In this document: in pieces, positions 1 to 64,000 of the stretch
Numbering within the stretch: the stretch's first letter is position 1
How the letters are laid out: the number at the start of each line of letters is the position of its first letter
Assembly (NCBI RefSeq): GCF_015864575.1
Contig: NZ_JADYWW010000003.1
Span: 176,270-240,269, forward strand
Direction of reading: 5' to 3'
Source: Salinibacterium sp. SWN248
Lineage (GTDB): Bacteria > Actinomycetota > Actinomycetes > Actinomycetales > Microbacteriaceae
Length of the DNA: 64,000 nt
Translations under genes and position numbers: made by a program
Notes under the pieces: generated by a model
Database searches by the model: none
What the model was told of the DNA's origin: nothing
Seen by the model: only the letters and a program-made list of their open reading frames with translations

Positions 1-959
1 CCGAGCGTGCGGCGCAACCAGTTGAGGCGAGCGTCTTGAGTGGCGATAGAGAGGGCGGCGAAAGGAGCCATGGCGTCGTAGCCGTGGAAGCCACCGGGCC
101 AGACGTGCAGTTCGCAGTGGCCGCCCGATGCCCAGATGGTTGAGGCGTAGGCGACATCTTCGTCGCGGAATACTTCCGAGGTGCCCACGTCAATAAAGGC
201 GGGCGGCAAGTTGCTGAGGTCCGTCGCGCGCGCGGGGGCCGCATAGATCGAGACGTCATCGGTCTTGCGGCGGTCTCCGAGCAGGGCATCCCAGCCGGTG
301 TCATTGCTGCCGCGATCCCAGACTCCCGTGCCGTCGATCTGATAGCTCGACACCGTCTCGTTGCGGTCATCGAGCATCGGGTAGATCAGCATTTGAGCGG
401 CGAGCGCGGGTCCCTTGCGGTCGCGCGCCAAGAGCGTCGTGCCCGCAGCAAGGCCGCCTCCAGCGCTACCGCCAGCAATAACGAGCTTCGTCGCGTCGAT
501 TTCGAGCCGTGCTGCGTTCTCCGCCGTCCACACGAGAGTTGCGTAGCAGTCCTCGACCGGAGCAGGGTCGGGATGCTCGGGAGCCAACCGGTACTCGACC
601 GACACCACCACGGCATCCAATTCTTCGACCCAGGCGAGCATTGTCTCCATGCCGCTGAAGCGGTCGCCAATGATCATTCCGCCCCCATGCGTGTGCACGA
701 TGCCTGGCCCGGCAACGCTGTGATCGTTGCGGTGGAATATGGAGACCAGCAGGTCCCCACCGGGACCAGCGAAGGTCTCTTCGCGGTGGGTAATCGCCCG
801 CCCTTCGAGCAAATCGGCGACGGGCGTAGCCAGCCCGGCCCGAAAAGGCTCGATCATCGCGGGAGTGAGCGTGGGCGGTAGCTGCTCGTTCACGATCGAC
901 AGCACTGCAGCCAGCTCGGCGTCGAACGGGGGAGCGGGATGAACATTGTTCGTAGTCAT
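1..959 (-). CDS. alpha/beta hydrolase (HSL-type esterase), 3' end outside window
   Basis: Reading leftward from an ATG at 959 the frame stays open to the window edge (319 codons seen). It encodes a hormone-sensitive-lipase type alpha/beta hydrolase, a cytosolic carboxylesterase family. Visible motifs are the oxyanion-hole HGGG at about residues 91-94, the nucleophile elbow GGSAGG at 163-168 with Ser165, an acid region (SEVFRDED, about 261-268, where Glu262 or Asp266 could serve), and the catalytic histidine in GGFHGYD (His292). A GGAGG ribosome site lies 4 nt before the ATG. It is divergent from the monooxygenase at 1167, with a 16-bp palindrome between them. The substrate cannot be told. The stop codon is not in the window. 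Confidence 0.88.
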   Translation of the reverse strand, partial: MTTNNVHPAPPFDAELAAVLSIVNEQLPPTLTPAMIEPFRAGLATPVADLLEGRAITHREETFAGPGGDLLVSIFHRNDHSVAGPGIVHTHGGGMIIGDRFSGMETMLAWVEELDAVVVSVEYRLAPEHPDPAPVEDCYATLVWTAENAARLEIDATKLVIAGGSAGGGLAAGTTLLARDRKGPALAAQMLIYPMLDDRNETVSSYQIDGTGVWDRGSNDTGWDALLGDRRKTDDVSIYAAPARATDLSNLPPAFIDVGTSEVFRDEDVAYASTIWASGGHCELHVWPGGFHGYDAMAPFAALSIATQDARLNWLRRTL

Positions 960-1003
960 GAGACCTCCATTGGTCTGCGTCACGCCAGTGTGACGGCCTA
1001 TCT

Positions 1004-1019
1004 CCACGCTAGAGCGTGG
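1004..1019. promoter_or_regulatory. palindrome in the divergent promoter region (possible operator)
   Basis: A perfect inverted repeat, CCACGCT-AG-AGCGTGG, has 7-bp arms and a 2-bp spacer. It lies between the divergent starts of the esterase (959) and the flavin monooxygenase (1167). The short spacer fits a dimeric repressor site better than a hairpin. No regulator gene is adjacent in the window. Confidence 0.4.
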
Positions 1020-1166
1020 CGGCTCCGCATCAGTACCGCCAGCCATTCCACGTTCAGAGTCCCTTAACCGCCATCTGGCGGTACCGGGCCGGAATTATCG
1101 GGAAACGGCGTGGTTGAACCGGATAACTGATTCATCCAGACAGATTTTGCGAGACCGGAGCACACC

Positions 1167-2282
1167 ATGCAGTTCGGAATTTTCACCGTGAGCGACGTCA
1201 CAACTGACCCGACAAACGGCACAACGCCCAGTGAGGGCGAGCGCATCAAGGCCATCGTGACGATCGCTAAGAAGGCGGAAGAAGTCGGGCTCGATGTTTT
1301 CGCGCTGGGGGAGCACCACAACCCTCCGTTCGTCTCCTCAAGCCCCACAACGACCCTCGCGTACATCGCGGCTCAGACCGAGAAACTCATCCTGTCGACG
1401 AGTACGACCCTCATCACGACCAACGATCCCGTGAAAATCGCGGAAGACTACGCGATGCTTCAGCACCTCTCCGACGGTCGCGCCGACCTCATGATGGGCC
1501 GCGGCAACACGGGGCCGGTGTACCCGTGGTTTGGCAAGGACATTCGCGAGGGCATCCCGCTGGCCATCGAAAACTACTCGCTGCTGCACAAGTTGTGGCG
1601 CGAAGAGTTCGTCAACTGGGAGGGCAAGTACCGCACACCGCTACAGGGCTTCCAATCAACCCCGCGTCCACTGGATGGCGTGCCTCCCTTCGTCTGGCAC
1701 GGGTCGATCCGCAGTCCCGAGATCGCTGAGCAAGCCGCGTTCTACGGCGACGGCTTCTTCGCCAACAACATCTTCTGGCCCAAAGAGCACTACATGCGCC
1801 TCGTGAGCTACTACCGTCAGCGTTTTGAGCACTACGGCCACGGCACCGCGGCTCAGGCCATCGTTGGTCTCGGCGGTCAGGCCTTCATGCGCAGCAACTC
1901 GCAGGCGGCCAAGGCAGAGTTCCGCCCGTACTTCGACAACGCTCCCGTGTATGGCCACGGACCGTCAATGGAAGACTTCACCGACCAGACACCGCTCGCC
2001 GTTGGCAGCCCGCAAGAGGTCATCGATAAGTATGCCGGGATGCGCGAACACTTCGGCGATTACCAGCGCCAGCTGTTCCTCATGGATCACGCTGGCCTGC
2101 CGCTCAAGACTGTTCTCGAGCAGCTCGACATTCTCGGTGAAGAGGTCGTTCCCGTCCTTCGCAAGGAGTTCGCCACCAACCGCCCAGCCGAGGTTCCGGA
2201 TGCCCCCACCCACGCCTCGCTCGTCGCCAAGCGTGATGCGGCTCTCGCCGACTCCGCAGCCGACGCCCCGGCGACTGTCTAG
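1167..2282 (+). CDS. LLM-class flavin-dependent monooxygenase (CE1758-type)
   Basis: This 371-aa protein belongs to the bacterial luciferase-like monooxygenase family, which uses reduced FMN and O2 to oxidise a substrate unknown here. The N-terminal barrel strand (MQFGIFTVSD), the GEHHNPPF segment near residue 48, the dense LLM core through about residue 300 and an Ala/Pro-rich tail are visible. A GGAG motif lies just upstream of the ATG. An NAD(P)H:FMN reductase gene follows 53 nt downstream, the paired arrangement known for the CE1758/CE1759 families of actinobacteria, so the two probably form a two-component flavin monooxygenase. Family assignment is firm; the substrate is unknown. Confidence 0.9.
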   Translation: MQFGIFTVSDVTTDPTNGTTPSEGERIKAIVTIAKKAEEVGLDVFALGEHHNPPFVSSSPTTTLAYIAAQTEKLILSTSTTLITTNDPVKIAEDYAMLQHLSDGRADLMMGRGNTGPVYPWFGKDIREGIPLAIENYSLLHKLWREEFVNWEGKYRTPLQGFQSTPRPLDGVPPFVWHGSIRSPEIAEQAAFYGDGFFANNIFWPKEHYMRLVSYYRQRFEHYGHGTAAQAIVGLGGQAFMRSNSQAAKAEFRPYFDNAPVYGHGPSMEDFTDQTPLAVGSPQEVIDKYAGMREHFGDYQRQLFLMDHAGLPLKTVLEQLDILGEEVVPVLRKEFATNRPAEVPDAPTHASLVAKRDAALADSAADAPATV

Positions 2283-2335
2283 TTTCGCGGCCCGCCGCGC
2301 ATCCACACCGTCAGATCCACAGAAAGAAGCTCATC

Positions 2336-2968
2336 ATGTCCGACGTCAAGAAGATTGCCGTCATCGCCGCTGGCCTCAGCCAGCCCTCGTCCACCCGACT
2401 ACTCGCCGACCGTCTCACCGAAGCAACCGTCAACAACCTGCGCGAACGTGGTGTTGATGCCGAGGTGACCGTCATCGAGTTGCGCGACCTCGCACACGAC
2501 GTGACAAACAATCTGCTCACGGGCTTTCCGAGCACGAAGCTCGATGCAGCGATCGCCGCAGTTACCGGCGCTGACGGGCTTATCGCCGTCACGCCCATCT
2601 TCACCACGAGCTACAGCGGGCTGTTCAAGTCATTCATCGACGTGCTCGACCCGCAATCACTCACGGACCTGCCTGTACTACTGGGCGCGACCGGCGGTAC
2701 CGATCGGCACTCACTCGCGATCGACTATGCGATGCGACCGCTATTCAGCTACCTGCACGCCGTGGCTGTACCGACCGGCGTGTATGCGGCATCTGCCGAC
2801 TGGGGTAGTGGTGCCGGTAGTGTCTCGAGCACTCTTCCGGCACGAATCACTCGTGCGGCGGGAGAACTTGCGGCGCTCGCCGCGGTCTCCGATCGTTCAG
2901 ACCGCGTGATTGACCCCTTTGCGCTGCCGGAGGGCTTTAGCCCTGTCGGCAGCTTCGGGGCGCAATAA
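2336..2968 (+). CDS. NAD(P)H-dependent FMN reductase partnering the LLM monooxygenase (CE1759-type)
   Basis: This 210-aa flavodoxin-like NADPH-dependent FMN reductase would supply FMNH2 to the monooxygenase encoded just upstream. The N-terminal IAVIAAGLSQPSSTRLLAD strand-loop has the Ser/Thr-rich FMN phosphate-binding pattern of this fold. The segment DGLIAVTPIFTTSYSGLFKSF (about 83-103) matches the family's TPxYxxSysGllK flavin-contact motif. A purine-rich AGAAAGAAG stretch precedes the ATG. It is cotranscribed with the upstream gene by position and ends 33 nt before the convergent DUF5302 gene. I see no clear terminator between them. Confidence 0.88.
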   Translation: MSDVKKIAVIAAGLSQPSSTRLLADRLTEATVNNLRERGVDAEVTVIELRDLAHDVTNNLLTGFPSTKLDAAIAAVTGADGLIAVTPIFTTSYSGLFKSFIDVLDPQSLTDLPVLLGATGGTDRHSLAIDYAMRPLFSYLHAVAVPTGVYAASADWGSGAGSVSSTLPARITRAAGELAALAAVSDRSDRVIDPFALPEGFSPVGSFGAQ

Positions 2969-3000
2969 CAACGTGTCTGCGTTAATCCGTCGCGGTGCAG

Positions 3001-3183
3001 TTACCCGGTCTTGCGGCGGAAATCGCGTTTGTGGTCGGCCCGGTCGTGGGTGCCTTGGATAGCTGATTCAGCATCCAGGTGTCCCGGCCGGTCGGTCTGC
3101 TTGCCCTGCTTGCGATCAAGCGCCTCGCGGAACCTGCGCTTGTTTTCTTCGCTCGCAGAGGGTGTTTCTTCTGTGGGTTCCAT
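3001..3183 (-). CDS. DUF5302 family small protein
   Basis: A 60-aa, highly charged protein (MEPTEETPSASEENKRRFRE...) ends in a basic tail DFRRKTG. It resembles the actinobacterial DUF5302 family (KRRFREALDRKQ core, then a H-x-x-x-D-H-K-R-x-F-R-R-K end). Function is unknown. I chose the internal ATG at 3183 over a longer frame because a TACGCT box sits exactly 7 nt before it, the leaderless spacing seen repeatedly in this window, and no Shine-Dalgarno site is present. It is divergent from pnp. Confidence 0.7.
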   Translation of the reverse strand: MEPTEETPSASEENKRRFREALDRKQGKQTDRPGHLDAESAIQGTHDRADHKRDFRRKTG

Positions 3184-3269
3184 ACTCGTCAGCGTAGGCC
3201 ACCTGCATGACAATCTGTGCCTGGTCCGTGTCGCGCACCAATCTCTGGGGCTTCACAGGCCCCCGGTGC

Positions 3270-3503
3270 TACGATTATGGGAGTTGTCCTGCTAGTTAGA
3301 GGGCAACGCACGGAGCAGGCTGGCAAGAAGCTGGTCACCGGTGGTAATTTTCCGAGTCGTTCGGAGGCTTTCTACTGTTGGCCAGACATGCGCCGCCACT
3401 CTAGGCATGCGCATGAACCATCGCGTCCTTCTGCCCGCTCCTGCTCCTTGACGAGTCGCACACCACACGGGTGCGCGACGTAAAACAAAGGAGAAACCCC
3501 CGC
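3270..3503 (+). promoter_or_regulatory. pnp upstream region and structured 5' leader
   Basis: About 320 nt separate the DUF5302 start from pnp. A TACGAT -10-like box lies at 3270-3275, without a clear -35. Downstream are a short hairpin TCCGA-gtcgt-TCGGA near 3352-3366 and a stronger one at 3455-3479 (arms GTCGCACACC and GGTGCGCGAC, one mismatch, 5-nt loop) ending 7 nt before the AAAGGAG ribosome site (3487-3493). In enterobacteria a leader stem is the target of PNPase autoregulation. The same role here is only an inference from position. rpsO, a common upstream neighbour of pnp, is not present. Confidence 0.45.
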
Positions 3504-5753
3504 ATGGAGGGTCCAGAAATCACATTCGCCGAAGCCGTTCTCGATAACGGCAAGTTCGGCAAGCGCACCGTGCGCTTCGAAACCGGTCGACTCGCTCAGC
3601 AGGCACAGGGTGCCGTCGCTGCGTACCTCGACGAAGAAACAATGATCTTGAGCGCGACCAGCGCTGGCAAGCACCCGCGCGAAGGCTTCGACTTCTTCCC
3701 ACTCACTGTGGATGTTGAAGAGCGTTCCTACGCAGCGGGCAAGATCCCCGGCAGCTTCTTCCGTCGTGAGGGTCGTCCCTCCACGGAAGCGATCCTCGTC
3801 TGCCGTCTCATTGACCGTCCGATGCGTCCGACCTTCGTTGAGGGCCTCCGCAACGAAGTTCAGATCGTCATCACCGTTCTGAGCATCGCTCCGGACGAGT
3901 TCTACGACGCGCTCTCGATCAACGCCGCATCGCTCAGCACCCAGATCTCAGGACTTCCGTTCTATGGTCCGGTTGCCGGCATCCGCATGGCTCTGATCAA
4001 CGACCAGTGGGTTGCCTTCCCGAAGCACAGCCAGCTTGCTGACGCTGTCTTCGACCTCACCGTTGCTGGCCGCATGGTCACCAACGACCAGGGTGAAGAA
4101 GACATCGCCATCATGATGGTTGAGGCAGAAGCTACCGAGAACAGCTGGGAGCTCATCAAGGCTGGCGCCACGAAGCCCGACGAAGCTGTTGTTGCTCAGG
4201 GCCTCGAAGCATCGAAGCCCTTCCTCAAGCAGCTCGTCAAGGCTCAGCTCGAGGTTGCCAACAAGGCTGCCAAGCCCGTCGCCGAGTTCCAGCTCTTCCC
4301 GCCGTACTCCGACCAGGCGTACAACGCGGTCAGCGAAATCGCTGAAGCTGAGCTTCGCGACGTGTACAAGATCGCTGACAAGATCGAGCGACAGACCGCT
4401 GACGACGAGCTCAAGGCTCGCGTCAAGGCTGAGGTTCAGTCCAAGGTCGACGCTGAAGAACTCAGCGAAGACGTACTCGGCATGGTTGGCGGAGCGTACA
4501 AGGCCGTCAGCAAGAAGGTCATGCGCACCCGCGTGCTTACCGAGGGCATCCGTATCGACGGCCGTGGCTTGAGCGACATTCGTGCGCTCGATGCTGAGGT
4601 CGAGGTCATTCCTCGCGTTCACGGTTCGGCAATCTTCCAGCGCGGCGAGACTCAGATCCTGGGTGTCACCACGCTGAACATGCTCAAGATGGAGCAGCAG
4701 ATTGACTCACTGGCACCAGTGACCAAGAAGCGCTACATGCACCACTACAACTTCCCGCCCTACTCGACTGGTGAGACCGGTCGCGTTGGTAGCCCGAAGC
4801 GTCGCGAGATCGGGCACGGCTTCCTTGCCGAGCGCGCTATCGCACCGGTGCTTCCTGCTCGTGAAGACTTCCCTTACGCGATCCGCCAGGTATCCGAGGC
4901 TCTCGGCTCCAACGGTTCGACGTCGATGGGTTCTGTTTGCGCTTCGACTCTGTCGCTGCTGAACGCTGGTGTGCCGCTGCGCGCACCCGTCGCCGGTATC
5001 GCCATGGGCCTGATCTCGGATGAAGTTGATGGCGTTACGCGCTACGCAGCTCTCACCGACATCCTCGGTGCTGAAGACGCACTCGGCGACATGGACTTCA
5101 AGGTTGCCGGTACGAGCGAATTCATCACCGCTATCCAGCTCGACACCAAGCTCGCTGGTTTGCCTTCGTCGGTTCTCGACGGAGCGCTCAAGCAGGCTAA
5201 GGAAGCGCGTACCGCGATTCTTTCGGTGATCAACGCTGCAATCGACGCTCCCGACGAGATGGCCCCCACGGCGCCTCGCGTGATCTCGGTTCAGATTCCG
5301 ATCGACAAGATCGGTGAGCTGATTGGCCCTAAGGGCAAGAACATCAACCAGATCCAGGATGACACCGGAGCGGACATCTCGATTGAGGATGACGGAACTG
5401 TCTACATCGGCGCTGTCGATGGTCCTTCTGCTGAGGCTGCACGCGCGGCGGTTAACGCCATCGCGAACCCGCTCAACCCTGAGGTTGGCGAACGCTTCTT
5501 GGGTACGGTCGTCAAGATCGCTACCTTCGGTGCATTCGTATCGCTCACCCCGGGCAAGGACGGACTGCTGCACATCTCTGAGGTTCGCAAGCTTGCCGGT
5601 GGCAAGCGTGTTGAGAACGTCGAAGACGTTCTCGGAGTCGGCCAGAAGATTCAGGTTGAGATCACGAAGATTGATGACCGTGGCAAGCTCTCGCTTGCTC
5701 CCGTCTTGGAAGAGACTGAAGCAGAAGCAGCGGCTCCCGCTGACGAAAGCTAA
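3504..5753 (+). CDS. pnp: polyribonucleotide nucleotidyltransferase (PNPase)
   Basis: This 749-aa 3'-to-5' phosphorolytic exoribonuclease acts in mRNA decay. The order is typical: first RNase PH-like domain, an alpha-helical linker (about 230-330), second RNase PH domain with the phosphate/catalytic region ([19 protein letters not shown], about 470-490), KH domain with GPKG near 608, and S1 domain ([20 protein letters not shown]) from about 660. A longer frame starts at GTG 3471, but the ATG at 3504 is preferred because an AAAGGAG site lies 10 nt upstream and the family N-terminus ([16 protein letters not shown]) begins there. A strong hairpin terminator follows. It is monocistronic by layout. 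Confidence 0.97.
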
Positions 5754-5772
5754 GTCCCGCTAGACGTACATC

Positions 5773-5809
5773 ACACAGCGCCCCTTCTCGTGGAGAAGGG
5801 GCGCTGTGT
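5773..5809 (+). terminator. pnp terminator
   Basis: A perfect 17-bp GC-rich stem (5773-5789 with 5793-5809) with a GTG triloop sits 20 nt after the pnp stop. No real U-tract follows, which is common for actinobacterial terminators. Confidence 0.88.
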
Positions 5810-5951
5810 CGTTAACGGTGAGTCTCGCCGCCGCGATCGTGCACCTTCGAAAAATTGTCTGATCGGAATGCAGGCAAGACAGGGGTAGTCACCCTTGTCT
5901 GCCCTTCGTTGGGGTGCCGCTTCGGGGGGTCGATCACGCTATTGTGTGGGA

Positions 5952-6137
5952 GTGACCCGAATCACTACACCTCTTGATGCCTTCATGAGCGACATGTTCA
6001 TTTGGCTAGAGACCGCATGGTATTTGTGGGTGGCCCTCGGCATTGTTGTTTTCGTCGTGGTCGTTTGCGTGGTTGTTGCGAAGATGCGCAGCCGAGGCTA
6101 CGAACGCGTTCCGCATTACTACCGCCGCAACACCTAA
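5952..6137 (+). CDS. small single-pass membrane protein, unknown function
   Basis: The frame encodes 61 aa from GTG 5952, or 50 aa from ATG 5985. Near residues 18-42 there is one very hydrophobic segment (WYLWVALGIVVFVVVVCVVVAKM), followed by a basic, tyrosine-rich cytoplasmic-type tail ending YERVPHYYRRNT. A TATTGT box at 5940-5945 lies 6 nt before the GTG, which fits a leaderless message; no Shine-Dalgarno site is visible for either start. Neighbours give no functional clue. It lies between the pnp terminator and a convergent YbhB-family gene. I do not recognise a named family. Confidence 0.55.
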   Translation: MTRITTPLDAFMSDMFIWLETAWYLWVALGIVVFVVVVCVVVAKMRSRGYERVPHYYRRNT

Positions 6138-6236
6138 CTCAGAGACTCTCGCGTTCTCCCGATTGCCCGTATTTCCGATACGGGATGTTTGTCGTGCCTG
6201 CACTGGCTGCTGCGCGCTTCAGGCGCTAGCTATCCT

Positions 6237-6761
6237 CTAGGTACTCGAGACGCCAATCAGTTGCGCGCGCGCGACGATGAAGTCGCGCAGCGCGAAGCCG
6301 AGCATGGCCGGGGTGCTTCCTTCTGGCACGTCGAGACGTTCGACGTTGAGGGCGCTCACGGTAAAGACATAGCGGTGCGGCCCATGGTCGGCCGGAGGGG
6401 CCGCTCCCTGAAACGAGGTGAGCCGCAGTTCGTTGGGAAGGGTGATCGCGCCATGGGGCATGAGCTGGGCATCCGGAGTGCCAGCGTCTTGGGGCAACGA
6501 CTCAACGGAGGCCGGGATGTTGTAGACGGCCCAGTGCCACCAGCCGCTGCCGGTGGGGGCGTCGGGGTCGAAGACTGTCAGTGCGAAGCTTTTGGTGCCG
6601 GAGGGGAAACCGTGCCAATGCAGTGTGGGGGAGCGATCTTCGCCGCCGGCGTTCGCAATCCCTGAACGGGCCCACTGGGGGAGCGTGCCACCCTCTTCGA
6701 AATCGGGACTCTCGAGTGCAAAGGTGGGTACTTCGGGCAGTTTCCAATTGGGGTCATTCAC
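6237..6761 (-). CDS. YbhB/YbcL (Raf kinase inhibitor-like, PEBP) family protein
   Basis: This 174-aa protein of the phosphatidylethanolamine-binding-protein fold carries the signature segments ALTVFDPDAPTGSGWWHWAVYNIP and the GPHRYVFTVSAL region near residues 125-140. The bacterial family binds small anionic ligands, but the cellular role is unclear. The open frame extends upstream to 6914, but the extension is not family-like. The GTG at 6761 (MNDPNWKLPEVP) gives the usual length and has GAGAGG about 9 nt upstream. It is divergent from the aldo/keto reductase. Confidence 0.85.
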   Translation of the reverse strand: MNDPNWKLPEVPTFALESPDFEEGGTLPQWARSGIANAGGEDRSPTLHWHGFPSGTKSFALTVFDPDAPTGSGWWHWAVYNIPASVESLPQDAGTPDAQLMPHGAITLPNELRLTSFQGAAPPADHGPHRYVFTVSALNVERLDVPEGSTPAMLGFALRDFIVARAQLIGVSST

Positions 6762-6884
6762 GGTGACGGTCCTCTCGATAGCAAAAACGGCGCTGTGGCC
6801 AGTATGACGAGAATGATGCGCAGACGACACTTTCGAGGGGTGTGTGACGTGAAAATGACGGTTTTCGACACGGACTAATAACGA

Positions 6885-6896
6885 TCTGTCTGTCCT
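6885..6896. promoter_or_regulatory. possible TetR operator half-site upstream of the aldo/keto reductase
   Basis: TCTGTCTGTCCT here is identical to the right arm of the large palindrome at 8912-8939. The left arm is not conserved. It lies about 58 nt before the aldo/keto reductase start, suggesting weak or ancestral control by the same TetR protein. Confidence 0.3.
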
Positions 6897-6953
6897 CCCG
6901 CCATTCACTCCCATGGCGACATATTCTTACCAAAAGCCTTGTGGGAGGCCGTT

Positions 6954-7946
6954 ATGACGCAAGTGCACCCGACGCAATCACTGACGGGTTCCACTCGCGC
7001 GCGTCCAGTAACCGGGCAGCATTTCTCTACCCGCGTCATTGGGTCGTCTGACCTCCGTGTCTTCCCTCTTGCGCTCAGTGGAAACATCTTTGGCTGGACC
7101 GCAGATGATGCCGCAACCGCCTCGATTCTCAACGCTTTTGCCGATGGCGGAGGCAACTTCATCGACACGGCAGACTCCTACGCGTCCGGTCGCAGCGAGC
7201 TCATGATCGGAAAGTGGATGCGCGTCCGCCGCAACCGCGATCAGATTGTGGTCGCAACCAAGGTCGGGAAGAGTCGCGACAACCCAGGCATGGAAGCTGA
7301 CGCCATCAAGCGCTCAGTGGATGCTTCGCTTGCGCGATTGGGAACATCCCACATTGATCTTTTGTACTTGCACGTCGACGACGAGAGTGTCGACTTCGAT
7401 GAGACGCTGCTCGCCGTTGACGAACTGATTGGTGAGGGCAAGGTTCGCTACTTCGGTGGTTCCGATCACACGGGCAACCGACTCATTCAGGCGCGCATTG
7501 CCTGCGGCCAGATGGGGGTTGCGCCCATGGTCGCTGTGCAGGCGCACTACAACCTTCTTCATCGTCACGAGTACGAAACGGGGCTCGCGCATGTGGCAGC
7601 GATTCAGGGGCTTGGCGTGATGCCCCGATTCGCGCTCGCCAGCGGATTCCTAAGCGGCAAGTATCGGCAGCGTGCCGATCTGGCGCTCAACTCGCGCGGC
7701 CACGATGCGGCACAGTACTTGCGTCGCCGTGGCATCAAGATTCTGAATGCTCTCGACGGAGTCGCCGAAGAGCAAGATGAGAGTGTCGCGACGATCGCTC
7801 TGGCCTGGCTCTTGAACAAGCCTGGCGTTGTAGCGCCGGTGGTCAGCGCTAGCCGTGCCGAACAGGTTCCCGAGCTGATTGCAGCGGCGCGGGTGCAATT
7901 GACGCGGCATCAGTCAGCGGAGCTTGACCGCGTTTCTCACTACTAA
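6954..7946 (+). CDS. aldo/keto reductase
   Basis: This 330-aa NADPH-dependent aldo/keto reductase has a (beta/alpha)8 barrel, cytosolic. Visible are the start of the barrel (LALSGNIFGW), the GGNFIDTADSYASGRSE segment containing the catalytic Asp and Tyr (near residues 63-79), the catalytic Lys in VVATKVGK, the helper His in IDLLYLHVDDE, and the C-terminal cofactor loop ASRAEQVPEL. The ATG at 6954 is preferred over GTG 6939 because GGAGG lies 8 nt before it. The first ~30 residues are non-conserved. A convergent TetR regulator follows; a shared operator half-site hints that it may control this gene. The substrate is unknown. Confidence 0.9.
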   Translation: MTQVHPTQSLTGSTRARPVTGQHFSTRVIGSSDLRVFPLALSGNIFGWTADDAATASILNAFADGGGNFIDTADSYASGRSELMIGKWMRVRRNRDQIVVATKVGKSRDNPGMEADAIKRSVDASLARLGTSHIDLLYLHVDDESVDFDETLLAVDELIGEGKVRYFGGSDHTGNRLIQARIACGQMGVAPMVAVQAHYNLLHRHEYETGLAHVAAIQGLGVMPRFALASGFLSGKYRQRADLALNSRGHDAAQYLRRRGIKILNALDGVAEEQDESVATIALAWLLNKPGVVAPVVSASRAEQVPELIAAARVQLTRHQSAELDRVSHY

Positions 7947-8020
7947 CGCGTGTCAGGAACAAGCGCGCGACGGTGACGAGCACGTTCTGCCCCAGACGCC
8001 GTCATGCCGCTATCGCGGTC

Positions 8021-8062
8021 ATACGGCTGACGCCTTTATACGGCTGACGCCGTTATATAACG
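8021..8062. repeat. 14-bp direct repeat plus 12-bp palindrome
   Basis: ATACGGCTGACGCC occurs at 8021-8034 and again at 8038-8051 (17-bp period). The second copy runs into the perfect palindrome CGTTATATAACG (8051-8062). The repeat lies in the ~180-bp convergent gap between the aldo/keto reductase and the TetR gene. That gap holds no gene I can support and no convincing terminator hairpin. Confidence 0.6.
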
Positions 8063-8127
8063 GGCGCCTTCGCGTAACTAGCGAGCTCAGGAGGCCAGCG
8101 CGCCTCTGTTGGTGTGCGACTGACTGG

Positions 8128-8718
8128 CTAGACCTTGACGGCGTCAGAGAGCACGCGCTTGACGACGCGGGCCATAGCGGCGCCAGCGGCAATGGTGTCG
8201 CCGGCGTAGCCGCCGGCGAGAGCGCCGTCTTTCGCGAGCATGAGCTCGTCAGCAGCGTCTCCGGCAAAGGGATGTTCTGCGGTGCGCATGAGGTCGTACA
8301 GCGACTCGTTGTACCAGTCGCGGTGATCAGCGATCAGCAGGCGAACCGGGTGGGTGGGGTCGGGGAATTCCGCGACAACGTTGAGGAACGGGCATCCGCG
8401 GAAGTCGGGCTTAGTGAGTTCGGCGGCGACTGACTCCAGGAGGCCAAGAACAGCGTCGTGCGGTGAGGCGGCGTTGTCGATGATCGACTGAACTTCGGTC
8501 TCGACGGCGGCACGGCGGCTCTTGACGTACTCAAGGATGAGGTTGTCTTTCGAGCGGTAGTGCTTATAGAAGGTTGCCTTAGTCACGCTCGACTGGGCGA
8601 TGATGCGGTCTACACCGACGTTCAGAATGCCGTCTTGGTAGAAGAGTGTGTTGGCCGTCTCTAAGATGCGGCCTTTGGCCGGAGCGCGCTGCGCGGTCTC
8701 TGGTGTCTCAAATACCAT
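8128..8718 (-). CDS. TetR/AcrR family transcriptional regulator
   Basis: This 196-aa regulator has an N-terminal helix-turn-helix, about residues 15-60 (GRILETANTLFYQDGI...VDRIIAQSSVTKATFYKHYRSKDNLI), and an all-helical ligand domain containing the FRGCPFLNVVAEFPDP segment typical of a common TetR subfamily. AAGGAG lies 9 nt before the ATG. The upstream region contains four TTCGGGT iterons and a near-perfect 28-bp palindrome at 8912-8939 that is a good TetR-type operator. The half-site before the aldo/keto reductase suggests a small local regulon. Autoregulation is inferred; the inducer is unknown. Confidence 0.9.
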   Translation of the reverse strand: MVFETPETAQRAPAKGRILETANTLFYQDGILNVGVDRIIAQSSVTKATFYKHYRSKDNLILEYVKSRRAAVETEVQSIIDNAASPHDAVLGLLESVAAELTKPDFRGCPFLNVVAEFPDPTHPVRLLIADHRDWYNESLYDLMRTAEHPFAGDAADELMLAKDGALAGGYAGDTIAAGAAMARVVKRVLSDAVKV

Positions 8719-8779
8719 CGCAGCGCACTCCTTCCGTGGAGGTTCGGATCAGGAACTGTCCCCACTATGTGCATCGCTA

Positions 8780-8888
8780 GATTCGGGTCCAAGCGATGCG
8801 GTTTGTTTCATAACCCGGATTCGGGTCTGGGTTATGTGGTTTACATCAACCGGTTCGGGTCCGGATGATGGGTTGTCGGCTTCGGGTG
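8780..8888. repeat. four TTCGGGT iterons with a nested inverted repeat
   Basis: Copies of G[A/G/C]TTCGGGT[C/G] begin at 8780, 8818, 8852 and 8879. The second copy lies inside an inverted repeat ATAACCC (8810-8816) / GGGTTAT (8829-8835), itself enclosing ACCCG-gatt-CGGGT. This is non-coding sequence between the divergent TetR and M16 peptidase genes. It may be regulator-binding sequence or structured TetR leader RNA. Confidence 0.5.
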
Positions 8889-8911
8889 CCTACAAAGAAC
8901 ATTAGCATATG

Positions 8912-8939
8912 AGGACATACAGACAAGTCTGTCTGTCCT
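8912..8939. promoter_or_regulatory. 28-bp palindrome, probable TetR operator
   Basis: The core ACAGAC-AA-GTCTGT is extended by one mismatched pair and then TGTCCT on the right (AGGACA on the left), giving 12 of 13 paired positions around a 2-bp centre. The near-zero loop argues for a protein-binding site. T6 on the right side makes a terminator-like reading possible, but no plus-strand gene ends here. Confidence 0.6.
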
Positions 8940-9028
8940 CTTTTTTACACCCCAATTTGGGGGACGGAATCCGACCATATTTGAGCCGCCGACTCAGGAG
9001 AGACACAAATGACGTAGGCTCAGTGGTG

Positions 9029-10399
9029 ATGAGCGACGCTGTAATTCTTCCTCTTGACCTTCCCGAACTGTCGTTCACCGCAACAGGCGACAGTCTCGTT
9101 CGTAGAACTGTTTTGCCGAGCGGTGTGCGCATTCTGAGCGAGCAAGTACCCGGAGCGCGCAGCGCCACCGTGGGCTACTGGGTCGCTGCGGGCTCCCGTG
9201 ACGAGCATCCTGAGACGTTCGGCGCCACCCACTTCCTTGAACACCTCTTGTTCAAAGGCACAGCCTCTCGCTCGGCGCTCGACATTGCCGTGAGCTTCGA
9301 CGCTGTCGGCGGCGAGCACAACGCGATGACGGCCAAGGAATACACCTGCTACTACGCCAAGGTGCAAGACATCGACCTTCCGATGGCTATCGACGTCATT
9401 GGCGACATGCTCACCTCAAGCCTCATCGATCCCACCGAGTTCGCTAATGAGCGCGGCGTCATCCTTGAGGAACTGGCGATGGCCGACGACGATCCCACGG
9501 ATGTTGCCAGCGAGCGCTACTTTGAGGCCGTCTTCGGCGCGCATCCGCTCGGCCGTCCTATTGGGGGAAGCCCCGAGACGATCAATGCGATCTCGCGCGA
9601 TGCCGTCTGGGACCACTACCAAGCCAACTACCGCCCGCAAGACCTCGTTATTACGGTCGCGGGGGCTGTTGACCACGATGAACTTGTCGCCGCTATTACG
9701 TCGTGCCTCGTGGCGGCAGGCTGGGACCTCTCGACAGAAGCGGCCCCGGTGGCCCGTCGCGACCTTTCCGGTAGCGCCCTTTCCCCGGTGCTGACCCCGG
9801 GCCAGCGCCTGCACGTCACGCATCGTCCGATCGAGCAGGCCAACATCATTGCCGGTGTTGAAGGCCTCTCGGCGACCGATAGTCGTCGCGCAACGCTCAC
9901 GGTGTTGAACTCGATCCTGGGCAGCGGCATGTCATCGCGACTCTTCCAAGAGGTGCGCGAAAAGCGCGGACTCGCCTACTCCGTCTACTCCTTCTCACCG
10001 AGCTACTCCGACGCAGGCGTGTTTGGTATTTACGCCGGATGCTCGCCCGAGAAAGTCACCCAGGTTACTGACCTGATGCTCGCGGAGTTCCACAAGCTAG
10101 GTACCGCCCACGTCACCGACGAAGAGATCAGCCGTGCGATTGGCCAGTTGCGGGGAGGGTCAGCGCTCGCGCTCGAAGACTCCGATTCCCGCATGTCACG
10201 CCTCGGCCGCAGTGAGCTCACTCTCGGTGAGTTCGTCGACCTCGACGCCTCCATTGCCCGCATCTCGGCAGTTACTGCCGACGACATCCAAGAACTTGCT
10301 CATGAACTCTCGTCGCGCCCCCTCTCTATTGCAGCGGTCGGGGCCGTCAACGAAGAGATGTTCTCGGGGCTTGCTCTCGGCAGCGTTGCCCAGAGCTAG
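9029..10399 (+). CDS. M16 family zinc metallopeptidase (processing-peptidase/YmxG type)
   Basis: This 456-aa insulinase-family protease has the inverted zinc motif HFLEH at about residues 68-72, the third zinc ligand Glu in the NERGVILEEL segment near 140-150, and the C-terminal M16 half with SSRLFQEVREKRGLAYSVYSF. Its targets are unknown; in many bacteria a relative is encoded next to pnp, and here pnp lies about 3.3 kb upstream. The open frame reaches back to 8909, but those residues are not family-like. I start at ATG 9029; GTG codons at 9023 and 9026 are alternatives. A TAGGCT box at 9015-9020 precedes these starts at leaderless spacing. Confidence 0.9.
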   Translation: MSDAVILPLDLPELSFTATGDSLVRRTVLPSGVRILSEQVPGARSATVGYWVAAGSRDEHPETFGATHFLEHLLFKGTASRSALDIAVSFDAVGGEHNAMTAKEYTCYYAKVQDIDLPMAIDVIGDMLTSSLIDPTEFANERGVILEELAMADDDPTDVASERYFEAVFGAHPLGRPIGGSPETINAISRDAVWDHYQANYRPQDLVITVAGAVDHDELVAAITSCLVAAGWDLSTEAAPVARRDLSGSALSPVLTPGQRLHVTHRPIEQANIIAGVEGLSATDSRRATLTVLNSILGSGMSSRLFQEVREKRGLAYSVYSFSPSYSDAGVFGIYAGCSPEKVTQVTDLMLAEFHKLGTAHVTDEEISRAIGQLRGGSALALEDSDSRMSRLGRSELTLGEFVDLDASIARISAVTADDIQELAHELSSRPLSIAAVGAVNEEMFSGLALGSVAQS

Positions 10400-10417
10400 A
10401 TCAGCAAAGGAATGATG

Positions 10418-11020
10418 ATGGCGCATTACCTGTATCTCGTACGGCACGGAGAGCAGCAGGACGCAGAGCACGGGTTACCAGACGGACCGTTGTCGGGCAA
10501 AGGTGTCCGGCAGGCCCAAGCGATCTCTGAACGACTGAGCGGGGTTCCCTTTACGCGCGCGTTCCATTCGCCGCTGCAGCGTGCCGAGGAGACGGCAGCG
10601 ATTATGACCGAGCGGATGCCCGCCCTTGAGTCTCAGCCGACGACGCTACTCATGGACTGCATTCCCAGCGGCCCCACTCACGATATGCCCGCAGCCTTTG
10701 AGCCCTTCTTCGGTTCCGTGACGGATGAAGAGATCGACGCCGGGCAGGCGCAAATGGAAGATGCCGTCAACGAGTTTTTGACTCCGGCGCGCGAAGACCG
10801 TCATGACCTTCTTATTACCCACAACTTTGTGATTTCGTGGTTCGTGCGCGAAGTGCTTGGCGGGGATCAGTGGCGCTGGCTCGGCCTCAATCAGGCCAAT
10901 TGCGGGCTGACAATTATCCGTGTGCGCAGTGCCAAGCCACCCGTGCTCGTGACCCACAATGACCTCGGGCACTTGCCCGCTGAGCTGCGCACCGGGTTGC
11001 CAACGGAACAGCCCTACTAG
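10418..11020 (+). CDS. histidine phosphatase family protein
   Basis: This 200-aa protein of the phosphoglycerate-mutase-like superfamily has the phosphohistidine motif LVRHGE at about residues 7-12, then PLSGKGVRQAQ, the SPLQRAEETA segment and a second catalytic histidine in LLITHNFVISW. Reaction and substrate are unknown. Three in-frame ATGs are adjacent (10412, 10415, 10418); the last has the best spacing, 6 nt after AAAGGA. It starts 18 nt after the M16 peptidase and is probably cotranscribed with it. Confidence 0.88.
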   Translation: MAHYLYLVRHGEQQDAEHGLPDGPLSGKGVRQAQAISERLSGVPFTRAFHSPLQRAEETAAIMTERMPALESQPTTLLMDCIPSGPTHDMPAAFEPFFGSVTDEEIDAGQAQMEDAVNEFLTPAREDRHDLLITHNFVISWFVREVLGGDQWRWLGLNQANCGLTIIRVRSAKPPVLVTHNDLGHLPAELRTGLPTEQPY

Positions 11021-11060
11021 CCAGTCCTGCTCGGCAAGGTTGGGTCGGCCCTTGCAGGGA

Positions 11061-11600
11061 TTAGCGCAGCGTCTTGAGGTACCAGGTTGTGGCGTTCGAG
11101 TTGTCGTTGTAGGGCTCGCACGGCTCGAAGCCGCTTGAACGGTAGAGCCCACCAGCCGCGGCGAGGCTTTCGTTGGTGTCGAGTACGAGTTCCGTAGCGC
11201 CCCAGGCGCGTGCGCGTCGTTCGAGTTCGCTGAGAAGCTGGCGGCCAAGACCCTTACCGCGACCATCAGGGCGCACCCACAGGTGCTTCACCTCGAACCT
11301 GCCGGGCTCAAGTTGGCGGATGCCGCCACAGCCGAGTGCGGTCGCCTTCGACTGAGCATCAACGGCAGATGCTTCCGATGCAACGGTGGGCTTCGCATCA
11401 CGTCCGGGGCCAGCAGCAGGCTCGGGGGCCGTCTCGATGACCAGGAAAACCCCGCGCGGCTCAGTGAACTGTTCCGGCGTGGGAAACGTAGTGACATAGC
11501 CGGAGGGCGTCGGGAAGGTCTCAGCACGGTAGCTGAAGTATTCCGTCAGAAGTTCGTGGGCGAGGGCATCCGTCACGGGAAGAGAGCGAAACTGTGGCAC
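11061..11600 (-). CDS. GNAT family N-acetyltransferase
   Basis: A 179-aa GCN5-related acetyltransferase. The acetyl-CoA loop is visible as VRPDGRGKGLGRQLLSELE (about residues 111-129), followed by the ELVLDTNESLAAAGGLYRSSGF motif-B region. The substrate is unknown. The start is a GTG at 11600 (MPQFRSLPV). A TACTCT box lies exactly 6 nt upstream, so the message is probably leaderless. It is convergent with the histidine phosphatase and divergent from dapB. The sequence between conserved blocks (about 65-90) is poorly conserved and Ala-rich. Confidence 0.88.
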   Translation of the reverse strand: MPQFRSLPVTDALAHELLTEYFSYRAETFPTPSGYVTTFPTPEQFTEPRGVFLVIETAPEPAAGPGRDAKPTVASEASAVDAQSKATALGCGGIRQLEPGRFEVKHLWVRPDGRGKGLGRQLLSELERRARAWGATELVLDTNESLAAAGGLYRSSGFEPCEPYNDNSNATTWYLKTLR

Positions 11601-11670
11601 AGCACCAGAGTACTCGCGGCGCAGCGGGGGAGTAGTCGGTGAGCCCGCTCAGGATTGGTAGATTTGAACA

Positions 11671-12426
11671 ATGACAACGAAAGTAGCGGTAGTCGGCGCA
11701 ACCGGTCGTATGGGCAAATACATCAGTGGCGTCGTAGAGGCTGCTGCTGATTTCTCGCTCGTCGCCGCCCTCAACTCACGGTCTGAACTCAGCGAGATGC
11801 TCGCGGCAGACATCGTGGTGGATGTCACGGAGCCGAGTGTCTCACCCTCGGTTGTCGATTTCGCGATCAGCAATGGCAAGAGCGTGCTCGTTGGCACGTC
11901 GGGCTGGAGTGAGGACCGCGTTCAGGGCTTGCGCTCAACCTTGACGGAGACTCCCGAGGTTGGCGTCGTTATCATTCCCAACTTTTCTGTCGGATCGGCC
12001 CTTGCGACGTCCTTTGCGACCGCCGCCGCTCGCTATTTCGACTCGATCGAAATCATCGAGAGCCATCACGCCGCCAAGGTCGATTCTCCGTCGGGAACCG
12101 CAGTGCGCACCGCCGAGCTCATGGCGGATGCTCGCTCAGAGCGTGGCCCGGCGTTGGCCCCGCACGTCGATCAGCGCGCCCGGGGCGAGCAGGTGGCTGG
12201 CATTCCCGTTCACAGCCTGCGGATGACGGGAGTGATCGCGCACCAGCAGGTCATTTTCGGTGGTCCCGGCGAAGTGCTCACCATCGACCACCGCACAATG
12301 TCGCAAGATTCCTACGAGGCTGGAATCCTGTTGGGGCTCCGTGCCGTGGTCAGCGCTACCGGCGTGACGGTTGGTCTCGACCAACTCATAGACCTCTCAC
12401 CAGCATCGGGCGCACCCTCCGCATGA
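11671..12426 (+). CDS. dapB: 4-hydroxy-tetrahydrodipicolinate reductase
   Basis: This 251-aa enzyme of the diaminopimelate/lysine pathway reduces the dapA product with NAD(P)H. The N-terminal dinucleotide motif VVGATGRMG (about residues 6-14) and the active-site segment ESHHAAKVDSPSGTA (about 130-144) are both present. A TAGATT box at 11659-11664 lies 6 nt before the ATG with no Shine-Dalgarno site, so it is probably leaderless. Its stop overlaps the next gene's start by 4 nt (ATGA). dapA is 3.4 kb downstream, and dapF lies further on at 31.6 kb. Confidence 0.96.
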   Translation: MTTKVAVVGATGRMGKYISGVVEAAADFSLVAALNSRSELSEMLAADIVVDVTEPSVSPSVVDFAISNGKSVLVGTSGWSEDRVQGLRSTLTETPEVGVVIIPNFSVGSALATSFATAAARYFDSIEIIESHHAAKVDSPSGTAVRTAELMADARSERGPALAPHVDQRARGEQVAGIPVHSLRMTGVIAHQQVIFGGPGEVLTIDHRTMSQDSYEAGILLGLRAVVSATGVTVGLDQLIDLSPASGAPSA

Positions 12427-12878
12427 AAACACGCATAGCAGCACTGGTCATGGTGGCGCTTCTCGCGCTCTACATGATCTTCGTGATCAACTATTCGATC
12501 GTGCTCATCCGCATCGATCAGCCCATTGCCAACGTCATGGGCTGGGCTTTGCTCGTGCTGCCGCTGATCGGTTTTTGGGCGCTCGCCGCAGAACTGTTTT
12601 TCATTTTCCGGGCCGAGCGACTGCTCACCACTCTTGAGGAGGAAGGTGCGCTGCCGGATGAGGTGGTTGAGCTCTTGCCGAGCGGCCGCCCCGATCCCGC
12701 GACGGCAGATCGCGCCTTCGACCGCTATCGTACCGAGGCTGAGGCCGCACCAGAATCATGGCGTGCCTGGCTGCGCTTGGGGCTCGCGTATGACGCCAGC
12801 GGCGACCGCAAGCGGGCTCGTTGGGCTACCCGACGGGCAATCGCGCTCTCGCGCGCGAAGCCGACGCCCACCGCCTAG
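12423..12878 (+). CDS. membrane protein with C-terminal TPR-like region
   Basis: This 151-aa protein has two N-terminal membrane spans (about residues 5-28 and 39-63). A cytoplasmic segment follows with a tetratricopeptide-like repeat (SWRAWLRLGLAYDASGDRKRARWATRRAIAL, split here only for description). It is translationally coupled to dapB through an ATGA overlap, an arrangement seen in related actinobacteria, although I know no demonstrated function. The end is Pro/Ala-rich. It probably shares the dapB promoter. Confidence 0.75.
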   Translation: MKTRIAALVMVALLALYMIFVINYSIVLIRIDQPIANVMGWALLVLPLIGFWALAAELFFIFRAERLLTTLEEEGALPDEVVELLPSGRPDPATADRAFDRYRTEAEAAPESWRAWLRLGLAYDASGDRKRARWATRRAIALSRAKPTPTA

Positions 12879-12945
12879 CTAGCTTCGTTGGTCGGCGAGA
12901 GAGCCCGAGTGCCGAGCCGAGCGCATGGAGTCGGCGAGAGTACCT

Positions 12946-13857
12946 CTACTCGACGAATGCGTCGATGGCCTGCTCGATAGTCGTGTGGCGGAACGTGAAC
13001 CCCGTGCTGGCTAGCGTGGGCGATTGAACGTTCTCATCGACCAAGATGAGGTCTTCACCGGCGTCGCCAAGCATCCGGAACGCAAAGCTGGGTACGACGA
13101 ACCAGTGTGGCCGTTTCATTTTTCGCGCCAGTGTTGTGGTGACGGTTTCGGCTGTCGCCGGGGTAGGGCCGACGAGCGAAACGGCACCGGCAAAGTCGCT
13201 GCGTAGTAGATGGACGATAGCCGCGGCTTCGTCGTGCAGGCTGATCCACGGCCAATACTGGGCGCCGCTACCGAGGCGGCTGCCGACTCCGTAGCGTGTC
13301 AAGAAATTCAGCGGTGTGAATGCTCCGCCCTGGCCGACCACAATCCCGGTGCGGAACATGACGAGCCGCGTGGTGCTCGGCGTTAGCCGCGCTGCTTGCT
13401 CCCAGGCGTAGACGACGTCGCTGAGAAATCCTGTTCCCTTGCTCGACTCATCGGTGAGCACTTCACCGGGGCGGCTGCCAAAGTAGCCAACGGCCGACCC
13501 GCTGAGAAACACCACGGGCGGATTCGAGGCGCGGCGAATAGCTTCGGCCAGCGCTCGCGTGCCGTCAACGCGCGACCGCAGAATCTCGCGCTTATAGCTG
13601 GGCGTCCACGGGAGCTTGCCCGTGGACGCACCAGCGAGGTTGATAACGGCGTCTGCGCGCTCGATGGCCCGTTCATCCACCGTGCCCGCTCGTGGATCCC
13701 ACTCGTATTCGCCCTCGGCAGTCGGTTCGCGACGCACAAGCTGCATCACTTCGAATCCCGCCGCGGTGAGTTGGGATACCAGCTCTGTTCCGATGTAGCC
13801 AGACGCGCCGGCAACAAGGACTCGTGAAATCGGGGGACGGGGAGCTGGCTCGTTCAT
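12946..13857 (-). CDS. TIGR01777-family NAD-dependent epimerase/SDR (YfcH-like)
   Basis: This 303-aa extended short-chain dehydrogenase-like protein has the N-terminal nucleotide motif GASGYIG (about residues 17-23), the INLAGAS segment, R-S-R-V-x-G-T-R, SGSAVGYFG, and a C-terminal DUF1731-like region (KRPHWFVVPSFAFRMLGDAGEDLIL). This matches the YfcH/TIGR01777 family of unknown physiological role. I begin at ATG 13857, 2 nt after the OsmC stop; the longer frame to 13920 would run into that gene. It is probably an operon with the OsmC gene. Confidence 0.88.
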   Translation of the reverse strand: MNEPAPRPPISRVLVAGASGYIGTELVSQLTAAGFEVMQLVRREPTAEGEYEWDPRAGTVDERAIERADAVINLAGASTGKLPWTPSYKREILRSRVDGTRALAEAIRRASNPPVVFLSGSAVGYFGSRPGEVLTDESSKGTGFLSDVVYAWEQAARLTPSTTRLVMFRTGIVVGQGGAFTPLNFLTRYGVGSRLGSGAQYWPWISLHDEAAAIVHLLRSDFAGAVSLVGPTPATAETVTTTLARKMKRPHWFVVPSFAFRMLGDAGEDLILVDENVQSPTLASTGFTFRHTTIEQAIDAFVE

Positions 13858-13859
13858 GG

Positions 13860-14285
13860 CTAGGCCAAGCTCGCTTCGAGGGTGATGGGGATGCCGGTCA
13901 GCGCCCGTGAGACGGGGCAACCTTCTTTGGCTTCGGTTGCCAATCGCTGAAAGTCGTCTTCGCTGAGGTCCGCCACTTTGGCGCTCACCAGCAGGTGGCT
14001 ACCGGTGATGCCCTCGGCGGGATCGAACGTCACAGCGGCAGTGACTTGAAGACTTTCTGCCGGGGTGCCGTTCTCGGCGAGACCGTTAGAGAACGCCATT
14101 GCAAAGCACGCAGAATGGGCAGCACCCAAAAGCTCTTCGGGGTTCGTTGTTGCTTCTTGACCTTCGGATCGTGCGGCCCAGGTAACGGGGAATTCTGCGG
14201 CGTCAGAGGAATCCAACGACGTGGTTCCTTTGCCGCTGAAGAGGTCGCCGAACCAGAGAGTTGTTGCTTCGCTCGTAACAGGCAT
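13860..14285 (-). CDS. OsmC family peroxiredoxin
   Basis: A 141-aa OsmC/Ohr-type thiol peroxidase that reduces organic hydroperoxides. The two redox cysteines appear in HSACFAMAFSN (about residues 57-67) and EGCPVSRAL (about 120-128). TTNPEELLGAAH is the classic OsmC substrate-pocket segment. An AAAGGA site lies 6-7 nt before the ATG. It precedes the SDR gene, overlapping nothing, with only 2 nt between stop and start. It is divergent from thyA. Confidence 0.93.
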   Translation of the reverse strand: MPVTSEATTLWFGDLFSGKGTTSLDSSDAAEFPVTWAARSEGQEATTNPEELLGAAHSACFAMAFSNGLAENGTPAESLQVTAAVTFDPAEGITGSHLLVSAKVADLSEDDFQRLATEAKEGCPVSRALTGIPITLEASLA

Positions 14286-14419
14286 TGCTGTCCTTTCGTC
14301 GATCTCAACACTATGCGTTGGCTATACAGCGCGCATGAGAAAGCCGTGTGAAACCGGTGCCGGTCGCCGCGTTGCCGGACCGTGGCGCCACGCACGGTGC
14401 ACTCAGTACTATTGGTTCG

Positions 14420-15229
14420 ATGGCATCCACGATCGCAACCCCATATGAAGACCTGCTGCGCGACACTCTCGCGAACGGCGTAGCTAAGGGCGACCGCACC
14501 GGCACGGGCACACGCAGTGTGTTCGGGCGTCAGCTGCGATTCAACCTCGCCGAGGGGTTTCCTCTCATCACGACTAAACGGGTGCATTTTAAATCGATCG
14601 CCTACGAGCTGTTGTGGTTCTTGCGCGGCGAAAGCAACGTGTCATGGTTGCGCGACAACGGCGTCAGCATTTGGAATGAATGGGCGGATGCCGACGGCGA
14701 GCTTGGCCCCGTCTATGGGGTTCAGTGGCGCTCCTGGCCGACACCGTCTGGGGAGCAGATCGACCAGATCTCCGAGGTCATCGAGCAAATCAAGGACAAT
14801 CCCGATTCCCGTCGGTTGATTGTGACGGCGTGGAACCCCGCCGATATCCCCAAGATGGCTCTTGCGCCGTGTCACGCGTTCTTCCAGTTCTATGTTGCAG
14901 ACGGCAAGCTGTCTTGCCAGCTCTACCAGCGCAGTGCCGACCTGTTCTTGGGTGTGCCCTTCAATATCGCGAGCTACGCGCTGCTCACTCACCTCGTCGC
15001 TGAGCAGACCGGTCTCGAGGTCGGTGACTTCGTCTGGACGGGCGGCGACTGCCACATCTACGACAACCACGTTGAGCAAGTAACCGAACAGCTCTCTCGC
15101 GAACCTTTTGCGGCACCGCAGCTGGCGATCACTACGAAGCCAGCGAGCATCTTCGACTACACCTTCGAAGACTTTGAGGTTGTCGGCTATGAGCACCACC
15201 CGGCCATCAAAGCCCCGGTCGCAGTGTGA
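14420..15229 (+). CDS. thyA: thymidylate synthase
   Basis: This 269-aa ThyA makes dTMP from dUMP with methylene-tetrahydrofolate. Characteristic blocks are [13 protein letters not shown] near the N-terminus, [15 protein letters not shown], the catalytic cysteine in [14 protein letters not shown], and [22 protein letters not shown] longer frame exists from 14348, but ATG 14420 matches the family length and has a TACTAT box (14407-14412) 7 nt upstream, suggesting a leaderless message. It overlaps folA by 4 nt, coupling synthesis of dTMP to recycling of the dihydrofolate it produces. Confidence 0.97.
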
Positions 15230-15810
15230 GCGGCAACGGCCGCGCTTTCTCTGTCGCCTTGATCTGGGCACAGTCCGCCGGTGGAATCATCGGTCATGAC
15301 GGCTCGATGCCGTGGCACTTGCCCGAAGATCTCAAGCACTTCAAAGAACTCACCCTCGGCAGCCCCGTCATCATGGGGCGTAAGACGTGGGATTCCCTGA
15401 ATCCACGGTTTCGCCCGCTGCCAGGGCGACGCAATATCGTTGTCACTCGCCAGGAAACGTGGGCCGCGAGCGGAGCCGAAGTCGCGCACAGCGTTGACGC
15501 GGCGATTGAGCTGGCTGCGGAATCCGCTGATTCTGGGGCCGCCGTTTCTGCTGACGCTGACGCCACCGGCGCACTAGACACCGTGTGGGTCATCGGGGGA
15601 GCGGAGATCTTCTCCTCAGTCCTTGATCATGCCGATCGTGTGGAGATTACCGAGATCGCCGCCACGTTCGATGGCGACACAGTGGCACCCGCGCTCGATG
15701 ACGAGTGGATGCTCGCCGCCACCGATCCGGTCGACGGCTGGCACACGTCATCCACTGATCTTCGGTACCGATTTTTGCGTTACGAGAACCAAGAGCCTCA
15801 GCAGCGGTAG
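15226..15810 (+). CDS. folA: dihydrofolate reductase
   Basis: This 194-aa DHFR regenerates tetrahydrofolate consumed by ThyA. The N-terminal strand [29 protein letters not shown] contains the usual catalytic acidic residue, followed by [18 protein letters not shown] and the NADPH loop [10 protein letters not shown]. The GTG start overlaps the thyA stop (GTGA). The protein is longer than the usual ~160 residues because of an Ala/Asp/Ser-rich insertion of about 20 residues (about 98-118) before VWVIGG, which looks like a flexible loop. Confidence 0.95.
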
Positions 15811-15819
15811 CCTAGAGGG

Positions 15820-16794
15820 GTGACTAAAGAGAATCCCTTCGGCCAAGTCCTTGTTGCGCTCATTACGCCCTTCACCTCTGAGGGTGAAGTCGATTGGGCC
15901 GATGTAGAGAAGCACATCGATAGCGTGATCACCTCTGGGGCCGACGGCATCGTCGTCACGGGCACCACGGGGGAGACGAGCACGCTCACTGATCCCGAGA
16001 AGATCAAGCTCGTTGAGGTGGCCAAGTCGGTCTCTGGTGGGCGCGCCAAGATCATTACGGGCGGTGGCTCCAACGAGACCGCACACGCCATCGAGCTCTA
16101 CAAAGCGAGCGAGAAGGCGGGCGCTGACGGCGTCATGATCGTCACGCCGTACTACAACAAGCCCACTCAGTCTGGTGTGCTCACGCACTTCCGCATGATT
16201 GCGGACGCGACTGATTTGCCGGTGATCTTGTATGACATTCCGGGCCGCACGGGAATCCCGATCACGTACGAAACCATTCTTCGTGCCGCCAAGCACCCCA
16301 ACATTCTCGCCGTCAAAGACGCCAAGGGTGACTTCAGCGAGGTGAGCCGCGTGCTCAACCAGACTGACCTCATGTACTTCTCCGGTGACGACTCCAACGT
16401 CTTGCCGCACTTGTCGATCGGTGCCTCTGGCCTTATCGGCGTGACGGCCAACATCGCGCCAGCGCCGTACCGCGTGATCGTGGATGCCGTCAATGCTGGC
16501 GACCTTGCAACCGCAACGGCCGCCCACCAAGCTCTCGAGCCACTCGTGCGCGCTGCGATGACTCACGTACCCGGCACGGTTGCAGCCAAGTACATCCTTC
16601 ACGGTCTCGGCCGTATTTCGAGTCCGCGCGTGCGCTTGCCGCTCGTAGGCCCCGAAGACGCTGAGGCGGCCCTCATCGAAGACGAGTTGGCTCTCGTCTC
16701 GGGTATTAAGGGGCTCGATCTGTCCAACTTTCGCCCTGACCGCAATGCCGCGGCCGGGGGAGCCCTGCCCAAGATTGCCGGGGCAACCCGCTAG
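15820..16794 (+). CDS. dapA: 4-hydroxy-tetrahydrodipicolinate synthase
   Basis: This 324-aa class I aldolase condenses pyruvate with aspartate semialdehyde at the entry to lysine and diaminopimelate synthesis. Visible are TTGETSTL (about residues 50-57), the catalytic tyrosine in VTPYYNKPTQ, YDIPGRTG, and the Schiff-base lysine in ILAVKDAKGD (about 168). Start is GTG 15820. A TAGCCT box at 15808-15813 overlaps the folA stop and lies 6 nt before the GTG, so dapA probably has its own leaderless promoter besides readthrough. RNase J follows 93 nt on. Confidence 0.97.
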   Translation: MTKENPFGQVLVALITPFTSEGEVDWADVEKHIDSVITSGADGIVVTGTTGETSTLTDPEKIKLVEVAKSVSGGRAKIITGGGSNETAHAIELYKASEKAGADGVMIVTPYYNKPTQSGVLTHFRMIADATDLPVILYDIPGRTGIPITYETILRAAKHPNILAVKDAKGDFSEVSRVLNQTDLMYFSGDDSNVLPHLSIGASGLIGVTANIAPAPYRVIVDAVNAGDLATATAAHQALEPLVRAAMTHVPGTVAAKYILHGLGRISSPRVRLPLVGPEDAEAALIEDELALVSGIKGLDLSNFRPDRNAAAGGALPKIAGATR

Positions 16795-16887
16795 GTTCAC
16801 CCACGCGGGGTAGGCTCTGCCACGGGCATGGCCCACATTTTTCGCACGGGGGCTGACGGCCCCACACAACTATCTGCAAGGTACTGA

Positions 16888-18564
16888 ATGCCAGTTTCTA
16901 TTTTTGATCCGCCCGCCCTCGAATCGGGCACGCTTCGTGTCACCCCGATTGGTGGTCTTGGCGAAATCGGTCGCAACATGACCACGTTCGAAATTGACGG
17001 CAAGATTCTCATCGTTGACTGTGGCGTGTTGTTCCCTGAGGAACACCAGCCTGGTGTCGACCTGATCCTGCCCGACTTCAGCTCGATTCGTGATCGTCTC
17101 GATGACATCCTCGGCATTGTGCTCACGCACGGACACGAGGACCACATCGGTGCTGTTCCTTATCTCTTGCGTTTGCGCCAAGACATCCCGCTGATCGGTT
17201 CGACTCTGACTCTCGCGTTGATTGAGGCGAAGCTCAAGGAGCACCGCATCAAGCCGTACACCCTCAACGTCACCGAGGGCCAGAAAGAGAAAATCGGCCC
17301 CTTCGATCTTGAGTTCGTTGCCGTCAACCACTCGATTCCGGATGCTCTTGCTGTCGCCATCACCACTGACGCGGGCACCGTCCTGCACACGGGTGACTTC
17401 AAGATGGACCAGTTGCCCCTCGATAACCGCATCACCGACCTGCGTGCGTTTGCGCGTCTGGGCGAAGCGGGAATCGACCTGTTCCTCTCCGACTCCACCA
17501 ACGCCGACGTTCCCGGCTTCACGCCCAACGAGCGCGACATTGGCCCAGTACTCGAAGCGGTTATCGCTAAGGCTCCGCGACGCGTTATCGTGGCGAGCTT
17601 CTCGAGCCACGTCCATCGTGTTCAGCAGGTTCTGGATGCCGCGATCGCCAACAACCGCAAGGTTGTTCTGATGGGGCGCTCCATGGTGCGCAACATGGGC
17701 ATCGCGTCAGACCTCGGATTCCTCAAGGTGCCCGACGGGGTTCTGTTAGACGCCAAGAAGGCCGTCAACTACCCCGACAACCAGCTCGTGTACATGTCCA
17801 CCGGCAGCCAGGGCGAGCCGATGGCTGTTCTGGCACGCATGGCCAACATGGAGCACCAGATTGAGGTCGGTCAGGGTGACACGGTCATCCTCGCTTCGAG
17901 CCTCATCCCCGGCAACGAGAATGCGGTGTACCGCGTCATCAATGGCCTCACCAAGTTGGGTGCCAACGTCGTGCACAAGGCGAACGCCAAGGTGCACGTC
18001 TCAGGTCACGCGGCTGCGGGCGAATTGCTCTATTGCTACAACATCTTGCGCCCCAAGAATGTTCTGCCGGTTCACGGTGAGTACCGCCACTTGGTCGCAA
18101 ATGCGAACCTCGCCATTCAATCGGGCGTTCCCGCTGAAAACACGATCATTGCTGAAGACGGCACTGTCATTGACCTCAAGGACGGCCACGCGGCTGTTGT
18201 GGGTCAGCTTGATGTCGGTTTCGTGTACGTCGATGGCTCGAGCGTCGGCGAGATCACGGAGGCCGACCTCAAGGATCGCCGTATCCTCGCCGAAGAGGGT
18301 TTCATCTCCATCTTCGTTGCGGTGGATCCTCAAACCGGCAAGGTCATTGTGGGGCCCGAGATCCAGTCTCGAGGATTCGCAGAAGACGAAGGCGTGTTCG
18401 ACGCTGTGCTTCCGCAGGTGGTCAAGGCGCTGACGGATGCCGCCGAGAATGGCACCCGCGATACTCACGCGTTCGCTCAGGTGGTTCGTCGCACGGTGGG
18501 TCGTTGGGTGAACACTCAGCACCGTCGTCGTCCGATGATCGTTCCGGTCATTATCGAAGCGTAG
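16888..18564 (+). CDS. rnj: ribonuclease J
   Basis: This 558-aa metallo-beta-lactamase ribonuclease of the beta-CASP group has 5'-exo and endonuclease activity in RNA maturation and decay. The metal motif HGHEDHIG is at about residues 81-88, with further metal ligands in VNHSIPDA and LHTGDFK. The beta-CASP segment (RVIVASFSSHVHRVQQ) and the later GSQGEPMA and HVSGHAAAGE blocks are clear. AAGG precedes the ATG by about 6 nt. The order dapA-rnj is widespread in actinobacteria. A UUCG-capped terminator follows. Confidence 0.96.
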   Translation: MPVSIFDPPALESGTLRVTPIGGLGEIGRNMTTFEIDGKILIVDCGVLFPEEHQPGVDLILPDFSSIRDRLDDILGIVLTHGHEDHIGAVPYLLRLRQDIPLIGSTLTLALIEAKLKEHRIKPYTLNVTEGQKEKIGPFDLEFVAVNHSIPDALAVAITTDAGTVLHTGDFKMDQLPLDNRITDLRAFARLGEAGIDLFLSDSTNADVPGFTPNERDIGPVLEAVIAKAPRRVIVASFSSHVHRVQQVLDAAIANNRKVVLMGRSMVRNMGIASDLGFLKVPDGVLLDAKKAVNYPDNQLVYMSTGSQGEPMAVLARMANMEHQIEVGQGDTVILASSLIPGNENAVYRVINGLTKLGANVVHKANAKVHVSGHAAAGELLYCYNILRPKNVLPVHGEYRHLVANANLAIQSGVPAENTIIAEDGTVIDLKDGHAAVVGQLDVGFVYVDGSSVGEITEADLKDRRILAEEGFISIFVAVDPQTGKVIVGPEIQSRGFAEDEGVFDAVLPQVVKALTDAAENGTRDTHAFAQVVRRTVGRWVNTQHRRRPMIVPVIIEA

Positions 18565-18575
18565 GTTTTATGGAT

Positions 18576-18601
18576 GGCGCGGGAGCTTCGGCTTCCGCGC
18601 C
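18576..18601 (+). terminator. rnj terminator
   Basis: Arms GGCGCGGGAGC and GCTTCCGCGCC (one G-U pair) close a TTCG tetraloop, starting 12 nt after the rnj stop. A second small hairpin, GTGCGC-ccg-GCGCAC, follows at 18606-18620. The remaining gap up to 18746 shows no other clear element. Confidence 0.88.
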
Positions 18602-18746
18602 ATTCGTGCGCCCGGCGCACGGGATGCGGTTGTTCTAGACGTCTGCGCGCGGTTGAACGTTGGACTTGTTTTTCGGCCCCCGAGGTGGTGTGATGTGAAG
18701 ATTGCTCGGTTGTGTCGACGGGCTTCCTTCAGATTCGGGGTTTCAA

Positions 18747-19721
18747 GTGGGCGTTGCGCGCAGGTGGGTCTTCCCCATCATCTGGATGATCATTTTTGCC
18801 GTAATCGCGGCAGCGCTCGTGAAATTCGCGTTCTTTGGTGACGCTCTCAGCGCGGACAGTCTCGAGTACCCGACGGTCGCCATTGAAGAACAGCATTACG
18901 AAGTGGCGACAGGAACGATTACCAACGATGTCGAGCTGACAGGGAACATCACTGCTACCGCAGCAGTTCCGATCCCGGCGACGCTTTCGGGTGAGGTGCG
19001 CGAAGTGGCGGTGTCGGCCGGGCAATCGGTAAAGAAGGGCCAGGAGATCCTGAAGCTGCGGGCCGAAGTAGTCAACCCCGATGGAACGTCGGGAACGCAG
19101 TGGAAAATTGTTGAGGCGCCAGCGACGGGCAAACTGACGGACTTCACGGCGCTTGTCGGGTCGTCGTTTCAGGTGGGGTCTGCGGTAGGCAGCGTAGCTC
19201 CGCCCTCGTACATCGTGAGCGGAACCGTACCGTCAGAACAGCTTTATCGCCTCGTGGATCGTCCGAAAGAGGCGAGCGTTGCCATCAATGGCGGCCCGGC
19301 ACCCTTTACGTGCACGGGGCTGAGCATTGCGTTCGCGTCGGCGAGCGAGGCGGGTGCGGGGGTGGAAGCGACATCCGGGCCGACAGTGTCCTGCACTGTG
19401 CCGAGTGATGTCGTGGTCTTTCCCGGTCTCACCGCCGACATCACAATTGCTGGCGGGATTGCCGAGGACGTCATGATTGTGCCCATCACAGCGGTCGAGG
19501 GTGCTGCCGGCTCCGGAAACGTTCATTTCGTTCTGCCGGATGGCACAACCGAATTGAGGGAAGTAGTTTTGGGCCTCAACGACGGCGTGAACGTCGAAGT
19601 CGTGTCAGGCCTCGAAGTGGGTGACACTATCTTGCAGTTCGTGCCTGGCGCAGAAGCCGTCGACGAGGAGGCGCTTCCCGATAACTGCTACAAAGACGGC
19701 GACGAAGTGGTGTGTTACTAA
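18747..19721 (+). CDS. membrane-fusion/adaptor protein of an ABC system (MacA/HlyD-like)
   Basis: This protein is about 324 aa, with one N-terminal membrane anchor (about residues 7-33) and an extracellular part. The extracellular part has a lipoyl/biotinyl-like hairpin domain (PIPATLSGEVREVAVSAGQSVKKG, two fragments of one motif) and a beta-barrel C-terminal half ending with two cysteines (NCYKDGDEVVCY). This matches periplasmic-adaptor-like proteins that accompany MacB-type transporters in Gram-positives. The start is uncertain: GTG 18747 sits directly before the basic residues of the anchor, and TTG 18702 is a longer alternative. The stop overlaps the ATPase start by one base. Confidence 0.78.
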   Translation: MGVARRWVFPIIWMIIFAVIAAALVKFAFFGDALSADSLEYPTVAIEEQHYEVATGTITNDVELTGNITATAAVPIPATLSGEVREVAVSAGQSVKKGQEILKLRAEVVNPDGTSGTQWKIVEAPATGKLTDFTALVGSSFQVGSAVGSVAPPSYIVSGTVPSEQLYRLVDRPKEASVAINGGPAPFTCTGLSIAFASASEAGAGVEATSGPTVSCTVPSDVVVFPGLTADITIAGGIAEDVMIVPITAVEGAAGSGNVHFVLPDGTTELREVVLGLNDGVNVEVVSGLEVGDTILQFVPGAEAVDEEALPDNCYKDGDEVVCY

Positions 19722-20446
19722 TGCCGTTGCTTTCGCTTGATGGAGTCACACGTTCGGTCGAGTTGCCCGATTTCTCGACACTCGAGATCCTCAAAGGGAT
19801 CACTCTCGATGTCGAGGTTGGCGACCACATCAGCATTGTGGGGCGCTCGGGGTCAGGAAAATCAACTCTGCTCAATCTCCTCGGGCTCATCGACAACCCC
19901 ACTTCAGGTCGGATTGTGTTCGACGGCGAGCCGCTCGAGAAACTCGCGGGCAGCAAACGCGATCGCAAGCGCGGACGAGATGTTGGCTTCATTTTTCAGC
20001 AGTTCAATCTTCTTGCGGGCCGCACGGCTCTCGAGAATGTCATGACCCCCTTGCTCTATGCCTCAGGGCGCCAATTTTGGCGACGTAAAGCTATCGCCGC
20101 AGAGATGCTCGACCGTGTCGGGCTTGGTGATCGGATGGCCTCGATGCCTGAGAAGCTCTCGGGCGGTGAACAACAACGTGTTGCTATCGCGCGCGCCCTT
20201 GTTCGCAGCCCCCGACTGATCCTCGCCGACGAACCGACCGGTGCTCTGGATGTCGAGACAGGCAAGACGGTGATGGCTCTGTTGGATGACGTTGCCGAGC
20301 AGTCAGGCGCTGCTCTCATCACCATCACGCACGATCCGAACGTCGCAGCCCTCGCCCGTCGGCACTACCGTCTTGACGGCGGGGTTCTTGAGCCGATCGA
20401 CGTGCACAAGATGCTTGCGGCCAGTCTTCCTGAGGCTGCGCTATGA
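19721..20446 (+). CDS. ABC transporter ATP-binding protein (MacB/LolD type)
   Basis: This 241-aa nucleotide-binding subunit has Walker [10 protein letters not shown] (about residues 43-51), the Q-loop in FIFQQFNLL, signature [15 protein letters not shown] (about 145-159), Walker [12 protein letters not shown] and the switch His in ITHD. The ATG overlaps the adaptor stop (TAATG) and its own stop overlaps the permease start (ATGA). The three genes are therefore one transcription unit. The family exports lipoproteins, peptides or drugs, or transmits mechanical work. The cargo here is unknown. Confidence 0.95.
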
Positions 20447-21858
20447 AGTGGTGGCGAAAGAAAAAGACTGAGAACGTTTCGACCGAGCCGAACGAAGCCA
20501 TCGCTCTCACGGGAGCCGACGTAACGGAGACGACACCACCGGACGCAACACGCGGGGACGCTGAGCCGACCGCATCCACCGAATTGGTCGCGCGCCCCGG
20601 CTCTGCTCTCGCGCAGCTTCGCCGCGAGCCGCGGGGTGCGGTCTTCAGCGGTGCGGTGGGGGCTGTAGTCGAAGCGTGGGATGAGGTGCGCATCAATCGC
20701 ACCCGTGTCTTGTTGAGCCTGATCGGTATCGGTGTCGCGGTGTGCGCGCTCGCCACTGTCGTGGGAGCGGGGACGGTGTTCGGCCAAGCCCAGACGGAAC
20801 AGTTTGAGCGGGGCAGCGGTCGCCCCGCAACGCTTGCCGTCTATCCGCCGTACCAAGAAAGCGGAACCCAGAATCCTGACGCGACCACGTTCATGGCCAG
20901 CATGGAAAACATCATTGAGCGCTACCAAATCAGCCATGCAACTCCACTATTGCGGGGGAGTGTCACAGCGAACCTTGTGAACGGCACGCAGTACACGGCC
21001 GTGCAGGGAGTCAGCGCCGCCTATGGAGTCATGCACCGCGTTGAGCTCGGAGAGGGGCGTTGGCTCACCGACGAGGATGCGAACCGGCTTGCTCCCGCCG
21101 TCGTGATCAATGACGAGTTCTACGAACAGCTCGGTCGCCCAGACCTGCGCACCCACCCGACGATTGTGCTGGAAGGGGAGACCACCACCACTGCCGTTGT
21201 AGTGGGAGTCTTTCTCCCGCAACCATTCTCGACGGGGCTCACCCTGTCGATGCTGGCCGACCCATTCCGGGCCCTACTCGGAGCCTCCGCGGGGGAACAA
21301 TCCGACATCAGTTACGAACTGTGGGTTCCTGAAGAACAATCCGCGCAGCTGCAAGACATCATCACTCGCGATATCGTCGGTGACTTCGGCGCAGACTGGC
21401 GAGCGAACGTCAACCGAAATGACTATCTCGCCTGGGGTGGGCCTAGTCCTCTCGAGCCGCTGCAATGGGTGATCGGGGGCATCGCGGGCCTGATCCTTTT
21501 CCTCGGCGCTCTTGGCCTCGTCAATATCTCCCTCGTGACCGTCAAGTACCGCGTACGAGAAATCGGAGTACGTCGAGCCTTTGGGGCCACTGCTGGCCGA
21601 GTCTTCTTCGCGGTGATGATGGAGAGCGTCGTCGCAACAGTCGCCGCGGGGGTTATCGGTGTGGCGCTGGCGATCGTCATCGTTCAGAATCCCTCCGTCC
21701 AAGAACTCATTGCGCCCGGGGTGCAAGATCTCCCACCGTTCCCGCTTGAGGCAGCGTTGATCGCGCTCGCGGCATCCGCGGCAGTAGGGGCGCTAGCGGG
21801 ATTGATGCCGGCACTCGTAGCGGTCAGGGTGAAAGTTATCGATGCCATTCGCTACTAG
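20443..21858 (+). CDS. ABC transporter permease (FtsX/MacB family)
   Basis: This 471-aa permease has a ~70-residue charged, probably disordered cytoplasmic N-terminus, one membrane span near 85-110 (VLLSLIGIGVAVCALATVVGAG), and a large extracellular MacB-like periplasmic-core domain (about 115-340). Three C-terminal spans form the FtsX domain, with YRVREIGVRRAFGAT between the first two. It is translationally coupled to the ATPase. The long acidic N-terminal extension is unusual for the family. No terminator is evident before ftsK. Confidence 0.92.
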   Translation: MKWWRKKKTENVSTEPNEAIALTGADVTETTPPDATRGDAEPTASTELVARPGSALAQLRREPRGAVFSGAVGAVVEAWDEVRINRTRVLLSLIGIGVAVCALATVVGAGTVFGQAQTEQFERGSGRPATLAVYPPYQESGTQNPDATTFMASMENIIERYQISHATPLLRGSVTANLVNGTQYTAVQGVSAAYGVMHRVELGEGRWLTDEDANRLAPAVVINDEFYEQLGRPDLRTHPTIVLEGETTTTAVVVGVFLPQPFSTGLTLSMLADPFRALLGASAGEQSDISYELWVPEEQSAQLQDIITRDIVGDFGADWRANVNRNDYLAWGGPSPLEPLQWVIGGIAGLILFLGALGLVNISLVTVKYRVREIGVRRAFGATAGRVFFAVMMESVVATVAAGVIGVALAIVIVQNPSVQELIAPGVQDLPPFPLEAALIALAASAAVGALAGLMPALVAVRVKVIDAIRY

Positions 21859-21931
21859 GGCTGGTGCGGCAGAGCGGGCGCGATGAGTGTCGCTGCATCG
21901 CTCTGACAGAGGCCACCGGTAGCGTTGAATT

Positions 21932-24691
21932 ATGGCTACGCGTACATCGTCGACCTCGCGCTCGGGTGCGTCGAAACCGCGCGCCAGAAACACCACGAAT
22001 AAGACCCAAGCGACCAAACGGATGCCGCGAGGCAAGAAGCCTCCGGTCGAGCCGGAGGGCCCCCTCACCAAACTGTGGCTCGCGCTCGCGCACATGGTCG
22101 GTGGAGCGTTCCGTGTTTTCGGTCGTGAGGAGCTCACGAAAGACGAGCGTCGCGACGGTGTTCCTTTCCTCTTCTTCCTGCTGGCGATCGTTGGCGCCGT
22201 CGTCGAGTGGTTCAATCCCACCGACTCGGTAGCGATCGCGCTCGACGCATACACCTTCGGTGGCCTCGTCGGGCGCGTGGCCTTCGCGTTGCCGGTGATT
22301 CTGCTTCTCTTAGCGGTCTGGATGTTCCGGCATCCGTCGAGCGTTCACGACAACGGCCGCATCGGCATCGGGCTCAGCATTCTTATCGTGACGGTTGCCG
22401 CGCTCTGTCACGTGTACACCGGGCAGCCGCACCCCTCAGAAGGTGCTGAGGTTATTGCCCGCGCCGGGGGAGTATTCGGCTGGCTGCTTGCAAATCCGCT
22501 GCTGTGGCTTGGTGGTGTGTGGCTCGCAGTGCCCCTGATCGTGCTTCTGCTGGTGCTCTCGATCTTCATCGTCACGAAGACACCGCCCAATCGGCTGCCG
22601 TCGCGACTGCGCGAACTCTACGCTTACCTTTTCGGTGCACAGCTGCAGACGGATGAAGAACGGGCCGCGGCCAAGGCTCAGGCCGGTGGCACCTCGAACG
22701 ACTCCGTTCAGTTCGGGTCTCTGACCGACATCGGGCTCGGGGATGCCAACGACACGGGATCGCTGCCCTGGTGGCGCCGCAACAAGTCGCAACCGACGCA
22801 AGACAAAGCTTTTGATAGCCCCGTAATTTCTCGTGACCAATCGACTGAAATCGTGGCCCCGACCGCTTCGCCGTCAGCCGCTCCGGTTCAGCCGCCTGCA
22901 GCAAAAGATCTCACCAAGAAAGAAGATGAGTTCGGCGTCGAGCTGCTCGAAGATCTCCTCAAGGCTGAAGACGCGGTCAAGAAGTACGCGACCGGAGAAG
23001 TGGATGCTTCCGCCACCGGTGTGCGTGACGACGGCCCCGGCATCCTGCCTGGTTTCACCACCAAAGCGAGCGAAAAGGGCAATGCGGGCGAGTTTGACGG
23101 CCCGCACGAGACCACTCCTCAGTCGACCTCGGTCTATCGGCTTCCGCAGGCAGCGATGCTCTCGGCGGGAACCCCGCCCAAGTCGCGCTCGGCAGCGAAT
23201 GACGAAGTCGTTGCAGCGATCACTGAAGTGCTCAAGCAGTTCAGCGTGGATGCCACGGTCACCGGTTTCAGCCGCGGCCCCTCTGTGACGCGGTATGAAC
23301 TCGAGCTCGGTCCTGGCGTGAAGGTGGAGCGCGTCACCGCGCTCGCCCGCAACATCAGCTACGCGGTCGCAAGCAACGAGGTCAACATCCTGTCGCCCAT
23401 CCCGGGCAAGAGCGCTATCGGCGTTGAGATTCCCAACAAGGACCGCGAGATCGTGTCGCTCGGTGACGTGCTGCGTTCCAGCGCCAGCACGAAGAGTGAA
23501 CACCCCATGACGATCGGTCTTGGCAAGGACGTCGAGGGTGGCTTTGTCGTAGCGAACCTTGCGAAAATGCCCCACCTGTTGGTTGCCGGTTCGACCGGCT
23601 CGGGTAAGTCGAGCTTTGTGAACTCCATGATCACCTCGGTGCTCATGCGGGCAAAGCCGGCCGAAGTGCGCATGGTTCTCATCGACCCGAAGCGCGTCGA
23701 GCTCTCGATCTATGCCGGGGTTCCTCACCTCATCACGCCCATCATCACGAACCCGAAGAAGGCTGCTGAAGCCCTCGCGTGGGTCGTGAAAGAGATGGAC
23801 ATGCGCTACGACGATCTCGCCAGTTTCGGTTTCCGTCACATCGACGACTTCAACCGTGCGGTCATCGCCGATGAGATCAAGCTTCCCGAAGGCAGCCAAC
23901 GCAAGCTCAAGCCCTATCCGTACCTGCTGATCGTTGTCGACGAGCTCGCCGACCTCATGATGGTCGCACCGCGCGACGTCGAAGACTCGATTGTGCGAAT
24001 CACGCAGTTGGCGCGAGCGTCCGGAATCCACCTCGTGCTTGCCACCCAGCGCCCCAGCGTCGACGTCGTCACGGGACTCATTAAGGCCAACGTGCCATCA
24101 CGACTCGCTTTCGCGGTCTCGAGCATGACGGACTCTCGCGTGATCCTCGATCAGCCGGGCGCAGACAAGCTCATCGGTCAGGGAGACGCACTCTTCTTGC
24201 CGATGGGAGCTTCCAAGGCGATTCGTGTTCAAGGAGCGTGGGTTCCCGAGAGCGAAGTAGCTGAAATCGTGAAGCACGTGATCGCGCAGGCACAACCGGA
24301 GTATCGCAACGATGTCGCTGTTGTCGCCGAGAAGAAGCAGATTGATGCTGACATCGGGGACGACCTCGATGTGCTGCTGGCGGCGACCGAGCTCATTGTC
24401 AGCACGCAGTTTGGCTCCACCTCGATGCTGCAGCGCAAACTGCGCGTCGGGTTCGCCAAGGCCGGTCGTCTTATGGACTTGCTCGAATCGCGCGAGATCG
24501 TCGGCCCGTCAGAAGGTTCGAAGGCGCGTGACGTGCTCGTGTCGGTTGAGCAGCTGCCAGCGGTGCTCGCGCGACTGCGGGGAGAAGATGAGCCGGGTCC
24601 GGTTGACGCGGTAGAAGAGTCTCTCAGCGGATACGATGAAGTAGAAAGCGCCTCAGACGAGGACGCCTGGAATTTGACCGATCGGGAGTGA
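21932..24691 (+). CDS. ftsK: FtsK/SpoIIIE family DNA translocase
   Basis: This 919-aa septal DNA pump segregates chromosome termini during division. After a basic N-terminus come four membrane spans (about 70-210), a ~170-residue variable linker, and the alpha/beta motor with Walker [10 protein letters not shown] (about residue 555) and Walker [13 protein letters not shown] (about 665). A C-terminal winged-helix gamma domain ([23 protein letters not shown] region) recognises DNA polarity signals in this family. A TAGCGT box at 21920-21925 lies 6 nt before the ATG, consistent with leaderless transcription. pgsA follows after 4 nt. Confidence 0.96.
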
Positions 24692-24695
24692 TCGC

Positions 24696-25352
24696 GTGGG
24701 CGACCAACCAGTTTCTGAATCCGCTCCGCCCCACCGCACCAGCTCATTTCGTGGTCGGATGGTTCGCAAGGGTGATTCTCCGGCGTCGAATGCCAACATC
24801 GCCAACATCGTCACTGTGGTGCGGATCTTTCTAGCACCGCTCTTCATTTGGATGCTGCTGCTCGATGACGGCGAAATGGGGCTCATCCGCTATATGGCGG
24901 CAGCCCTCTTCATCTTCGCGATCGTCACTGACACCGTCGATGGCCATCTGGCTCGCGGGAGAAACCTCATCACGAACGTCGGGATCATCCTGGATCCCAT
25001 TGCCGACAAGATTCTGACCGGTGGCGCTCTCGTTGCCCTGTCGATTCTGGGTGAACTGCCGTGGTGGATCACGATCCTTATCTTGGTCCGCGAGTTCGGT
25101 ATCACGATCTACCGTTTTGCGGTGCTGTCGAAGGTCGTTGTTCCGGCCTCCCGCGGAGGCAAGCTGAAGACCGTTCTGCAGGCCGTCGCTATTTCTCTCT
25201 TCTTGGTCCCGTTGTTCACCGTGCTCGGCCCGTGGGTCCTCTGGGTGAACTGGTTCGTGATGGCTATCGCTTTCATCTTGACGATGTACACCGGCATCGA
25301 ATACCTGTGGCAGGCATGGCGCCACACCCGCAAATCCAACTCAGGAGCGTGA
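24696..25352 (+). CDS. pgsA: CDP-diacylglycerol--glycerol-3-phosphate 3-phosphatidyltransferase
   Basis: This 218-aa integral membrane enzyme makes phosphatidylglycerolphosphate, the first committed step to phosphatidylglycerol. The CDP-alcohol phosphotransferase motif D-x2-DG-x2-AR-x8-G-x3-D-x3-D is intact (starting DTVDGHLAR, about residue 78). Several hydrophobic spans surround it. Start is GTG 24696 with GGGAG about 6 nt upstream. It lies 4 nt after ftsK and 10 nt before cinA, a conserved actinobacterial cluster. The N-terminal ~30 residues are polar and variable. Confidence 0.93.
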   Translation: MGDQPVSESAPPHRTSSFRGRMVRKGDSPASNANIANIVTVVRIFLAPLFIWMLLLDDGEMGLIRYMAAALFIFAIVTDTVDGHLARGRNLITNVGIILDPIADKILTGGALVALSILGELPWWITILILVREFGITIYRFAVLSKVVVPASRGGKLKTVLQAVAISLFLVPLFTVLGPWVLWVNWFVMAIAFILTMYTGIEYLWQAWRHTRKSNSGA

Positions 25353-25362
25353 CCCTTCACCA

Positions 25363-25860
25363 GTGACTACTGAAGAACTCGCCACGAAGATCGTGGCGAT
25401 TCTCACCGAACAACGACAAACCCTTGCTCTAGCCGAGTCTTTGACGGGAGGTCTGTTGTGCGCGTCGCTCGTGGCAGTGCCCGGTGCTTCGGCGGTGCTC
25501 AATGGGGCAGTGGTGGCCTACAACACCGCCATCAAACATCAGGTTCTCGGAGTTGATGCAAGTCTGCTCGCCATCCACGGCACGGTGCATCCGGATGTCG
25601 CAGCACACATGGCCACGGGAGCGCGCGACGTTCTCGGGGTCGGCGAGCAACAGGCCTACTTCGGCTTGGCAACGACGGGTGTCGCGGGGCCGGACTCTCA
25701 CGAGGGCAAGCCGCCTGGAACCGTGTTCATCGGTTTCGCGGCCACTGGCTTCGTGGAGACGAGAGATTTCCACTTTGCGGGGGATCGACACGAGATTCGT
25801 GTGCAGGCCGTGCACGAGGCGCTGCAGTGTTTGTATGACTACCTCACGTCGGAAGACTAG
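25363..25860 (+). CDS. CinA C-terminal family protein (nicotinamide-nucleotide amidohydrolase, PncC-like)
   Basis: This 165-aa protein consists only of the CinA C-terminal domain; the family's NMN deamidase activity recycles nicotinamide mononucleotide. The active-site motif LALAESLTGGLLCASLVAVPGAS (about residues 20-42, quoted as one landmark) and the TTGVAGPDSHEGKPPGTVFIGF segment are clear. GTG start, 10 nt after pgsA. In actinobacteria this gene commonly sits between pgsA and the clgR-recA region, as here. It is called cinA by position in many genomes, though the N-terminal domain is absent. Confidence 0.9.
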   Translation: MTTEELATKIVAILTEQRQTLALAESLTGGLLCASLVAVPGASAVLNGAVVAYNTAIKHQVLGVDASLLAIHGTVHPDVAAHMATGARDVLGVGEQQAYFGLATTGVAGPDSHEGKPPGTVFIGFAATGFVETRDFHFAGDRHEIRVQAVHEALQCLYDYLTSED

Positions 25861-26066
25861 TTCTCGCAGGTGATTTGGTTGTCCCCAGAACTGGTGACAG
25901 GTCGTGGCAGGGGCCGGGAATAATCCATGTTTCGGCTCGGTTACAGTAAGCGAACTCACAAGGCTTCTCCAGTGTGGAGCGGTTAGAGTTCAGAACATAA
26001 AGTGGCTGTAGTCTTAGCTATCCAGAATAGTCTGGTCGCACGATTCAGTCAGAAAGGGAGTGTCCA
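25861..26066. other. non-coding gap upstream of clgR
   Basis: These 206 bp hold no gene I can support. The clgR promoter is presumably inside it; a short perfect inverted repeat CCAGA-atag-TCTGG lies near 26021-26034. I did not find a confident -35/-10 pair or a ClgR-type CGCT-N5-AGCG box. Confidence 0.4.
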
Positions 26067-26375
26067 ATGGTTCTAGTTCGTCAAGAAATCGGTGACGTTC
26101 TCCGCGACTTCCGCTTGCAAAAGGGACGCACCCTTCGACAGGTCGCAAGTAAGGCGAGCGTTGCTCTCGGATACCTCAGTGAGGTTGAACGTGGTCAGAA
26201 AGAGGCGAGTTCTGAAATTCTTGCCTCGGTAGCTGAAGCTCTCGATACGCCCATCTCCGTGATTATGCGCGAGGTCGGCGACCGTCTAGCGGTCATCGAA
26301 GGCGCAACCACGATTCCCGATACTCTGCCCGACGAACTCGTCGCAGAGTTCGATTCGAACCTGGTTTCGCGCTAA
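26067..26375 (+). CDS. clgR: XRE-family transcriptional regulator, ClgR-like
   Basis: This 102-aa protein has an N-terminal Cro/C1 helix-turn-helix (about residues 6-62: IGDVLRDFRLQKGRTLRQVASKASVALGYLSEVERGQKEAS). In corynebacteria and streptomycetes the homologue activates clp protease and other proteostasis genes, and its place between cinA and recA matches this gene. AAAGGGAG lies about 7 nt before the ATG. The short C-terminal tail, ending in SNLVSR, could be a turnover signal as in relatives, but that is inference. A 14-bp tandem repeat and a terminator follow. Confidence 0.85.
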   Translation: MVLVRQEIGDVLRDFRLQKGRTLRQVASKASVALGYLSEVERGQKEASSEILASVAEALDTPISVIMREVGDRLAVIEGATTIPDTLPDELVAEFDSNLVSR

Positions 26376-26378
26376 CCC

Positions 26379-26420
26379 CATCACGTCAGTGTCATCACGT
26401 CGCTGTCATCGCGTCAGTGC
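26379..26420. repeat. 14-bp tandem repeat, three copies
   Basis: Three contiguous copies: CATCACGTCAGTGT (26379-26392), CATCACGTCGCTGT (26393-26406) and CATCGCGTCAGTGC (26407-26420). They begin 4 nt after the clgR stop and end on the first bases of the terminator stem. Copies differ at two to four positions. Confidence 0.8.
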
Positions 26421-26443
26421 CCCGTTCCGGTGTGGAGCGGGGC
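26419..26443 (+). terminator. clgR terminator
   Basis: Arms GCCCCGTTCC and GGAGCGGGGC (one G-U pair) with a 5-nt loop, directly after the tandem repeat; no U-tract. Confidence 0.75.
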
Positions 26444-26486
26444 ATTCGTGCGTTCGGCGTGCTGTTGTCGCGTTTAGGGTGGAGTA

Positions 26487-26711
26487 ATGCGATTGAGTGA
26501 GTTCTGGTTGGCTGTCTCCGATGAGTTCGGCGAGCCCTACGGCCGCGTTCTCGTCAACGATCAGGTGCTTGGTCCAGTCGGCGGCGTGACCGCGGCTCAA
26601 GCGCTTTCGCGTGGTGTTCCCGCGAAACAGGTGTGGGCCGCCCTGTGTGACGCTATGGATGTCCCCGCGGATCGCCGCTATGGCGTTGGCCAGCGCGAGC
26701 CCAAGAAGTAA
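26487..26711 (+). CDS. DUF3046 family protein
   Basis: A 74-aa protein matching DUF3046 of actinobacteria: MRLSEFW at the start, VLGPVGGVTAAQALSRGVPAKQVWAALCDAMDVPADRR in the core. The family is almost always encoded just upstream of recA, as here, but its function is unknown. A TAGGGT box at 26475-26480 is 6 nt before the ATG, so it is probably leaderless. A weak GGAG lies too close to the ATG to be a good ribosome site. Confidence 0.88.
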   Translation: MRLSEFWLAVSDEFGEPYGRVLVNDQVLGPVGGVTAAQALSRGVPAKQVWAALCDAMDVPADRRYGVGQREPKK

Positions 26712-26735
26712 TCTTTTCGCTTCTGCGTGGCATGT

Positions 26736-26775
26736 TCGAACATCTGTTCGATATTGGTAGTCTTCTCCCTAACAT
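26736..26775 (+). promoter_or_regulatory. recA SOS box and overlapping promoter
   Basis: TCGAAC-atct-GTTCGA at 26736-26751 is a perfect match to the actinobacterial/Bacillus-type LexA site. Its right half overlaps a -35-like TTCGAT (26747-26752), which is 17 nt before TAACAT (26770-26775), so LexA would occlude RNA polymerase. The predicted start near 26782 leaves a leader of about 170 nt before recA. Confidence 0.88.
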
Positions 26776-26954
26776 CCTTTCGAATATTGAGTTTGGATGA
26801 GTTACGCACGTCGCTTCTCTGGAATGTCAGAGCATGCCCGTAGCGTGGCATTAGCAACACAGCCTTTGTCGGGAGGTTGCGGGCCTTGCATCATCGGTCC
26901 ACGCCAATCACGACAGCCTATGGGCAGCAACCTACGACCACTGGAGAAGAAGTA

Positions 26955-28121
26955 ATGCCATCAGTAGCAGACCGCGAGAAGTCCCTTGAGACCGCACTCG
27001 CTCAAATTGACCGTCAGTTCGGCAAAGGCTCAGTCATGCGCCTCGGCAGCGATGAGCGTGCTCCGGTCGAGGTTATTCCCACCGGCTCCATCGCTTTGGA
27101 TGTCGCACTCGGCATAGGTGGGCTTCCCCGCGGCCGTATCGTCGAGATCTACGGCCCGGAATCTTCGGGTAAGACCACGCTCACCTTGCACGCCATCGCC
27201 AACGCCCAGCGCAATGGCGGAATCGCAGCTTTCATCGACGCCGAGCACGCGCTCGACCCGGAATACGCAGCGAAGCTTGGCGTCGACATCGATGCCCTTC
27301 TCGTTTCCCAGCCCGACACCGGTGAGCAGGCGCTTGAAATCGCCGACATGCTGGTGCGAAGTGGCTCTATCGACCTGATCGTCATCGACTCGGTTGCTGC
27401 GTTGGTTCCGCGCGCAGAAATCGAAGGTGAGATGGGCGACACGCACGTCGGTCTTCAAGCTCGACTCATGTCGCAGGCGCTGCGCAAGCTCACCGGTGGC
27501 CTGAGCCAGACCAACACCACCATGATTTTCATTAACCAGCTGCGCGAAAAGATCGGTGTCTTCTTCGGTAGCCCCGAAACCACCGCCGGCGGTAAGGCGC
27601 TCAAGTTCTACGCGTCAGTGCGCCTCGACATCCGTCGTATCGAAACGCTTAAAGACGGCACGGATGCGGTGGGTAACCGCACGCGAGTCAAGGTCGTGAA
27701 GAACAAGATGGCTCCGCCGTTCAAGCAGGCGGAGTTCGACATCCTCTACGGCATTGGTATCTCCCGCGAAGGTAGCCTCATCGACTTCGGTGTCGACCAC
27801 GAAATCGTCCGCAAGTCGGGCGCGTGGTACACCTACGATGGCGACCAGCTCGGCCAGGGCAAAGAGAAGTCTCGTGCTTTCCTGCTCCAAAATCCGGCCA
27901 TCGCGCTAGAGATTGAGCAAAAGATCATGCGCAAGCTCGGTGTCGGCGCCGAAGCTAAGGCTGCCAATGCAAGCGAAGCAAAAGCGCTTGCTGATGCTGC
28001 CGCTGTTGCGGAGAAAGCCGCTAAGGCCAGTGCTAAGGCTGAGGCCAAAGCTGACGGCCCCACATTGCCGGTGGCGGCTAAGACTGCTGCCGCGCCCCTC
28101 AAGAAGGCTTCTGGGCAGTAG
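26955..28121 (+). CDS. recA: recombinase RecA
   Basis: This 388-aa RecA performs strand exchange and is coprotease for LexA. Walker [10 protein letters not shown] is at about residues 66-74, the MAW-type segment and Walker [23 protein letters not shown] follow, and loop L2 contains the [32 protein letters not shown] region. The C-terminus carries an Ala/Lys-rich tail of about 50 residues after the core. Start ATG 26955 ([10 protein letters not shown]) has GGAG about 10 nt upstream; a longer frame to 26877 is not family-like. SOS control is shown by the LexA box upstream. recX follows after 9 nt. No intein is present. Confidence 0.98.
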
Positions 28122-28130
28122 GTAGTACTG

Positions 28131-28979
28131 GTGAATTCCTCCGACGACGATTACATCGCCCCCGTCATCAACCTCTTTGCTGACAGGTCTAGCGCTGCGC
28201 GCGCTGACGTGGTGGAGTCGTCGCCGGAGGAATCCTCCGCAGAAGAACAATGGGCAGCTGAAGCCGTTGAAGAACCGCAGGCCGTGCTGCGCGCATTGCC
28301 CACAATGCGTGACTTCAGTCCGCCCGGCGACGAAGAAGAACCGCAGCCAGCAACTGGTCGCGAGCCACGATTCGTCCCTGAACCGGTTGCTTCAGAAGCA
28401 GCGGTTTCGGCCGATCATCCCGCTAACGGGTCCGCAACGGCGGAACCGGCAGATGGGTCATCGCGCACGGCGCGAAAGCAAGCCCGCGACGGCTTCTCCG
28501 AGATCAGCCGAGTCAGCATGCGGGCGCTTGCTCGCCGCGGGATGTCCTCGCACGAGATGACCCAGTTTCTCGGAACGCGTGAATTCGAGTCCGACGAGGT
28601 CGAGGCAGAGATCGAGCGTCTTGAAGGGTCCGCGCTCCTCGACGATGCGGCCCTCGCCGAAACGCTTACCCGCACATTGCGCGAACGTAAAGGCCTCGGC
28701 TCCGGCGGAATCATTGCGGAACTTCGTCGTCGAAAGATCGACCAAGAGCACATTGACGCCGTCGTCGACTTTGAGCGTGATGAAGAACAAGAACGCGCAA
28801 ATGAAGTCGCACTCAAACGCGCACCACAACTGCGCTCGCTCGACAACGAAACGGCCAAGCGCCGCCTCAGCGGATTCCTGCTTCGCAGAGGCTACTCCGG
28901 CTCTGTGGTGTCATCGGCAGTCAACACCGCGCTGGCGCCCGGTGCCGGCGGATCATCGCACGGCCCCCGCTTTCGCTAG
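28131..28979 (+). CDS. recX: regulatory protein RecX
   Basis: A 282-aa modulator that restrains RecA filaments. The RecX three-helix repeats occupy the C-terminal ~150 residues (from SMRALARRGMSSHEMTQFL through LDNETAKRRLSGFLLRRGYSG). The first ~120 residues are acidic, Glu/Ala/Pro-rich and probably disordered, making the protein much longer than the typical ~160-200. GTG start 9 nt after recA, so cotranscribed and SOS-inducible with it. A small hairpin follows the stop. Confidence 0.9.
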   Translation: MNSSDDDYIAPVINLFADRSSAARADVVESSPEESSAEEQWAAEAVEEPQAVLRALPTMRDFSPPGDEEEPQPATGREPRFVPEPVASEAAVSADHPANGSATAEPADGSSRTARKQARDGFSEISRVSMRALARRGMSSHEMTQFLGTREFESDEVEAEIERLEGSALLDDAALAETLTRTLRERKGLGSGGIIAELRRRKIDQEHIDAVVDFERDEEQERANEVALKRAPQLRSLDNETAKRRLSGFLLRRGYSGSVVSSAVNTALAPGAGGSSHGPRFR

Positions 28980-28995
28980 AAGCTCGGCGAGCTTC
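28979..28995 (+). terminator. weak hairpin after recX
   Basis: GAAGCTC-ggc-GAGCTTC begins on the last base of the recX stop codon. Seven base pairs and no U-tract, so it may only attenuate readthrough into miaB. Confidence 0.45.
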
Positions 28996-29039
28996 GCGCC
29001 TGTCAACCCTCCTCAACGCTGAGGCTTAAGGTGGAACAC

Positions 29040-30593
29040 ATGATTGACGAAAAACTGGCGACCCCGCGCAGCTACGAAGTGCGCACCTACGGGTGCCAGA
29101 TGAACGTGCACGATTCAGAACGACTGAGCGGCTCGCTCGAAGCCGCTGGCTACGTGCGAGCGACTGAAGGCCAAGCGGACGTCGTTGTCATCAACACGTG
29201 TGCCGTTCGCGAGAATGCCGACAACAAGCTGTACGGCAACCTCGGCATGTTGGCGAGCGTTAAGAAAGAGCACGACGGCATGCAAATTGCTGTCGGCGGC
29301 TGTCTTGCTCAAAAGGATCAGGGCGTCATCCTCGAGAAAGCTCCGTGGGTTGATGTCGTCTTCGGCACCCACAACATGGGCTCACTGCCCACACTGCTCG
29401 AACGGGCCCGCCACAACGAAGAAGCCCAACTCGAGATCCTCGAATCGCTCGACGTTTTTCCCTCGACTTTGCCCACCCGACGTGAATCAACCCACAGCGC
29501 GTGGGTGTCGATCTCTGTCGGCTGCAACAACACCTGCACATTCTGCATCGTTCCCACGCTCCGCGGCAAAGAGAAAGACCGTCGCCCAGGCGAGATTCTC
29601 GCCGAAGTGCAAGCGGTAGTCGATGACGGCGCTACCGAAATCACGCTCCTCGGTCAAAACGTGAACTCCTATGGTGTCGAATTTGGCGACCGCCAAGCGT
29701 TCAGTAAACTGCTGCGCGCCACGGGCTCCATCGAAGGCCTTGAACGCGTCAGGTTCACCAGCCCGCACCCCGCAGCATTCACCGACGATGTTATCGACGC
29801 GATGGCGGAAACTCCGAATGTGATGCCGCAGCTTCACATGCCGCTCCAATCAGGCTCCGACCGCATCCTCAAAGCGATGCGCCGCAGTTACCGTTCGACC
29901 AAGTTCCTCGGCATCCTTGAGCGAGTGCGGGCGCAAATGCCTCACGCCGCGATCACGACCGACATCATCGTGGGATTCCCCGGTGAGACCGAGGAAGACT
30001 TCCAAGACACCCTGCGTGTGGTTGAAGAATCACGTTTCGCCTCGGCGTACACCTTCCAATACTCAATTCGTCCCGGAACTCCCGCGGCCACCATGGAAGA
30101 CCAGATTCCTAAAGAGGTCGTGCAAGAGCGCTTTGAGCGCCTCGCTGCCCTTCAGGACAGGATCTCTCGCGAAGAAAATGACAAGCAGATCGGCCGCACC
30201 GTCGAGGTGATGGCGACCGCGATGGAAGGCCGCAAGCAGTCAGAAACTGCGCGACTCTCTGGCCGCGCTGAAGACTCTCGACTCGTGCACTTCAACATTC
30301 CGGAGGGCAGCGCTACGCCGCGCCCCGGTGACGTCGTGACACTCACGATCACCGAAGCTGCGGCGTTCCACCTCGTTGCCGACACCGAACCCGGGGGAGT
30401 GCTCAACATTCGTCGTACTCGTGCGGGAGATGCCTGGGACCGTGCCGAGGCAGCGTCGTGTGGTGTCCCCACGGGCGCAGGCACAAGCACAGGCGCAGGT
30501 GCAGCAGACGCGAGTCCACGTGTATCGCTCGGTCTGCCCACGATCCGTGTCGCTACGACACCGATCTATGACCCCAGCGATTCCCTTCGCTAA
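29040..30593 (+). CDS. miaB: tRNA-2-methylthio-N6-dimethylallyladenosine synthase
   Basis: This 517-aa radical-SAM methylthiotransferase modifies A37 of tRNAs reading U-starting codons. The N-terminal cluster cysteines are in [15 protein letters not shown] and GGCLAQ. The radical SAM motif C-x3-C-x2-C is GCNNTCTFC near residue 160, and a TRAM domain lies about 375-445. A non-conserved Ala/Gly-rich tail of ~70 residues follows. ATG 29040 is preferred: a TAAGGT box at 29027-29032 lies 7 nt upstream (leaderless pattern). The next gene, miaA, makes its substrate modification, so the pair is functionally linked. Confidence 0.96.
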
Positions 30594-30600
30594 GCAAGAA

Positions 30601-31659
30601 ATGGCACAACCACCGCATGTCAAGCGCGAGCAGTCTGAACTGACCGCGTCGGGGGAAGTTTCTGCTCGTCCTGACCGGCCCGGCTCCGCGCCCGACCCGA
30701 CACTTGCCAGCGACACCGCCGCTGCGTTCCCGCTCGTCGTGGTCGTCGGCGCGACGGGTACAGGTAAGTCTGAACTCTCCTTGAACGTCGCGGACGGTCT
30801 TGCGCGTCAGGGCATCTCCTCCGAGATCGTCAACGCCGACGCCATGCAGCTGTATCGGGGCATGGATATCGGCACAGCGAAGCTGCCTCTCGACCAGCGC
30901 CGCGGCATCCCACACCATCTGCTTGATGCGCTCGACCCCACCGACGACGCCAGCGTTGCTCAGTACCAGACGGATGCGCGGCGAATCATTCGGCAAATCC
31001 AGAGCGCCGGGCGCGTGCCGATCATGGTTGGCGGCTCGGGACTCTACGTTTCGAGCGTGATCCACGACTTCCAATTTCCTGCCCGAGACCCGGATGTTCG
31101 CGCGCGTCTTGAAGCCGAACTCGACGAGCTGGGTGTTGGTCTTCTGTTTCAGCGCCTTCAACAGCTCGACGCGGCAGCCGCGCACTCGATCGGCGCGAGC
31201 AATGGGCGGCGTATCGTTCGGGCCCTCGAGGTGATTGAGATTACGGGCGAGCCGTTCGGCGCCGGGCTTCCCGAAGAGAAAAAACTATGGACTCCCGCGC
31301 ATATTTTTGGCGTAGCTGCGCCTCGAGATGAACTTGTTCCAAGGCTCAACGCCCGCGTGCAGCAGATGTGGGACTCTGGGTTGCTCGATGAGGTTCGTGA
31401 GCTTCGTCCGCGCGGGCTGGGCGTCACCGCCGCTCGCGCTATCGGTTATGCCCAGGCGATCGAGCAGTTGGACGGCACGCTCACTGAGGCAGACGCGATC
31501 GAGCAGACGGCCGCCCTCACGCGCCGCTATGCGCGTCGTCAGGTGGGCTGGTTCAAGCGCTACGACCACTGTCATTGGCTGCAGTATGACGATCCCGAGC
31601 GGGCAGAGCGCGCTCTGTCGATCGTGATGGGGGAGAATGGAACGCATGGCAACGCTTAA
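30601..31659 (+). CDS. miaA: tRNA dimethylallyltransferase
   Basis: This ~352-aa enzyme adds the dimethylallyl group to A37 before MiaB acts. Walker-type [15 protein letters not shown] is at about residues 50-64, then [26 protein letters not shown], and the GGSGLYV motif. The frame is open back to 30376, overlapping miaB, so the start is uncertain. ATG 30601 leaves a ~45-residue variable N-terminus; ATG 30568 is an alternative that would overlap the miaB end. It overlaps dapF at its 3' end. Confidence 0.92.
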
Positions 31660-32524
31660 CTTCACTAAAGGTCAGGGAACTGGCAACGACTTCGTGCTGT
31701 TTTCTGATCCGGACGGTGAGATTGATCTCACCCCGAAGCAGGTTGCGGCCATTTGCGATCGTCACTTTGGTGTGGGCGCCGATGGAATCATCCGCGCCGT
31801 CCGGTCCCGCAATCTCGACGCGGGCGCTGCGGCTCTTGCCGAAGATGCCGACGCCGAGTGGTTCATGGACTACCGCAACGCCGACGGCAGCATCTCCGAG
31901 ATGTGTGGCAACGGCATCCGTGTCTACGCGGAGTACCTCGCTAATGAGGGTTTTGTTGATTTCGAGCCCGGTGACACTTTGCCGATCGGTACGCGCAGCG
32001 GGGTGCGCGATGTTCAGCGCAACATGGCCGGCTATCAGGTCGATATGGGCCGTTGGGCTCTTGACGGCGGAGAACCGCTTGTGCGGGCCAAGGAGCTTGA
32101 TGTTGCCCGTCCGGGGCTCGGTATCAACGTGGGTAACCCGCACGTGGTTGTCGCTCTCGCTGAAGAATCCGAGCTTGATGGGGCTGACCTCAACTACACT
32201 CCCGTGATTGATCCTGTGCCCGAAAACGGCGCAAATGTTGAATTCGTGGTGCCGGCCGAGCCACTCGTCAAAGACGGTGTTGGTTCGATCCGGATGCGCG
32301 TGCATGAGCGCGGCAGTGGCGAAACGTTGTCGTGTGGCACGGGTGCGGTCGCCGCGGCTCTCGCTATTCGGCATTACGCCGGAGCGAGCGCTCCCCACCA
32401 GTGGCGGGTCACCGTTCCCGGCGGAACCGTTGTTGTTCGCATGTTCCCGACCGAGGATGGCGAACACGTGTCGCTGAGCGGTCCGGCCGAGCTCGTTTAC
32501 ACTGGCAGCCTCGAACTCGCTTAG
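31646..32524 (+). CDS. dapF: diaminopimelate epimerase
   Basis: This 292-aa epimerase converts LL- to meso-diaminopimelate for peptidoglycan and lysine. The two catalytic cysteines lie in [14 protein letters not shown] (about residues 87-100) and [12 protein letters not shown] (about 229-240). Start ATG 31646 overlaps the miaA end by 14 nt; a GGGAG site lies about 11 nt upstream, and ATG 31637 is an alternative. It is cotranscribed with miaB-miaA in the conserved actinobacterial order. A weak hairpin follows in the convergent gap near 32535-32553. Confidence 0.95.
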
Positions 32525-32562
32525 CGAGCCCCTGAAGGCCGCTCACGGCCCTTTGCTGCAGC

Positions 32563-33198
32563 CTAGGCGTCAGCGTCGTCGAGCGTGGCAGCGTGGTGCC
32601 GCGCCCGCAGTAGCCGGTAGCCCTTGTTGGTTGCGGCGCGTGTGAAACTGAAGTCGTCGGGGAAGGTTGCTTCCATCCACCGGTGGAGGGAATCCGATCC
32701 GAGGTTCTTTTGTACAACCAGCCAAGCGTCGGCGTCTTCTTCGAGTCGGGGCAGCCAGGTCTGGAGAATGTTGTGCAACTCGTTCTTGCCGACGCGGATG
32801 GGCGGGTTCGACCAAATAGACATAAACGTTATGTCTTCGGGAACATCTGCGGGCAAAACCGCGTTAATGTTGGGTATGGACAATTTTTCGGCGTTTGCGC
32901 GTACAAGATCCAGTGCGCGCTCGTTGACGTCCACCGCCCACACCGTTGCATGAGGTGACTCGAGGGCAAGGGTGAGCGCCATCGGTCCCCAGCCGCAACC
33001 GAGGTCAAGCAGGTTTCCTCCCGGGGGAGGAGCGGGCACGTTCGCCAGTAGAACCTTGGTTCCAGCGTCGATCCGTTCCGGACTGAAGATCCCATTTGAC
33101 GTGACAAGTTCGCGTTCGAGACCAGCAATGGTCGCGTGAATCGTCCGCAATTTGAGATCACTCTCGGGTGATGACGAGAAGTAATGCTCGTTAGCCAT
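32563..33198 (-). CDS. class I SAM methyltransferase, RsmC/RlmG-like
   Basis: A 211-aa methyltransferase with SAM-binding motif I LLDLGCGWGPMAL (about residues 63-75) and the SNPPIRVGK motif (about 131-139) typical of N2-guanine rRNA methyltransferases of the RsmC/RlmG group. It contains a single domain of that fold, so it resembles the C-terminal half of RsmC. TAAGTT lies 6 nt before the ATG, giving a leaderless message. It is divergent from hflX with only 41 bp between start codons. Confidence 0.87.
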   Translation of the reverse strand: MANEHYFSSSPESDLKLRTIHATIAGLERELVTSNGIFSPERIDAGTKVLLANVPAPPPGGNLLDLGCGWGPMALTLALESPHATVWAVDVNERALDLVRANAEKLSIPNINAVLPADVPEDITFMSIWSNPPIRVGKNELHNILQTWLPRLEEDADAWLVVQKNLGSDSLHRWMEATFPDDFSFTRAATNKGYRLLRARHHAATLDDADA

Positions 33199-33239
33199 GC
33201 ACAGAACTTACCGAAAACTAGAGAAGTAGGGTTAACCCA

Positions 33240-34799
33240 ATGACGCGAAACACGACAGAAACCAGTATCGAGGCCTCCAACGGCGACGACGCCGAGCGTT
33301 CCGTCGACCGTGTTCTGGCCGCAGAAAGCTCCGACCATGCCGCAGTGACGCGCTTCGGTTCCGAAGGAGCAGGCAAATCTGGCGCTCAGGCGCTGCAATC
33401 GGATGCTCACTATGAGTCCGATCGCGATGGTGACCAGTTCGATCGCGAGGATCGCCACGCCCTGAAGCGGGTGGCAGGTCTATCGACCGAACTTGATGAC
33501 GTCACTGAGGTTGAATACCGCCAGCTGCGCATCGAGAACGTAGTGCTCATCGGTATTTACGGGCAGGGAAACCTGCGCGAGGCCGAGAACTCGCTTCGCG
33601 AGCTTTCTGCGCTAGCCGAGACTGCGGGCGCCGTCGTGCTTGACGGCCTCCTGCAGCGCCGTAGCCACCCCGACCCGAGCACGTACCTGGGCAAGGGCAA
33701 GGCGCGTGAGCTGAAGGACGTGGTGGCCGCGACCGGCGCCGATACCGTGATCGCCGATACCGAGCTTGCTCCCAGCCAGCGGCGCGCTCTTGAAGACGTT
33801 GTGGGTGTCAAGGTCATCGACCGCACTGCGGTAATTCTTGACATCTTCAGCCAGCACGCGACGAGCCGCGAGGGCAAGGCCCAGGTGGAGCTCGCTCAAA
33901 TGGAGTACTTGCTTCCCCGTCTGCGTGGTTGGGGTGAATCGATGTCCCGCCAGGCTGGTGGCCAGGTCGGTGGTGCGGGTGCCGGCATGGGTAGCCGTGG
34001 CCCCGGTGAGACCAAGATTGAGCTCGATCGTCGCCGTATCCACACGCGGATGGCGCGCCTGCGCAAGCAAATCAAGGGCTTTGCGCCGGCGCGTGAAGCG
34101 AAGCGGGCAAATCGTGATCGCTTTGAGGTTCCGAGTGTGGCGATCGCGGGCTATACGAACGCCGGCAAGTCGAGCCTGTTGAACCGGCTGACGCGCGCGG
34201 GTGTGCTCGTCGAGAACGCGCTGTTCGCGACCCTCGACGCCACCGTGCGCAAGTCGGCAACTGCCGATGGTCGGCTGTACACGTTGAGTGACACGGTTGG
34301 TTTCGTGCGCAACTTGCCGCATCAGCTGGTGGAAGCTTTCCGTTCGACGCTCGAAGAGATCGGTCAGTCCGATGTCATCGTGCACGTTGTCGACGCGTCG
34401 CATCCTGATCCTGGCGCTCAGCTCGCCACGGTGCGCGATGTTATTGGCGAACTCGGCGCGCGTGACATTCCCGAGATCGTTGTTTTCAACAAGAGCGATC
34501 TTGCGGATGACGATCAGCGTCTGTTGATTCGTGGCCTGGAGCCGACCGGAATCTTTGTTTCGGCCCGGTCGGGCGAGGGCATCGACGAACTCAATGCGCG
34601 CATCGCGGAACTTCTGCCTTCTCCCGAGATCGAGGTGACTCTGCTCGTGCCGTATGACCGTGGCGAGGTCATTTCGCGTCTCCACGTGCAGGGTCGAGTG
34701 ATCTCGACCGATTACCGCGAAGAGGGCACGCTGGTTACCGCGTTGGTTCACCCGGCGCGAGTTCCAGAGATCGAAGAGTTCGTTTCGAAGCAGGTTTAG
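33240..34799 (+). CDS. hflX: GTPase HflX
   Basis: This 519-aa ribosome-associated GTPase splits or rescues stalled 70S ribosomes. A variable ~75-residue N-terminus is followed by the HflX domain (LLQRRSHPDPSTYLGKGKARE region), the glycine-rich linker with GPGETKIELDRRRI, and the G domain with G1 GYTNAGKSSLLN (about 303-314), G3 DTVGF and G4 NKSD. A TAGGGT box at 33227-33232 is 7 nt before the ATG with no Shine-Dalgarno site. It is convergent with lexA and shares a bidirectional terminator. Confidence 0.96.
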   Translation: MTRNTTETSIEASNGDDAERSVDRVLAAESSDHAAVTRFGSEGAGKSGAQALQSDAHYESDRDGDQFDREDRHALKRVAGLSTELDDVTEVEYRQLRIENVVLIGIYGQGNLREAENSLRELSALAETAGAVVLDGLLQRRSHPDPSTYLGKGKARELKDVVAATGADTVIADTELAPSQRRALEDVVGVKVIDRTAVILDIFSQHATSREGKAQVELAQMEYLLPRLRGWGESMSRQAGGQVGGAGAGMGSRGPGETKIELDRRRIHTRMARLRKQIKGFAPAREAKRANRDRFEVPSVAIAGYTNAGKSSLLNRLTRAGVLVENALFATLDATVRKSATADGRLYTLSDTVGFVRNLPHQLVEAFRSTLEEIGQSDVIVHVVDASHPDPGAQLATVRDVIGELGARDIPEIVVFNKSDLADDDQRLLIRGLEPTGIFVSARSGEGIDELNARIAELLPSPEIEVTLLVPYDRGEVISRLHVQGRVISTDYREEGTLVTALVHPARVPEIEEFVSKQV

Positions 34800-34805
34800 T
34801 GGGGC

Positions 34806-34838
34806 GTCGGCGTCGTCCGATAGTGGGATGACGCCGAC
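34806..34838. terminator. bidirectional hflX/lexA terminator
   Basis: Perfect 9-bp arms GTCGGCGTC (34806-34814) and GACGCCGAC (34830-34838) with a 15-nt loop. A second hairpin GGCCT-gcg-AGGCC follows at 34844-34856. Both lie in the 80-bp convergent gap. Confidence 0.7.
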
Positions 34839-34879
34839 CTCACGGCCTGCGAGGCCACGGCAGGTGTTGTGATCGTGCG

Positions 34880-35569
34880 CTAGAGCGCGCGCAGCACCGT
34901 TACTACTTTGCCAAGCACTTGGGCGTAGTCACCGAGGATCGGCTCGAAGTTTGAGTTACGCGGCAATAGCCACGTGTGGCCGTCTCGTTGACGAAACACC
35001 TTCACGGTTGCTTCTTCGTCAAGCATCGCGGCGACAATATCGCCGTTCTCGGCAGTTTGCTGTTGACGCACGACCACCCAGTCGCCATCGCAGATAGCGG
35101 CATCGATCATGGAATCTCCCACGACCTTCAGCATGAAAAGTTCGCCCTTGCCCACAAGCTGACGGGGGAGCGGGAACACTTCTTCAACGTGCTGCTCGGC
35201 CGTGATGGGGATTCCGGCGGCGATGCGACCGACAAGCGGGACCATTGCTGCGTCGCCCATTGACGGGCTGATCGTGCTGGATTCGTCGACGGCGTTGGGA
35301 ACGTCGATAAGAACTTCGATGGCGCGGGGACGATTGGGGTCGCGGCGCACGTAGCCACTGAGCTCGAGCTGGTTGAGCTGGTGGGTAACGCTCGACAGTG
35401 AAGAGAGTCCGACGGCATCGCCGATCTCGCGCATGCTCGGCGGGTACCCCTGGGTAGCGACTGCTCGCTGAATCATCTCGAGGATCGCCTGCTGCTTAGC
35501 GCTCAGGCTGGTGCGCCGCCGTGTTCCGCGCTCGGAAACGTCGTCACGGGGTGCTCTTGCGTCAGTCAC
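34880..35569 (-). CDS. lexA: LexA repressor
   Basis: This 229-aa SOS repressor has a winged-helix DNA-binding domain ([37 protein letters not shown]), the self-cleavage Ala-Gly in [10 protein letters not shown], catalytic Ser in GDSMIDA and Lys in EEATVKVF. The long open frame to 35650 cannot be right, because a good promoter (TTGATT at 35650-35645, 17-nt spacer, TACAGT at 35627-35622) lies inside it. I start at GTG 35569, with AGAGGA upstream. The promoter -35 overlaps a LexA box, giving autoregulation. Confidence 0.95.
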
Positions 35570-35621
35570 GGAGTCCTCTGTTTCTGCCACCGACGATTCC
35601 AATGTCAGTGGCTCATTCGAA

Positions 35622-35662
35622 ACTGTATCCGCAGAAGGGGCCAAAATCAAACATTTGTTCGA
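35622..35662 (-). promoter_or_regulatory. lexA promoter with overlapping SOS box
   Basis: On the minus strand the box reads TCGAAC-aaat-GTTTGA (35662-35647), one mismatch from the perfect palindrome. It overlaps TTGATT (35650-35645), which is 17 nt from TACAGT (35627-35622). Transcription would begin near 35615, leaving a leader of about 45 nt before GTG 35569. Confidence 0.85.
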
Positions 35663-35689
35663 GTGTCGAGAGCAAATGTCAGTGGCTTC

Positions 35690-35714
35690 TTCGAATATCT
35701 ACTTGATATTCGAA
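35690..35714. repeat. perfect 10-bp inverted repeat between lexA and the LysM gene
   Basis: TTCGAATATC (35690-35699), 5-bp spacer, GATATTCGAA (35705-35714). It is not a LexA box by sequence. It covers the -35 hexamer of the divergent LysM gene (35703-35708), so a regulator bound here could block that promoter. Confidence 0.7.
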
Positions 35715-35734
35715 CTATTCGAATGTATGTTCGG
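35703..35734 (+). promoter_or_regulatory. LysM-gene promoter with degenerate SOS box
   Basis: TTGATA (35703-35708), 17-nt spacer, TATGTT (35726-35731). TCGAAT-gtat-GTTCGG (35719-35734), two mismatches from the LexA consensus, covers the -10. This supports SOS control of the divergent gene. Confidence 0.7.
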
Positions 35735-35803
35735 AACACAACTTCGCATCCGGTTCTCCCGGCCGAGAGCCGGATGCGATACCACCCCCACGAGGAGCGA
35801 ATG

Positions 35804-36166
35804 ATGTCTACTGCTGTGATTGCACCTAACGCGGCTGTCCGTGCACGGCAGTCCGCACCGCGTCTTCGCCTCACCACGCGTGGTCGCGTCGTCCTTATGA
35901 CTCTGGCGGCCACGCCGTTGGTTATCGCGGCCCTTCTTATCTCGCTCAACAGCGGCGGCGCTGCTGCGACTCTCGAGTCCAACGAGAACGCCTTCGTCTA
36001 TGTCGATGTCGCGGCGGGCCAGTCCCTGTGGAACATCGCCGAGCAGCACGCCCCGGGTCACGACCCGCGCGAGGTTGTTGCCCAGTTGATCGAAGTGAAC
36101 CAGATGTCGTCAGCAGACATCTTCGCGGGTCAAGAGCTCGCGATCCCCGCTAGCTTCTCCAACTAG
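35804..36166 (+). CDS. LysM domain protein divergent from lexA, probable SOS cell-division inhibitor
   Basis: This 120-aa protein has a ~25-residue cytoplasmic segment, one membrane span (about 28-50, VVLMTLAATPLVIAALLISL), and an extracellular LysM-like domain (VAAGQSLWNIAEQHAPGHDPREVVAQLIEVNQM...). The lexA-divergent gene has this architecture in several Gram-positives (YneA in Bacillus, Rv2719c in Mycobacterium, DivS at the same locus in Corynebacterium), where it halts division during DNA damage. The same role here is inferred from topology, position and the SOS box over its promoter. ATG 35804 lies 6 nt after GAGGAG; ATG 35801 is adjacent. Confidence 0.82.
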   Translation: MSTAVIAPNAAVRARQSAPRLRLTTRGRVVLMTLAATPLVIAALLISLNSGGAAATLESNENAFVYVDVAAGQSLWNIAEQHAPGHDPREVVAQLIEVNQMSSADIFAGQELAIPASFSN

Positions 36167-36237
36167 CCTTCCCAGCTCCGCCGGCATCACCACGGCCACG
36201 GCATCCGGCCACAGCCTGTTCCTCTACCATTGGTGGA

Positions 36238-37326
36238 GTGACTTCGCTATCAGATCTCCCCATTCGTGATGACCTCCGGGGTCTCACTCCCTACGGTGCA
36301 CCAACCGATCCGGTTCGCATCCAGCTGAACGTCAACGAGAACACGCATCCGATTCCGGAAGCGGTTGCGACCGACATTGTTATGGCTCTTGCTGGCGCAG
36401 TGATGAACGCCAACCGCTATCCCGACCGCGAATTCACTGAACTCCGCGAATCTCTTGCGGCCTACCTCGGTCACGGCCTTACTGCCGACAATATGTGGGC
36501 GGCCAATGGTTCCAACGAAGTGCTTCAGCAGACGCTGCAGGCGTTCGGCGGGCCAGGTCGCCGCGTGCTTGGCTTCCCGCCCACCTATTCGATGCACTCC
36601 ATCATTGCTTCGGGCACCGGCACCGAGTGGGTCACGGCACCGCGCGATCCCGCCTACGACATCACGCCAGAGAACGTCGTCGCCGCAATCGCTGAGCACT
36701 CACCTGACGTCGTCTTTCTCTGTTCCCCTAACAACCCCACCGGCACCCCCGTTAGCAACGACACGATCGTGGCCGCCTACGACGCGACTGATGGCATCGT
36801 GCTCGTCGACGAAGCGTATGCCGAGTTCTCTGATCGCGAATCGGCTCTGGCGCTCCTTGAGGGGCGCCCGCGACTTCTCGTGTCCCGCACGATGAGCAAG
36901 GCATTCGCCTTCGCCGGCGCGCGAGTCGGTTACCTCGCCGCTGACCCCGCAATTGCGGATGCCCTGCGTTTGGTGCGACTTCCGTACCACCTGTCGGCGC
37001 TCACACAGGCGGCAGCCGTAGCAGCGCTGGCCCACGCGCCGGAAATGCTCGCCATGGTCAATGAGATCAAGGCGCAGCGTAACCGCATGAGTGCTGGACT
37101 TGAAGCATTGGGATTCACCCCAGTTCCCAGTGAGTCCAACTTCGTATTGTTCGGCAACGTTGCTGACCCTCAGGAACTGTTCCATAAGCTCCTCATCCAG
37201 GACATCCTGATCCGTGACGTCGGCATTCCGCATCACTTGCGAGTCACCGCCGGCACCGAAGAGGAAACCACCGCATTCTTGGATGCGATGGCCGACCTCC
37301 AGACGCTCGGTAGAGTTGAACAATGA
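36238..37326 (+). CDS. hisC: histidinol-phosphate aminotransferase
   Basis: This 362-aa fold-type I PLP aminotransferase makes histidinol phosphate from imidazole-acetol phosphate. Substrate and cofactor segments are visible: [51 protein letters not shown] and the PLP lysine in [17 protein letters not shown] (about residue 221). GTG 36238 lies 7 nt after a TACCAT box (36225-36230), the leaderless pattern. It overlaps hisB by 4 nt and opens the hisC-B-H-A cluster; hisD, hisF and hisG are not in the window. Confidence 0.95.
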
Positions 37327-37928
37327 CCTCACAGCGCACCGCGACGATTACGCGTGAAACCAGCGAGTCGAGCATCGAGCTTTCGATCAATCTCGACGGC
37401 ACTGGCACCTCATCCATTGACACGAGCGTGCCCTTTTACGACCACATGCTTACGGCGTTCTCGAAGCACTCGCTGATCGACCTCACCGTCAAAGCCACTG
37501 GTGACACCCACATTGACGTGCACCACACGGTTGAAGACATCGGCATTGCGCTCGGTATGGCTATCAAGCAAGCACTTGGCACCAAGGCTGGCATTTCGCG
37601 CTACGGCGACGCTCTCGTCCCGCTCGATGAAGCACTCGTTCGCGCCGTTGTCGATGTCTCCGGTCGCCCCTACCTTGTTCACACGGGAGAGCCTGCGGGT
37701 TTTGAGATGCACCTCATCGGTGGTCACTTCACGGGCTCTATGGTGCGTCACGTGTTTGAGGCAATCAGCTACAACGCGGGTATCACCGTGCACGTAACAG
37801 TTCTGGGCGGGCGTGACCCGCACCACATTGCTGAGGCAGAGTTCAAGGCCTTCGCTCGCGCGATGCGTGCAGCGGTGGAGCCGGATGCGCGGGTAACGGG
37901 CATTCCGTCGACGAAGGGTGCGCTCTAG
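37323..37928 (+). CDS. hisB: imidazoleglycerol-phosphate dehydratase
   Basis: This 201-aa manganese enzyme of histidine synthesis is the monofunctional form without a phosphatase domain. Metal-binding histidine motifs are plain: [27 protein letters not shown], then [18 protein letters not shown] and [20 protein letters not shown] overlaps the hisC stop. hisH starts 1 nt after its stop. Confidence 0.96.
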
Positions 37929-37929
37929 A

Positions 37930-38562
37930 GTGGTTGCTCCTTCGGTTGTCATCCTTGATTACGGTTCCGGCAACATTCATTCGGCGGCGAAGGCTCTCGA
38001 GGCTGCTGGTGCGAACGTGCGTCTGAGTGCGGATCGCTCTGTCGCTGAAGCCGCCGACGGGCTCCTCGTGCCGGGCGTTGGCGCTTTCGCAGCGGTGATG
38101 TCGGCGCTCGAGTCCGTGCGCGGTGGCGCGATCATCGAGAAGCGCCTCACGGGCAGTCGGCCGGTTATGGGCATCTGTGTCGGGATGCAGGTGCTCTTCG
38201 CTTCGGGCGACGAACACGGAATTCAGACCGATGGCCTTAATGAGTGGCCGGGTGTTGTAGAAAAGTTACCCGCTCCGGTTTTGCCTCACATGGGGTGGAA
38301 TACCGTCGAAACTCCCGAAGATACGACGCTGTTCGATTCGGTGCGGGATGAGCGTTTCTATTTCGTGCACTCCTATGCCGCACAGCAGTGGACGCTTGAC
38401 GTTCAACCGCCTTTTCCGCAGCCAAAGCTCACCTGGGCAGACCACGGCGGGCGCTTCTTGGCCGCTGTCGAAAACGGACCTTTGACTGCCACTCAATTTC
38501 ACCCGGAGAAGTCGGGCGAAGCTGGAATCCGACTGCTAGGCAACTGGTTGAAGACCCTCTGA
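37930..38562 (+). CDS. hisH: imidazole glycerol phosphate synthase, glutaminase subunit
   Basis: This 210-aa class I glutamine amidotransferase supplies ammonia to HisF. The catalytic triad is visible: Cys in [13 protein letters not shown] (about residue 81), then His and Glu in TQFHPEKSG near the C-terminus. Start GTG 37930 ([15 protein letters not shown]) is 1 nt after the hisB stop. Its partner hisF is not in this window. Confidence 0.95.
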
Positions 38563-38585
38563 TTTTGCGCGTGTTCTGCGTGCAC

Positions 38586-38591
38586 TAGTAT
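38586..38591 (+). promoter_or_regulatory. possible internal promoter before hisA
   Basis: TAGTAT here, with TTGCGC 15 nt upstream, lies in the 79-bp gap between hisH and hisA. The spacing is shorter than optimal. Confidence 0.3.
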
Positions 38592-38641
38592 CGGATGCTT
38601 GTGCGCGGCGTTCCGCGGTCAGGTCTTTAGAGAGCGTATCT

Positions 38642-39391
38642 ATGAGCGAGTTCAACAAAACCCCCGGTCTTACCCTGCTTCCGGCAGTGGATGTAGCCGA
38701 CGGCAAGGCCGTGCGCCTCACACAGGGCGAGGCAGGCACTGAGAAGAGCTACGGCGACCCGTGCGCTGCGGCTCACGATTGGGTCGATCAGGGTGCCGAG
38801 TGGATCCACCTTGTGGATCTCGACGCTGCCTTCGGTCGTGGCAACAACCACGCGATGATCAAGAAGGTCATCAAGTCAACGCCCAAGCGCGTCAATATCG
38901 AACTTTCGGGCGGCATCCGCGACGACGAGTCGCTGGAAGCAGCTCTTGCCACTGGCGCAAAGCGCATCAATCTGGGCACCGCAGCGTTGGAGAACCCCGA
39001 GTGGGCTGCTCACGTCATCGCCGAGTACGGAGAGGCAATTGCTGTCGGCCTCGACGTTCGTGGCACGACGTTGGCTGCTCGTGGTTGGACTCAAGAGGGT
39101 GGCGACATCTGGACGGTCCTCGACCGCCTGGAATCTGCCGGATGCTGCCGCTACGTGGTCACTGACGTCACGAAAGACGGCACGCTGCAGGGCCCCAACA
39201 TTGAATTGCTTCGTCAGGTAATGGAGCGCACGCATCGCCCGGTCATCGCCTCAGGGGGAGTCTCCAGCTTGGACGACCTCATCGAGTTGCGCGAGCTTGT
39301 TCCTCAGGGCCTCGAGGGCGCCATCGTCGGCAAGGCTCTCTATGCCAAGGCATTCACGCTCGCTGAAGCCCTCGACGTCTCCTCGCACTAA
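38642..39391 (+). CDS. hisA: phosphoribosyl isomerase (HisA, possibly bifunctional PriA)
   Basis: This 249-aa (beta/alpha)8 barrel isomerises ProFAR. Half-barrel phosphate motifs are visible: [41 protein letters not shown], and [18 protein letters not shown] in the second half. In many actinobacteria this enzyme also does the TrpF reaction (PriA). I cannot decide that from sequence alone, since it depends on whether trpF exists elsewhere. GAGAG precedes the ATG by about 6 nt. Confidence 0.93.
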
Positions 39392-39450
39392 GCGAATCAA
39401 CGCGCAGGCGCAGACACCGGAACTGACCGAGCACTGACACGGGAGCTGAC

Positions 39451-40239
39451 ATGGGCGACGAAATGAACGCAACAGATTCCGCAGGCGTGCCGTGGGAGGG
39501 GCGCTCTTTTGAGCCCAACGCAGCACCGGATGACGATGGCAGCGCTCCTGAAGCGCTCATGGCCACCATCACCCGCTTTCATTCTGGCGTGGGCACTGAG
39601 GCCGAGGTTGTTGATCAGGTTCGCGAGTCCCGCCTTCTGATCCCGCTGCTTGCCAAGGCGGGGGAGACGGGGGCGTCCCCCGAGGGCCTCACCATCGATA
39701 AGACTCAAGAGCTATCGATCGTAACTGTCACTGGGCCTGATGGTCGCGCCGTGTTACCCGTATTCAGTTCCGTTGAAGCCATGAAGGCGTGGAACCCGGA
39801 TGCTCGGCCCGTGCCGGCAGCGGGCACTCGTGTGGCGCTTGCGGCCGCGAGCGAAAACACTGATTTGGTGATCATCGATCCGCTCAGCGACAGCGAGTTC
39901 ATTCTTCGCCGTCCAGCAGTGTGGGCGATCGCGCAGTCTGTTCCGTGGACGCCGAGCTTTTTACGCGCCGATGTGCGCGACGAGTTCGTGGCATCCGCAG
40001 AGAGCGAAGAATATGTCGCTGACATTCAGCTACTGGCCGGCGACCCCGGTGCGCGGCTGCATGGCCCCGAGTTGGTCGTTCAGATCGCGATGCGTGAAGG
40101 GCTTGACCGCGAGACCTTAGATGCGGTTATGGAGCGGATGCGCGAACGCTGGAGTGCTTCTGAACTCATCGCCCAGTCGGTCGATTCGCTCGCAGTCCAG
40201 GTCGTTCGCGCACCAGCGGCCGACTTGCCCACTGCCTGA
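39451..40239 (+). CDS. SseB family protein
   Basis: This 262-aa protein contains an SseB N-terminal-like domain (about residues 45-160: EVVDQVRESRLLIPLLAKAG, LSIVTVTGPDGRAVLPVFSSVEAMKAW). The C-terminal half (LLAGDPGARLHGPELVVQIAMREGL...) is less conserved. In actinobacteria it is often encoded between hisA and infC, as here. Its function is not established. GGGAG lies 5 nt before the ATG. It is convergent with the DUF1844 gene. Confidence 0.82.
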   Translation: MGDEMNATDSAGVPWEGRSFEPNAAPDDDGSAPEALMATITRFHSGVGTEAEVVDQVRESRLLIPLLAKAGETGASPEGLTIDKTQELSIVTVTGPDGRAVLPVFSSVEAMKAWNPDARPVPAAGTRVALAAASENTDLVIIDPLSDSEFILRRPAVWAIAQSVPWTPSFLRADVRDEFVASAESEEYVADIQLLAGDPGARLHGPELVVQIAMREGLDRETLDAVMERMRERWSASELIAQSVDSLAVQVVRAPAADLPTA

Positions 40240-40276
40240 CTTGCCCACCAGCTGAGAGCAACTAGCGGGTGCCGTC

Positions 40277-40627
40277 TTAGTTGACGGGGCCGGTGTATTT
40301 TTCGCCTGGTCCTTTGCCGGGAGCGTCGGGGAACCGTGATTCTTCGCGGAATGCGAGCTGAACCGAGCGGAGTCCGTCGCGCAAGGGCCGCGCGTGGTGG
40401 TCGCCGATCTCGGGGGCGGCGGCGGTCACGAGGCCGGCAAGAGCGGTGATCAGTTTGCGGGCCTCGTCGAGGTCCTTCTCTGACTCCGCATCCGGCCCAT
40501 CAGAAAGGCCGAGTTTTACGGCGGCAGCGCTGAGCATGTGCACGGCGACGGTGTTGATTACCTCGACTGCGGGCACTTCTGAGATGTCGCGTGCTTCATT
40601 TGTCTCGTCTGGGGTGGGCTCGCTCAT
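40277..40627 (-). CDS. DUF1844 family protein
   Basis: This 116-aa acidic protein has the family core VINTVAVHMLSAAAVKLGLSDG (about residues 24-45), an Asp/Glu-rich helix EKDLDEARKLITALAGLVTAAAPEIG, and a charged C-terminus. It has unknown function and is commonly encoded divergently from infC in actinobacteria. AAGGA lies 5 nt before the ATG at 40627. Confidence 0.85.
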   Translation of the reverse strand: MSEPTPDETNEARDISEVPAVEVINTVAVHMLSAAAVKLGLSDGPDAESEKDLDEARKLITALAGLVTAAAPEIGDHHARPLRDGLRSVQLAFREESRFPDAPGKGPGEKYTGPVN

Positions 40628-40950
40628 GATGTCCTTCGCTTATTGGGGTTCGCTCTGCTATTCTTATGCAGGCCCGGGGCTCGCCCCGGATACGAAAGTG
40701 GAGATTCTCCCACCTGTCAACCGCATATAAGGTTACCGGGTAGTTACACCCCGCACAGTTCGCTGGCGGTGCAGTACGCGTGATTCGTGTTCGAATCAGC
40801 GCATTGTTCCGGATGTCGACTGCGCAGCTTTAAAGGGTGATGCAGCATTCGCTGCGTGACGATCCTCTTTCGTGCCACGGCATCCGCCGAACTGCGTTGA
40901 TCAAACGAATAACGTTTATCTGCGCACCACGAAATGTAAGGAGAACACGC
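40628..40950 (+). promoter_or_regulatory. infC operon leader region with several hairpins
   Basis: This is 323 bp without a gene. Hairpins are CCGGGGC-tc-GCCCCGG (40674-40689), a bulged GTGGAG/CTCcCAC near 40698-40713 and TGATTC-gtgttc-GAATCA (40781-40798). IF3-L35-L20 operons are often controlled by leader RNA that binds L20 in other phyla. A similar role here is inference; I do not recognise a known Rfam architecture. Confidence 0.45.
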
Positions 40951-41553
40951 ATCAGCGATCCCCGTACCAACGACCGAATCCGAGTCCCTGAGGTCCGTCT
41001 TGTCGGACCCGGAGGCGAACAAGTCGGTGTCGTCTCCATTGACGTCGCCCTCAAGCTCGCCCAAGAGGCAGATCTTGATTTGGTCGAGGTAGCTCCCAGC
41101 TCTAAGCCTCCCGTTGCCAAGATTATGGATTACGGCAAGTTCAAGTACGAAGAGGCGCAGAAGGCGAAAGAAGCTCGTCGCAACCAGACGAACACGATTC
41201 TCAAAGAGGTTCGTTTCCGTCTCAAGATCGACAAGCACGACTACGAAACCAAGCGCAAGCGTGCCGAAGGATTCCTCGCCGGCGGCGACAAGGTCAAAGC
41301 AATGATCTTGTTCCGTGGCCGTGAGCAGTCTCGCCCCGATCAGGGTGTGCGTTTGCTTCAGAAGTTTGCCGAAGATGTGTCCGAGTTCGGTTCCATCGAA
41401 TCGACACCGACTATTGACGGTCGCAACATGGTCATGATTATTGGCCCACACAAGACCAAGGCAACAGCTAAGGCTGAAGCCGAGGCCCGCAAGGTAGCTA
41501 ACAAGAAGCCTCGTGAGGCAGAAGTTCCAGAGAAAGAGGAGAAAGATGCCTAA
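40951..41553 (+). CDS. infC: translation initiation factor IF-3, non-canonical AUC start
   Basis: This 200-aa IF3 has an N-terminal domain ([20 protein letters not shown]), linker ([17 protein letters not shown]), C-terminal domain ([17 protein letters not shown]...[15 protein letters not shown]) and an Ala/Lys/Glu-rich tail. No ATG, GTG or TTG lies at the family start. An AAGGAG site (40938-40943) is 7 nt before ATC AGC GAT CCC, which is exactly where IF3 should begin. Rare start codons (AUU, AUC, AUA) are a known autoregulatory feature of infC. A longer frame from 40837 adds unrelated residues. It overlaps rpmI by 8 nt. Confidence 0.9.
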
Positions 41554-41740
41554 GCAGAAGACGCACTCAGGCACCAAGAAGCGTTTCAAGGTCACCGGTA
41601 GCGGCAAGGTCATGAAGCAGCAGGCGGGTATGCGACACAACCTCGAGGTTAAGAGCAGCAAGCGTAAGCGTGCGCTCAACCAGGATCAGGTCATTGCGCC
41701 GCAGGACGCCAAGACAATCAAGAAGCTTCTCGGTAAGTAA
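41546..41740 (+). CDS. rpmI: 50S ribosomal protein L35
   Basis: This 64-aa basic ribosomal protein has the family start [20 protein letters not shown] and end [14 protein letters not shown] 41546 overlaps the infC end, with AGAGGAG about 7 nt upstream. It is the middle gene of the infC-rpmI-rplT operon. Confidence 0.97.
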
Positions 41741-41758
41741 AGGGTTTAGGAATACATC

Positions 41759-42145
41759 ATGGCAAGAGTTAAAAGGGCGGTAAACGCTCACAAGAAGCGT
41801 CGGGTAATTCTCGAACGCGCTAAGGGTTACCGCGGCCAGCGTTCGCGTCTGTACCGTAAGGCCAAGGAGCAGGTCACTCACTCCCTCCTCTACGCGTACC
41901 GCGACCGTCGCGCCCGCAAGGGTGAGTTCCGTCGTCTCTGGATCCAGCGCATCAACGCTGCCTCGCGCGCAAACGGCCTCACCTACAACCGTCTCATCCA
42001 GGGCTTGAACCTTGCTGGTGTGCAGGTTGACCGTCGTATCCTCGCTGACCTTGCGGTCACCGAGCCCGCCACGTTCGCGTCGCTGGTTGCAACCGCTAAG
42101 GCTGCACTTCCTGCTGACACGTCGGCACCCCGTTCGGCTGCGTAA
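41759..42145 (+). CDS. rplT: 50S ribosomal protein L20
   Basis: This 128-aa 23S rRNA-binding protein is needed early in 50S assembly. It starts [26 protein letters not shown] and has the [26 protein letters not shown] segment. In Firmicutes and proteobacteria L20 represses its own operon; here the leader hairpins before infC may serve this. The C-terminal ~10 residues (DTSAPRSAA) are non-conserved. A strong terminator follows. Confidence 0.97.
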
Positions 42146-42167
42146 CTAGCCGCACAACCATTCGTGC

Positions 42168-42214
42168 AATCGGCACGCTGTAGCGACCAATTTGGTCCCT
42201 ACAGCGTGCCGATT
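42168..42214 (+). terminator. rplT terminator
   Basis: A 47-nt hairpin: perfect 16-bp outer stem (42168-42183 with 42199-42214), one C/C mismatch, then an inner stem GACCA-att-TGGTC. There is no U-tract. It ends 37 nt before the next start codon and effectively isolates the ribosomal operon. Confidence 0.9.
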
Positions 42215-42250
42215 CTCGTATGTGCGGGGCGCGAGCTTAGGGTTAGTGTC

Positions 42251-43054
42251 GTGATTGATAACCCGCGCTCGCCACGTGTACGAGCAGTGGCCAAACTTGC
42301 AAAGAAGAGCGCCCGGTCTGAGACCGGGCTTTTTCTCTTGGAAGGCCCCCAATCCGTGGCTGAAGCTCTCGAGTTCCGTCCGGATCTCCTGGTTGAGCTT
42401 TATGCCACCCCGACCGCTCTTGAACGCCACAGCAACCTCGCTCGTGCCGCCGAAGCAGCGGAGATCGAAATTGAGTTTGTCTCTGAGCAGGTGCTCGAGA
42501 CAATGGCAGACACCGTGACTCCTCAGGGCATTCTCGCGGTCTGCCGTCAGTTCCCGACGTCGGTCAAAGACCTTCTGTCTGGCGGGCCGAAACTGATCGC
42601 GATTCTTGAAGAGGTTCGCGATCCTGGCAATGCTGGCACGATCATTCGTGCAGCGGATGCCGCTGGTGCCGACGGCGTGATTCTTACGGGTCGCAGCGTT
42701 GACCTTTACAACCCCAAGGTCGTGCGCGCCACGACGGGATCTCTGTTCCATCTTCCGGTTGCCGTCGGCGCTGAGCTCGAAGCCGTGCTGGAACGAGTCA
42801 AGGGCGATGGCATGCGTGTTCTCGCCGCCGATATCAAGGGTGGCGACTTGCTGGCTGCCCGCAACGAAGGTGTTCTTGATAAGCCTTCCGCGTGGTTGTT
42901 CGGTAACGAAGCTCGTGGTCTGACTGACGAACATTATGCGTTGGCTGATTGGGTTATTTCGGTGCCAATCTATGGACATGCCGAGTCAATGAATCTGGCG
43001 ACCGCGGCATCCGTATGCCTCTATGAGAGTGCTTTCGCGCAACGCAGCAACTAA
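42251..43054 (+). CDS. TrmH/SpoU family RNA 2'-O-methyltransferase
   Basis: A 267-aa SPOUT methyltransferase. The N-terminal substrate domain (FLLEGPQSVAEALEFRPDLLVELYAT) and SPOUT motifs (EVRDPGNAGTIIRAADAAGADGVIL; WLFGNEARGLTDE; VPIYGHAESMNLATAASVCLYE) are clear. The target is probably a 23S rRNA nucleotide, but it cannot be assigned. GTG 42251 lies 7 nt after a TAGGGT box (42238-42243), so it is probably leaderless; the longer frame from 42164 would start inside the preceding terminator. Confidence 0.92.
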   Translation: MIDNPRSPRVRAVAKLAKKSARSETGLFLLEGPQSVAEALEFRPDLLVELYATPTALERHSNLARAAEAAEIEIEFVSEQVLETMADTVTPQGILAVCRQFPTSVKDLLSGGPKLIAILEEVRDPGNAGTIIRAADAAGADGVILTGRSVDLYNPKVVRATTGSLFHLPVAVGAELEAVLERVKGDGMRVLAADIKGGDLLAARNEGVLDKPSAWLFGNEARGLTDEHYALADWVISVPIYGHAESMNLATAASVCLYESAFAQRSN

Positions 43055-43146
43055 TCGACACCGGAGCTCGTGATCTAGTGTCACGACCGTGTTACATCTA
43101 GGCGCGTTGTTTGATTCTCGTCGAGAGCATGTGGTTGTCTTGCCAT

Positions 43147-43899
43147 ATGGCAGTACAGAGCGGTGAACCTCTGGTCGTGATCGACCATGTCAACAAACAT
43201 TATGGTGAGCTGCACGTGCTCAAAGACATCTCGACCACGATTAAACGTGGTGAGGTAGTCGTTGTTATTGGGCCGAGTGGTTCGGGAAAGTCCACGCTGT
43301 GTCGTGCGATCAACCGGCTCGAGACGATCGATGATGGCACCATCACCATTGACGGCAAGCTGCTCCCCGAAGAGGGATCTGGCCTCGCCAAACTGCGTGC
43401 GGACGTCGGTATGGTGTTCCAGTCCTTCAACCTTTTCGCTCATAAGACGATTCTTGAGAACGTCACGCTCGGCCCGCGCCGCGTGCGCAAGGTTTCCAAG
43501 GCTGAGGCCGACAAGCACGCGATGGAGCTGCTTGATCGTGTCGGTATCGGCAACCAGGCATCCAAGATGCCGGCCCAGCTTTCTGGTGGACAGCAACAGC
43601 GTGTTGCCATCGCTCGTTCACTCGCTATGGACCCCAAGATCATTCTTCTCGATGAGCCAACGTCGGCGCTCGACCCCGAGATGATCAACGAGGTTCTTGA
43701 CGTCATGGTGCAGCTTGCTAAAGACGGCATGACCATGCTTGTTGTCACCCACGAAATGGGCTTCGCTCGCAAGGCTGCCGACCGTGTCATCTTCATGGCG
43801 GATGGCGAAATCGTCGAAGAGGCGGAACCTGAGCAGTTCTTCACCAACCCTCAGTCTCCGAGGGCGCAAGACTTCCTCTCGAAAATCCTTACTCACTAA
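43147..43899 (+). CDS. amino-acid (glutamate-type) ABC transporter ATP-binding protein
   Basis: This 250-aa ATPase of the polar-amino-acid uptake family resembles GluA. Walker A GPSGSGKST (about residues 41-49), Q-loop MVFQSFNLFAH, signature [20 protein letters not shown], Walker B ILLDEPTSALDPE and switch H in VVTHEMGFARKAADRV are all present. The start is uncertain: ATG 43147 fits the family but lacks a ribosome site or leaderless box; ATG 43129 and TTG 43111 are in frame. Gene order ATPase, binding protein, two permeases matches gluABCD of corynebacteria. Confidence 0.92.
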   Translation: MAVQSGEPLVVIDHVNKHYGELHVLKDISTTIKRGEVVVVIGPSGSGKSTLCRAINRLETIDDGTITIDGKLLPEEGSGLAKLRADVGMVFQSFNLFAHKTILENVTLGPRRVRKVSKAEADKHAMELLDRVGIGNQASKMPAQLSGGQQQRVAIARSLAMDPKIILLDEPTSALDPEMINEVLDVMVQLAKDGMTMLVVTHEMGFARKAADRVIFMADGEIVEEAEPEQFFTNPQSPRAQDFLSKILTH

Positions 43900-43937
43900 A
43901 ACAGCGGGTAATTTCACCACAGCATAAGGAGAAAAAT

Positions 43938-44807
43938 ATGAGGCTCAAAAAAGGCCTATCGATCTCTGCTATTGCGCTTGTTGGCCTCCTTGGCTTGAGC
44001 GCGTGTGCAGCAGACACCGGTACCACTGACCCCGAGATTGTTGTTCCTGAGTTTGAAGCAGGAACCACCATGGCTGACCTTGCTGACGCTGGCAAGATCA
44101 CTATCGGAACCAAGTTTGACCAGCCGCTGTTCGGCCTTCAAGGCCCGTCGGGCGAGCCCGTTGGTTTCGACGTAGAAATCGGCAAGATCATTGCTGCTTC
44201 GATGGGTATCAGCGAAGACAACATCGAGTGGGTCGAAACGGTTTCCGCTAACCGCGAGACGTTCATCGAGAACGGCACCGTCGACCTCGTTATCGCGACC
44301 TACACGATTAACGACAAGCGCAAGGAAGTTATCTCCTTCGCCGGACCGTACTACAACGCGGGCCAGGACATCCTCGTTCTCGAGGGCAACCCCGAGGGCA
44401 TCACAGGCCCAGAGGACCTCGCGGGTAAGGACGTCTGCAGCGTTGCCGGTTCGACTTCAGAGGCGAACATCGCTGAGTACGGCGTCAATCTCATCACTAC
44501 AGACACGTACTCGAACTGCCTTGAGCCACTTCGCAGCGGCACAGTCATTGCCGTCACCACGGACAACGTGATTTTGGCTGGACTTGCTGACCAGAATGCT
44601 GGCGAGTTCGAAGTTCTCAGCAACCCGTTCACCGAAGAGCCTTACGGCATCGGTCTCGGTCACGACGACGACGCCTTCCGCGACTTCATCAACGATGTGC
44701 TCGAAACGTCGTACGACGACGGTTCGTGGGACGCTGCTTGGGAAGAGACTGCAGGCCAGGTCCTGAAGCTCCCGACTCCTCCCGCTGTAGACCGCTACAG
44801 CAACTAG
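43938..44807 (+). CDS. amino-acid ABC transporter substrate-binding lipoprotein (glutamate type)
   Basis: This 289-aa family 3 solute-binding protein has a lipoprotein signal: basic start, hydrophobic stretch and lipobox LSAC with Cys at about 23, so it is anchored outside the membrane. Ligand-domain landmarks are KITIGTKFDQPLFGL, GEPVGFDVEIGKIIA, NGTVDLVIATYTINDKRKEV and the C-terminal EEPYGIGLGHDD. AAGGAGAAAAAT precedes the ATG. An intergenic hairpin follows before the permeases. Specificity for glutamate is inferred from GluB-like context only. Confidence 0.93.
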   Translation: MRLKKGLSISAIALVGLLGLSACAADTGTTDPEIVVPEFEAGTTMADLADAGKITIGTKFDQPLFGLQGPSGEPVGFDVEIGKIIAASMGISEDNIEWVETVSANRETFIENGTVDLVIATYTINDKRKEVISFAGPYYNAGQDILVLEGNPEGITGPEDLAGKDVCSVAGSTSEANIAEYGVNLITTDTYSNCLEPLRSGTVIAVTTDNVILAGLADQNAGEFEVLSNPFTEEPYGIGLGHDDDAFRDFINDVLETSYDDGSWDAAWEETAGQVLKLPTPPAVDRYSN

Positions 44808-44815
44808 TGTCACCG

Positions 44816-44846
44816 GTGCCCGCCTGCGGCTAACGCAGGCGGGCAC
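44816..44846 (+). terminator. intercistronic hairpin after the binding-protein gene
   Basis: Perfect 13-bp stem GTGCCCGCCTGCG/CGCAGGCGGGCAC with a 5-nt loop, then CTTTCAC. It lies 8 nt after the lipoprotein stop and 38 nt before the first permease. Such hairpins in ABC importer operons stabilise upstream mRNA or cause partial termination, giving more binding protein than permease. Confidence 0.8.
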
Positions 44847-44884
44847 CTTTCACGTCACGATCACTTAATCACCAGGAGGCCCGG

Positions 44885-45553
44885 ATGGACGTCATCTCCA
44901 ATGCGATCGACGCCCTCGTCGACATAACGCCGCTCTATATGGAGGGCTTTCTGCTGACGCTTGCTCTATTGGGCATCTCGGGTCTCGGGGCTTTTGTTCT
45001 CGGGATAATCATCGCGACGATGCGAATTTCTCCGGTGCCTGCACTGCGGTTGTGCGCGACCATCTATACGGAGATCCTGCGCAATATCCCGCTGCTCCTC
45101 GTTCTGTTTTTCTGCGCCTATGTCCTTCCGATTTTGGGAGTGAACTCAGACTTCTTCCTCCTCGCAGTGCTCGGACTGACTCTCTACACGTCACCATTTG
45201 TGGCCGAGGCCGTGCGATCTGGTTTCAACGGGGTGCCCGTTGGACAGGCTGAAGCGGCCCGAAGCATCGGCATGGGGTTCACTCAGACCGTAGGGCTGAT
45301 CATCCTGCCGCAGGCTGGACGCATGGTCGTTCCTCCGTTGATCAATGTCTTTATCGCTCTCACGAAGAACACGTCGGTTGCCGGTATTTTCTTCGTCAAC
45401 GAACTCTTCAAAGCGACCTATGCAGCCGCGCGAGATAACGGTGATGTCGTCGTGCTCACCTTGGTTTACGCCGTGGCGCTCTATCTCGCCATCACTGTCC
45501 CGCTCGGCCTCATAGCCGGAGCAATCGAGAAGAAGGTTATGGTGCTGCGATGA
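44885..45553 (+). CDS. amino-acid ABC transporter permease (GluC-like)
   Basis: This 222-aa inner-membrane subunit has about five membrane spans. The family EAA loop is visible as EAVRSGFNGVPVGQAEAARSIGMGFTQTVGLIILPQA (about residues 108-144, quoted as a landmark). AGGAGG is 5 nt before the ATG. It overlaps the second permease by 4 nt, so the two are probably made in equal amounts as a heterodimer. Confidence 0.93.
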   Translation: MDVISNAIDALVDITPLYMEGFLLTLALLGISGLGAFVLGIIIATMRISPVPALRLCATIYTEILRNIPLLLVLFFCAYVLPILGVNSDFFLLAVLGLTLYTSPFVAEAVRSGFNGVPVGQAEAARSIGMGFTQTVGLIILPQAGRMVVPPLINVFIALTKNTSVAGIFFVNELFKATYAAARDNGDVVVLTLVYAVALYLAITVPLGLIAGAIEKKVMVLR

Positions 45554-46479
45554 GCATGGCTGTTCTCTACGATGCCCCCGGTCCTAAGACCCGGCGCAAT
45601 TCGACAATTGCTTCAGTCATTAGCGCTGTTGCCATTTTGGCTGGTTTGGCGTGGGTATTTTTCACTCTCGCGGCTCCTCGAGTTAACGCAAACGGTGCCG
45701 AGCAGCCGGGCATGTTCGACCAGTCACGACTCGACATTCTGAGTGATCCCGAAGTCTGGGGTGCATTCGGTGGTGGAGTGGTAGACACGCTCCGGATGGC
45801 TGGGGCCGCCGCGATTCTCGCGATCATCGTCGGAATCTTGTTTTCGTTTGGGCGCACCGCCGCATCCAAATGGATCCGAGTGCCCACCTCGATCCTTCTC
45901 GAGCTGTTTCGAGGAATGCCGCTTCTTCTTCTGATTTTGTTCGTCTTCCTCCTCTTCTCCACGGGAAGCTACTGGGCTGGCGTCCTCGGACTTGCGGTCT
46001 ATAACGGTGCGATCATTGGTGAAGCTTTGCGCGCTGGGATCGTCTCGTTGCCCAAGGGGCAACGAGAAGGCGGGCTCTCCGTCGGGCTGACATCGCTTCA
46101 GACTCGCTTCCTTATTGAGTTCCCTCAGGCGTTCCGCCAAATGTTGCCGATTATTCTCGCGCAACTTGTTGTGCTCCTCAAGGACACATCGCTGGCCTAC
46201 GTTGTGGGGTATCCCGAACTCGCGCGAACTATCAAGAATCTCCAGAACTTCTACGGAAGCCGCTACCTGTTCACACTCTTTGCGGTGGGCTTCGTTATCT
46301 ACTTGGTGATGAACCTGACGCTGTCGTACATTGCTCGCTACGCCGCCAAGCGCAGTGGACCGAAGCTCGGCAAGATCACGCCGGAGACTCCTAAGATTCC
46401 CGGCGCCGAAGGTACTCGCGCCATCACAATGCCTCGTGGTGGCCGTAGCTATAGCGACACTGGCAGAGCCCCCGAGTAG
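45550..46479 (+). CDS. amino-acid ABC transporter permease (GluD-like)
   Basis: A 309-aa permease with an N-terminal span (about 20-40), four further spans and the EAA loop (GEALRAGIVSLPKGQREGGLSVGLTSLQTRFLIEFPQA). The C-terminus carries a ~50-residue basic/Pro-rich cytoplasmic tail. ATGA overlap with the preceding permease. This is the last gene of the importer operon. No clear terminator is seen before pheS. Confidence 0.93.
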   Translation: MSMAVLYDAPGPKTRRNSTIASVISAVAILAGLAWVFFTLAAPRVNANGAEQPGMFDQSRLDILSDPEVWGAFGGGVVDTLRMAGAAAILAIIVGILFSFGRTAASKWIRVPTSILLELFRGMPLLLLILFVFLLFSTGSYWAGVLGLAVYNGAIIGEALRAGIVSLPKGQREGGLSVGLTSLQTRFLIEFPQAFRQMLPIILAQLVVLLKDTSLAYVVGYPELARTIKNLQNFYGSRYLFTLFAVGFVIYLVMNLTLSYIARYAAKRSGPKLGKITPETPKIPGAEGTRAITMPRGGRSYSDTGRAPE

Positions 46480-47570
<1,091 letters not shown>

Positions 47571-47571
<1 letters not shown>

Positions 47572-50063
47572 TGAAAATTCCCATGAGTTGGTTGCGGGAA
47601 TTCGTTGAAATCCCCGCAGACGTTACGCACGAGCACGTTCACGCTGCCCTCGTGAAGGTCGGCTTTGAAGAAGAAGACGTCCACGGCTTCGATATCTCCG
47701 GTCCCGTCGTTGTTGGCCAGGTTCTTGAGTTCGTCGGTGAACCCCAGTCCAATGGCAAGACCATCAACTGGTGCCAGGTTGACGTGGGCGAGGCTGAGCC
47801 TCGCGGCATCGTCTGTGGCGCTCACAACTTCGTTGTCGGCGACAAGGTCGTAGTCACCCTTCCTGGTTCGGTCCTTCCTGGCCCGTTCCCGATCGCTGCG
47901 CGCAAGACCTATGGTCACGTCTCCGATGGAATGATCGCGTCCACGCGCGAGCTTGGTCTCGGAGACGAGCACGACGGCATCCTCGTTCTGTCCACGCTAG
48001 GTCTCGACCCCGAGGTCGGCACGAGCGCGATTGAACTGCTCGGCCTTGACGATTTCGCGGTAGAGATCAACGTCACGCCCGACCGCGGTTACGCCATGTC
48101 GCTGCGTGGTGTCGCTCGCGAATACGCTCTCTCGACCGGGGCGACCTTCACTGACCCTGCTGACGCTCCCACGATCACCGCGGCGAGCGGTTTCCCCGTG
48201 GTCATCGCTGATAACGCTCCCATTCGAGGGCGCGACGGCGTACGAGCCTTCGTTACCCGTGTCGTACGGAACGTGGATGTCACCAAGCCAACACCGTCGT
48301 GGATGATTACGCGGTTGACGCTTGCCGGCATCCGCTCGATCTCGCTCACTGTCGACATCACGAATTATGTGATGCTCGAGCTCGGGCAGCCGATTCACGC
48401 GTACGACCTCGACCGCGTAGCCGATGGCCTCACGGTTCGCCGTGCTCAGGCGGGGGAGACCCTCACGACCCTCGACGACAAGTTGCGCACGCTCAATCCC
48501 GAAGACCTGCTCATCACCGATGAGTCCGGCCCCATCGGCTTGGCCGGCGTCATGGGCGGGGCAAGCACTGAAATTACGGATGCCTCCACCAACGTTCTGA
48601 TTGAGGCAGCGAACTTCGAACCGATCTCGATCGCGCGCACGGCTCGTCGTCACAAGCTCGGCAGTGAAGCATCGCGTCGTTTCGAGCGTGGTGTTGACCC
48701 GTTGGTGGCTCCCGCGGCCGCAGCGCGCGTCGTCGAGCTGCTGGTCGAGCTGGGTGGCGGAACTGTCGATGAGCTCGGCAGCGACCTGCTCGCCGACCAT
48801 GCTGCAGATGTCGTTGACCTGCCCGAGGGCTACGCTCAGGGCCTCATCGGTGTGAACTACTCCGCTGATGAGATCACCGATTCGCTTCAGGCAATTGGCG
48901 CTGAAGTCACGGTTACCGACACTGGCTGGAGCGTGACCCCTCCGAGTTGGCGTCCCGACCTCGGTGATAAGACCACGCTCGTCGAAGAAGTTGCCCGCAT
49001 CGTGGGCTACGACCGTATTCCGGCTGTCCTGCCGGTAGCCCCTCCGGGCCGCGGGCTCACTCGCGCTCAGCGCCTGCGTCGCACCGTCTCTAACAGCCTC
49101 GCGGCATCCGGCCTCACCGAGGTGTTGGCTTACCCGTTCATTTCCCAGCACTCGAACGATCTCTTTGGCTCGCCGGAGGTCGGGGGAGCGACCACGATCA
49201 AGCTCGCGAACGCCTTGGACCCGGATGCCGCAACCCTGCGCCGTTCGTTGCTACCGGGCCTCGCGGCGATCGCGCACCGCAATGTCTCTCGCGGGCTCAC
49301 GGACCTTGCTCTCTTCGAGGTCGGAACAGTGTTCCTGCCCGAAGCGGGCCACCGTTACGGAAGCACCTCGTTGCCGCTCGGCTATGAGCTGCCCAGCGAC
49401 GCCGCTCTCGCCGAACTGCGCGCGAGCATCCCCGAACAGCCCTGGCACGTTGCCGCGCTGTTCCTCGGTGACGCCGTTACGCGCCAGCCGGGCCAGCAGC
49501 CACTCTCTCGCGGGCTTGCGGATGCTCTCGCCACGGTTCAGCAGCTGGCGGCAACTCTCTCGGTCGACATCAACGTCGTGACGGGGAGCCATCAGGCGAT
49601 GCACCCCGGTCGCACCGCCGAGCTTCGCGTGGGCGACCACACGGTCGGCTATGCCGGCGAATTGCTCCCTGCTTTGGCTCTTGAACTTGATTTGCCGCGC
49701 GTTGTTGCGGTGCTTGAGCTCGACCTCACCGTGCTGATCGCGAGTGCTGCTGAAGATATCGCCGCGACGCCGATCGTCTCCTACCCGGCCGCTACGCAAG
49801 ACCTGTCTCTCGTAGTGCCGGTGGCGGTTCAGGCTGGCGAGTTGTTGGCCATCATTCGCGAGGGTGCAGGCGAACTTTTGGAGAACGTGCGGCTTGTCGA
49901 TGACTACCGTGGCACCGGCATCCCGGAGTCGCACAAGTCGCTGACCTTTGCGCTGAGGTTCCGCGCCAATGACCGCACGCTCACGCAGGCAGAAGCGACC
50001 GACGCAAAGAACGCCGCGGTTGCGCTTGCCGGCGAACTCGTAGCCGCTGAGCTGCGCGAGTAA
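47571..50063 (+). CDS. pheT: phenylalanine--tRNA ligase beta subunit
   Basis: An 830-aa subunit. Order: N-terminal B1, tRNA-binding EMAP-like domain (VVGQVLEFVGEPQSNGKTINWCQVDVG), B3/B4 editing domain (about 215-385), B5 DNA-binding-like domain, the catalytic-like B6/B7 domain, and a C-terminal ferredoxin-fold anticodon-binding domain (about 735-830, starting YPAATQDLSLVVP). Full length for the family. Translationally coupled to pheS; a terminator follows. Confidence 0.96.
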
Positions 50064-50077
50064 CCGCCAGTTACGGC

Positions 50078-50116
50078 GAAAGCCGGTTGCCACTCACTGA
50101 GTAGCAACCGGCTTTC
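50078..50116 (+). terminator. pheST terminator
   Basis: Perfect 13-bp arms GAAAGCCGGTTGC and GCAACCGGCTTTC with a 13-nt loop, 15 nt after the pheT stop. Confidence 0.88.
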
Positions 50117-50165
50117 TGCGTTTGTCGATTAGCCTGCCGTGCGCTCTGGGCACTACTCTATAAAT

Positions 50166-50258
50166 GTGACCGACTCCCGCACTTGCAGCCAGCGATTCTC
50201 GCTGAGCTTTGTGGTGCCGTCTTCGCCGGTTCTCCGCGGGGCTGACGAGCGACGATAG
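50166..50258 (+). CDS. candidate 30-aa leader peptide of the arginine operon
   Basis: GTG 50166 opens a 30-codon frame closing at TAG 50256-50258, 84 nt before argC. A TACTCT box (50154-50159) lies exactly 6 nt before the GTG, the same spacing as for clear leaderless genes in this window. The peptide has Arg at positions 5, 10, 24, 29 and 30 and ends ADERR-stop, with the last two codons CGA CGA. The end of the frame lies within alternative hairpins (see findings). This looks like an attenuator leader peptide sensing charged tRNA-Arg. It is a prediction from sequence only and could be chance. Confidence 0.45.
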   Translation: MTDSRTCSQRFSLSFVVPSSPVLRGADERR

Positions 50259-50342
50259 GCGGAGTTTCGCCACAACCCACGAGGTCGTGTGTGATTCGCC
50301 GCCGCAAGTGTTCTCGATTCCGAACCCACTGAAGGTAATTCC

Positions 50343-51389
50343 ATGTCAATTTCGGTCGCTGTGGCCGGTGCCAGCGGTTATGCCGGTGGCGAGCTTCTTC
50401 GCCTGCTGTCCACCCATCCTGAGTTCGATGTCACGACAGTGACCGCGTTTAGTAACGCCGGTCAGCGTCTCATCGATGTACAACCGCACTTGCGGTCTCT
50501 CGCACACCTTGTTTTCCAGCCGACGGAGCCCGAAGTGCTCGCCGGCCACGATGTTGTTTTCTTTGCTCTGCCACACGGCAAGTCGGGAGCGTTGACGGCT
50601 GAGCTCAGCCCCGACACTCTCGTCGTTGACTGTGGGGCCGATCACCGCCTGACCAGTGAAGACGACTGGGCTGCGTTCTACGGCGGCGAGTTCTACGGTG
50701 CCTGGGACTACGGAATGCCCGAACTGCTGCATGCCACCGGGGGAACGCAACGTCAAGTCCTCGCCGGTTCGAAGCGTATTGCGGTGCCCGGGTGCAATGT
50801 GACAGCCATCACGCTGGGATTAGCTCCCGGCATCCGTTCCTCGTTGATCGAAGCAGAAGACATTGTGGCCGTTCTTGCGGTTGGACCGTCGGGGGCGGGC
50901 AAGAGCCTCAAGGTGAACCTCCTGGCGAGCGAAATGATGGGTTCAGCTTCGGCATATGCCGTTGGTGGCACTCATCGGCATACTCCCGAGATCGTGCAGA
51001 ACTTGAAGGTCGCTGGCGCTGCATCGGTAACAGTCTCGTTCACTCCAGTTCTCGTGCCCATGTCACGCGGCATCTTGGCGACCTCCACCGCGAAGCTCGC
51101 CGACGGGGTCACCGCAGCTCAGATTCGGGAAGCGTGGGAAACCGCGTATGCCGACGAGCCGTTCATTCATGTCCTCCCCGAAGGCCAGTTCCCGCGCACC
51201 GCTGATACGTTGGGCGCGAACACGGCCCTGATCGGGCTCGCGGTTGATGAAGCTGCTCGCCGCGTAGTTGTCGTCAGCGCAATCGACAATCTTGTTAAGG
51301 GCACCGCAGGCGCCGCCATTCAATCGACAAATATTGCGCTGGGCCTTGAGGAAACCCTCGGTCTGGCGCTGGACGGAGTAGCACCATGA
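50343..51389 (+). CDS. argC: N-acetyl-gamma-glutamyl-phosphate reductase
   Basis: This 348-aa NADPH-dependent enzyme performs the third step of arginine synthesis. Nucleotide motif [17 protein letters not shown] is at the N-terminus; the catalytic cysteine is in [17 protein letters not shown] (about residue 150), and the family HRHTPEI segment lies near 210. GAAGG lies about 7 nt before the ATG. It has a 177-nt leader if transcription starts at the box before the leader peptide. It is the first gene of argC-J-B-D-F, and its stop overlaps argJ by 4 nt. Confidence 0.97.
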
Positions 51390-52537
51390 GCGTCACATCA
51401 GCCGCAGGATTCGAAGCAGCCGGAGTCGAAGCAGGTCTCAAGGCGAGCGGTGGCCTCGACGTCGCCCTCGTCGTCAACCGTGGGCCACGCTTCGATGCAG
51501 CCGCCGTGTTCACGAGCAATCGTGCGCAGGCTCATCCCATCATCTGGTCCAAGCAGGTCATCGACGATGGCGTTGCCACGGCGATCGCCCTCAACTCGGG
51601 CGGAGCCAACTGCTTCACGGGCCCGCAGGGTTTTCAGGTAACGCACGCCACGGCAGAGCATGTTGCTGAAGCGCTCGGGTCATCAGCTGGCGACATCCTC
51701 GTCTGTTCGACCGGTCTTATCGGCGAACCGCTTCCGCAAGACAAAGTTCTTGCCGGGATGTCGGCCGCGGTCAGTGCGCTCAGTGACGACGGCGGTACCG
51801 ACGCTTCGCTCGCGATCATGACCACTGACAGCAAGCCCAAAACTGCTGTCGCGACCGGCACCGGCTACACCGTCGGCGGCATGGCCAAAGGGGCAGGGAT
51901 GCTCGCGCCAGGCCTCGCGACAATGCTCGTGGTCATCACCACTGACGCCGCTGTCGCCTCCGCCGACCTCGACGCAGCACTGCGAGAAGCCACTCGCGTC
52001 AGTTTTGACCGTCTCGACTCAGACGGCTGCATGTCGACCAACGACCAAGTAACGCTGATGGCGTCCGGTGCCTCGGGCGTGACTCCGGATGCTGCCGAGT
52101 TTGCCGCGCTTGTCACGAGCGTCTGCAGCGATCTGGCCGAACAGCTGCAGGGCGATGCTGAGGGCGCAAGCCACGACATCCGCATCGAAGTTGTGGGCGC
52201 GCTCAGTGAAGACGAAGCTGTTGTGGTCGGCCGTTCAGTTGCTCGCAATAATCTCTTCAAGGCCGCGATCTTCGGCAACGATCCCAACTGGGGCCGGGTG
52301 CTGGCCGCGATCGGAACCACGGATGCTGCCTTCGACCCCTATGCGGTCGATGTGTCGATGAACGGTGTGCGGGTGTGCCACGCGGGCGCCCCCGATCGTT
52401 CACGTGACGAGGTAGATCTCACGGGCCGTGCTGTGCACGTGCTGATCGATCTCGCGACGGGTGATGCCGAAGCGACCATCCTGACCAACGACCTCACGCA
52501 CGATTACGTGCATGAGAATAGCGCGTACTCCAGCTGA
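51386..52537 (+). CDS. argJ: glutamate N-acetyltransferase / amino-acid acetyltransferase
   Basis: A 383-aa ArgJ that recycles the acetyl group from acetylornithine to glutamate. It self-cleaves before the Thr of [14 protein letters not shown] (Thr about residue 182), which becomes the nucleophile of the beta chain. The oxyanion-forming Thr-Thr-Asp in [11 protein letters not shown] is present. Whether it also uses acetyl-CoA (bifunctional form) cannot be read from the sequence. ATGA overlap with argC, one-base overlap with argB. Confidence 0.96.
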
Positions 52538-53451
52538 TGCCGGCTTTTACCCACGGCGTTGAACACGAGCAGGCCATGACCAAGGCGGGAGTGCTTATTG
52601 AGGCACTTCCGTGGTTGAAGCGTTTTCGCAACCGCATCATTGTGGTGAAGTTTGGCGGCAACGCCATGATCAACGACGAACTCAAGCGTGCCTTTGTGCA
52701 AGACATGGTTTATTTGCGTCTTGCTGGTGTTCGCCCCGTGATTGTTCACGGCGGCGGCCCCCAGATCACCAAGGAACTCAAGATTCGCGGTATCGAGTCG
52801 GAGTTCCGTGCTGGTTACCGCGTGACGACCGAAGAGTCCATTGACGTGGTGCGGGATGTTCTCACCGACCAGGTGGGTGCAGAACTCGTTGATCTCATCA
52901 ACGAGCACGGAGATCTTGCCAACGGTATTGCCGGTCATGAGCACTCTCTGTTCATCGGTGAGCGCATGATCAAGGAAATCGAAGGCAAACGCGTTGATCT
53001 CGGACTCGTCGGTAACGTCACTGAGGTTGATCCTCAGCGCGTGCTCGACGTGCTGGCGAGTGACAACATCCCTGTTGTCTCCACGCTGGCTCAAGAAGCA
53101 GGCGAGATCGCCGATGACGCTTCGGGTTTGCTCAATGTGAACGCTGACTCTGCAGCGGCGGCGTTGGCGATTGCGCTCGACGCTGCCAAGCTCGTCATCC
53201 TCACGGATGTTGCTGGCTTGTACAGCGATTGGCCCAACCGCGAGTCGCTCGTCTCGATCATCAACACTGACGAGCTGCGTGAGCTGCTGCCGAGCCTCGA
53301 ATCGGGCATGATCCCGAAGATGACCGCCTGCCTCGAAGCGGTGGATGCCGGAGTTCCGAAGGCCGCCATCATCGATGGTCGTGCCCCGCACTCGATCCTG
53401 CTCGAAGTATTCACGCAAGATGGAATTGGCACCGAGGTGGTACCCGCATGA
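52537..53451 (+). CDS. argB: acetylglutamate kinase
   Basis: This 304-aa amino-acid kinase has KFGGNAM (about residues 37-43), the glycine-rich VIVHGGGPQIT, and the ATP-site region VNADSAAAALAIALDAAKLVILTDVAGLY. An N-terminal helix (HEQAMTKAGVLIEALPWLKRF) of the kind that forms the hexameric, arginine-inhibited class is present, so feedback control by arginine is likely. ATG overlaps the argJ stop; argD overlaps by 4 nt. Confidence 0.96.
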   Translation: MPAFTHGVEHEQAMTKAGVLIEALPWLKRFRNRIIVVKFGGNAMINDELKRAFVQDMVYLRLAGVRPVIVHGGGPQITKELKIRGIESEFRAGYRVTTEESIDVVRDVLTDQVGAELVDLINEHGDLANGIAGHEHSLFIGERMIKEIEGKRVDLGLVGNVTEVDPQRVLDVLASDNIPVVSTLAQEAGEIADDASGLLNVNADSAAAALAIALDAAKLVILTDVAGLYSDWPNRESLVSIINTDELRELLPSLESGMIPKMTACLEAVDAGVPKAAIIDGRAPHSILLEVFTQDGIGTEVVPA

Positions 53452-54635
53452 CCTGGAAAGATGACTACGCCCATCGCATTATGAACACGTTCGGTGTGCC
53501 GAAGGTGGAGCTCGTGCGCGGTGAAGGCTGCACCGTCTTCGACTCTGATGGCAAGCGCTACCTCGACTTCCTCGGCGGTATCGCCGTGAACTCCCTCGGC
53601 CACAATCACCCGGCCGTCGTGAGTGCGCTCACGAACCAAGCCAACCTTCTTCACGTCTCGAACTTCTTCGCGACCGAACCGCAATTGGCACTCGCCGAAC
53701 GTCTCCTTCGCATTTCCGGGGCGGGCGACGAAGGGCGCGTCTTCTTCGCTAACTCGGGCACTGAAGCAAACGAGGCAGCTGTTAAGTTGGCGCGGCGCAC
53801 TGGTCGGCCCCGCATCCTCTCGTTGAACGACTCGTTCCACGGTCGCTCGATCGGCGCGCTGTCGATCACGGGCAAGACTGCGCTTCGCGAACCCTTCGAG
53901 CCACTGATGCCTAACGTTGATTTCATCGACACCACCATCGAGGCGCTCGCCGCAGCGATCGGGCCGGATGTCGCAGCACTCTTCGTGGAGCCCATCAAGG
54001 GTGAAGCCGGCGTGCAACCGTTGCCCGAGGGCTACCTCGAAGCAGCGCGAGAACTCACCACCCAACACGGTGTGCTGCTTATCGTCGACGAGATTCAGAC
54101 CGGGGCCGGACGCACGGGAGACTGGTTTGGCTTCCAAGAGAGCGGCATTGTTCCTGACGCGATCACGCTCGCGAAGGGGATTGGCGGGGGAGTGCCGATT
54201 GGTGCTCTCGTGACCTTCGGGGCGGCATCCGCGCTCCTGCAGCCGGGTCAGCATGGCACCACTTTTGGCGGAAACCCGCTCGTGTGTGCCGTGAGCAACG
54301 CCGTGCTTGAGCACATCGAGAATGCTGATCTCGTCGCCAACGCTGCCGCGCGAGGCGCCGAGCTGCGCTCGGCTATCGACGCGATCGGCTCACCGCTGGT
54401 GAGTGAGTTGCGCGGTCGCGGTCTCCTGATCGGTATTGGGCTTTCGCAGCCCGTCGCTCAGCATGTAGTGGCTGTGGCACTCGATCACGGGCTGATCGTC
54501 AACGCCCCCAACGAGTCGACAGTCCGACTCGCTCCGCCCCTCATTGTTGGCGATGCCGAAATCGCCGAATTCATTGACACGTTTAGCACGGTGCTGAACG
54601 AAGTAACCAACACAGCATCTACGGAGGCATCATGA
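53448..54635 (+). CDS. argD: acetylornithine aminotransferase
   Basis: This 395-aa class III PLP aminotransferase has NSGTEANEAAVKLAR, the LSLNDSFHGRSIGALSITG segment, VDEIQTGAGRTG, and the PLP lysine in ITLAKGIGGGVPIGA (about residue 245). It converts N-acetylglutamate semialdehyde to acetylornithine. Overlaps both neighbours by 4 nt (ATGA), so the run argC-J-B-D-F is tightly coupled. Confidence 0.96.
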   Translation: MTWKDDYAHRIMNTFGVPKVELVRGEGCTVFDSDGKRYLDFLGGIAVNSLGHNHPAVVSALTNQANLLHVSNFFATEPQLALAERLLRISGAGDEGRVFFANSGTEANEAAVKLARRTGRPRILSLNDSFHGRSIGALSITGKTALREPFEPLMPNVDFIDTTIEALAAAIGPDVAALFVEPIKGEAGVQPLPEGYLEAARELTTQHGVLLIVDEIQTGAGRTGDWFGFQESGIVPDAITLAKGIGGGVPIGALVTFGAASALLQPGQHGTTFGGNPLVCAVSNAVLEHIENADLVANAAARGAELRSAIDAIGSPLVSELRGRGLLIGIGLSQPVAQHVVAVALDHGLIVNAPNESTVRLAPPLIVGDAEIAEFIDTFSTVLNEVTNTASTEAS

Positions 54636-55558
54636 CCAGGCATTTTCTTCGTGACGATGACCTCAGCCCGGCTGAGCAACTCGAAATTCTCGATCTCGCC
54701 GAAAAAGTAAAAGCCGATCGTTGGGGGCGCAAGCCGCTAGCGGGTCCGCAGACCGTTGCTGTGATCTTCGACAAGTCATCGACCCGCACGCGGGTGTCGT
54801 TCGCCGTCGGTATTGCCGACCTTGGTGGTTCGCCGCTCATCATCTCGACTGCCAACAGTCAGCTCGGCGGTAAGGAGACAGCCTCAGACACGGCTCGTGT
54901 TCTTGAGCGTCAGGTCGCCGCTATTGTCTGGCGCACCTATGGCCAAGAGGGACTCATCGAGATGGCGCACGGAACCCAGGTTCCCGTGATCAACGCTCTC
55001 AGCGACGAGTTCCACCCGTGCCAGTTGCTCGCTGACTTGCTCACCATCCGGGAACACAAGGGTGAGCTCAAGGGCTTGACCGTCACGTTCCTCGGTGATG
55101 GTGCGGACAACATGGTGCACTCCTACCTGCTCGCTGGCGCCACCGCGGGAATGCACGTGCGCATCGCGTGCCCCGAAGATTACCTACCGTTGGCGGATGT
55201 CGTCGCTGACGCGGAGAAGATTGCGGCATCCACGGGTGGCTCGATTTCAATTCTCACCGACGCGGCTGAAGCCGTGACGGGTGCGGATGTTGTTGTCACC
55301 GACACGTGGGTGTCGATGGGTAAAGAAGATGAGAAGGCCGCTCGCGTGGCTTCTCTTGGTGCATACAAGGTCGACACTGCGCTGATGGCGCTAGCTAAGC
55401 CGGACGCGATTTTCTTGCACTGCTTGCCTGCTGACCGCGGGTATGAGGTTGAGGCCGACGTGATCGACGGTCCGCAAAGTGTCATCTGGGATGAGGCAGA
55501 GAACCGCCTGCACGCCCAGAAGGCACTCATGATTTGGTTGCTCGAACAGGCTGCCTAG
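54632..55558 (+). CDS. argF: ornithine carbamoyltransferase
   Basis: This 308-aa carbamoyltransferase makes citrulline. The carbamoyl-phosphate motif SSTRTRVSF (about residues 50-58), the HPCQLLAD segment and the ornithine-site FLHCLPADRGYEV (about 268-280) are all present. It is the last gene of the first arginine unit. A small hairpin follows, and argR, found between argF and argG in many actinobacteria, is absent. Confidence 0.97.
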   Translation: MTRHFLRDDDLSPAEQLEILDLAEKVKADRWGRKPLAGPQTVAVIFDKSSTRTRVSFAVGIADLGGSPLIISTANSQLGGKETASDTARVLERQVAAIVWRTYGQEGLIEMAHGTQVPVINALSDEFHPCQLLADLLTIREHKGELKGLTVTFLGDGADNMVHSYLLAGATAGMHVRIACPEDYLPLADVVADAEKIAASTGGSISILTDAAEAVTGADVVVTDTWVSMGKEDEKAARVASLGAYKVDTALMALAKPDAIFLHCLPADRGYEVEADVIDGPQSVIWDEAENRLHAQKALMIWLLEQAA

Positions 55559-55563
55559 TTTTT

Positions 55564-55580
55564 GGCGGCATGAAGCCGCC
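55564..55580 (+). terminator. small hairpin after argF
   Basis: GGCGGC-atgaa-GCCGCC, 5 nt after the argF stop; six GC pairs, no U-tract, probably partial termination. Confidence 0.5.
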
Positions 55581-55592
55581 GTTGTAGTTCCC

Positions 55593-55616
55593 TAAACTGA
55601 TTCACGACGTCAAGGA
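55593..55616 (+). promoter_or_regulatory. argG -10 box and ribosome site
   Basis: TAAACT at 55593-55598 and AAGGAG at 55612-55616, 9 nt before the argG ATG. In contrast to many genes here, argG seems to have a short leader with a Shine-Dalgarno site, so argGH has its own promoter. Confidence 0.5.
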
Positions 55617-55625
55617 GAAAAACAT

Positions 55626-58264
<2,639 letters not shown>

Positions 58265-58266
58265 AC

Positions 58267-58854
58267 GTGTTCGAACTGCTCAGCAGGCCGGCGACTGAGG
58301 TTGCTCCGCTCTTGCTGGGTGCTGTCGTGCGCGTCGGTGAGGTCGCGGTGCGGCTCACCGAGGTCGAGGCGTACATGGGCGAAGTGGATCCTGGTTCTCA
58401 CGCTTTTCGAGGGCCGGGCAAGCGCAATGCCGTCATGTACGGCCCGCCCGGCCATCTCTACACCTACTTCACCTACGGGATGCACACGTGCGCGAATGTG
58501 GTGTGCATGCCTGAGGGCGTCGCCTCAGGAATCCTTTTACGTGCTGGCGAAGTGATCGAGGGGATGGATGTCGCGGCCGAACGTCGCGCAACATCCAAGA
58601 AACCGGCTGACCTCGCTATGGGGCCAGCACGACTCGCGGTGGCTCTGGGCATTCGGCTGGATGACGCCGGCACCAACCTAGAGTCGGGTCGCGTCCGTCT
58701 GGAACTGCCGCAGTCGCAGTCTCCGTTTAGCGCTGGTCCGCGCACGGGCGTCGCGGGCGATGGCGGCACCGACGAGTATCCGTGGCGCTTCTGGATTCCG
58801 GGGGAGCCGAGCGTCTCCCCGTATCGTGCTGCGGTGAAACGTAAGCGCAGCTAA
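58267..58854 (+). CDS. DNA-3-methyladenine glycosylase (AAG/MPG family)
   Basis: This 195-aa base-excision enzyme of the mammalian-type alkyladenine glycosylase fold has the family blocks LTEVEAYMGEVDPGSHAFRG with the catalytic Glu, GHLYTYFTYGMHTCANVV, SGILLRAGEVIEG and AMGPARLAVALGI. GTG start 2 nt after argH. Its stop overlaps the DUF817 start by one base. The actual substrate range is untested. Confidence 0.93.
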   Translation: MFELLSRPATEVAPLLLGAVVRVGEVAVRLTEVEAYMGEVDPGSHAFRGPGKRNAVMYGPPGHLYTYFTYGMHTCANVVCMPEGVASGILLRAGEVIEGMDVAAERRATSKKPADLAMGPARLAVALGIRLDDAGTNLESGRVRLELPQSQSPFSAGPRTGVAGDGGTDEYPWRFWIPGEPSVSPYRAAVKRKRS

Positions 58855-59774
58855 TGGCCCGCTTCACACCGCTCGAGCAGCGGATTGATGAGTGGGCGCA
58901 CCGGCGTCTCAACCGGGTGCGCGGTGCGGCCGCGAACCCGCAATCCGCCAGCACGAGCGCGCGGTCGCAGCGCCTCCGCACGTGGGCTATTGAGTTCACG
59001 GTGTTCGTGCTCAAGCAAGCCTGGGCCTGCGTGTTCGGGGGAGCACTACTCGCCGTTCTCGTGCTCACTCGCCTCTGGTATCCAGAGTCGGCGGCCCTCG
59101 CCCGCAACGACTTTCTGGTGTTGGCTGCTCTCGCCATCCAAGTTCTCATGGTGGCCTTCAAACTGGAGACACTGCGCGAACTGCGGGTGATCATCCTGTT
59201 CCACATCGTGGGCACGGTGATGGAGATCTTCAAAACGGATGCCGGATCGTGGACCTATGAGGGCGACGGCCTTCTTCACATCTTCGGCGTCCCGCTCTAT
59301 AGCGGCTTCATGTATGCGGCGGTCGGGTCGTACATGGTGCGCGTGTTTCGCCTTTTCGAGCTCCGCTTCGATCGCTACCCCCGGCGCTGGATCACGGCCA
59401 TTCTGGCCACGCTGATTTACATCAACTTTTTCAGCCATCACTTCATCGTCGATGCCCGGTGGTTCCTGTTTGCGGCGATCGCGGTGGTCTGGTGGCGAAC
59501 GGTCATGCACGTCAGAGTCTCGCGGGCGCGATTCCGGATGCCCGTGCTCGTGGCCTTCGTGCTGGTCTCGATCTTCATCTGGATCGCGGAGAACGTGGCA
59601 ACCTGGTCGAATGCGTGGGTTTACCCGAATCAGTCGGACGGTTGGGAACTCGTATCGATCGCGAAGCTTGGTTCGTGGCTCCTGTTGATGATCGTCTCGG
59701 TAGTGCTCGTGACATGGGTCGAGAAGCCGCGGCCTCCCGAGTCGCTCAGCGAAATCGCTCAGCAGCAGCCGTAG
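58854..59774 (+). CDS. DUF817 family integral membrane protein
   Basis: This 306-aa protein has about eight membrane spans starting near residue 50. The DUF817 hallmark FVLKQAWACVFGGALLAVLVLT is followed by the RNDFLVLAALAIQ and MEIFKTDAGSWTYEG segments. Function unknown. It is coupled to the glycosylase gene (TAATG) and is probably the end of the argGH transcript. No terminator recognised in the 20-nt convergent gap. Confidence 0.88.
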   Translation: MARFTPLEQRIDEWAHRRLNRVRGAAANPQSASTSARSQRLRTWAIEFTVFVLKQAWACVFGGALLAVLVLTRLWYPESAALARNDFLVLAALAIQVLMVAFKLETLRELRVIILFHIVGTVMEIFKTDAGSWTYEGDGLLHIFGVPLYSGFMYAAVGSYMVRVFRLFELRFDRYPRRWITAILATLIYINFFSHHFIVDARWFLFAAIAVVWWRTVMHVRVSRARFRMPVLVAFVLVSIFIWIAENVATWSNAWVYPNQSDGWELVSIAKLGSWLLLMIVSVVLVTWVEKPRPPESLSEIAQQQP

Positions 59775-59795
59775 GCAAAAGACCCTCGAGCGGGT

Positions 59796-60350
59796 TTAGC
59801 GTCCGACGAGCAGCGCCGCGGTGCACAAGCCGGCCCACACCAGGCTCACGAGGGTGCCGATGATGAATCGTTCGCGCGCGGCCGCATTTTCCAGTTCGGC
59901 GAAACGACCGAGTCCTTTAATGGCGACAATGACGGCGATCGCGCCGGGCTGCCACACCATGAACGAGGCGATGAAGGCGAAGCGTTCGAGGTAACCGATC
60001 GTGGTTCCGCCGCGCAGAATCTCGCGCTCGGGCAGAGGAGAGTCTGCGTCGATGACGAGGATGCCGCCGTGTTCGCCGCGGGGTGCCGGATACGAGGCAA
60101 GCGAGAGCACGAGTGCCACGAGGGGGCTACCCGCGATTGTCGCGAGGGCGACGAGGGCTGCGCTGAGCAAGATGACGAGTCCAGAGGCATCACCCGGTAA
60201 TGGGTTTCCGGTCGATCCCAGAATGAGGGCAATTCCGACGGGCAGCAGTGAGACGGTGGCGAGCCAAAACTTGTCGGTGCGGGCCGCAATCATGGATGCA
60301 CCAATCGCTCCGATTGTGAGAACGAGTACCGCGATCCACCAGCCGATCAT
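59796..60350 (-). CDS. multi-span membrane protein paired with the SatD-like gene
   Basis: This 184-aa protein has about five membrane spans (roughly 3-20, 28-46, 58-90, 128-148 and 163-182) and a central loop containing PAPRGEHGGILVIDADSPLPEREILRGG. I do not recognise a named family. Its start overlaps the upstream SatD-like stop by 4 nt (ATGA), so the two proteins are made together. In streptococcal sat operons satD is followed by a membrane protein, satE; equivalence here is only suggestive. Confidence 0.7.
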   Translation of the reverse strand: MIGWWIAVLVLTIGAIGASMIAARTDKFWLATVSLLPVGIALILGSTGNPLPGDASGLVILLSAALVALATIAGSPLVALVLSLASYPAPRGEHGGILVIDADSPLPEREILRGGTTIGYLERFAFIASFMVWQPGAIAVIVAIKGLGRFAELENAAARERFIIGTLVSLVWAGLCTAALLVGR

Positions 60351-60985
60351 GACGTGCCTTCCTCTGCGCTGAGCGCGTTGTCGGTTACTACTCCACTGTG
60401 TGCTTTGTCGAGCAGGTTCGCAAGAGCTCGAACGGCATCTTCTTCGGTGCGTAGTCCGGCGACAAGCGCGCGCTGGCTGGCTGACTGTGGCGAGATGCCG
60501 AGTCGTTCAGCAGCATCGGCTTGCGTGATGCCGGTGCTGAGCAGGTCGTAGAGTTCCCAACCGTTGGCGGTGCGCCGGTTGCGCAGCAAAATCAACAGTT
60601 CGAGGAGCGGTTCGATGTCGTGAGTCAATTCGCTCGAAGGGTCGGATTCGACGGCGCATTTGGCTGGACTTTTCTTGGCGCGGTCGATGGCTTCGCGGGC
60701 GGCGAGAAAAGCGCGTCCGCTGGTCGCGCGCACAGTGGTTCCGTAGGGGAGCGGCACTGCTCCGATCCCGATTCCCACGCTCCACTGTTCCGTGCGGGTG
60801 AGTTCGAGCGTGATGTCGAGGGTGGCCTGTGCCGAGGTCAGCAGCATCTGGGCTTCATCTCCGGCGGTACGTTCGGCGGGTAGGGCGAGGTCATCCGCGC
60901 GCTCGATATTGATGCGCTGCAGGGTATGGCCCACGGCATCCGCGCTCCTGCGGCTGTTTCGTTGGTCTGCTGTAATCACGAACAT
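60347..60985 (-). CDS. SatD-like protein with C-terminal helix-turn-helix
   Basis: This 212-aa protein begins MFVITADQRNSRRSADAV, the start pattern of the SatD family. Its C-terminal ~90 residues include ELYDLLSTGITQADAAERLGISPQSASQRAL, a clear helix-turn-helix. The function of SatD proteins is not well defined. TAGCCT (60997-60992 on the minus strand) is 6 nt before the ATG, so it is leaderless. It is divergent from tyrS, and two perfect inverted repeats lie upstream that could be its own operators. Confidence 0.68.
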   Translation of the reverse strand: MFVITADQRNSRRSADAVGHTLQRINIERADDLALPAERTAGDEAQMLLTSAQATLDITLELTRTEQWSVGIGIGAVPLPYGTTVRATSGRAFLAAREAIDRAKKSPAKCAVESDPSSELTHDIEPLLELLILLRNRRTANGWELYDLLSTGITQADAAERLGISPQSASQRALVAGLRTEEDAVRALANLLDKAHSGVVTDNALSAEEGTS

Positions 60986-61015
60986 AACTAAAGGCTACAG
61001 CATTGATTTCTCAAC

Positions 61016-61064
61016 ATCAGGCCCACAAGCCTGATTCCCCACAATCAGTGCCTCAGCATTGTGG
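61016..61064. promoter_or_regulatory. two perfect inverted repeats between SatD-like gene and tyrS
   Basis: ATCAGGC-N6-GCCTGAT (61016-61035) and CCACAAT-N12-ATTGTGG (61039-61064) sit side by side. They lie outside both predicted leaderless transcripts, so they are likely DNA sites rather than RNA hairpins. Confidence 0.6.
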
Positions 61065-61120
61065 ATGCCGCCGTTTTCGCTGCTCTCACCACTGCGGTAT
61101 TAGGCACTACGGTTAATGAC

Positions 61121-62431
61121 GTGTCAGCGACAGCATCAGAATCCCTCAGTACTCAGAACAACGACGACTCTTTCGAGAGCCTGTGGCAAGAACTCACGTG
61201 GCGTGGCCTCGTGCATGTCTCCACCGACGCGGATGCCCTCGAGAAGCTTCTCGATGGTGACCCCATCACGTACTACTGCGGCTTCGATCCCACGGCACCC
61301 AGCCTTCACTTGGGAAACCTCGTTCAACTGCTGCTGCTGCGCCGCCTTCAGCTGGCCGGCCACAAGCCGCTCGGACTCGTTGGGGGAGCGACCGGTCTTA
61401 TTGGCGACCCCCGTCCCACCGCCGAGCGCACCCTGAACGACAGCGACACCGTTGCTGAGTGGGTCAGTTACTTGCAGGGTCAGGTTTCGAAGTTCTTGAG
61501 CACCGAGGGTGACAATGCCGTGCGCATGGTCAACAACCTCGACTGGACAGCGCCCATGAGCGCGATCGATTTCTTGCGCGATGTCGGAAAGTACTTCCGC
61601 GTCGGCACCATGATCAAGAAGGACGCCGTGAGCGCGCGCCTCAACAGCGATGCCGGCATCAGCTACACCGAGTTCAGTTACCAGGTCATGCAGGGCATGG
61701 ACTTCTTGGAGCTCTACCGCAACTACGACTGCGTATTGCAGACCGGGGGCAGCGACCAGTGGGGCAACCTCACAAGCGGTAGCGATCTCATCCACAAGGC
61801 TGAGGGCGCGAGCGTTCACGCCATCGGTACCCCGCTCATCACCAACTCAGATGGCACCAAGTTCGGCAAGAGCGAAGGCAACGCCATTTGGCTCGACTCG
61901 AATATGACGAGTCCGTACGCGTTCTACCAGTTCTGGCTCAATACCGACGATGCGGATGTCATTGAGCGCGTGAAGATCTTCACGTTCTTGTCGCGCGATC
62001 AGATTGCGGCTCTCGAGACCGCTGTCGCTGAGGCGCCGTTTAGGCGTGAAGCACAGAAGACTCTCGCGTACGAAGTCACGTCTCTCGTGCACGGTCGCGC
62101 GGCAACGGACGCGGCGATTGCTGCTTCTGCTGCTCTGTTCGGCCAGGGCGAATTGGCCTCATTGGATGCCGACACTCTTGCCGCAGCATTGCGTGAACTT
62201 GCCCACGTCGAGACGGCAGCGGATGCGACGATCGTGCAGTTGCTCATCGACACGAAGCTGGTGTCGAGTGCGAGTGAAGCACGTCGCGCGATTTCGCAGG
62301 GCGGCGTCTACCTCAACAACGTTGCGGTAGCGGATGACCAAGCGACGGTCGGCAGCGATCTTCTCGCCGGAAACGTGGCGGTTCTCCGTCGCGGCAAAAA
62401 GACTCTCGCGGGAATCTTCGTCACTTCCTAG
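61121..62431 (+). CDS. tyrS: tyrosine--tRNA ligase
   Basis: This 436-aa class I synthetase has a HIGH-type motif in TAPSLHLGNLVQL (about residues 54-66), the tyrosine pocket SYQVMQGMDFLELYR, KMSKS-type KFGKSEGN (about 247-254), and a C-terminal S4 RNA-binding domain (LVSSASEARRAISQGGVYLNN). GTG 61121 is preferred over the longer frame to 61061: a TACGGT box (61108-61113) lies 7 nt before it (leaderless), and residues before it are not conserved. Confidence 0.96.
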   Translation: MSATASESLSTQNNDDSFESLWQELTWRGLVHVSTDADALEKLLDGDPITYYCGFDPTAPSLHLGNLVQLLLLRRLQLAGHKPLGLVGGATGLIGDPRPTAERTLNDSDTVAEWVSYLQGQVSKFLSTEGDNAVRMVNNLDWTAPMSAIDFLRDVGKYFRVGTMIKKDAVSARLNSDAGISYTEFSYQVMQGMDFLELYRNYDCVLQTGGSDQWGNLTSGSDLIHKAEGASVHAIGTPLITNSDGTKFGKSEGNAIWLDSNMTSPYAFYQFWLNTDDADVIERVKIFTFLSRDQIAALETAVAEAPFRREAQKTLAYEVTSLVHGRAATDAAIAASAALFGQGELASLDADTLAAALRELAHVETAADATIVQLLIDTKLVSSASEARRAISQGGVYLNNVAVADDQATVGSDLLAGNVAVLRRGKKTLAGIFVTS

Positions 62432-62498
62432 ACCCAGGGCTGGCGCGGCTGAGTGTTCCCCGCCCGCCGGTGTCGTCCGGTGGCCGTACCCTGATCGC

Positions 62499-63050
62499 AT
62501 GTCACGCATTCTTTTCGAAACCGCGTCCACCCTCAACGGCTACCTTGCCGATGAGGCTGATTCTCTCGACTGGCTGTTCGCGGTGCCTAGTGACGAGGCG
62601 CCGGCGGTTGCGCCTACCGCGACAGTCCAAGTTGAGGGGTCGAGCACCTACGAGTGGGTGCTCAAGCAAGAAGACTTGATTGCGCAGCCACACAAGTGGG
62701 CAGAATATTTCGGCAACAAGCCGACCTTCGTGTTCACTACGCGTGATCTGCCTGTGCCGGAAGGTGCAGACGTACGTTTCGTCCACGGCAGTGTTGCGGA
62801 TGCCCTGCCCGCCATTCGCGAAGCGGCTGGTGATGGCGACATCTGGATCGTGGGTGGGGGAGATCTCGCCGCCCAGTTCTTCGATGCCGGCGCTCTCGAT
62901 GAGATCTCGATCTCGTTCGCTCCCGCGACGGTGATCGGTGGGGCGCCGCTTTTCCCTCGGATGCTGGGTTCTGATCGTCTGCGGTTGACGTCAGCTGCCG
63001 CTGTCGGTCAGTTCGCTCACCTGGTTTACGAAGTCCGGCCGCGGGAGTAG
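62499..63050 (+). CDS. RibD C-terminal / dihydrofolate-reductase-like family protein
   Basis: This 183-aa protein has the RibD_C fold related to DHFR: ETASTLNGYLADEADSLDWLF near the N-terminus, STYEWVLKQ, and the NADPH loop DIWIVGGGDLAAQFFDAGALDEISISFAPATVIGGAPLF. The reaction is unknown; riboflavin-pathway relatives reduce the ribosyl group. TACCCT (62487-62492) is 6 nt before ATG 62499, again leaderless. No terminator recognised after it. Confidence 0.88.
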   Translation: MSRILFETASTLNGYLADEADSLDWLFAVPSDEAPAVAPTATVQVEGSSTYEWVLKQEDLIAQPHKWAEYFGNKPTFVFTTRDLPVPEGADVRFVHGSVADALPAIREAAGDGDIWIVGGGDLAAQFFDAGALDEISISFAPATVIGGAPLFPRMLGSDRLRLTSAAAVGQFAHLVYEVRPRE

Positions 63051-63419
63051 TTCACTCTGGTGCCCAGACGAAGGTCGTCGAAAACCATCACCCTTCACCG
63101 CAAGGTCTGGCCACAGTGCAGTGTTTGCGGGCCCTCATCTTTGTGACACGCCCGGGATGTAGTCGGTGTTGGTGGGGCGTCGAGAATGCACGTAATGTTT
63201 CCTCTTGTCACCCCAAAGGTGCGGAAGTCCCGGGCAGTTCTGCTGCTAGGTTTCCGGCCTCAAGTGGGGGCCACCATCCTCTAAATCTGTTATAGTTTTA
63301 GTCCGGTCAGGTAGCGGAGTTCCTCATGTAGGTTCCGTCATCGGATCGTTGGATGTCTTCCCGCTTTACGCGTGTGTCGATCTGTTGTTTGTGTGCCGTT
63401 CTGGTTCGCTTCATTGGAT
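63051..63419. other. non-coding region upstream of the rRNA operon
   Basis: About 370 bp with no gene I can support. It contains a TATAGT box at 63291-63296 in a locally AT-rich stretch without a good -35; it could be a secondary rRNA promoter. Confidence 0.4.
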
Positions 63420-63447
63420 TTGACAGCAACGCTGAAGCTGGTAAGTT
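63420..63447 (+). promoter_or_regulatory. rRNA operon promoter
   Basis: Consensus TTGACA (63420-63425), 16-nt spacer, TAAGTT (63442-63447). It is the only consensus-grade -35 seen in the window, as expected for an rRNA operon; predicted start near 63454. Confidence 0.72.
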
Positions 63448-63453
63448 AGACAG

Positions 63454-63789
63454 GTTGCCTTTCGCTTTCAGCGGAGGTTGCCAACATAGGTTTTGAAAGC
63501 CCTGGGGTGAAGCCGTTTTGCGGTGGAGGTCAGGAGCGTCCGATCCTTGAGAACTCAACAGCGTGCACAACGTCAAATGCCAAAAACCCGACTGTGTTTA
63601 TGGGAATTGTTCTAATCAGAACGGTTTCGTTTTCACAGCGGATTCCTTTGGAAAAAGATATAAACAACAAAGCAAGTCAGTATTGATTTGTTCTGTCAGT
63701 TTCAAACTTGTTGCCTCGACACCCTATTCCGGGTGCGGGTAACGCAAGATGTGCATTGATGGGCTTCGGCTTGTTGGTGCAATCAAACA
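63454..63789 (+). promoter_or_regulatory. rRNA leader with antitermination-type motif
   Basis: About 335 nt before mature 16S. TTGAGAACTCAA (63547-63558) matches the motif next to boxA in mycobacterial rrn leaders. GTTCT-aatc-AGAAC lies at 63609-63622. The last ~60 nt contain a UUCG hairpin flanked by complementary TGCA segments, likely part of the 16S processing stem. Confidence 0.6.

Positions 63790-64000
<211 letters not shown>

What the first reader, a model, noticed from the sequence alone, without database searches (positions are those of the whole stretch)
50154..50342. Putative arginine attenuator: leaderless uORF ending Arg-Arg-stop within mutually exclusive hairpins before argC
Seen: a TACTCT box 6 nt before GTG 50166; a 30-codon frame with five Arg codons, the last two being CGA CGA directly before TAG. 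CTCCGC (50232-50237) can pair with GCGGAG (50259-50264). The same bases can instead pair as GGCG (50258-50261)/CGCC (50268-50271) or GGCGG (50258-50262)/CCGCC (50299-50303). A ribosome waiting at codons 29-30 would cover the first pairing and favour the others. This is the logic of classical amino-acid attenuators. Leaderless attenuator peptides have been reported for Cys genes in actinobacteria; an arginine version in this family is, to my knowledge, not standard annotation.
Basis: partly seen in the sequence, partly recalled or inferred. Interest (0 to 1): 0.72.

Follow-up and report, generated by a model that had tools for sequence, protein, structure and literature searches.

The report
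Leaderless arginine-sensing leader before argC
In front of the arginine-making genes of this bacterium and of most genera sampled from its family, in which no arginine repressor gene was found, lies a tiny reading frame with a rarely used arginine codon at a fixed distance from a predicted RNA hairpin; ribosomes short of arginine would likely pause there, block the hairpin and so are predicted to keep the genes switched on.

Summary
A leaderless-type short frame (TANNNT box, mostly 6-7 nt, GTG/ATG) with clustered Arg codons precedes argC in 103 of 156 loci (40 of 66 genera) of the window's family. The peptide drifts, but an in-frame Arg codon sits exactly 5 nt before the GGC that opens a predicted hairpin; it is CGA in 102 of the 103. 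Independently of the peptide, 98 of 101 leaderless-like starts are in frame with that CGA and open. CGA depends on tRNA-Arg(ACG) in this genome. ArgR was found in 0 of 199 family genomes but in 181 of 184 order genomes outside the family, where sampled argC genes lack the frame and often carry an ARG box. What the hairpin does (termination or translation control) is open; I favour termination without a U-run. In three genera without the frame, the tail of pheT itself carries the same codon, spacing and hairpin. All evidence is computational.

The parts
50154..50159 (+). -10-like box TACTCT; predicted transcription start at the GTG
   Evidence: a TANNNT box 6-7 nt before the start was found in 27 of 27 genus loci and is a criterion, not a result, of the 103 loci; start of transcription not measured
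50166..50258 (+). leaderless-type upstream reading frame (30 codons plus TAG), leader peptide ...ADERR*
50250..50252 (+). sensor codon CGA (codon 29), exactly 5 nt before the hairpin's 5' arm
   Evidence: in frame at this spacing: CGA in 95 of 96 loci, 99 of 100, 102 of 103
50253..50255 (+). second Arg codon CGA (codon 30), not conserved outside ERR* types
   Evidence: CGA, CGC or CGT in ERR* types, other residues in many genera
50258..50262 (+). P1 5' arm GGCGG of the predicted hairpin
50263..50298 (+). variable inner hairpin P2
   Evidence: folds; sequence differs between genera, foldedness kept
50299..50303 (+). P1 3' arm CCGCC
50304..50330 (+). spacer between hairpin and argC ribosome-binding site; its length is nearly constant between genera
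50331..50335 (+). GAAGG, likely Shine-Dalgarno sequence of argC
   Evidence: SD-like letters in 102 of 103 frame loci, but also in 27 of 52 other resolved loci
50343..51389 (+). argC, first gene of the probably controlled operon (argC-J-B-D-F, then argG at 55626-56825; no argR between argF and argG)
50079..50115 (+). inverted repeat after pheT (AAAGCCGGTTGC/GCAACCGGCTTT), perhaps a terminator separating pheT from the leader
   Evidence: by eye; not listed by the simple scan

Best explanation
A leaderless-type upstream reading frame before argC likely works as an arginine attenuator in which a ribosome short of charged tRNA-Arg is predicted to stall at a CGA codon five bases before a predicted hairpin, mask the hairpin's 5' arm and so keep the arginine operon expressed. 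Shown by sequence comparison: the frame, its in-frame CGA at fixed distance, the conserved potential for the hairpin, and the lack of any ArgR match in the family. Inferred: transcription starts at the GTG; the ribosome translates from the bare 5' end; CGA (read through the ACG anticodon, recalled to carry inosine) is the rate-limiting codon; with enough arginine the ribosome runs through to the stop, leaves, and the hairpin forms. Inferred and least certain: the formed hairpin lowers expression by premature transcription termination that does not use a U-run and is probably helped by Rho or NusG on the C-rich stretch that follows. In this family the device would replace the ArgR repressor. 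In three genera without the short frame the last codons of pheT probably do the sensor's job.
For: Frame: 98 of 101 leaderless-like starts are in frame with the CGA and open; peptides of 18-39 residues drift between genera. Sensor codon: of 96 loci chosen without this motif 95 have an in-frame CGA 5 nt before GGC; the other, L132, has CGT there; this holds whether the frame stops at once (CGA NNN TAG GCG) or runs on to a TGA. CGA is 101 of 626 other Arg codons in these frames and 19 of 202 Arg codons in ten window genes. Arg anticodons in this genome: ACG, CCG, TCT, CCT, none TCG, among 44 tRNA matches. Hairpin: in 36 of 38 genera it closes from the first G, mean z -3.7, 34 of 36 below -2; inner helices fit their own partner better than swapped ones (16.1 against 14.1, sd 0.44, 0 of 500); 17 cells changed on both sides against 9.8 (sd 2.4) in shuffles, 2 of 500 as high. 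Blocking the stalled footprint hardly changes predicted Shine-Dalgarno access (0.50 to 0.53), which speaks against sequestration. Context: ArgR N-domain in 0 of 199 and C-domain in 0 of 120 family genomes, N-domain in 181 of 184 order genomes outside the family; strict ARG box in 32 of 62 named outside loci and 0 of 153 family loci. Laboratory precedent: CGA slows ribosomes in the his leader (PMC4046918, passages); Arg codons in a uORF sense arginine in Salmonella speF (PMC6386406, passages).
Against: No transcript, ribosome or expression data. In 69 of 100 frame loci (29 of 39 genera) the argC site, typically TAAGGT, also fits a TANNNT box 6-7 nt before the argC start, so a second, leaderless argC promoter that bypasses the leader cannot be excluded there; the window and its ten closest loci (GAAGGT) do not fit it. 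No U-run after the hairpin: 0 of 36 genera have 5 or more T in the next 8 bases. The hairpin ends 37-43 nt before the argC start in 31 of 36 genera, a constancy a pure terminator would not need. The four outer pairs almost never vary and RNAalifold found only these, without covariation; in the pair counts, partners slid by 3 columns still paired in 79.2% and 74.6% of cells against 87.9%; a contiguous-pair swap test of the downstream arm was weak (41 of 500). With the whole leader free, the predicted probability of P1 averages 0.75 over 99 loci and is low in some genera. In speF frequent and rare Arg codons both served. 53 of 156 loci of the same family were not classed as having the frame.
Confidence: 0.6

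Rival explanations
1. Same sensor, translational output: the hairpin, when formed, hinders initiation at argC (standby site, ribosomes coming from the uORF, or mRNA decay) instead of ending transcription.
For: Nearly constant hairpin-to-start distance in 31 of 36 genera and SD-like letters in 102 of 103 frame loci; no U-run. The mycobacterial cysteine uORFs are called translation attenuation in a passage of PMC13236596.
Against: Predicted Shine-Dalgarno access is the same with and without the hairpin.
Confidence: 0.25
2. Classical attenuator with competing hairpins, as the first reader proposed (CTCCGC/GCGGAG against GGCGG/CCGCC).
For: The letters are there; in g30, g33, g37, g42, g56, g57 and g77 the upstream pairing has a mean predicted probability above 0.5.
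Against: Weakened in 3 of 11 near relatives and no better than swapped arms across 38 genera; a ribosome at codons 29-30 would cover both alternatives.
Confidence: 0.05
3. Arginine itself acts on the nascent Arg-rich peptide in the tunnel, as in the fungal arginine attenuator peptide, so that arginine excess stalls the ribosome.
For: Arg-rich C-terminus next to a stop in many members; fungal precedent (PMC11550727, passages).
Against: Peptide sequence and length drift and the stop codon moves, while one codon and its distance to the hairpin stay fixed: a codon sensor rather than a peptide sensor.
Confidence: 0.04
4. Not a translated frame: only a conserved RNA motif (CGA-N5-GGCG hairpin) recognised by something else, argC being expressed mainly from its own leaderless promoter.
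For: CGA and the outer hairpin letters are conserved as nucleotides; a leaderless-type box stands before argC in 69 of 100 frame loci.
Against: Strong frame bias of upstream starts, 98:3:0, all 98 open; the window's own clade lacks the argC box.
Confidence: 0.06

Closest known systems
Leaderless polycysteine uORFs of mycobacterial cys operons (Canestrari et al. 2020; not held; known here from the title in a reference list and a passage of PMC13236596, and from passages of PMC1262725)
   Same: Actinobacterial leaderless short frame ahead of an amino-acid operon, codons of the end product near the stop, no conserved terminator hairpin
   Different: Senses cysteine; here arginine, one codon at fixed distance from a hairpin, another family and other genes
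Classical ribosome-mediated attenuators (trp, his; actinobacterial ilvB in PMC10272879 and PMC13236596, passages)
   Same: Leader peptide with codons of the end product; ribosome position decides the RNA fold
   Different: No conserved antiterminator, no U-run; the ribosome would mask the hairpin directly
Salmonella orf34-speF leader (PMC6386406, passages)
   Same: Arg codons in a uORF read out arginine supply through RNA folding, with Rho involved
   Different: Controls ornithine decarboxylase in a proteobacterium, Shine-Dalgarno-led frame, conserved peptide domain, other structures
Fungal arginine attenuator peptide (CPA1, arg-2; PMC11550727, passages)
   Same: Arginine, uORF, a gene of arginine synthesis
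   Different: Acts through a conserved nascent peptide and stalls in arginine excess
ArgR and ARG-box repression of argC
   Same: Box before the same gene in sister families
   Different: A DNA-binding repressor, not found in the window's family

Membership tests
Ribosome-mediated amino-acid attenuator (general) | Short translated leader frame upstream of a biosynthetic operon | tested here: inconclusive
   Frame conservation and frame bias strong; translation not measured
Ribosome-mediated amino-acid attenuator (general) | Codons for the pathway's end product at the regulatory position | tested here: met
   Of 96 loci chosen for Arg-rich frames but without this position, 95 have CGA there and L132 has CGT; a CGN codon there is a criterion
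Ribosome-mediated amino-acid attenuator (general) | RNA structure whose formation depends on ribosome position | tested here: inconclusive
   Prediction only: the hairpin starts 5 nt after the sensor codon, inside the assumed footprint; dependence not measured
Classical trp-type attenuator | Conserved antiterminator competing with terminator | tested here: not met
   107 of 500 swaps as good; one pair lost in 3 of 11 near relatives
Classical trp-type attenuator | Intrinsic terminator with U-run | tested here: not met
   0 of 36 genera with 5 or more T in the next 8 bases
Leaderless actinobacterial uORF attenuator (cysteine type) | Transcript begins at the uORF start codon | not testable with these tools
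   Only the -10-like box, mostly at 6-7 nt, is seen
Arginine attenuator peptide (fungal) | Conserved peptide sequence | tested here: not met
   Peptides drift between genera
ArgR regulon | ArgR gene and ARG box | tested here: not met
   N-domain 0 of 199, C-domain 0 of 120; strict box 0 of 153 upstream regions, 5 with at most one mismatch (pattern recalled)

The most novel reading that the evidence does not exclude
A whole bacterial family has discarded the ArgR repressor and runs its arginine operon on a one-codon translational sensor: a CGA codon parked five bases before a hairpin. Some genera have even dispensed with the leader gene and use the last codons of an unrelated essential enzyme, phenylalanyl-tRNA synthetase beta, as the sensor, so that a full-length housekeeping gene doubles as the leader peptide of the next operon.
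Probability: 0.42. Interest if true: 0.85.

Novelty: new variant of a known kind. Interest (0 to 1): 0.72.

Why it matters
The survey of actinobacterial amino-acid leaders that I could see reported no conserved RNA element for arginine operons (PMC1262725, passages). Here a family in which no ArgR was found shows what probably took over, with a natural experiment across 66 sampled genera: leader present, sensor moved into pheT, or no leader and a leaderless-looking argC. It gives a sharp, cheap test of how leaderless translation, a slow wobble codon and a hairpin without a U-run could combine into a switch.

Tried and rejected
Rfam on the window at gathering thresholds: only the start of a 16S rRNA gene at 63790. 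Distant DNA search in plasmids: five records, all matching inside argC. RNAalifold on the MAFFT alignment: only four outer pairs, no covariation; the alignment holds 48 of 99 sequences (50 references were made; L109 and L088 were dropped as near copies). Antiterminator pairing: rejected. Shine-Dalgarno sequestration: not predicted. Further copies of the motif in the own genome: one exact match, at this site; with up to two mismatches 12 hits against 17 for the reversed pattern, so no second copy stands out. The PheT-tail codon count (CGA 9 of 9 against 8 of 51 elsewhere, 0 of 17 where argC is leaderless-looking, loci without Arg at that place left out) is partly circular: seven of the nine were classed by a motif that includes CGA and two (L133, L156) were added by hand. 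L038, put in that class by the script, is a short frame without a matching -10 box. Four loci missed by the first script were added by hand.

Papers: PMC1262725, PMC8632094, PMC13236596, PMC11550727, PMC6386406, PMC4046918, PMC4833913 and PMC10272879 were seen as passages only; all others as search listings. That I know of no description of this element rests on searches in an open-licence library only; most subscription papers are not in it.

Full report
What was checked. All letters and coordinates of the finding are right. The neighbours are pheT (47571-50063) and argC-argJ-argB-argD-argF-argG. An inverted repeat follows pheT at 50079-50115 (by eye; the simple scan did not list it).

Relatives. 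ArgC was located in 27 of 27 genus genomes and 189 of 199 family genomes. One search listed 150 matches: 30 given as loci (4 of them genus members already held) and 120 with coordinates only, of which I fetched 100; about 40 further matches were not listed. With the 27 genus loci this makes 153 upstream regions; three of genus g85 were added, so 156 loci in 66 genera. The family is taken to be Microbacteriaceae from the names of ArgC relatives such as Frigoribacterium, Subtercola, Clavibacter and Cryobacterium (that these belong to Microbacteriaceae is recalled).

The frame. In 27 of 27 genus loci a TANNNT box stands 6-7 nt before a start codon whose frame ends ERR* (26) or ARRS* (1, L024, ATG start). 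In the family a script asking for a leaderless-like start (box 5-8 nt before ATG/GTG), 12-45 codons, at least 3 Arg in the last 16 residues and a stop 40-150 nt before argC found 96 of 147 resolved loci; 6 were unresolved, and four of these were then added by hand, making 100 loci in 39 genera. A second script that instead asks for a CGN codon 5 nt before GGC in such a frame gave: frame 103, argC leaderless-looking 38, PheT-tail type 8, other 6, unresolved 1; by genus 40, 19, 3 and 4. By hand I move L038 (g24) from the PheT-tail to the frame class and L133 (g36) into the PheT-tail class, so that the PheT-tail genera are g5, g32 and g36.

The sensor codon. Of the 96 loci, selected without reference to this position, 95 have an in-frame CGA exactly 5 nt before GGC; the other, L132, has CGT there (one search counts 102 CGA and 1 CGT). 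This holds both when the frame stops directly (CGA NNN TAG GCG) and when it reads on through GGCGACG to a later TGA. The position of the ribosome relative to the hairpin is thus what is conserved, not the peptide, its length or its stop. The frame test does not use the peptide: among 110 loci holding the motif, leaderless-like starts 40-130 nt upstream fall 98 in frame, 3 in frame 1, none in frame 2, and all 98 are open; a reverse-strand control with 34 motifs gave one start. CGA makes up 19 of 202 Arg codons in ten window genes and 101 of 626 other Arg codons in the frames. The genome's Arg tRNA anticodons are ACG, CCG, TCT and CCT, so CGA depends on ACG, recalled to carry inosine and to pair poorly with A. 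In the his leader of an enterobacterium CGA pairs gave high de-attenuation, read there as slow decoding (PMC4046918, passages). Against a need for CGA: in Salmonella speF frequent and rare Arg codons both mediated regulation (PMC6386406, passages).

The hairpin. Folding from GGC to argC gives in most of the loci shown a long hairpin with outer arm GGCGACG/CGTCGCC or a variant and a variable inner part. In 36 of 38 genera it closes from the first G; mean z is -3.7 and 34 of 36 lie below -2. Counting pairs on alignment A1 (48 sequences): 92.9% of cells pair in the outer helix; 17 cells are changed on both sides against 9.8 (sd 2.4) in shuffles, 2 of 500 as high; partners slid by -3 or +3 columns still pair in 79.2% and 74.6% of cells against 87.9%. 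The outer four pairs are nearly invariant and say nothing; RNAalifold found only these. Inner helices fit their own genus better than swapped ones (16.1 against 14.1, sd 0.44, 0 of 500), whereas a contiguous test was weak (41 of 500). With the whole leader free, P1 has a mean predicted probability of 0.75 over 99 loci, and in seven genera the upstream alternative exceeds 0.5. Support is therefore good for a hairpin and moderate for its exact inner pairs.

What it does. The assumed footprint of a ribosome with CGA in its A site covers the 5' arm; forcing it unpaired removes P1 by construction and leaves predicted access to the argC ribosome-binding site unchanged (0.50 to 0.53 over 99 loci). 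No genus of 36 has a U-run after the hairpin; the spacer is C-rich and G-poor (43% C, 21% G; hairpins 38% and 35%), and in 31 of 36 genera the hairpin ends 37-43 nt before the argC start. Unchanged access and the C-rich stretch favour an effect on transcription, perhaps through Rho; the constant distance favours an effect on translation. I commit to termination at moderate confidence and keep translation as the main rival. A complication: in 69 of 100 frame loci (29 of 39 genera) the argC site, typically TAAGGT, also fits a leaderless-type box 6-7 nt before the argC start, so argC may there have a second promoter behind the leader; the 11 loci of the window's own clade (GAAGGT) do not fit it.

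The missing repressor. The ArgR N-domain was found in 0 of 199 family genomes (9 of 14 control genomes rang) and the C-domain in 0 of 120 (8 of 14 rang). In the order sample 181 of 198 had the N-domain; of the 17 without, 14 belong to the window's family. Outside the family argC often carries an ARG box: strict in 32 of 62 named loci, at most one mismatch in 51 of 62, none in shuffles; family 0 of 153 strict and 5 with one mismatch; named Microbacteriaceae 0 of 17 strict and 3 with one mismatch (the box pattern and the sorting of names into families are recalled). The frame was found in 0 of these 62 and in 4 of the 17 (L168 too short and left out; two of the four are unnamed Micrococcales assemblies that I placed in the family). 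In one search it was found in 0 of 23 loci of other families and 5 of 6 family loci (the sixth, L238, has no upstream sequence; L236 and L237 repeat genomes already counted).

The PheT tail. In g5, g32, g36 and Frigoribacterium (L156) no short frame was found, pheT ends about 55-76 nt before argC in the eight loci measured, and its tail reads GAG CGA NNN GGG GCG, that is CGA-N5-GGCG, with a partner arm in the short gap that folds into the same kind of hairpin. Where argC is leaderless-looking, the same Arg of PheT is CGC or CGG in 17 of 17 loci that have Arg there, 8 others having another residue. The class was partly defined by the motif, so the count is not an independent test, and the g5 and L133 argC sites (TAGGGT) also fit a leaderless box. 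On an ArgC tree of 67 sequences the g5 and g36 groups lie apart and the short frame occurs on both main branches of the family, but backbone support is low.

Not explained. In 38 of 156 loci argC looks leaderless and no attenuator was seen, although no ArgR was found in the family; how these control arginine synthesis is unknown.

Limits. Everything is comparative and predictive. Species are related, so counts are not independent events. The footprint size used is recalled.

Noticed in passing
window 50126-50133 and genus loci L014-L029: CGATTAGC, in many distant congeners GCGATTCGC (a near palindrome), recurs about 20-30 nt upstream of the leader's -10 box; possibly a protein site or promoter part (by eye).
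   Followed up: no
window 55564-55580: Short GGCGGC-ATGAA-GCCGCC hairpin between argF and argG, the place where other actinobacteria are recalled to carry argR.
   Followed up: no
L039, L128, L051 and similar loci: Read-through leader peptides end like the PheT tail (RRLSATSHR, RRLGATPLR, VRFGAPLFG against ERFGATLRE), hinting that some leaders arose from a pheT end or converged on it.
   Followed up: partly
L048, L067, L070 and 35 other loci: In 38 of 156 family loci argC itself looks leaderless (often TAGATT-N6-ATG), with no attenuator seen in a family without any ArgR match.
   Followed up: partly
argC start of 69 frame loci, e.g. L014, L016, L101: TAAGGT-N6-ATG reads both as a Shine-Dalgarno site and as a leaderless-type -10 box, so argC may have a second promoter there.
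   Followed up: partly
window 63790-64000: The window ends in the start of a 16S rRNA gene.
   Followed up: no
window 50247-50261: The exact 15-base core GAGCGACGATAGGCG occurs once in the genome; with up to two mismatches it is no commoner than its reversed control.
   Followed up: yes
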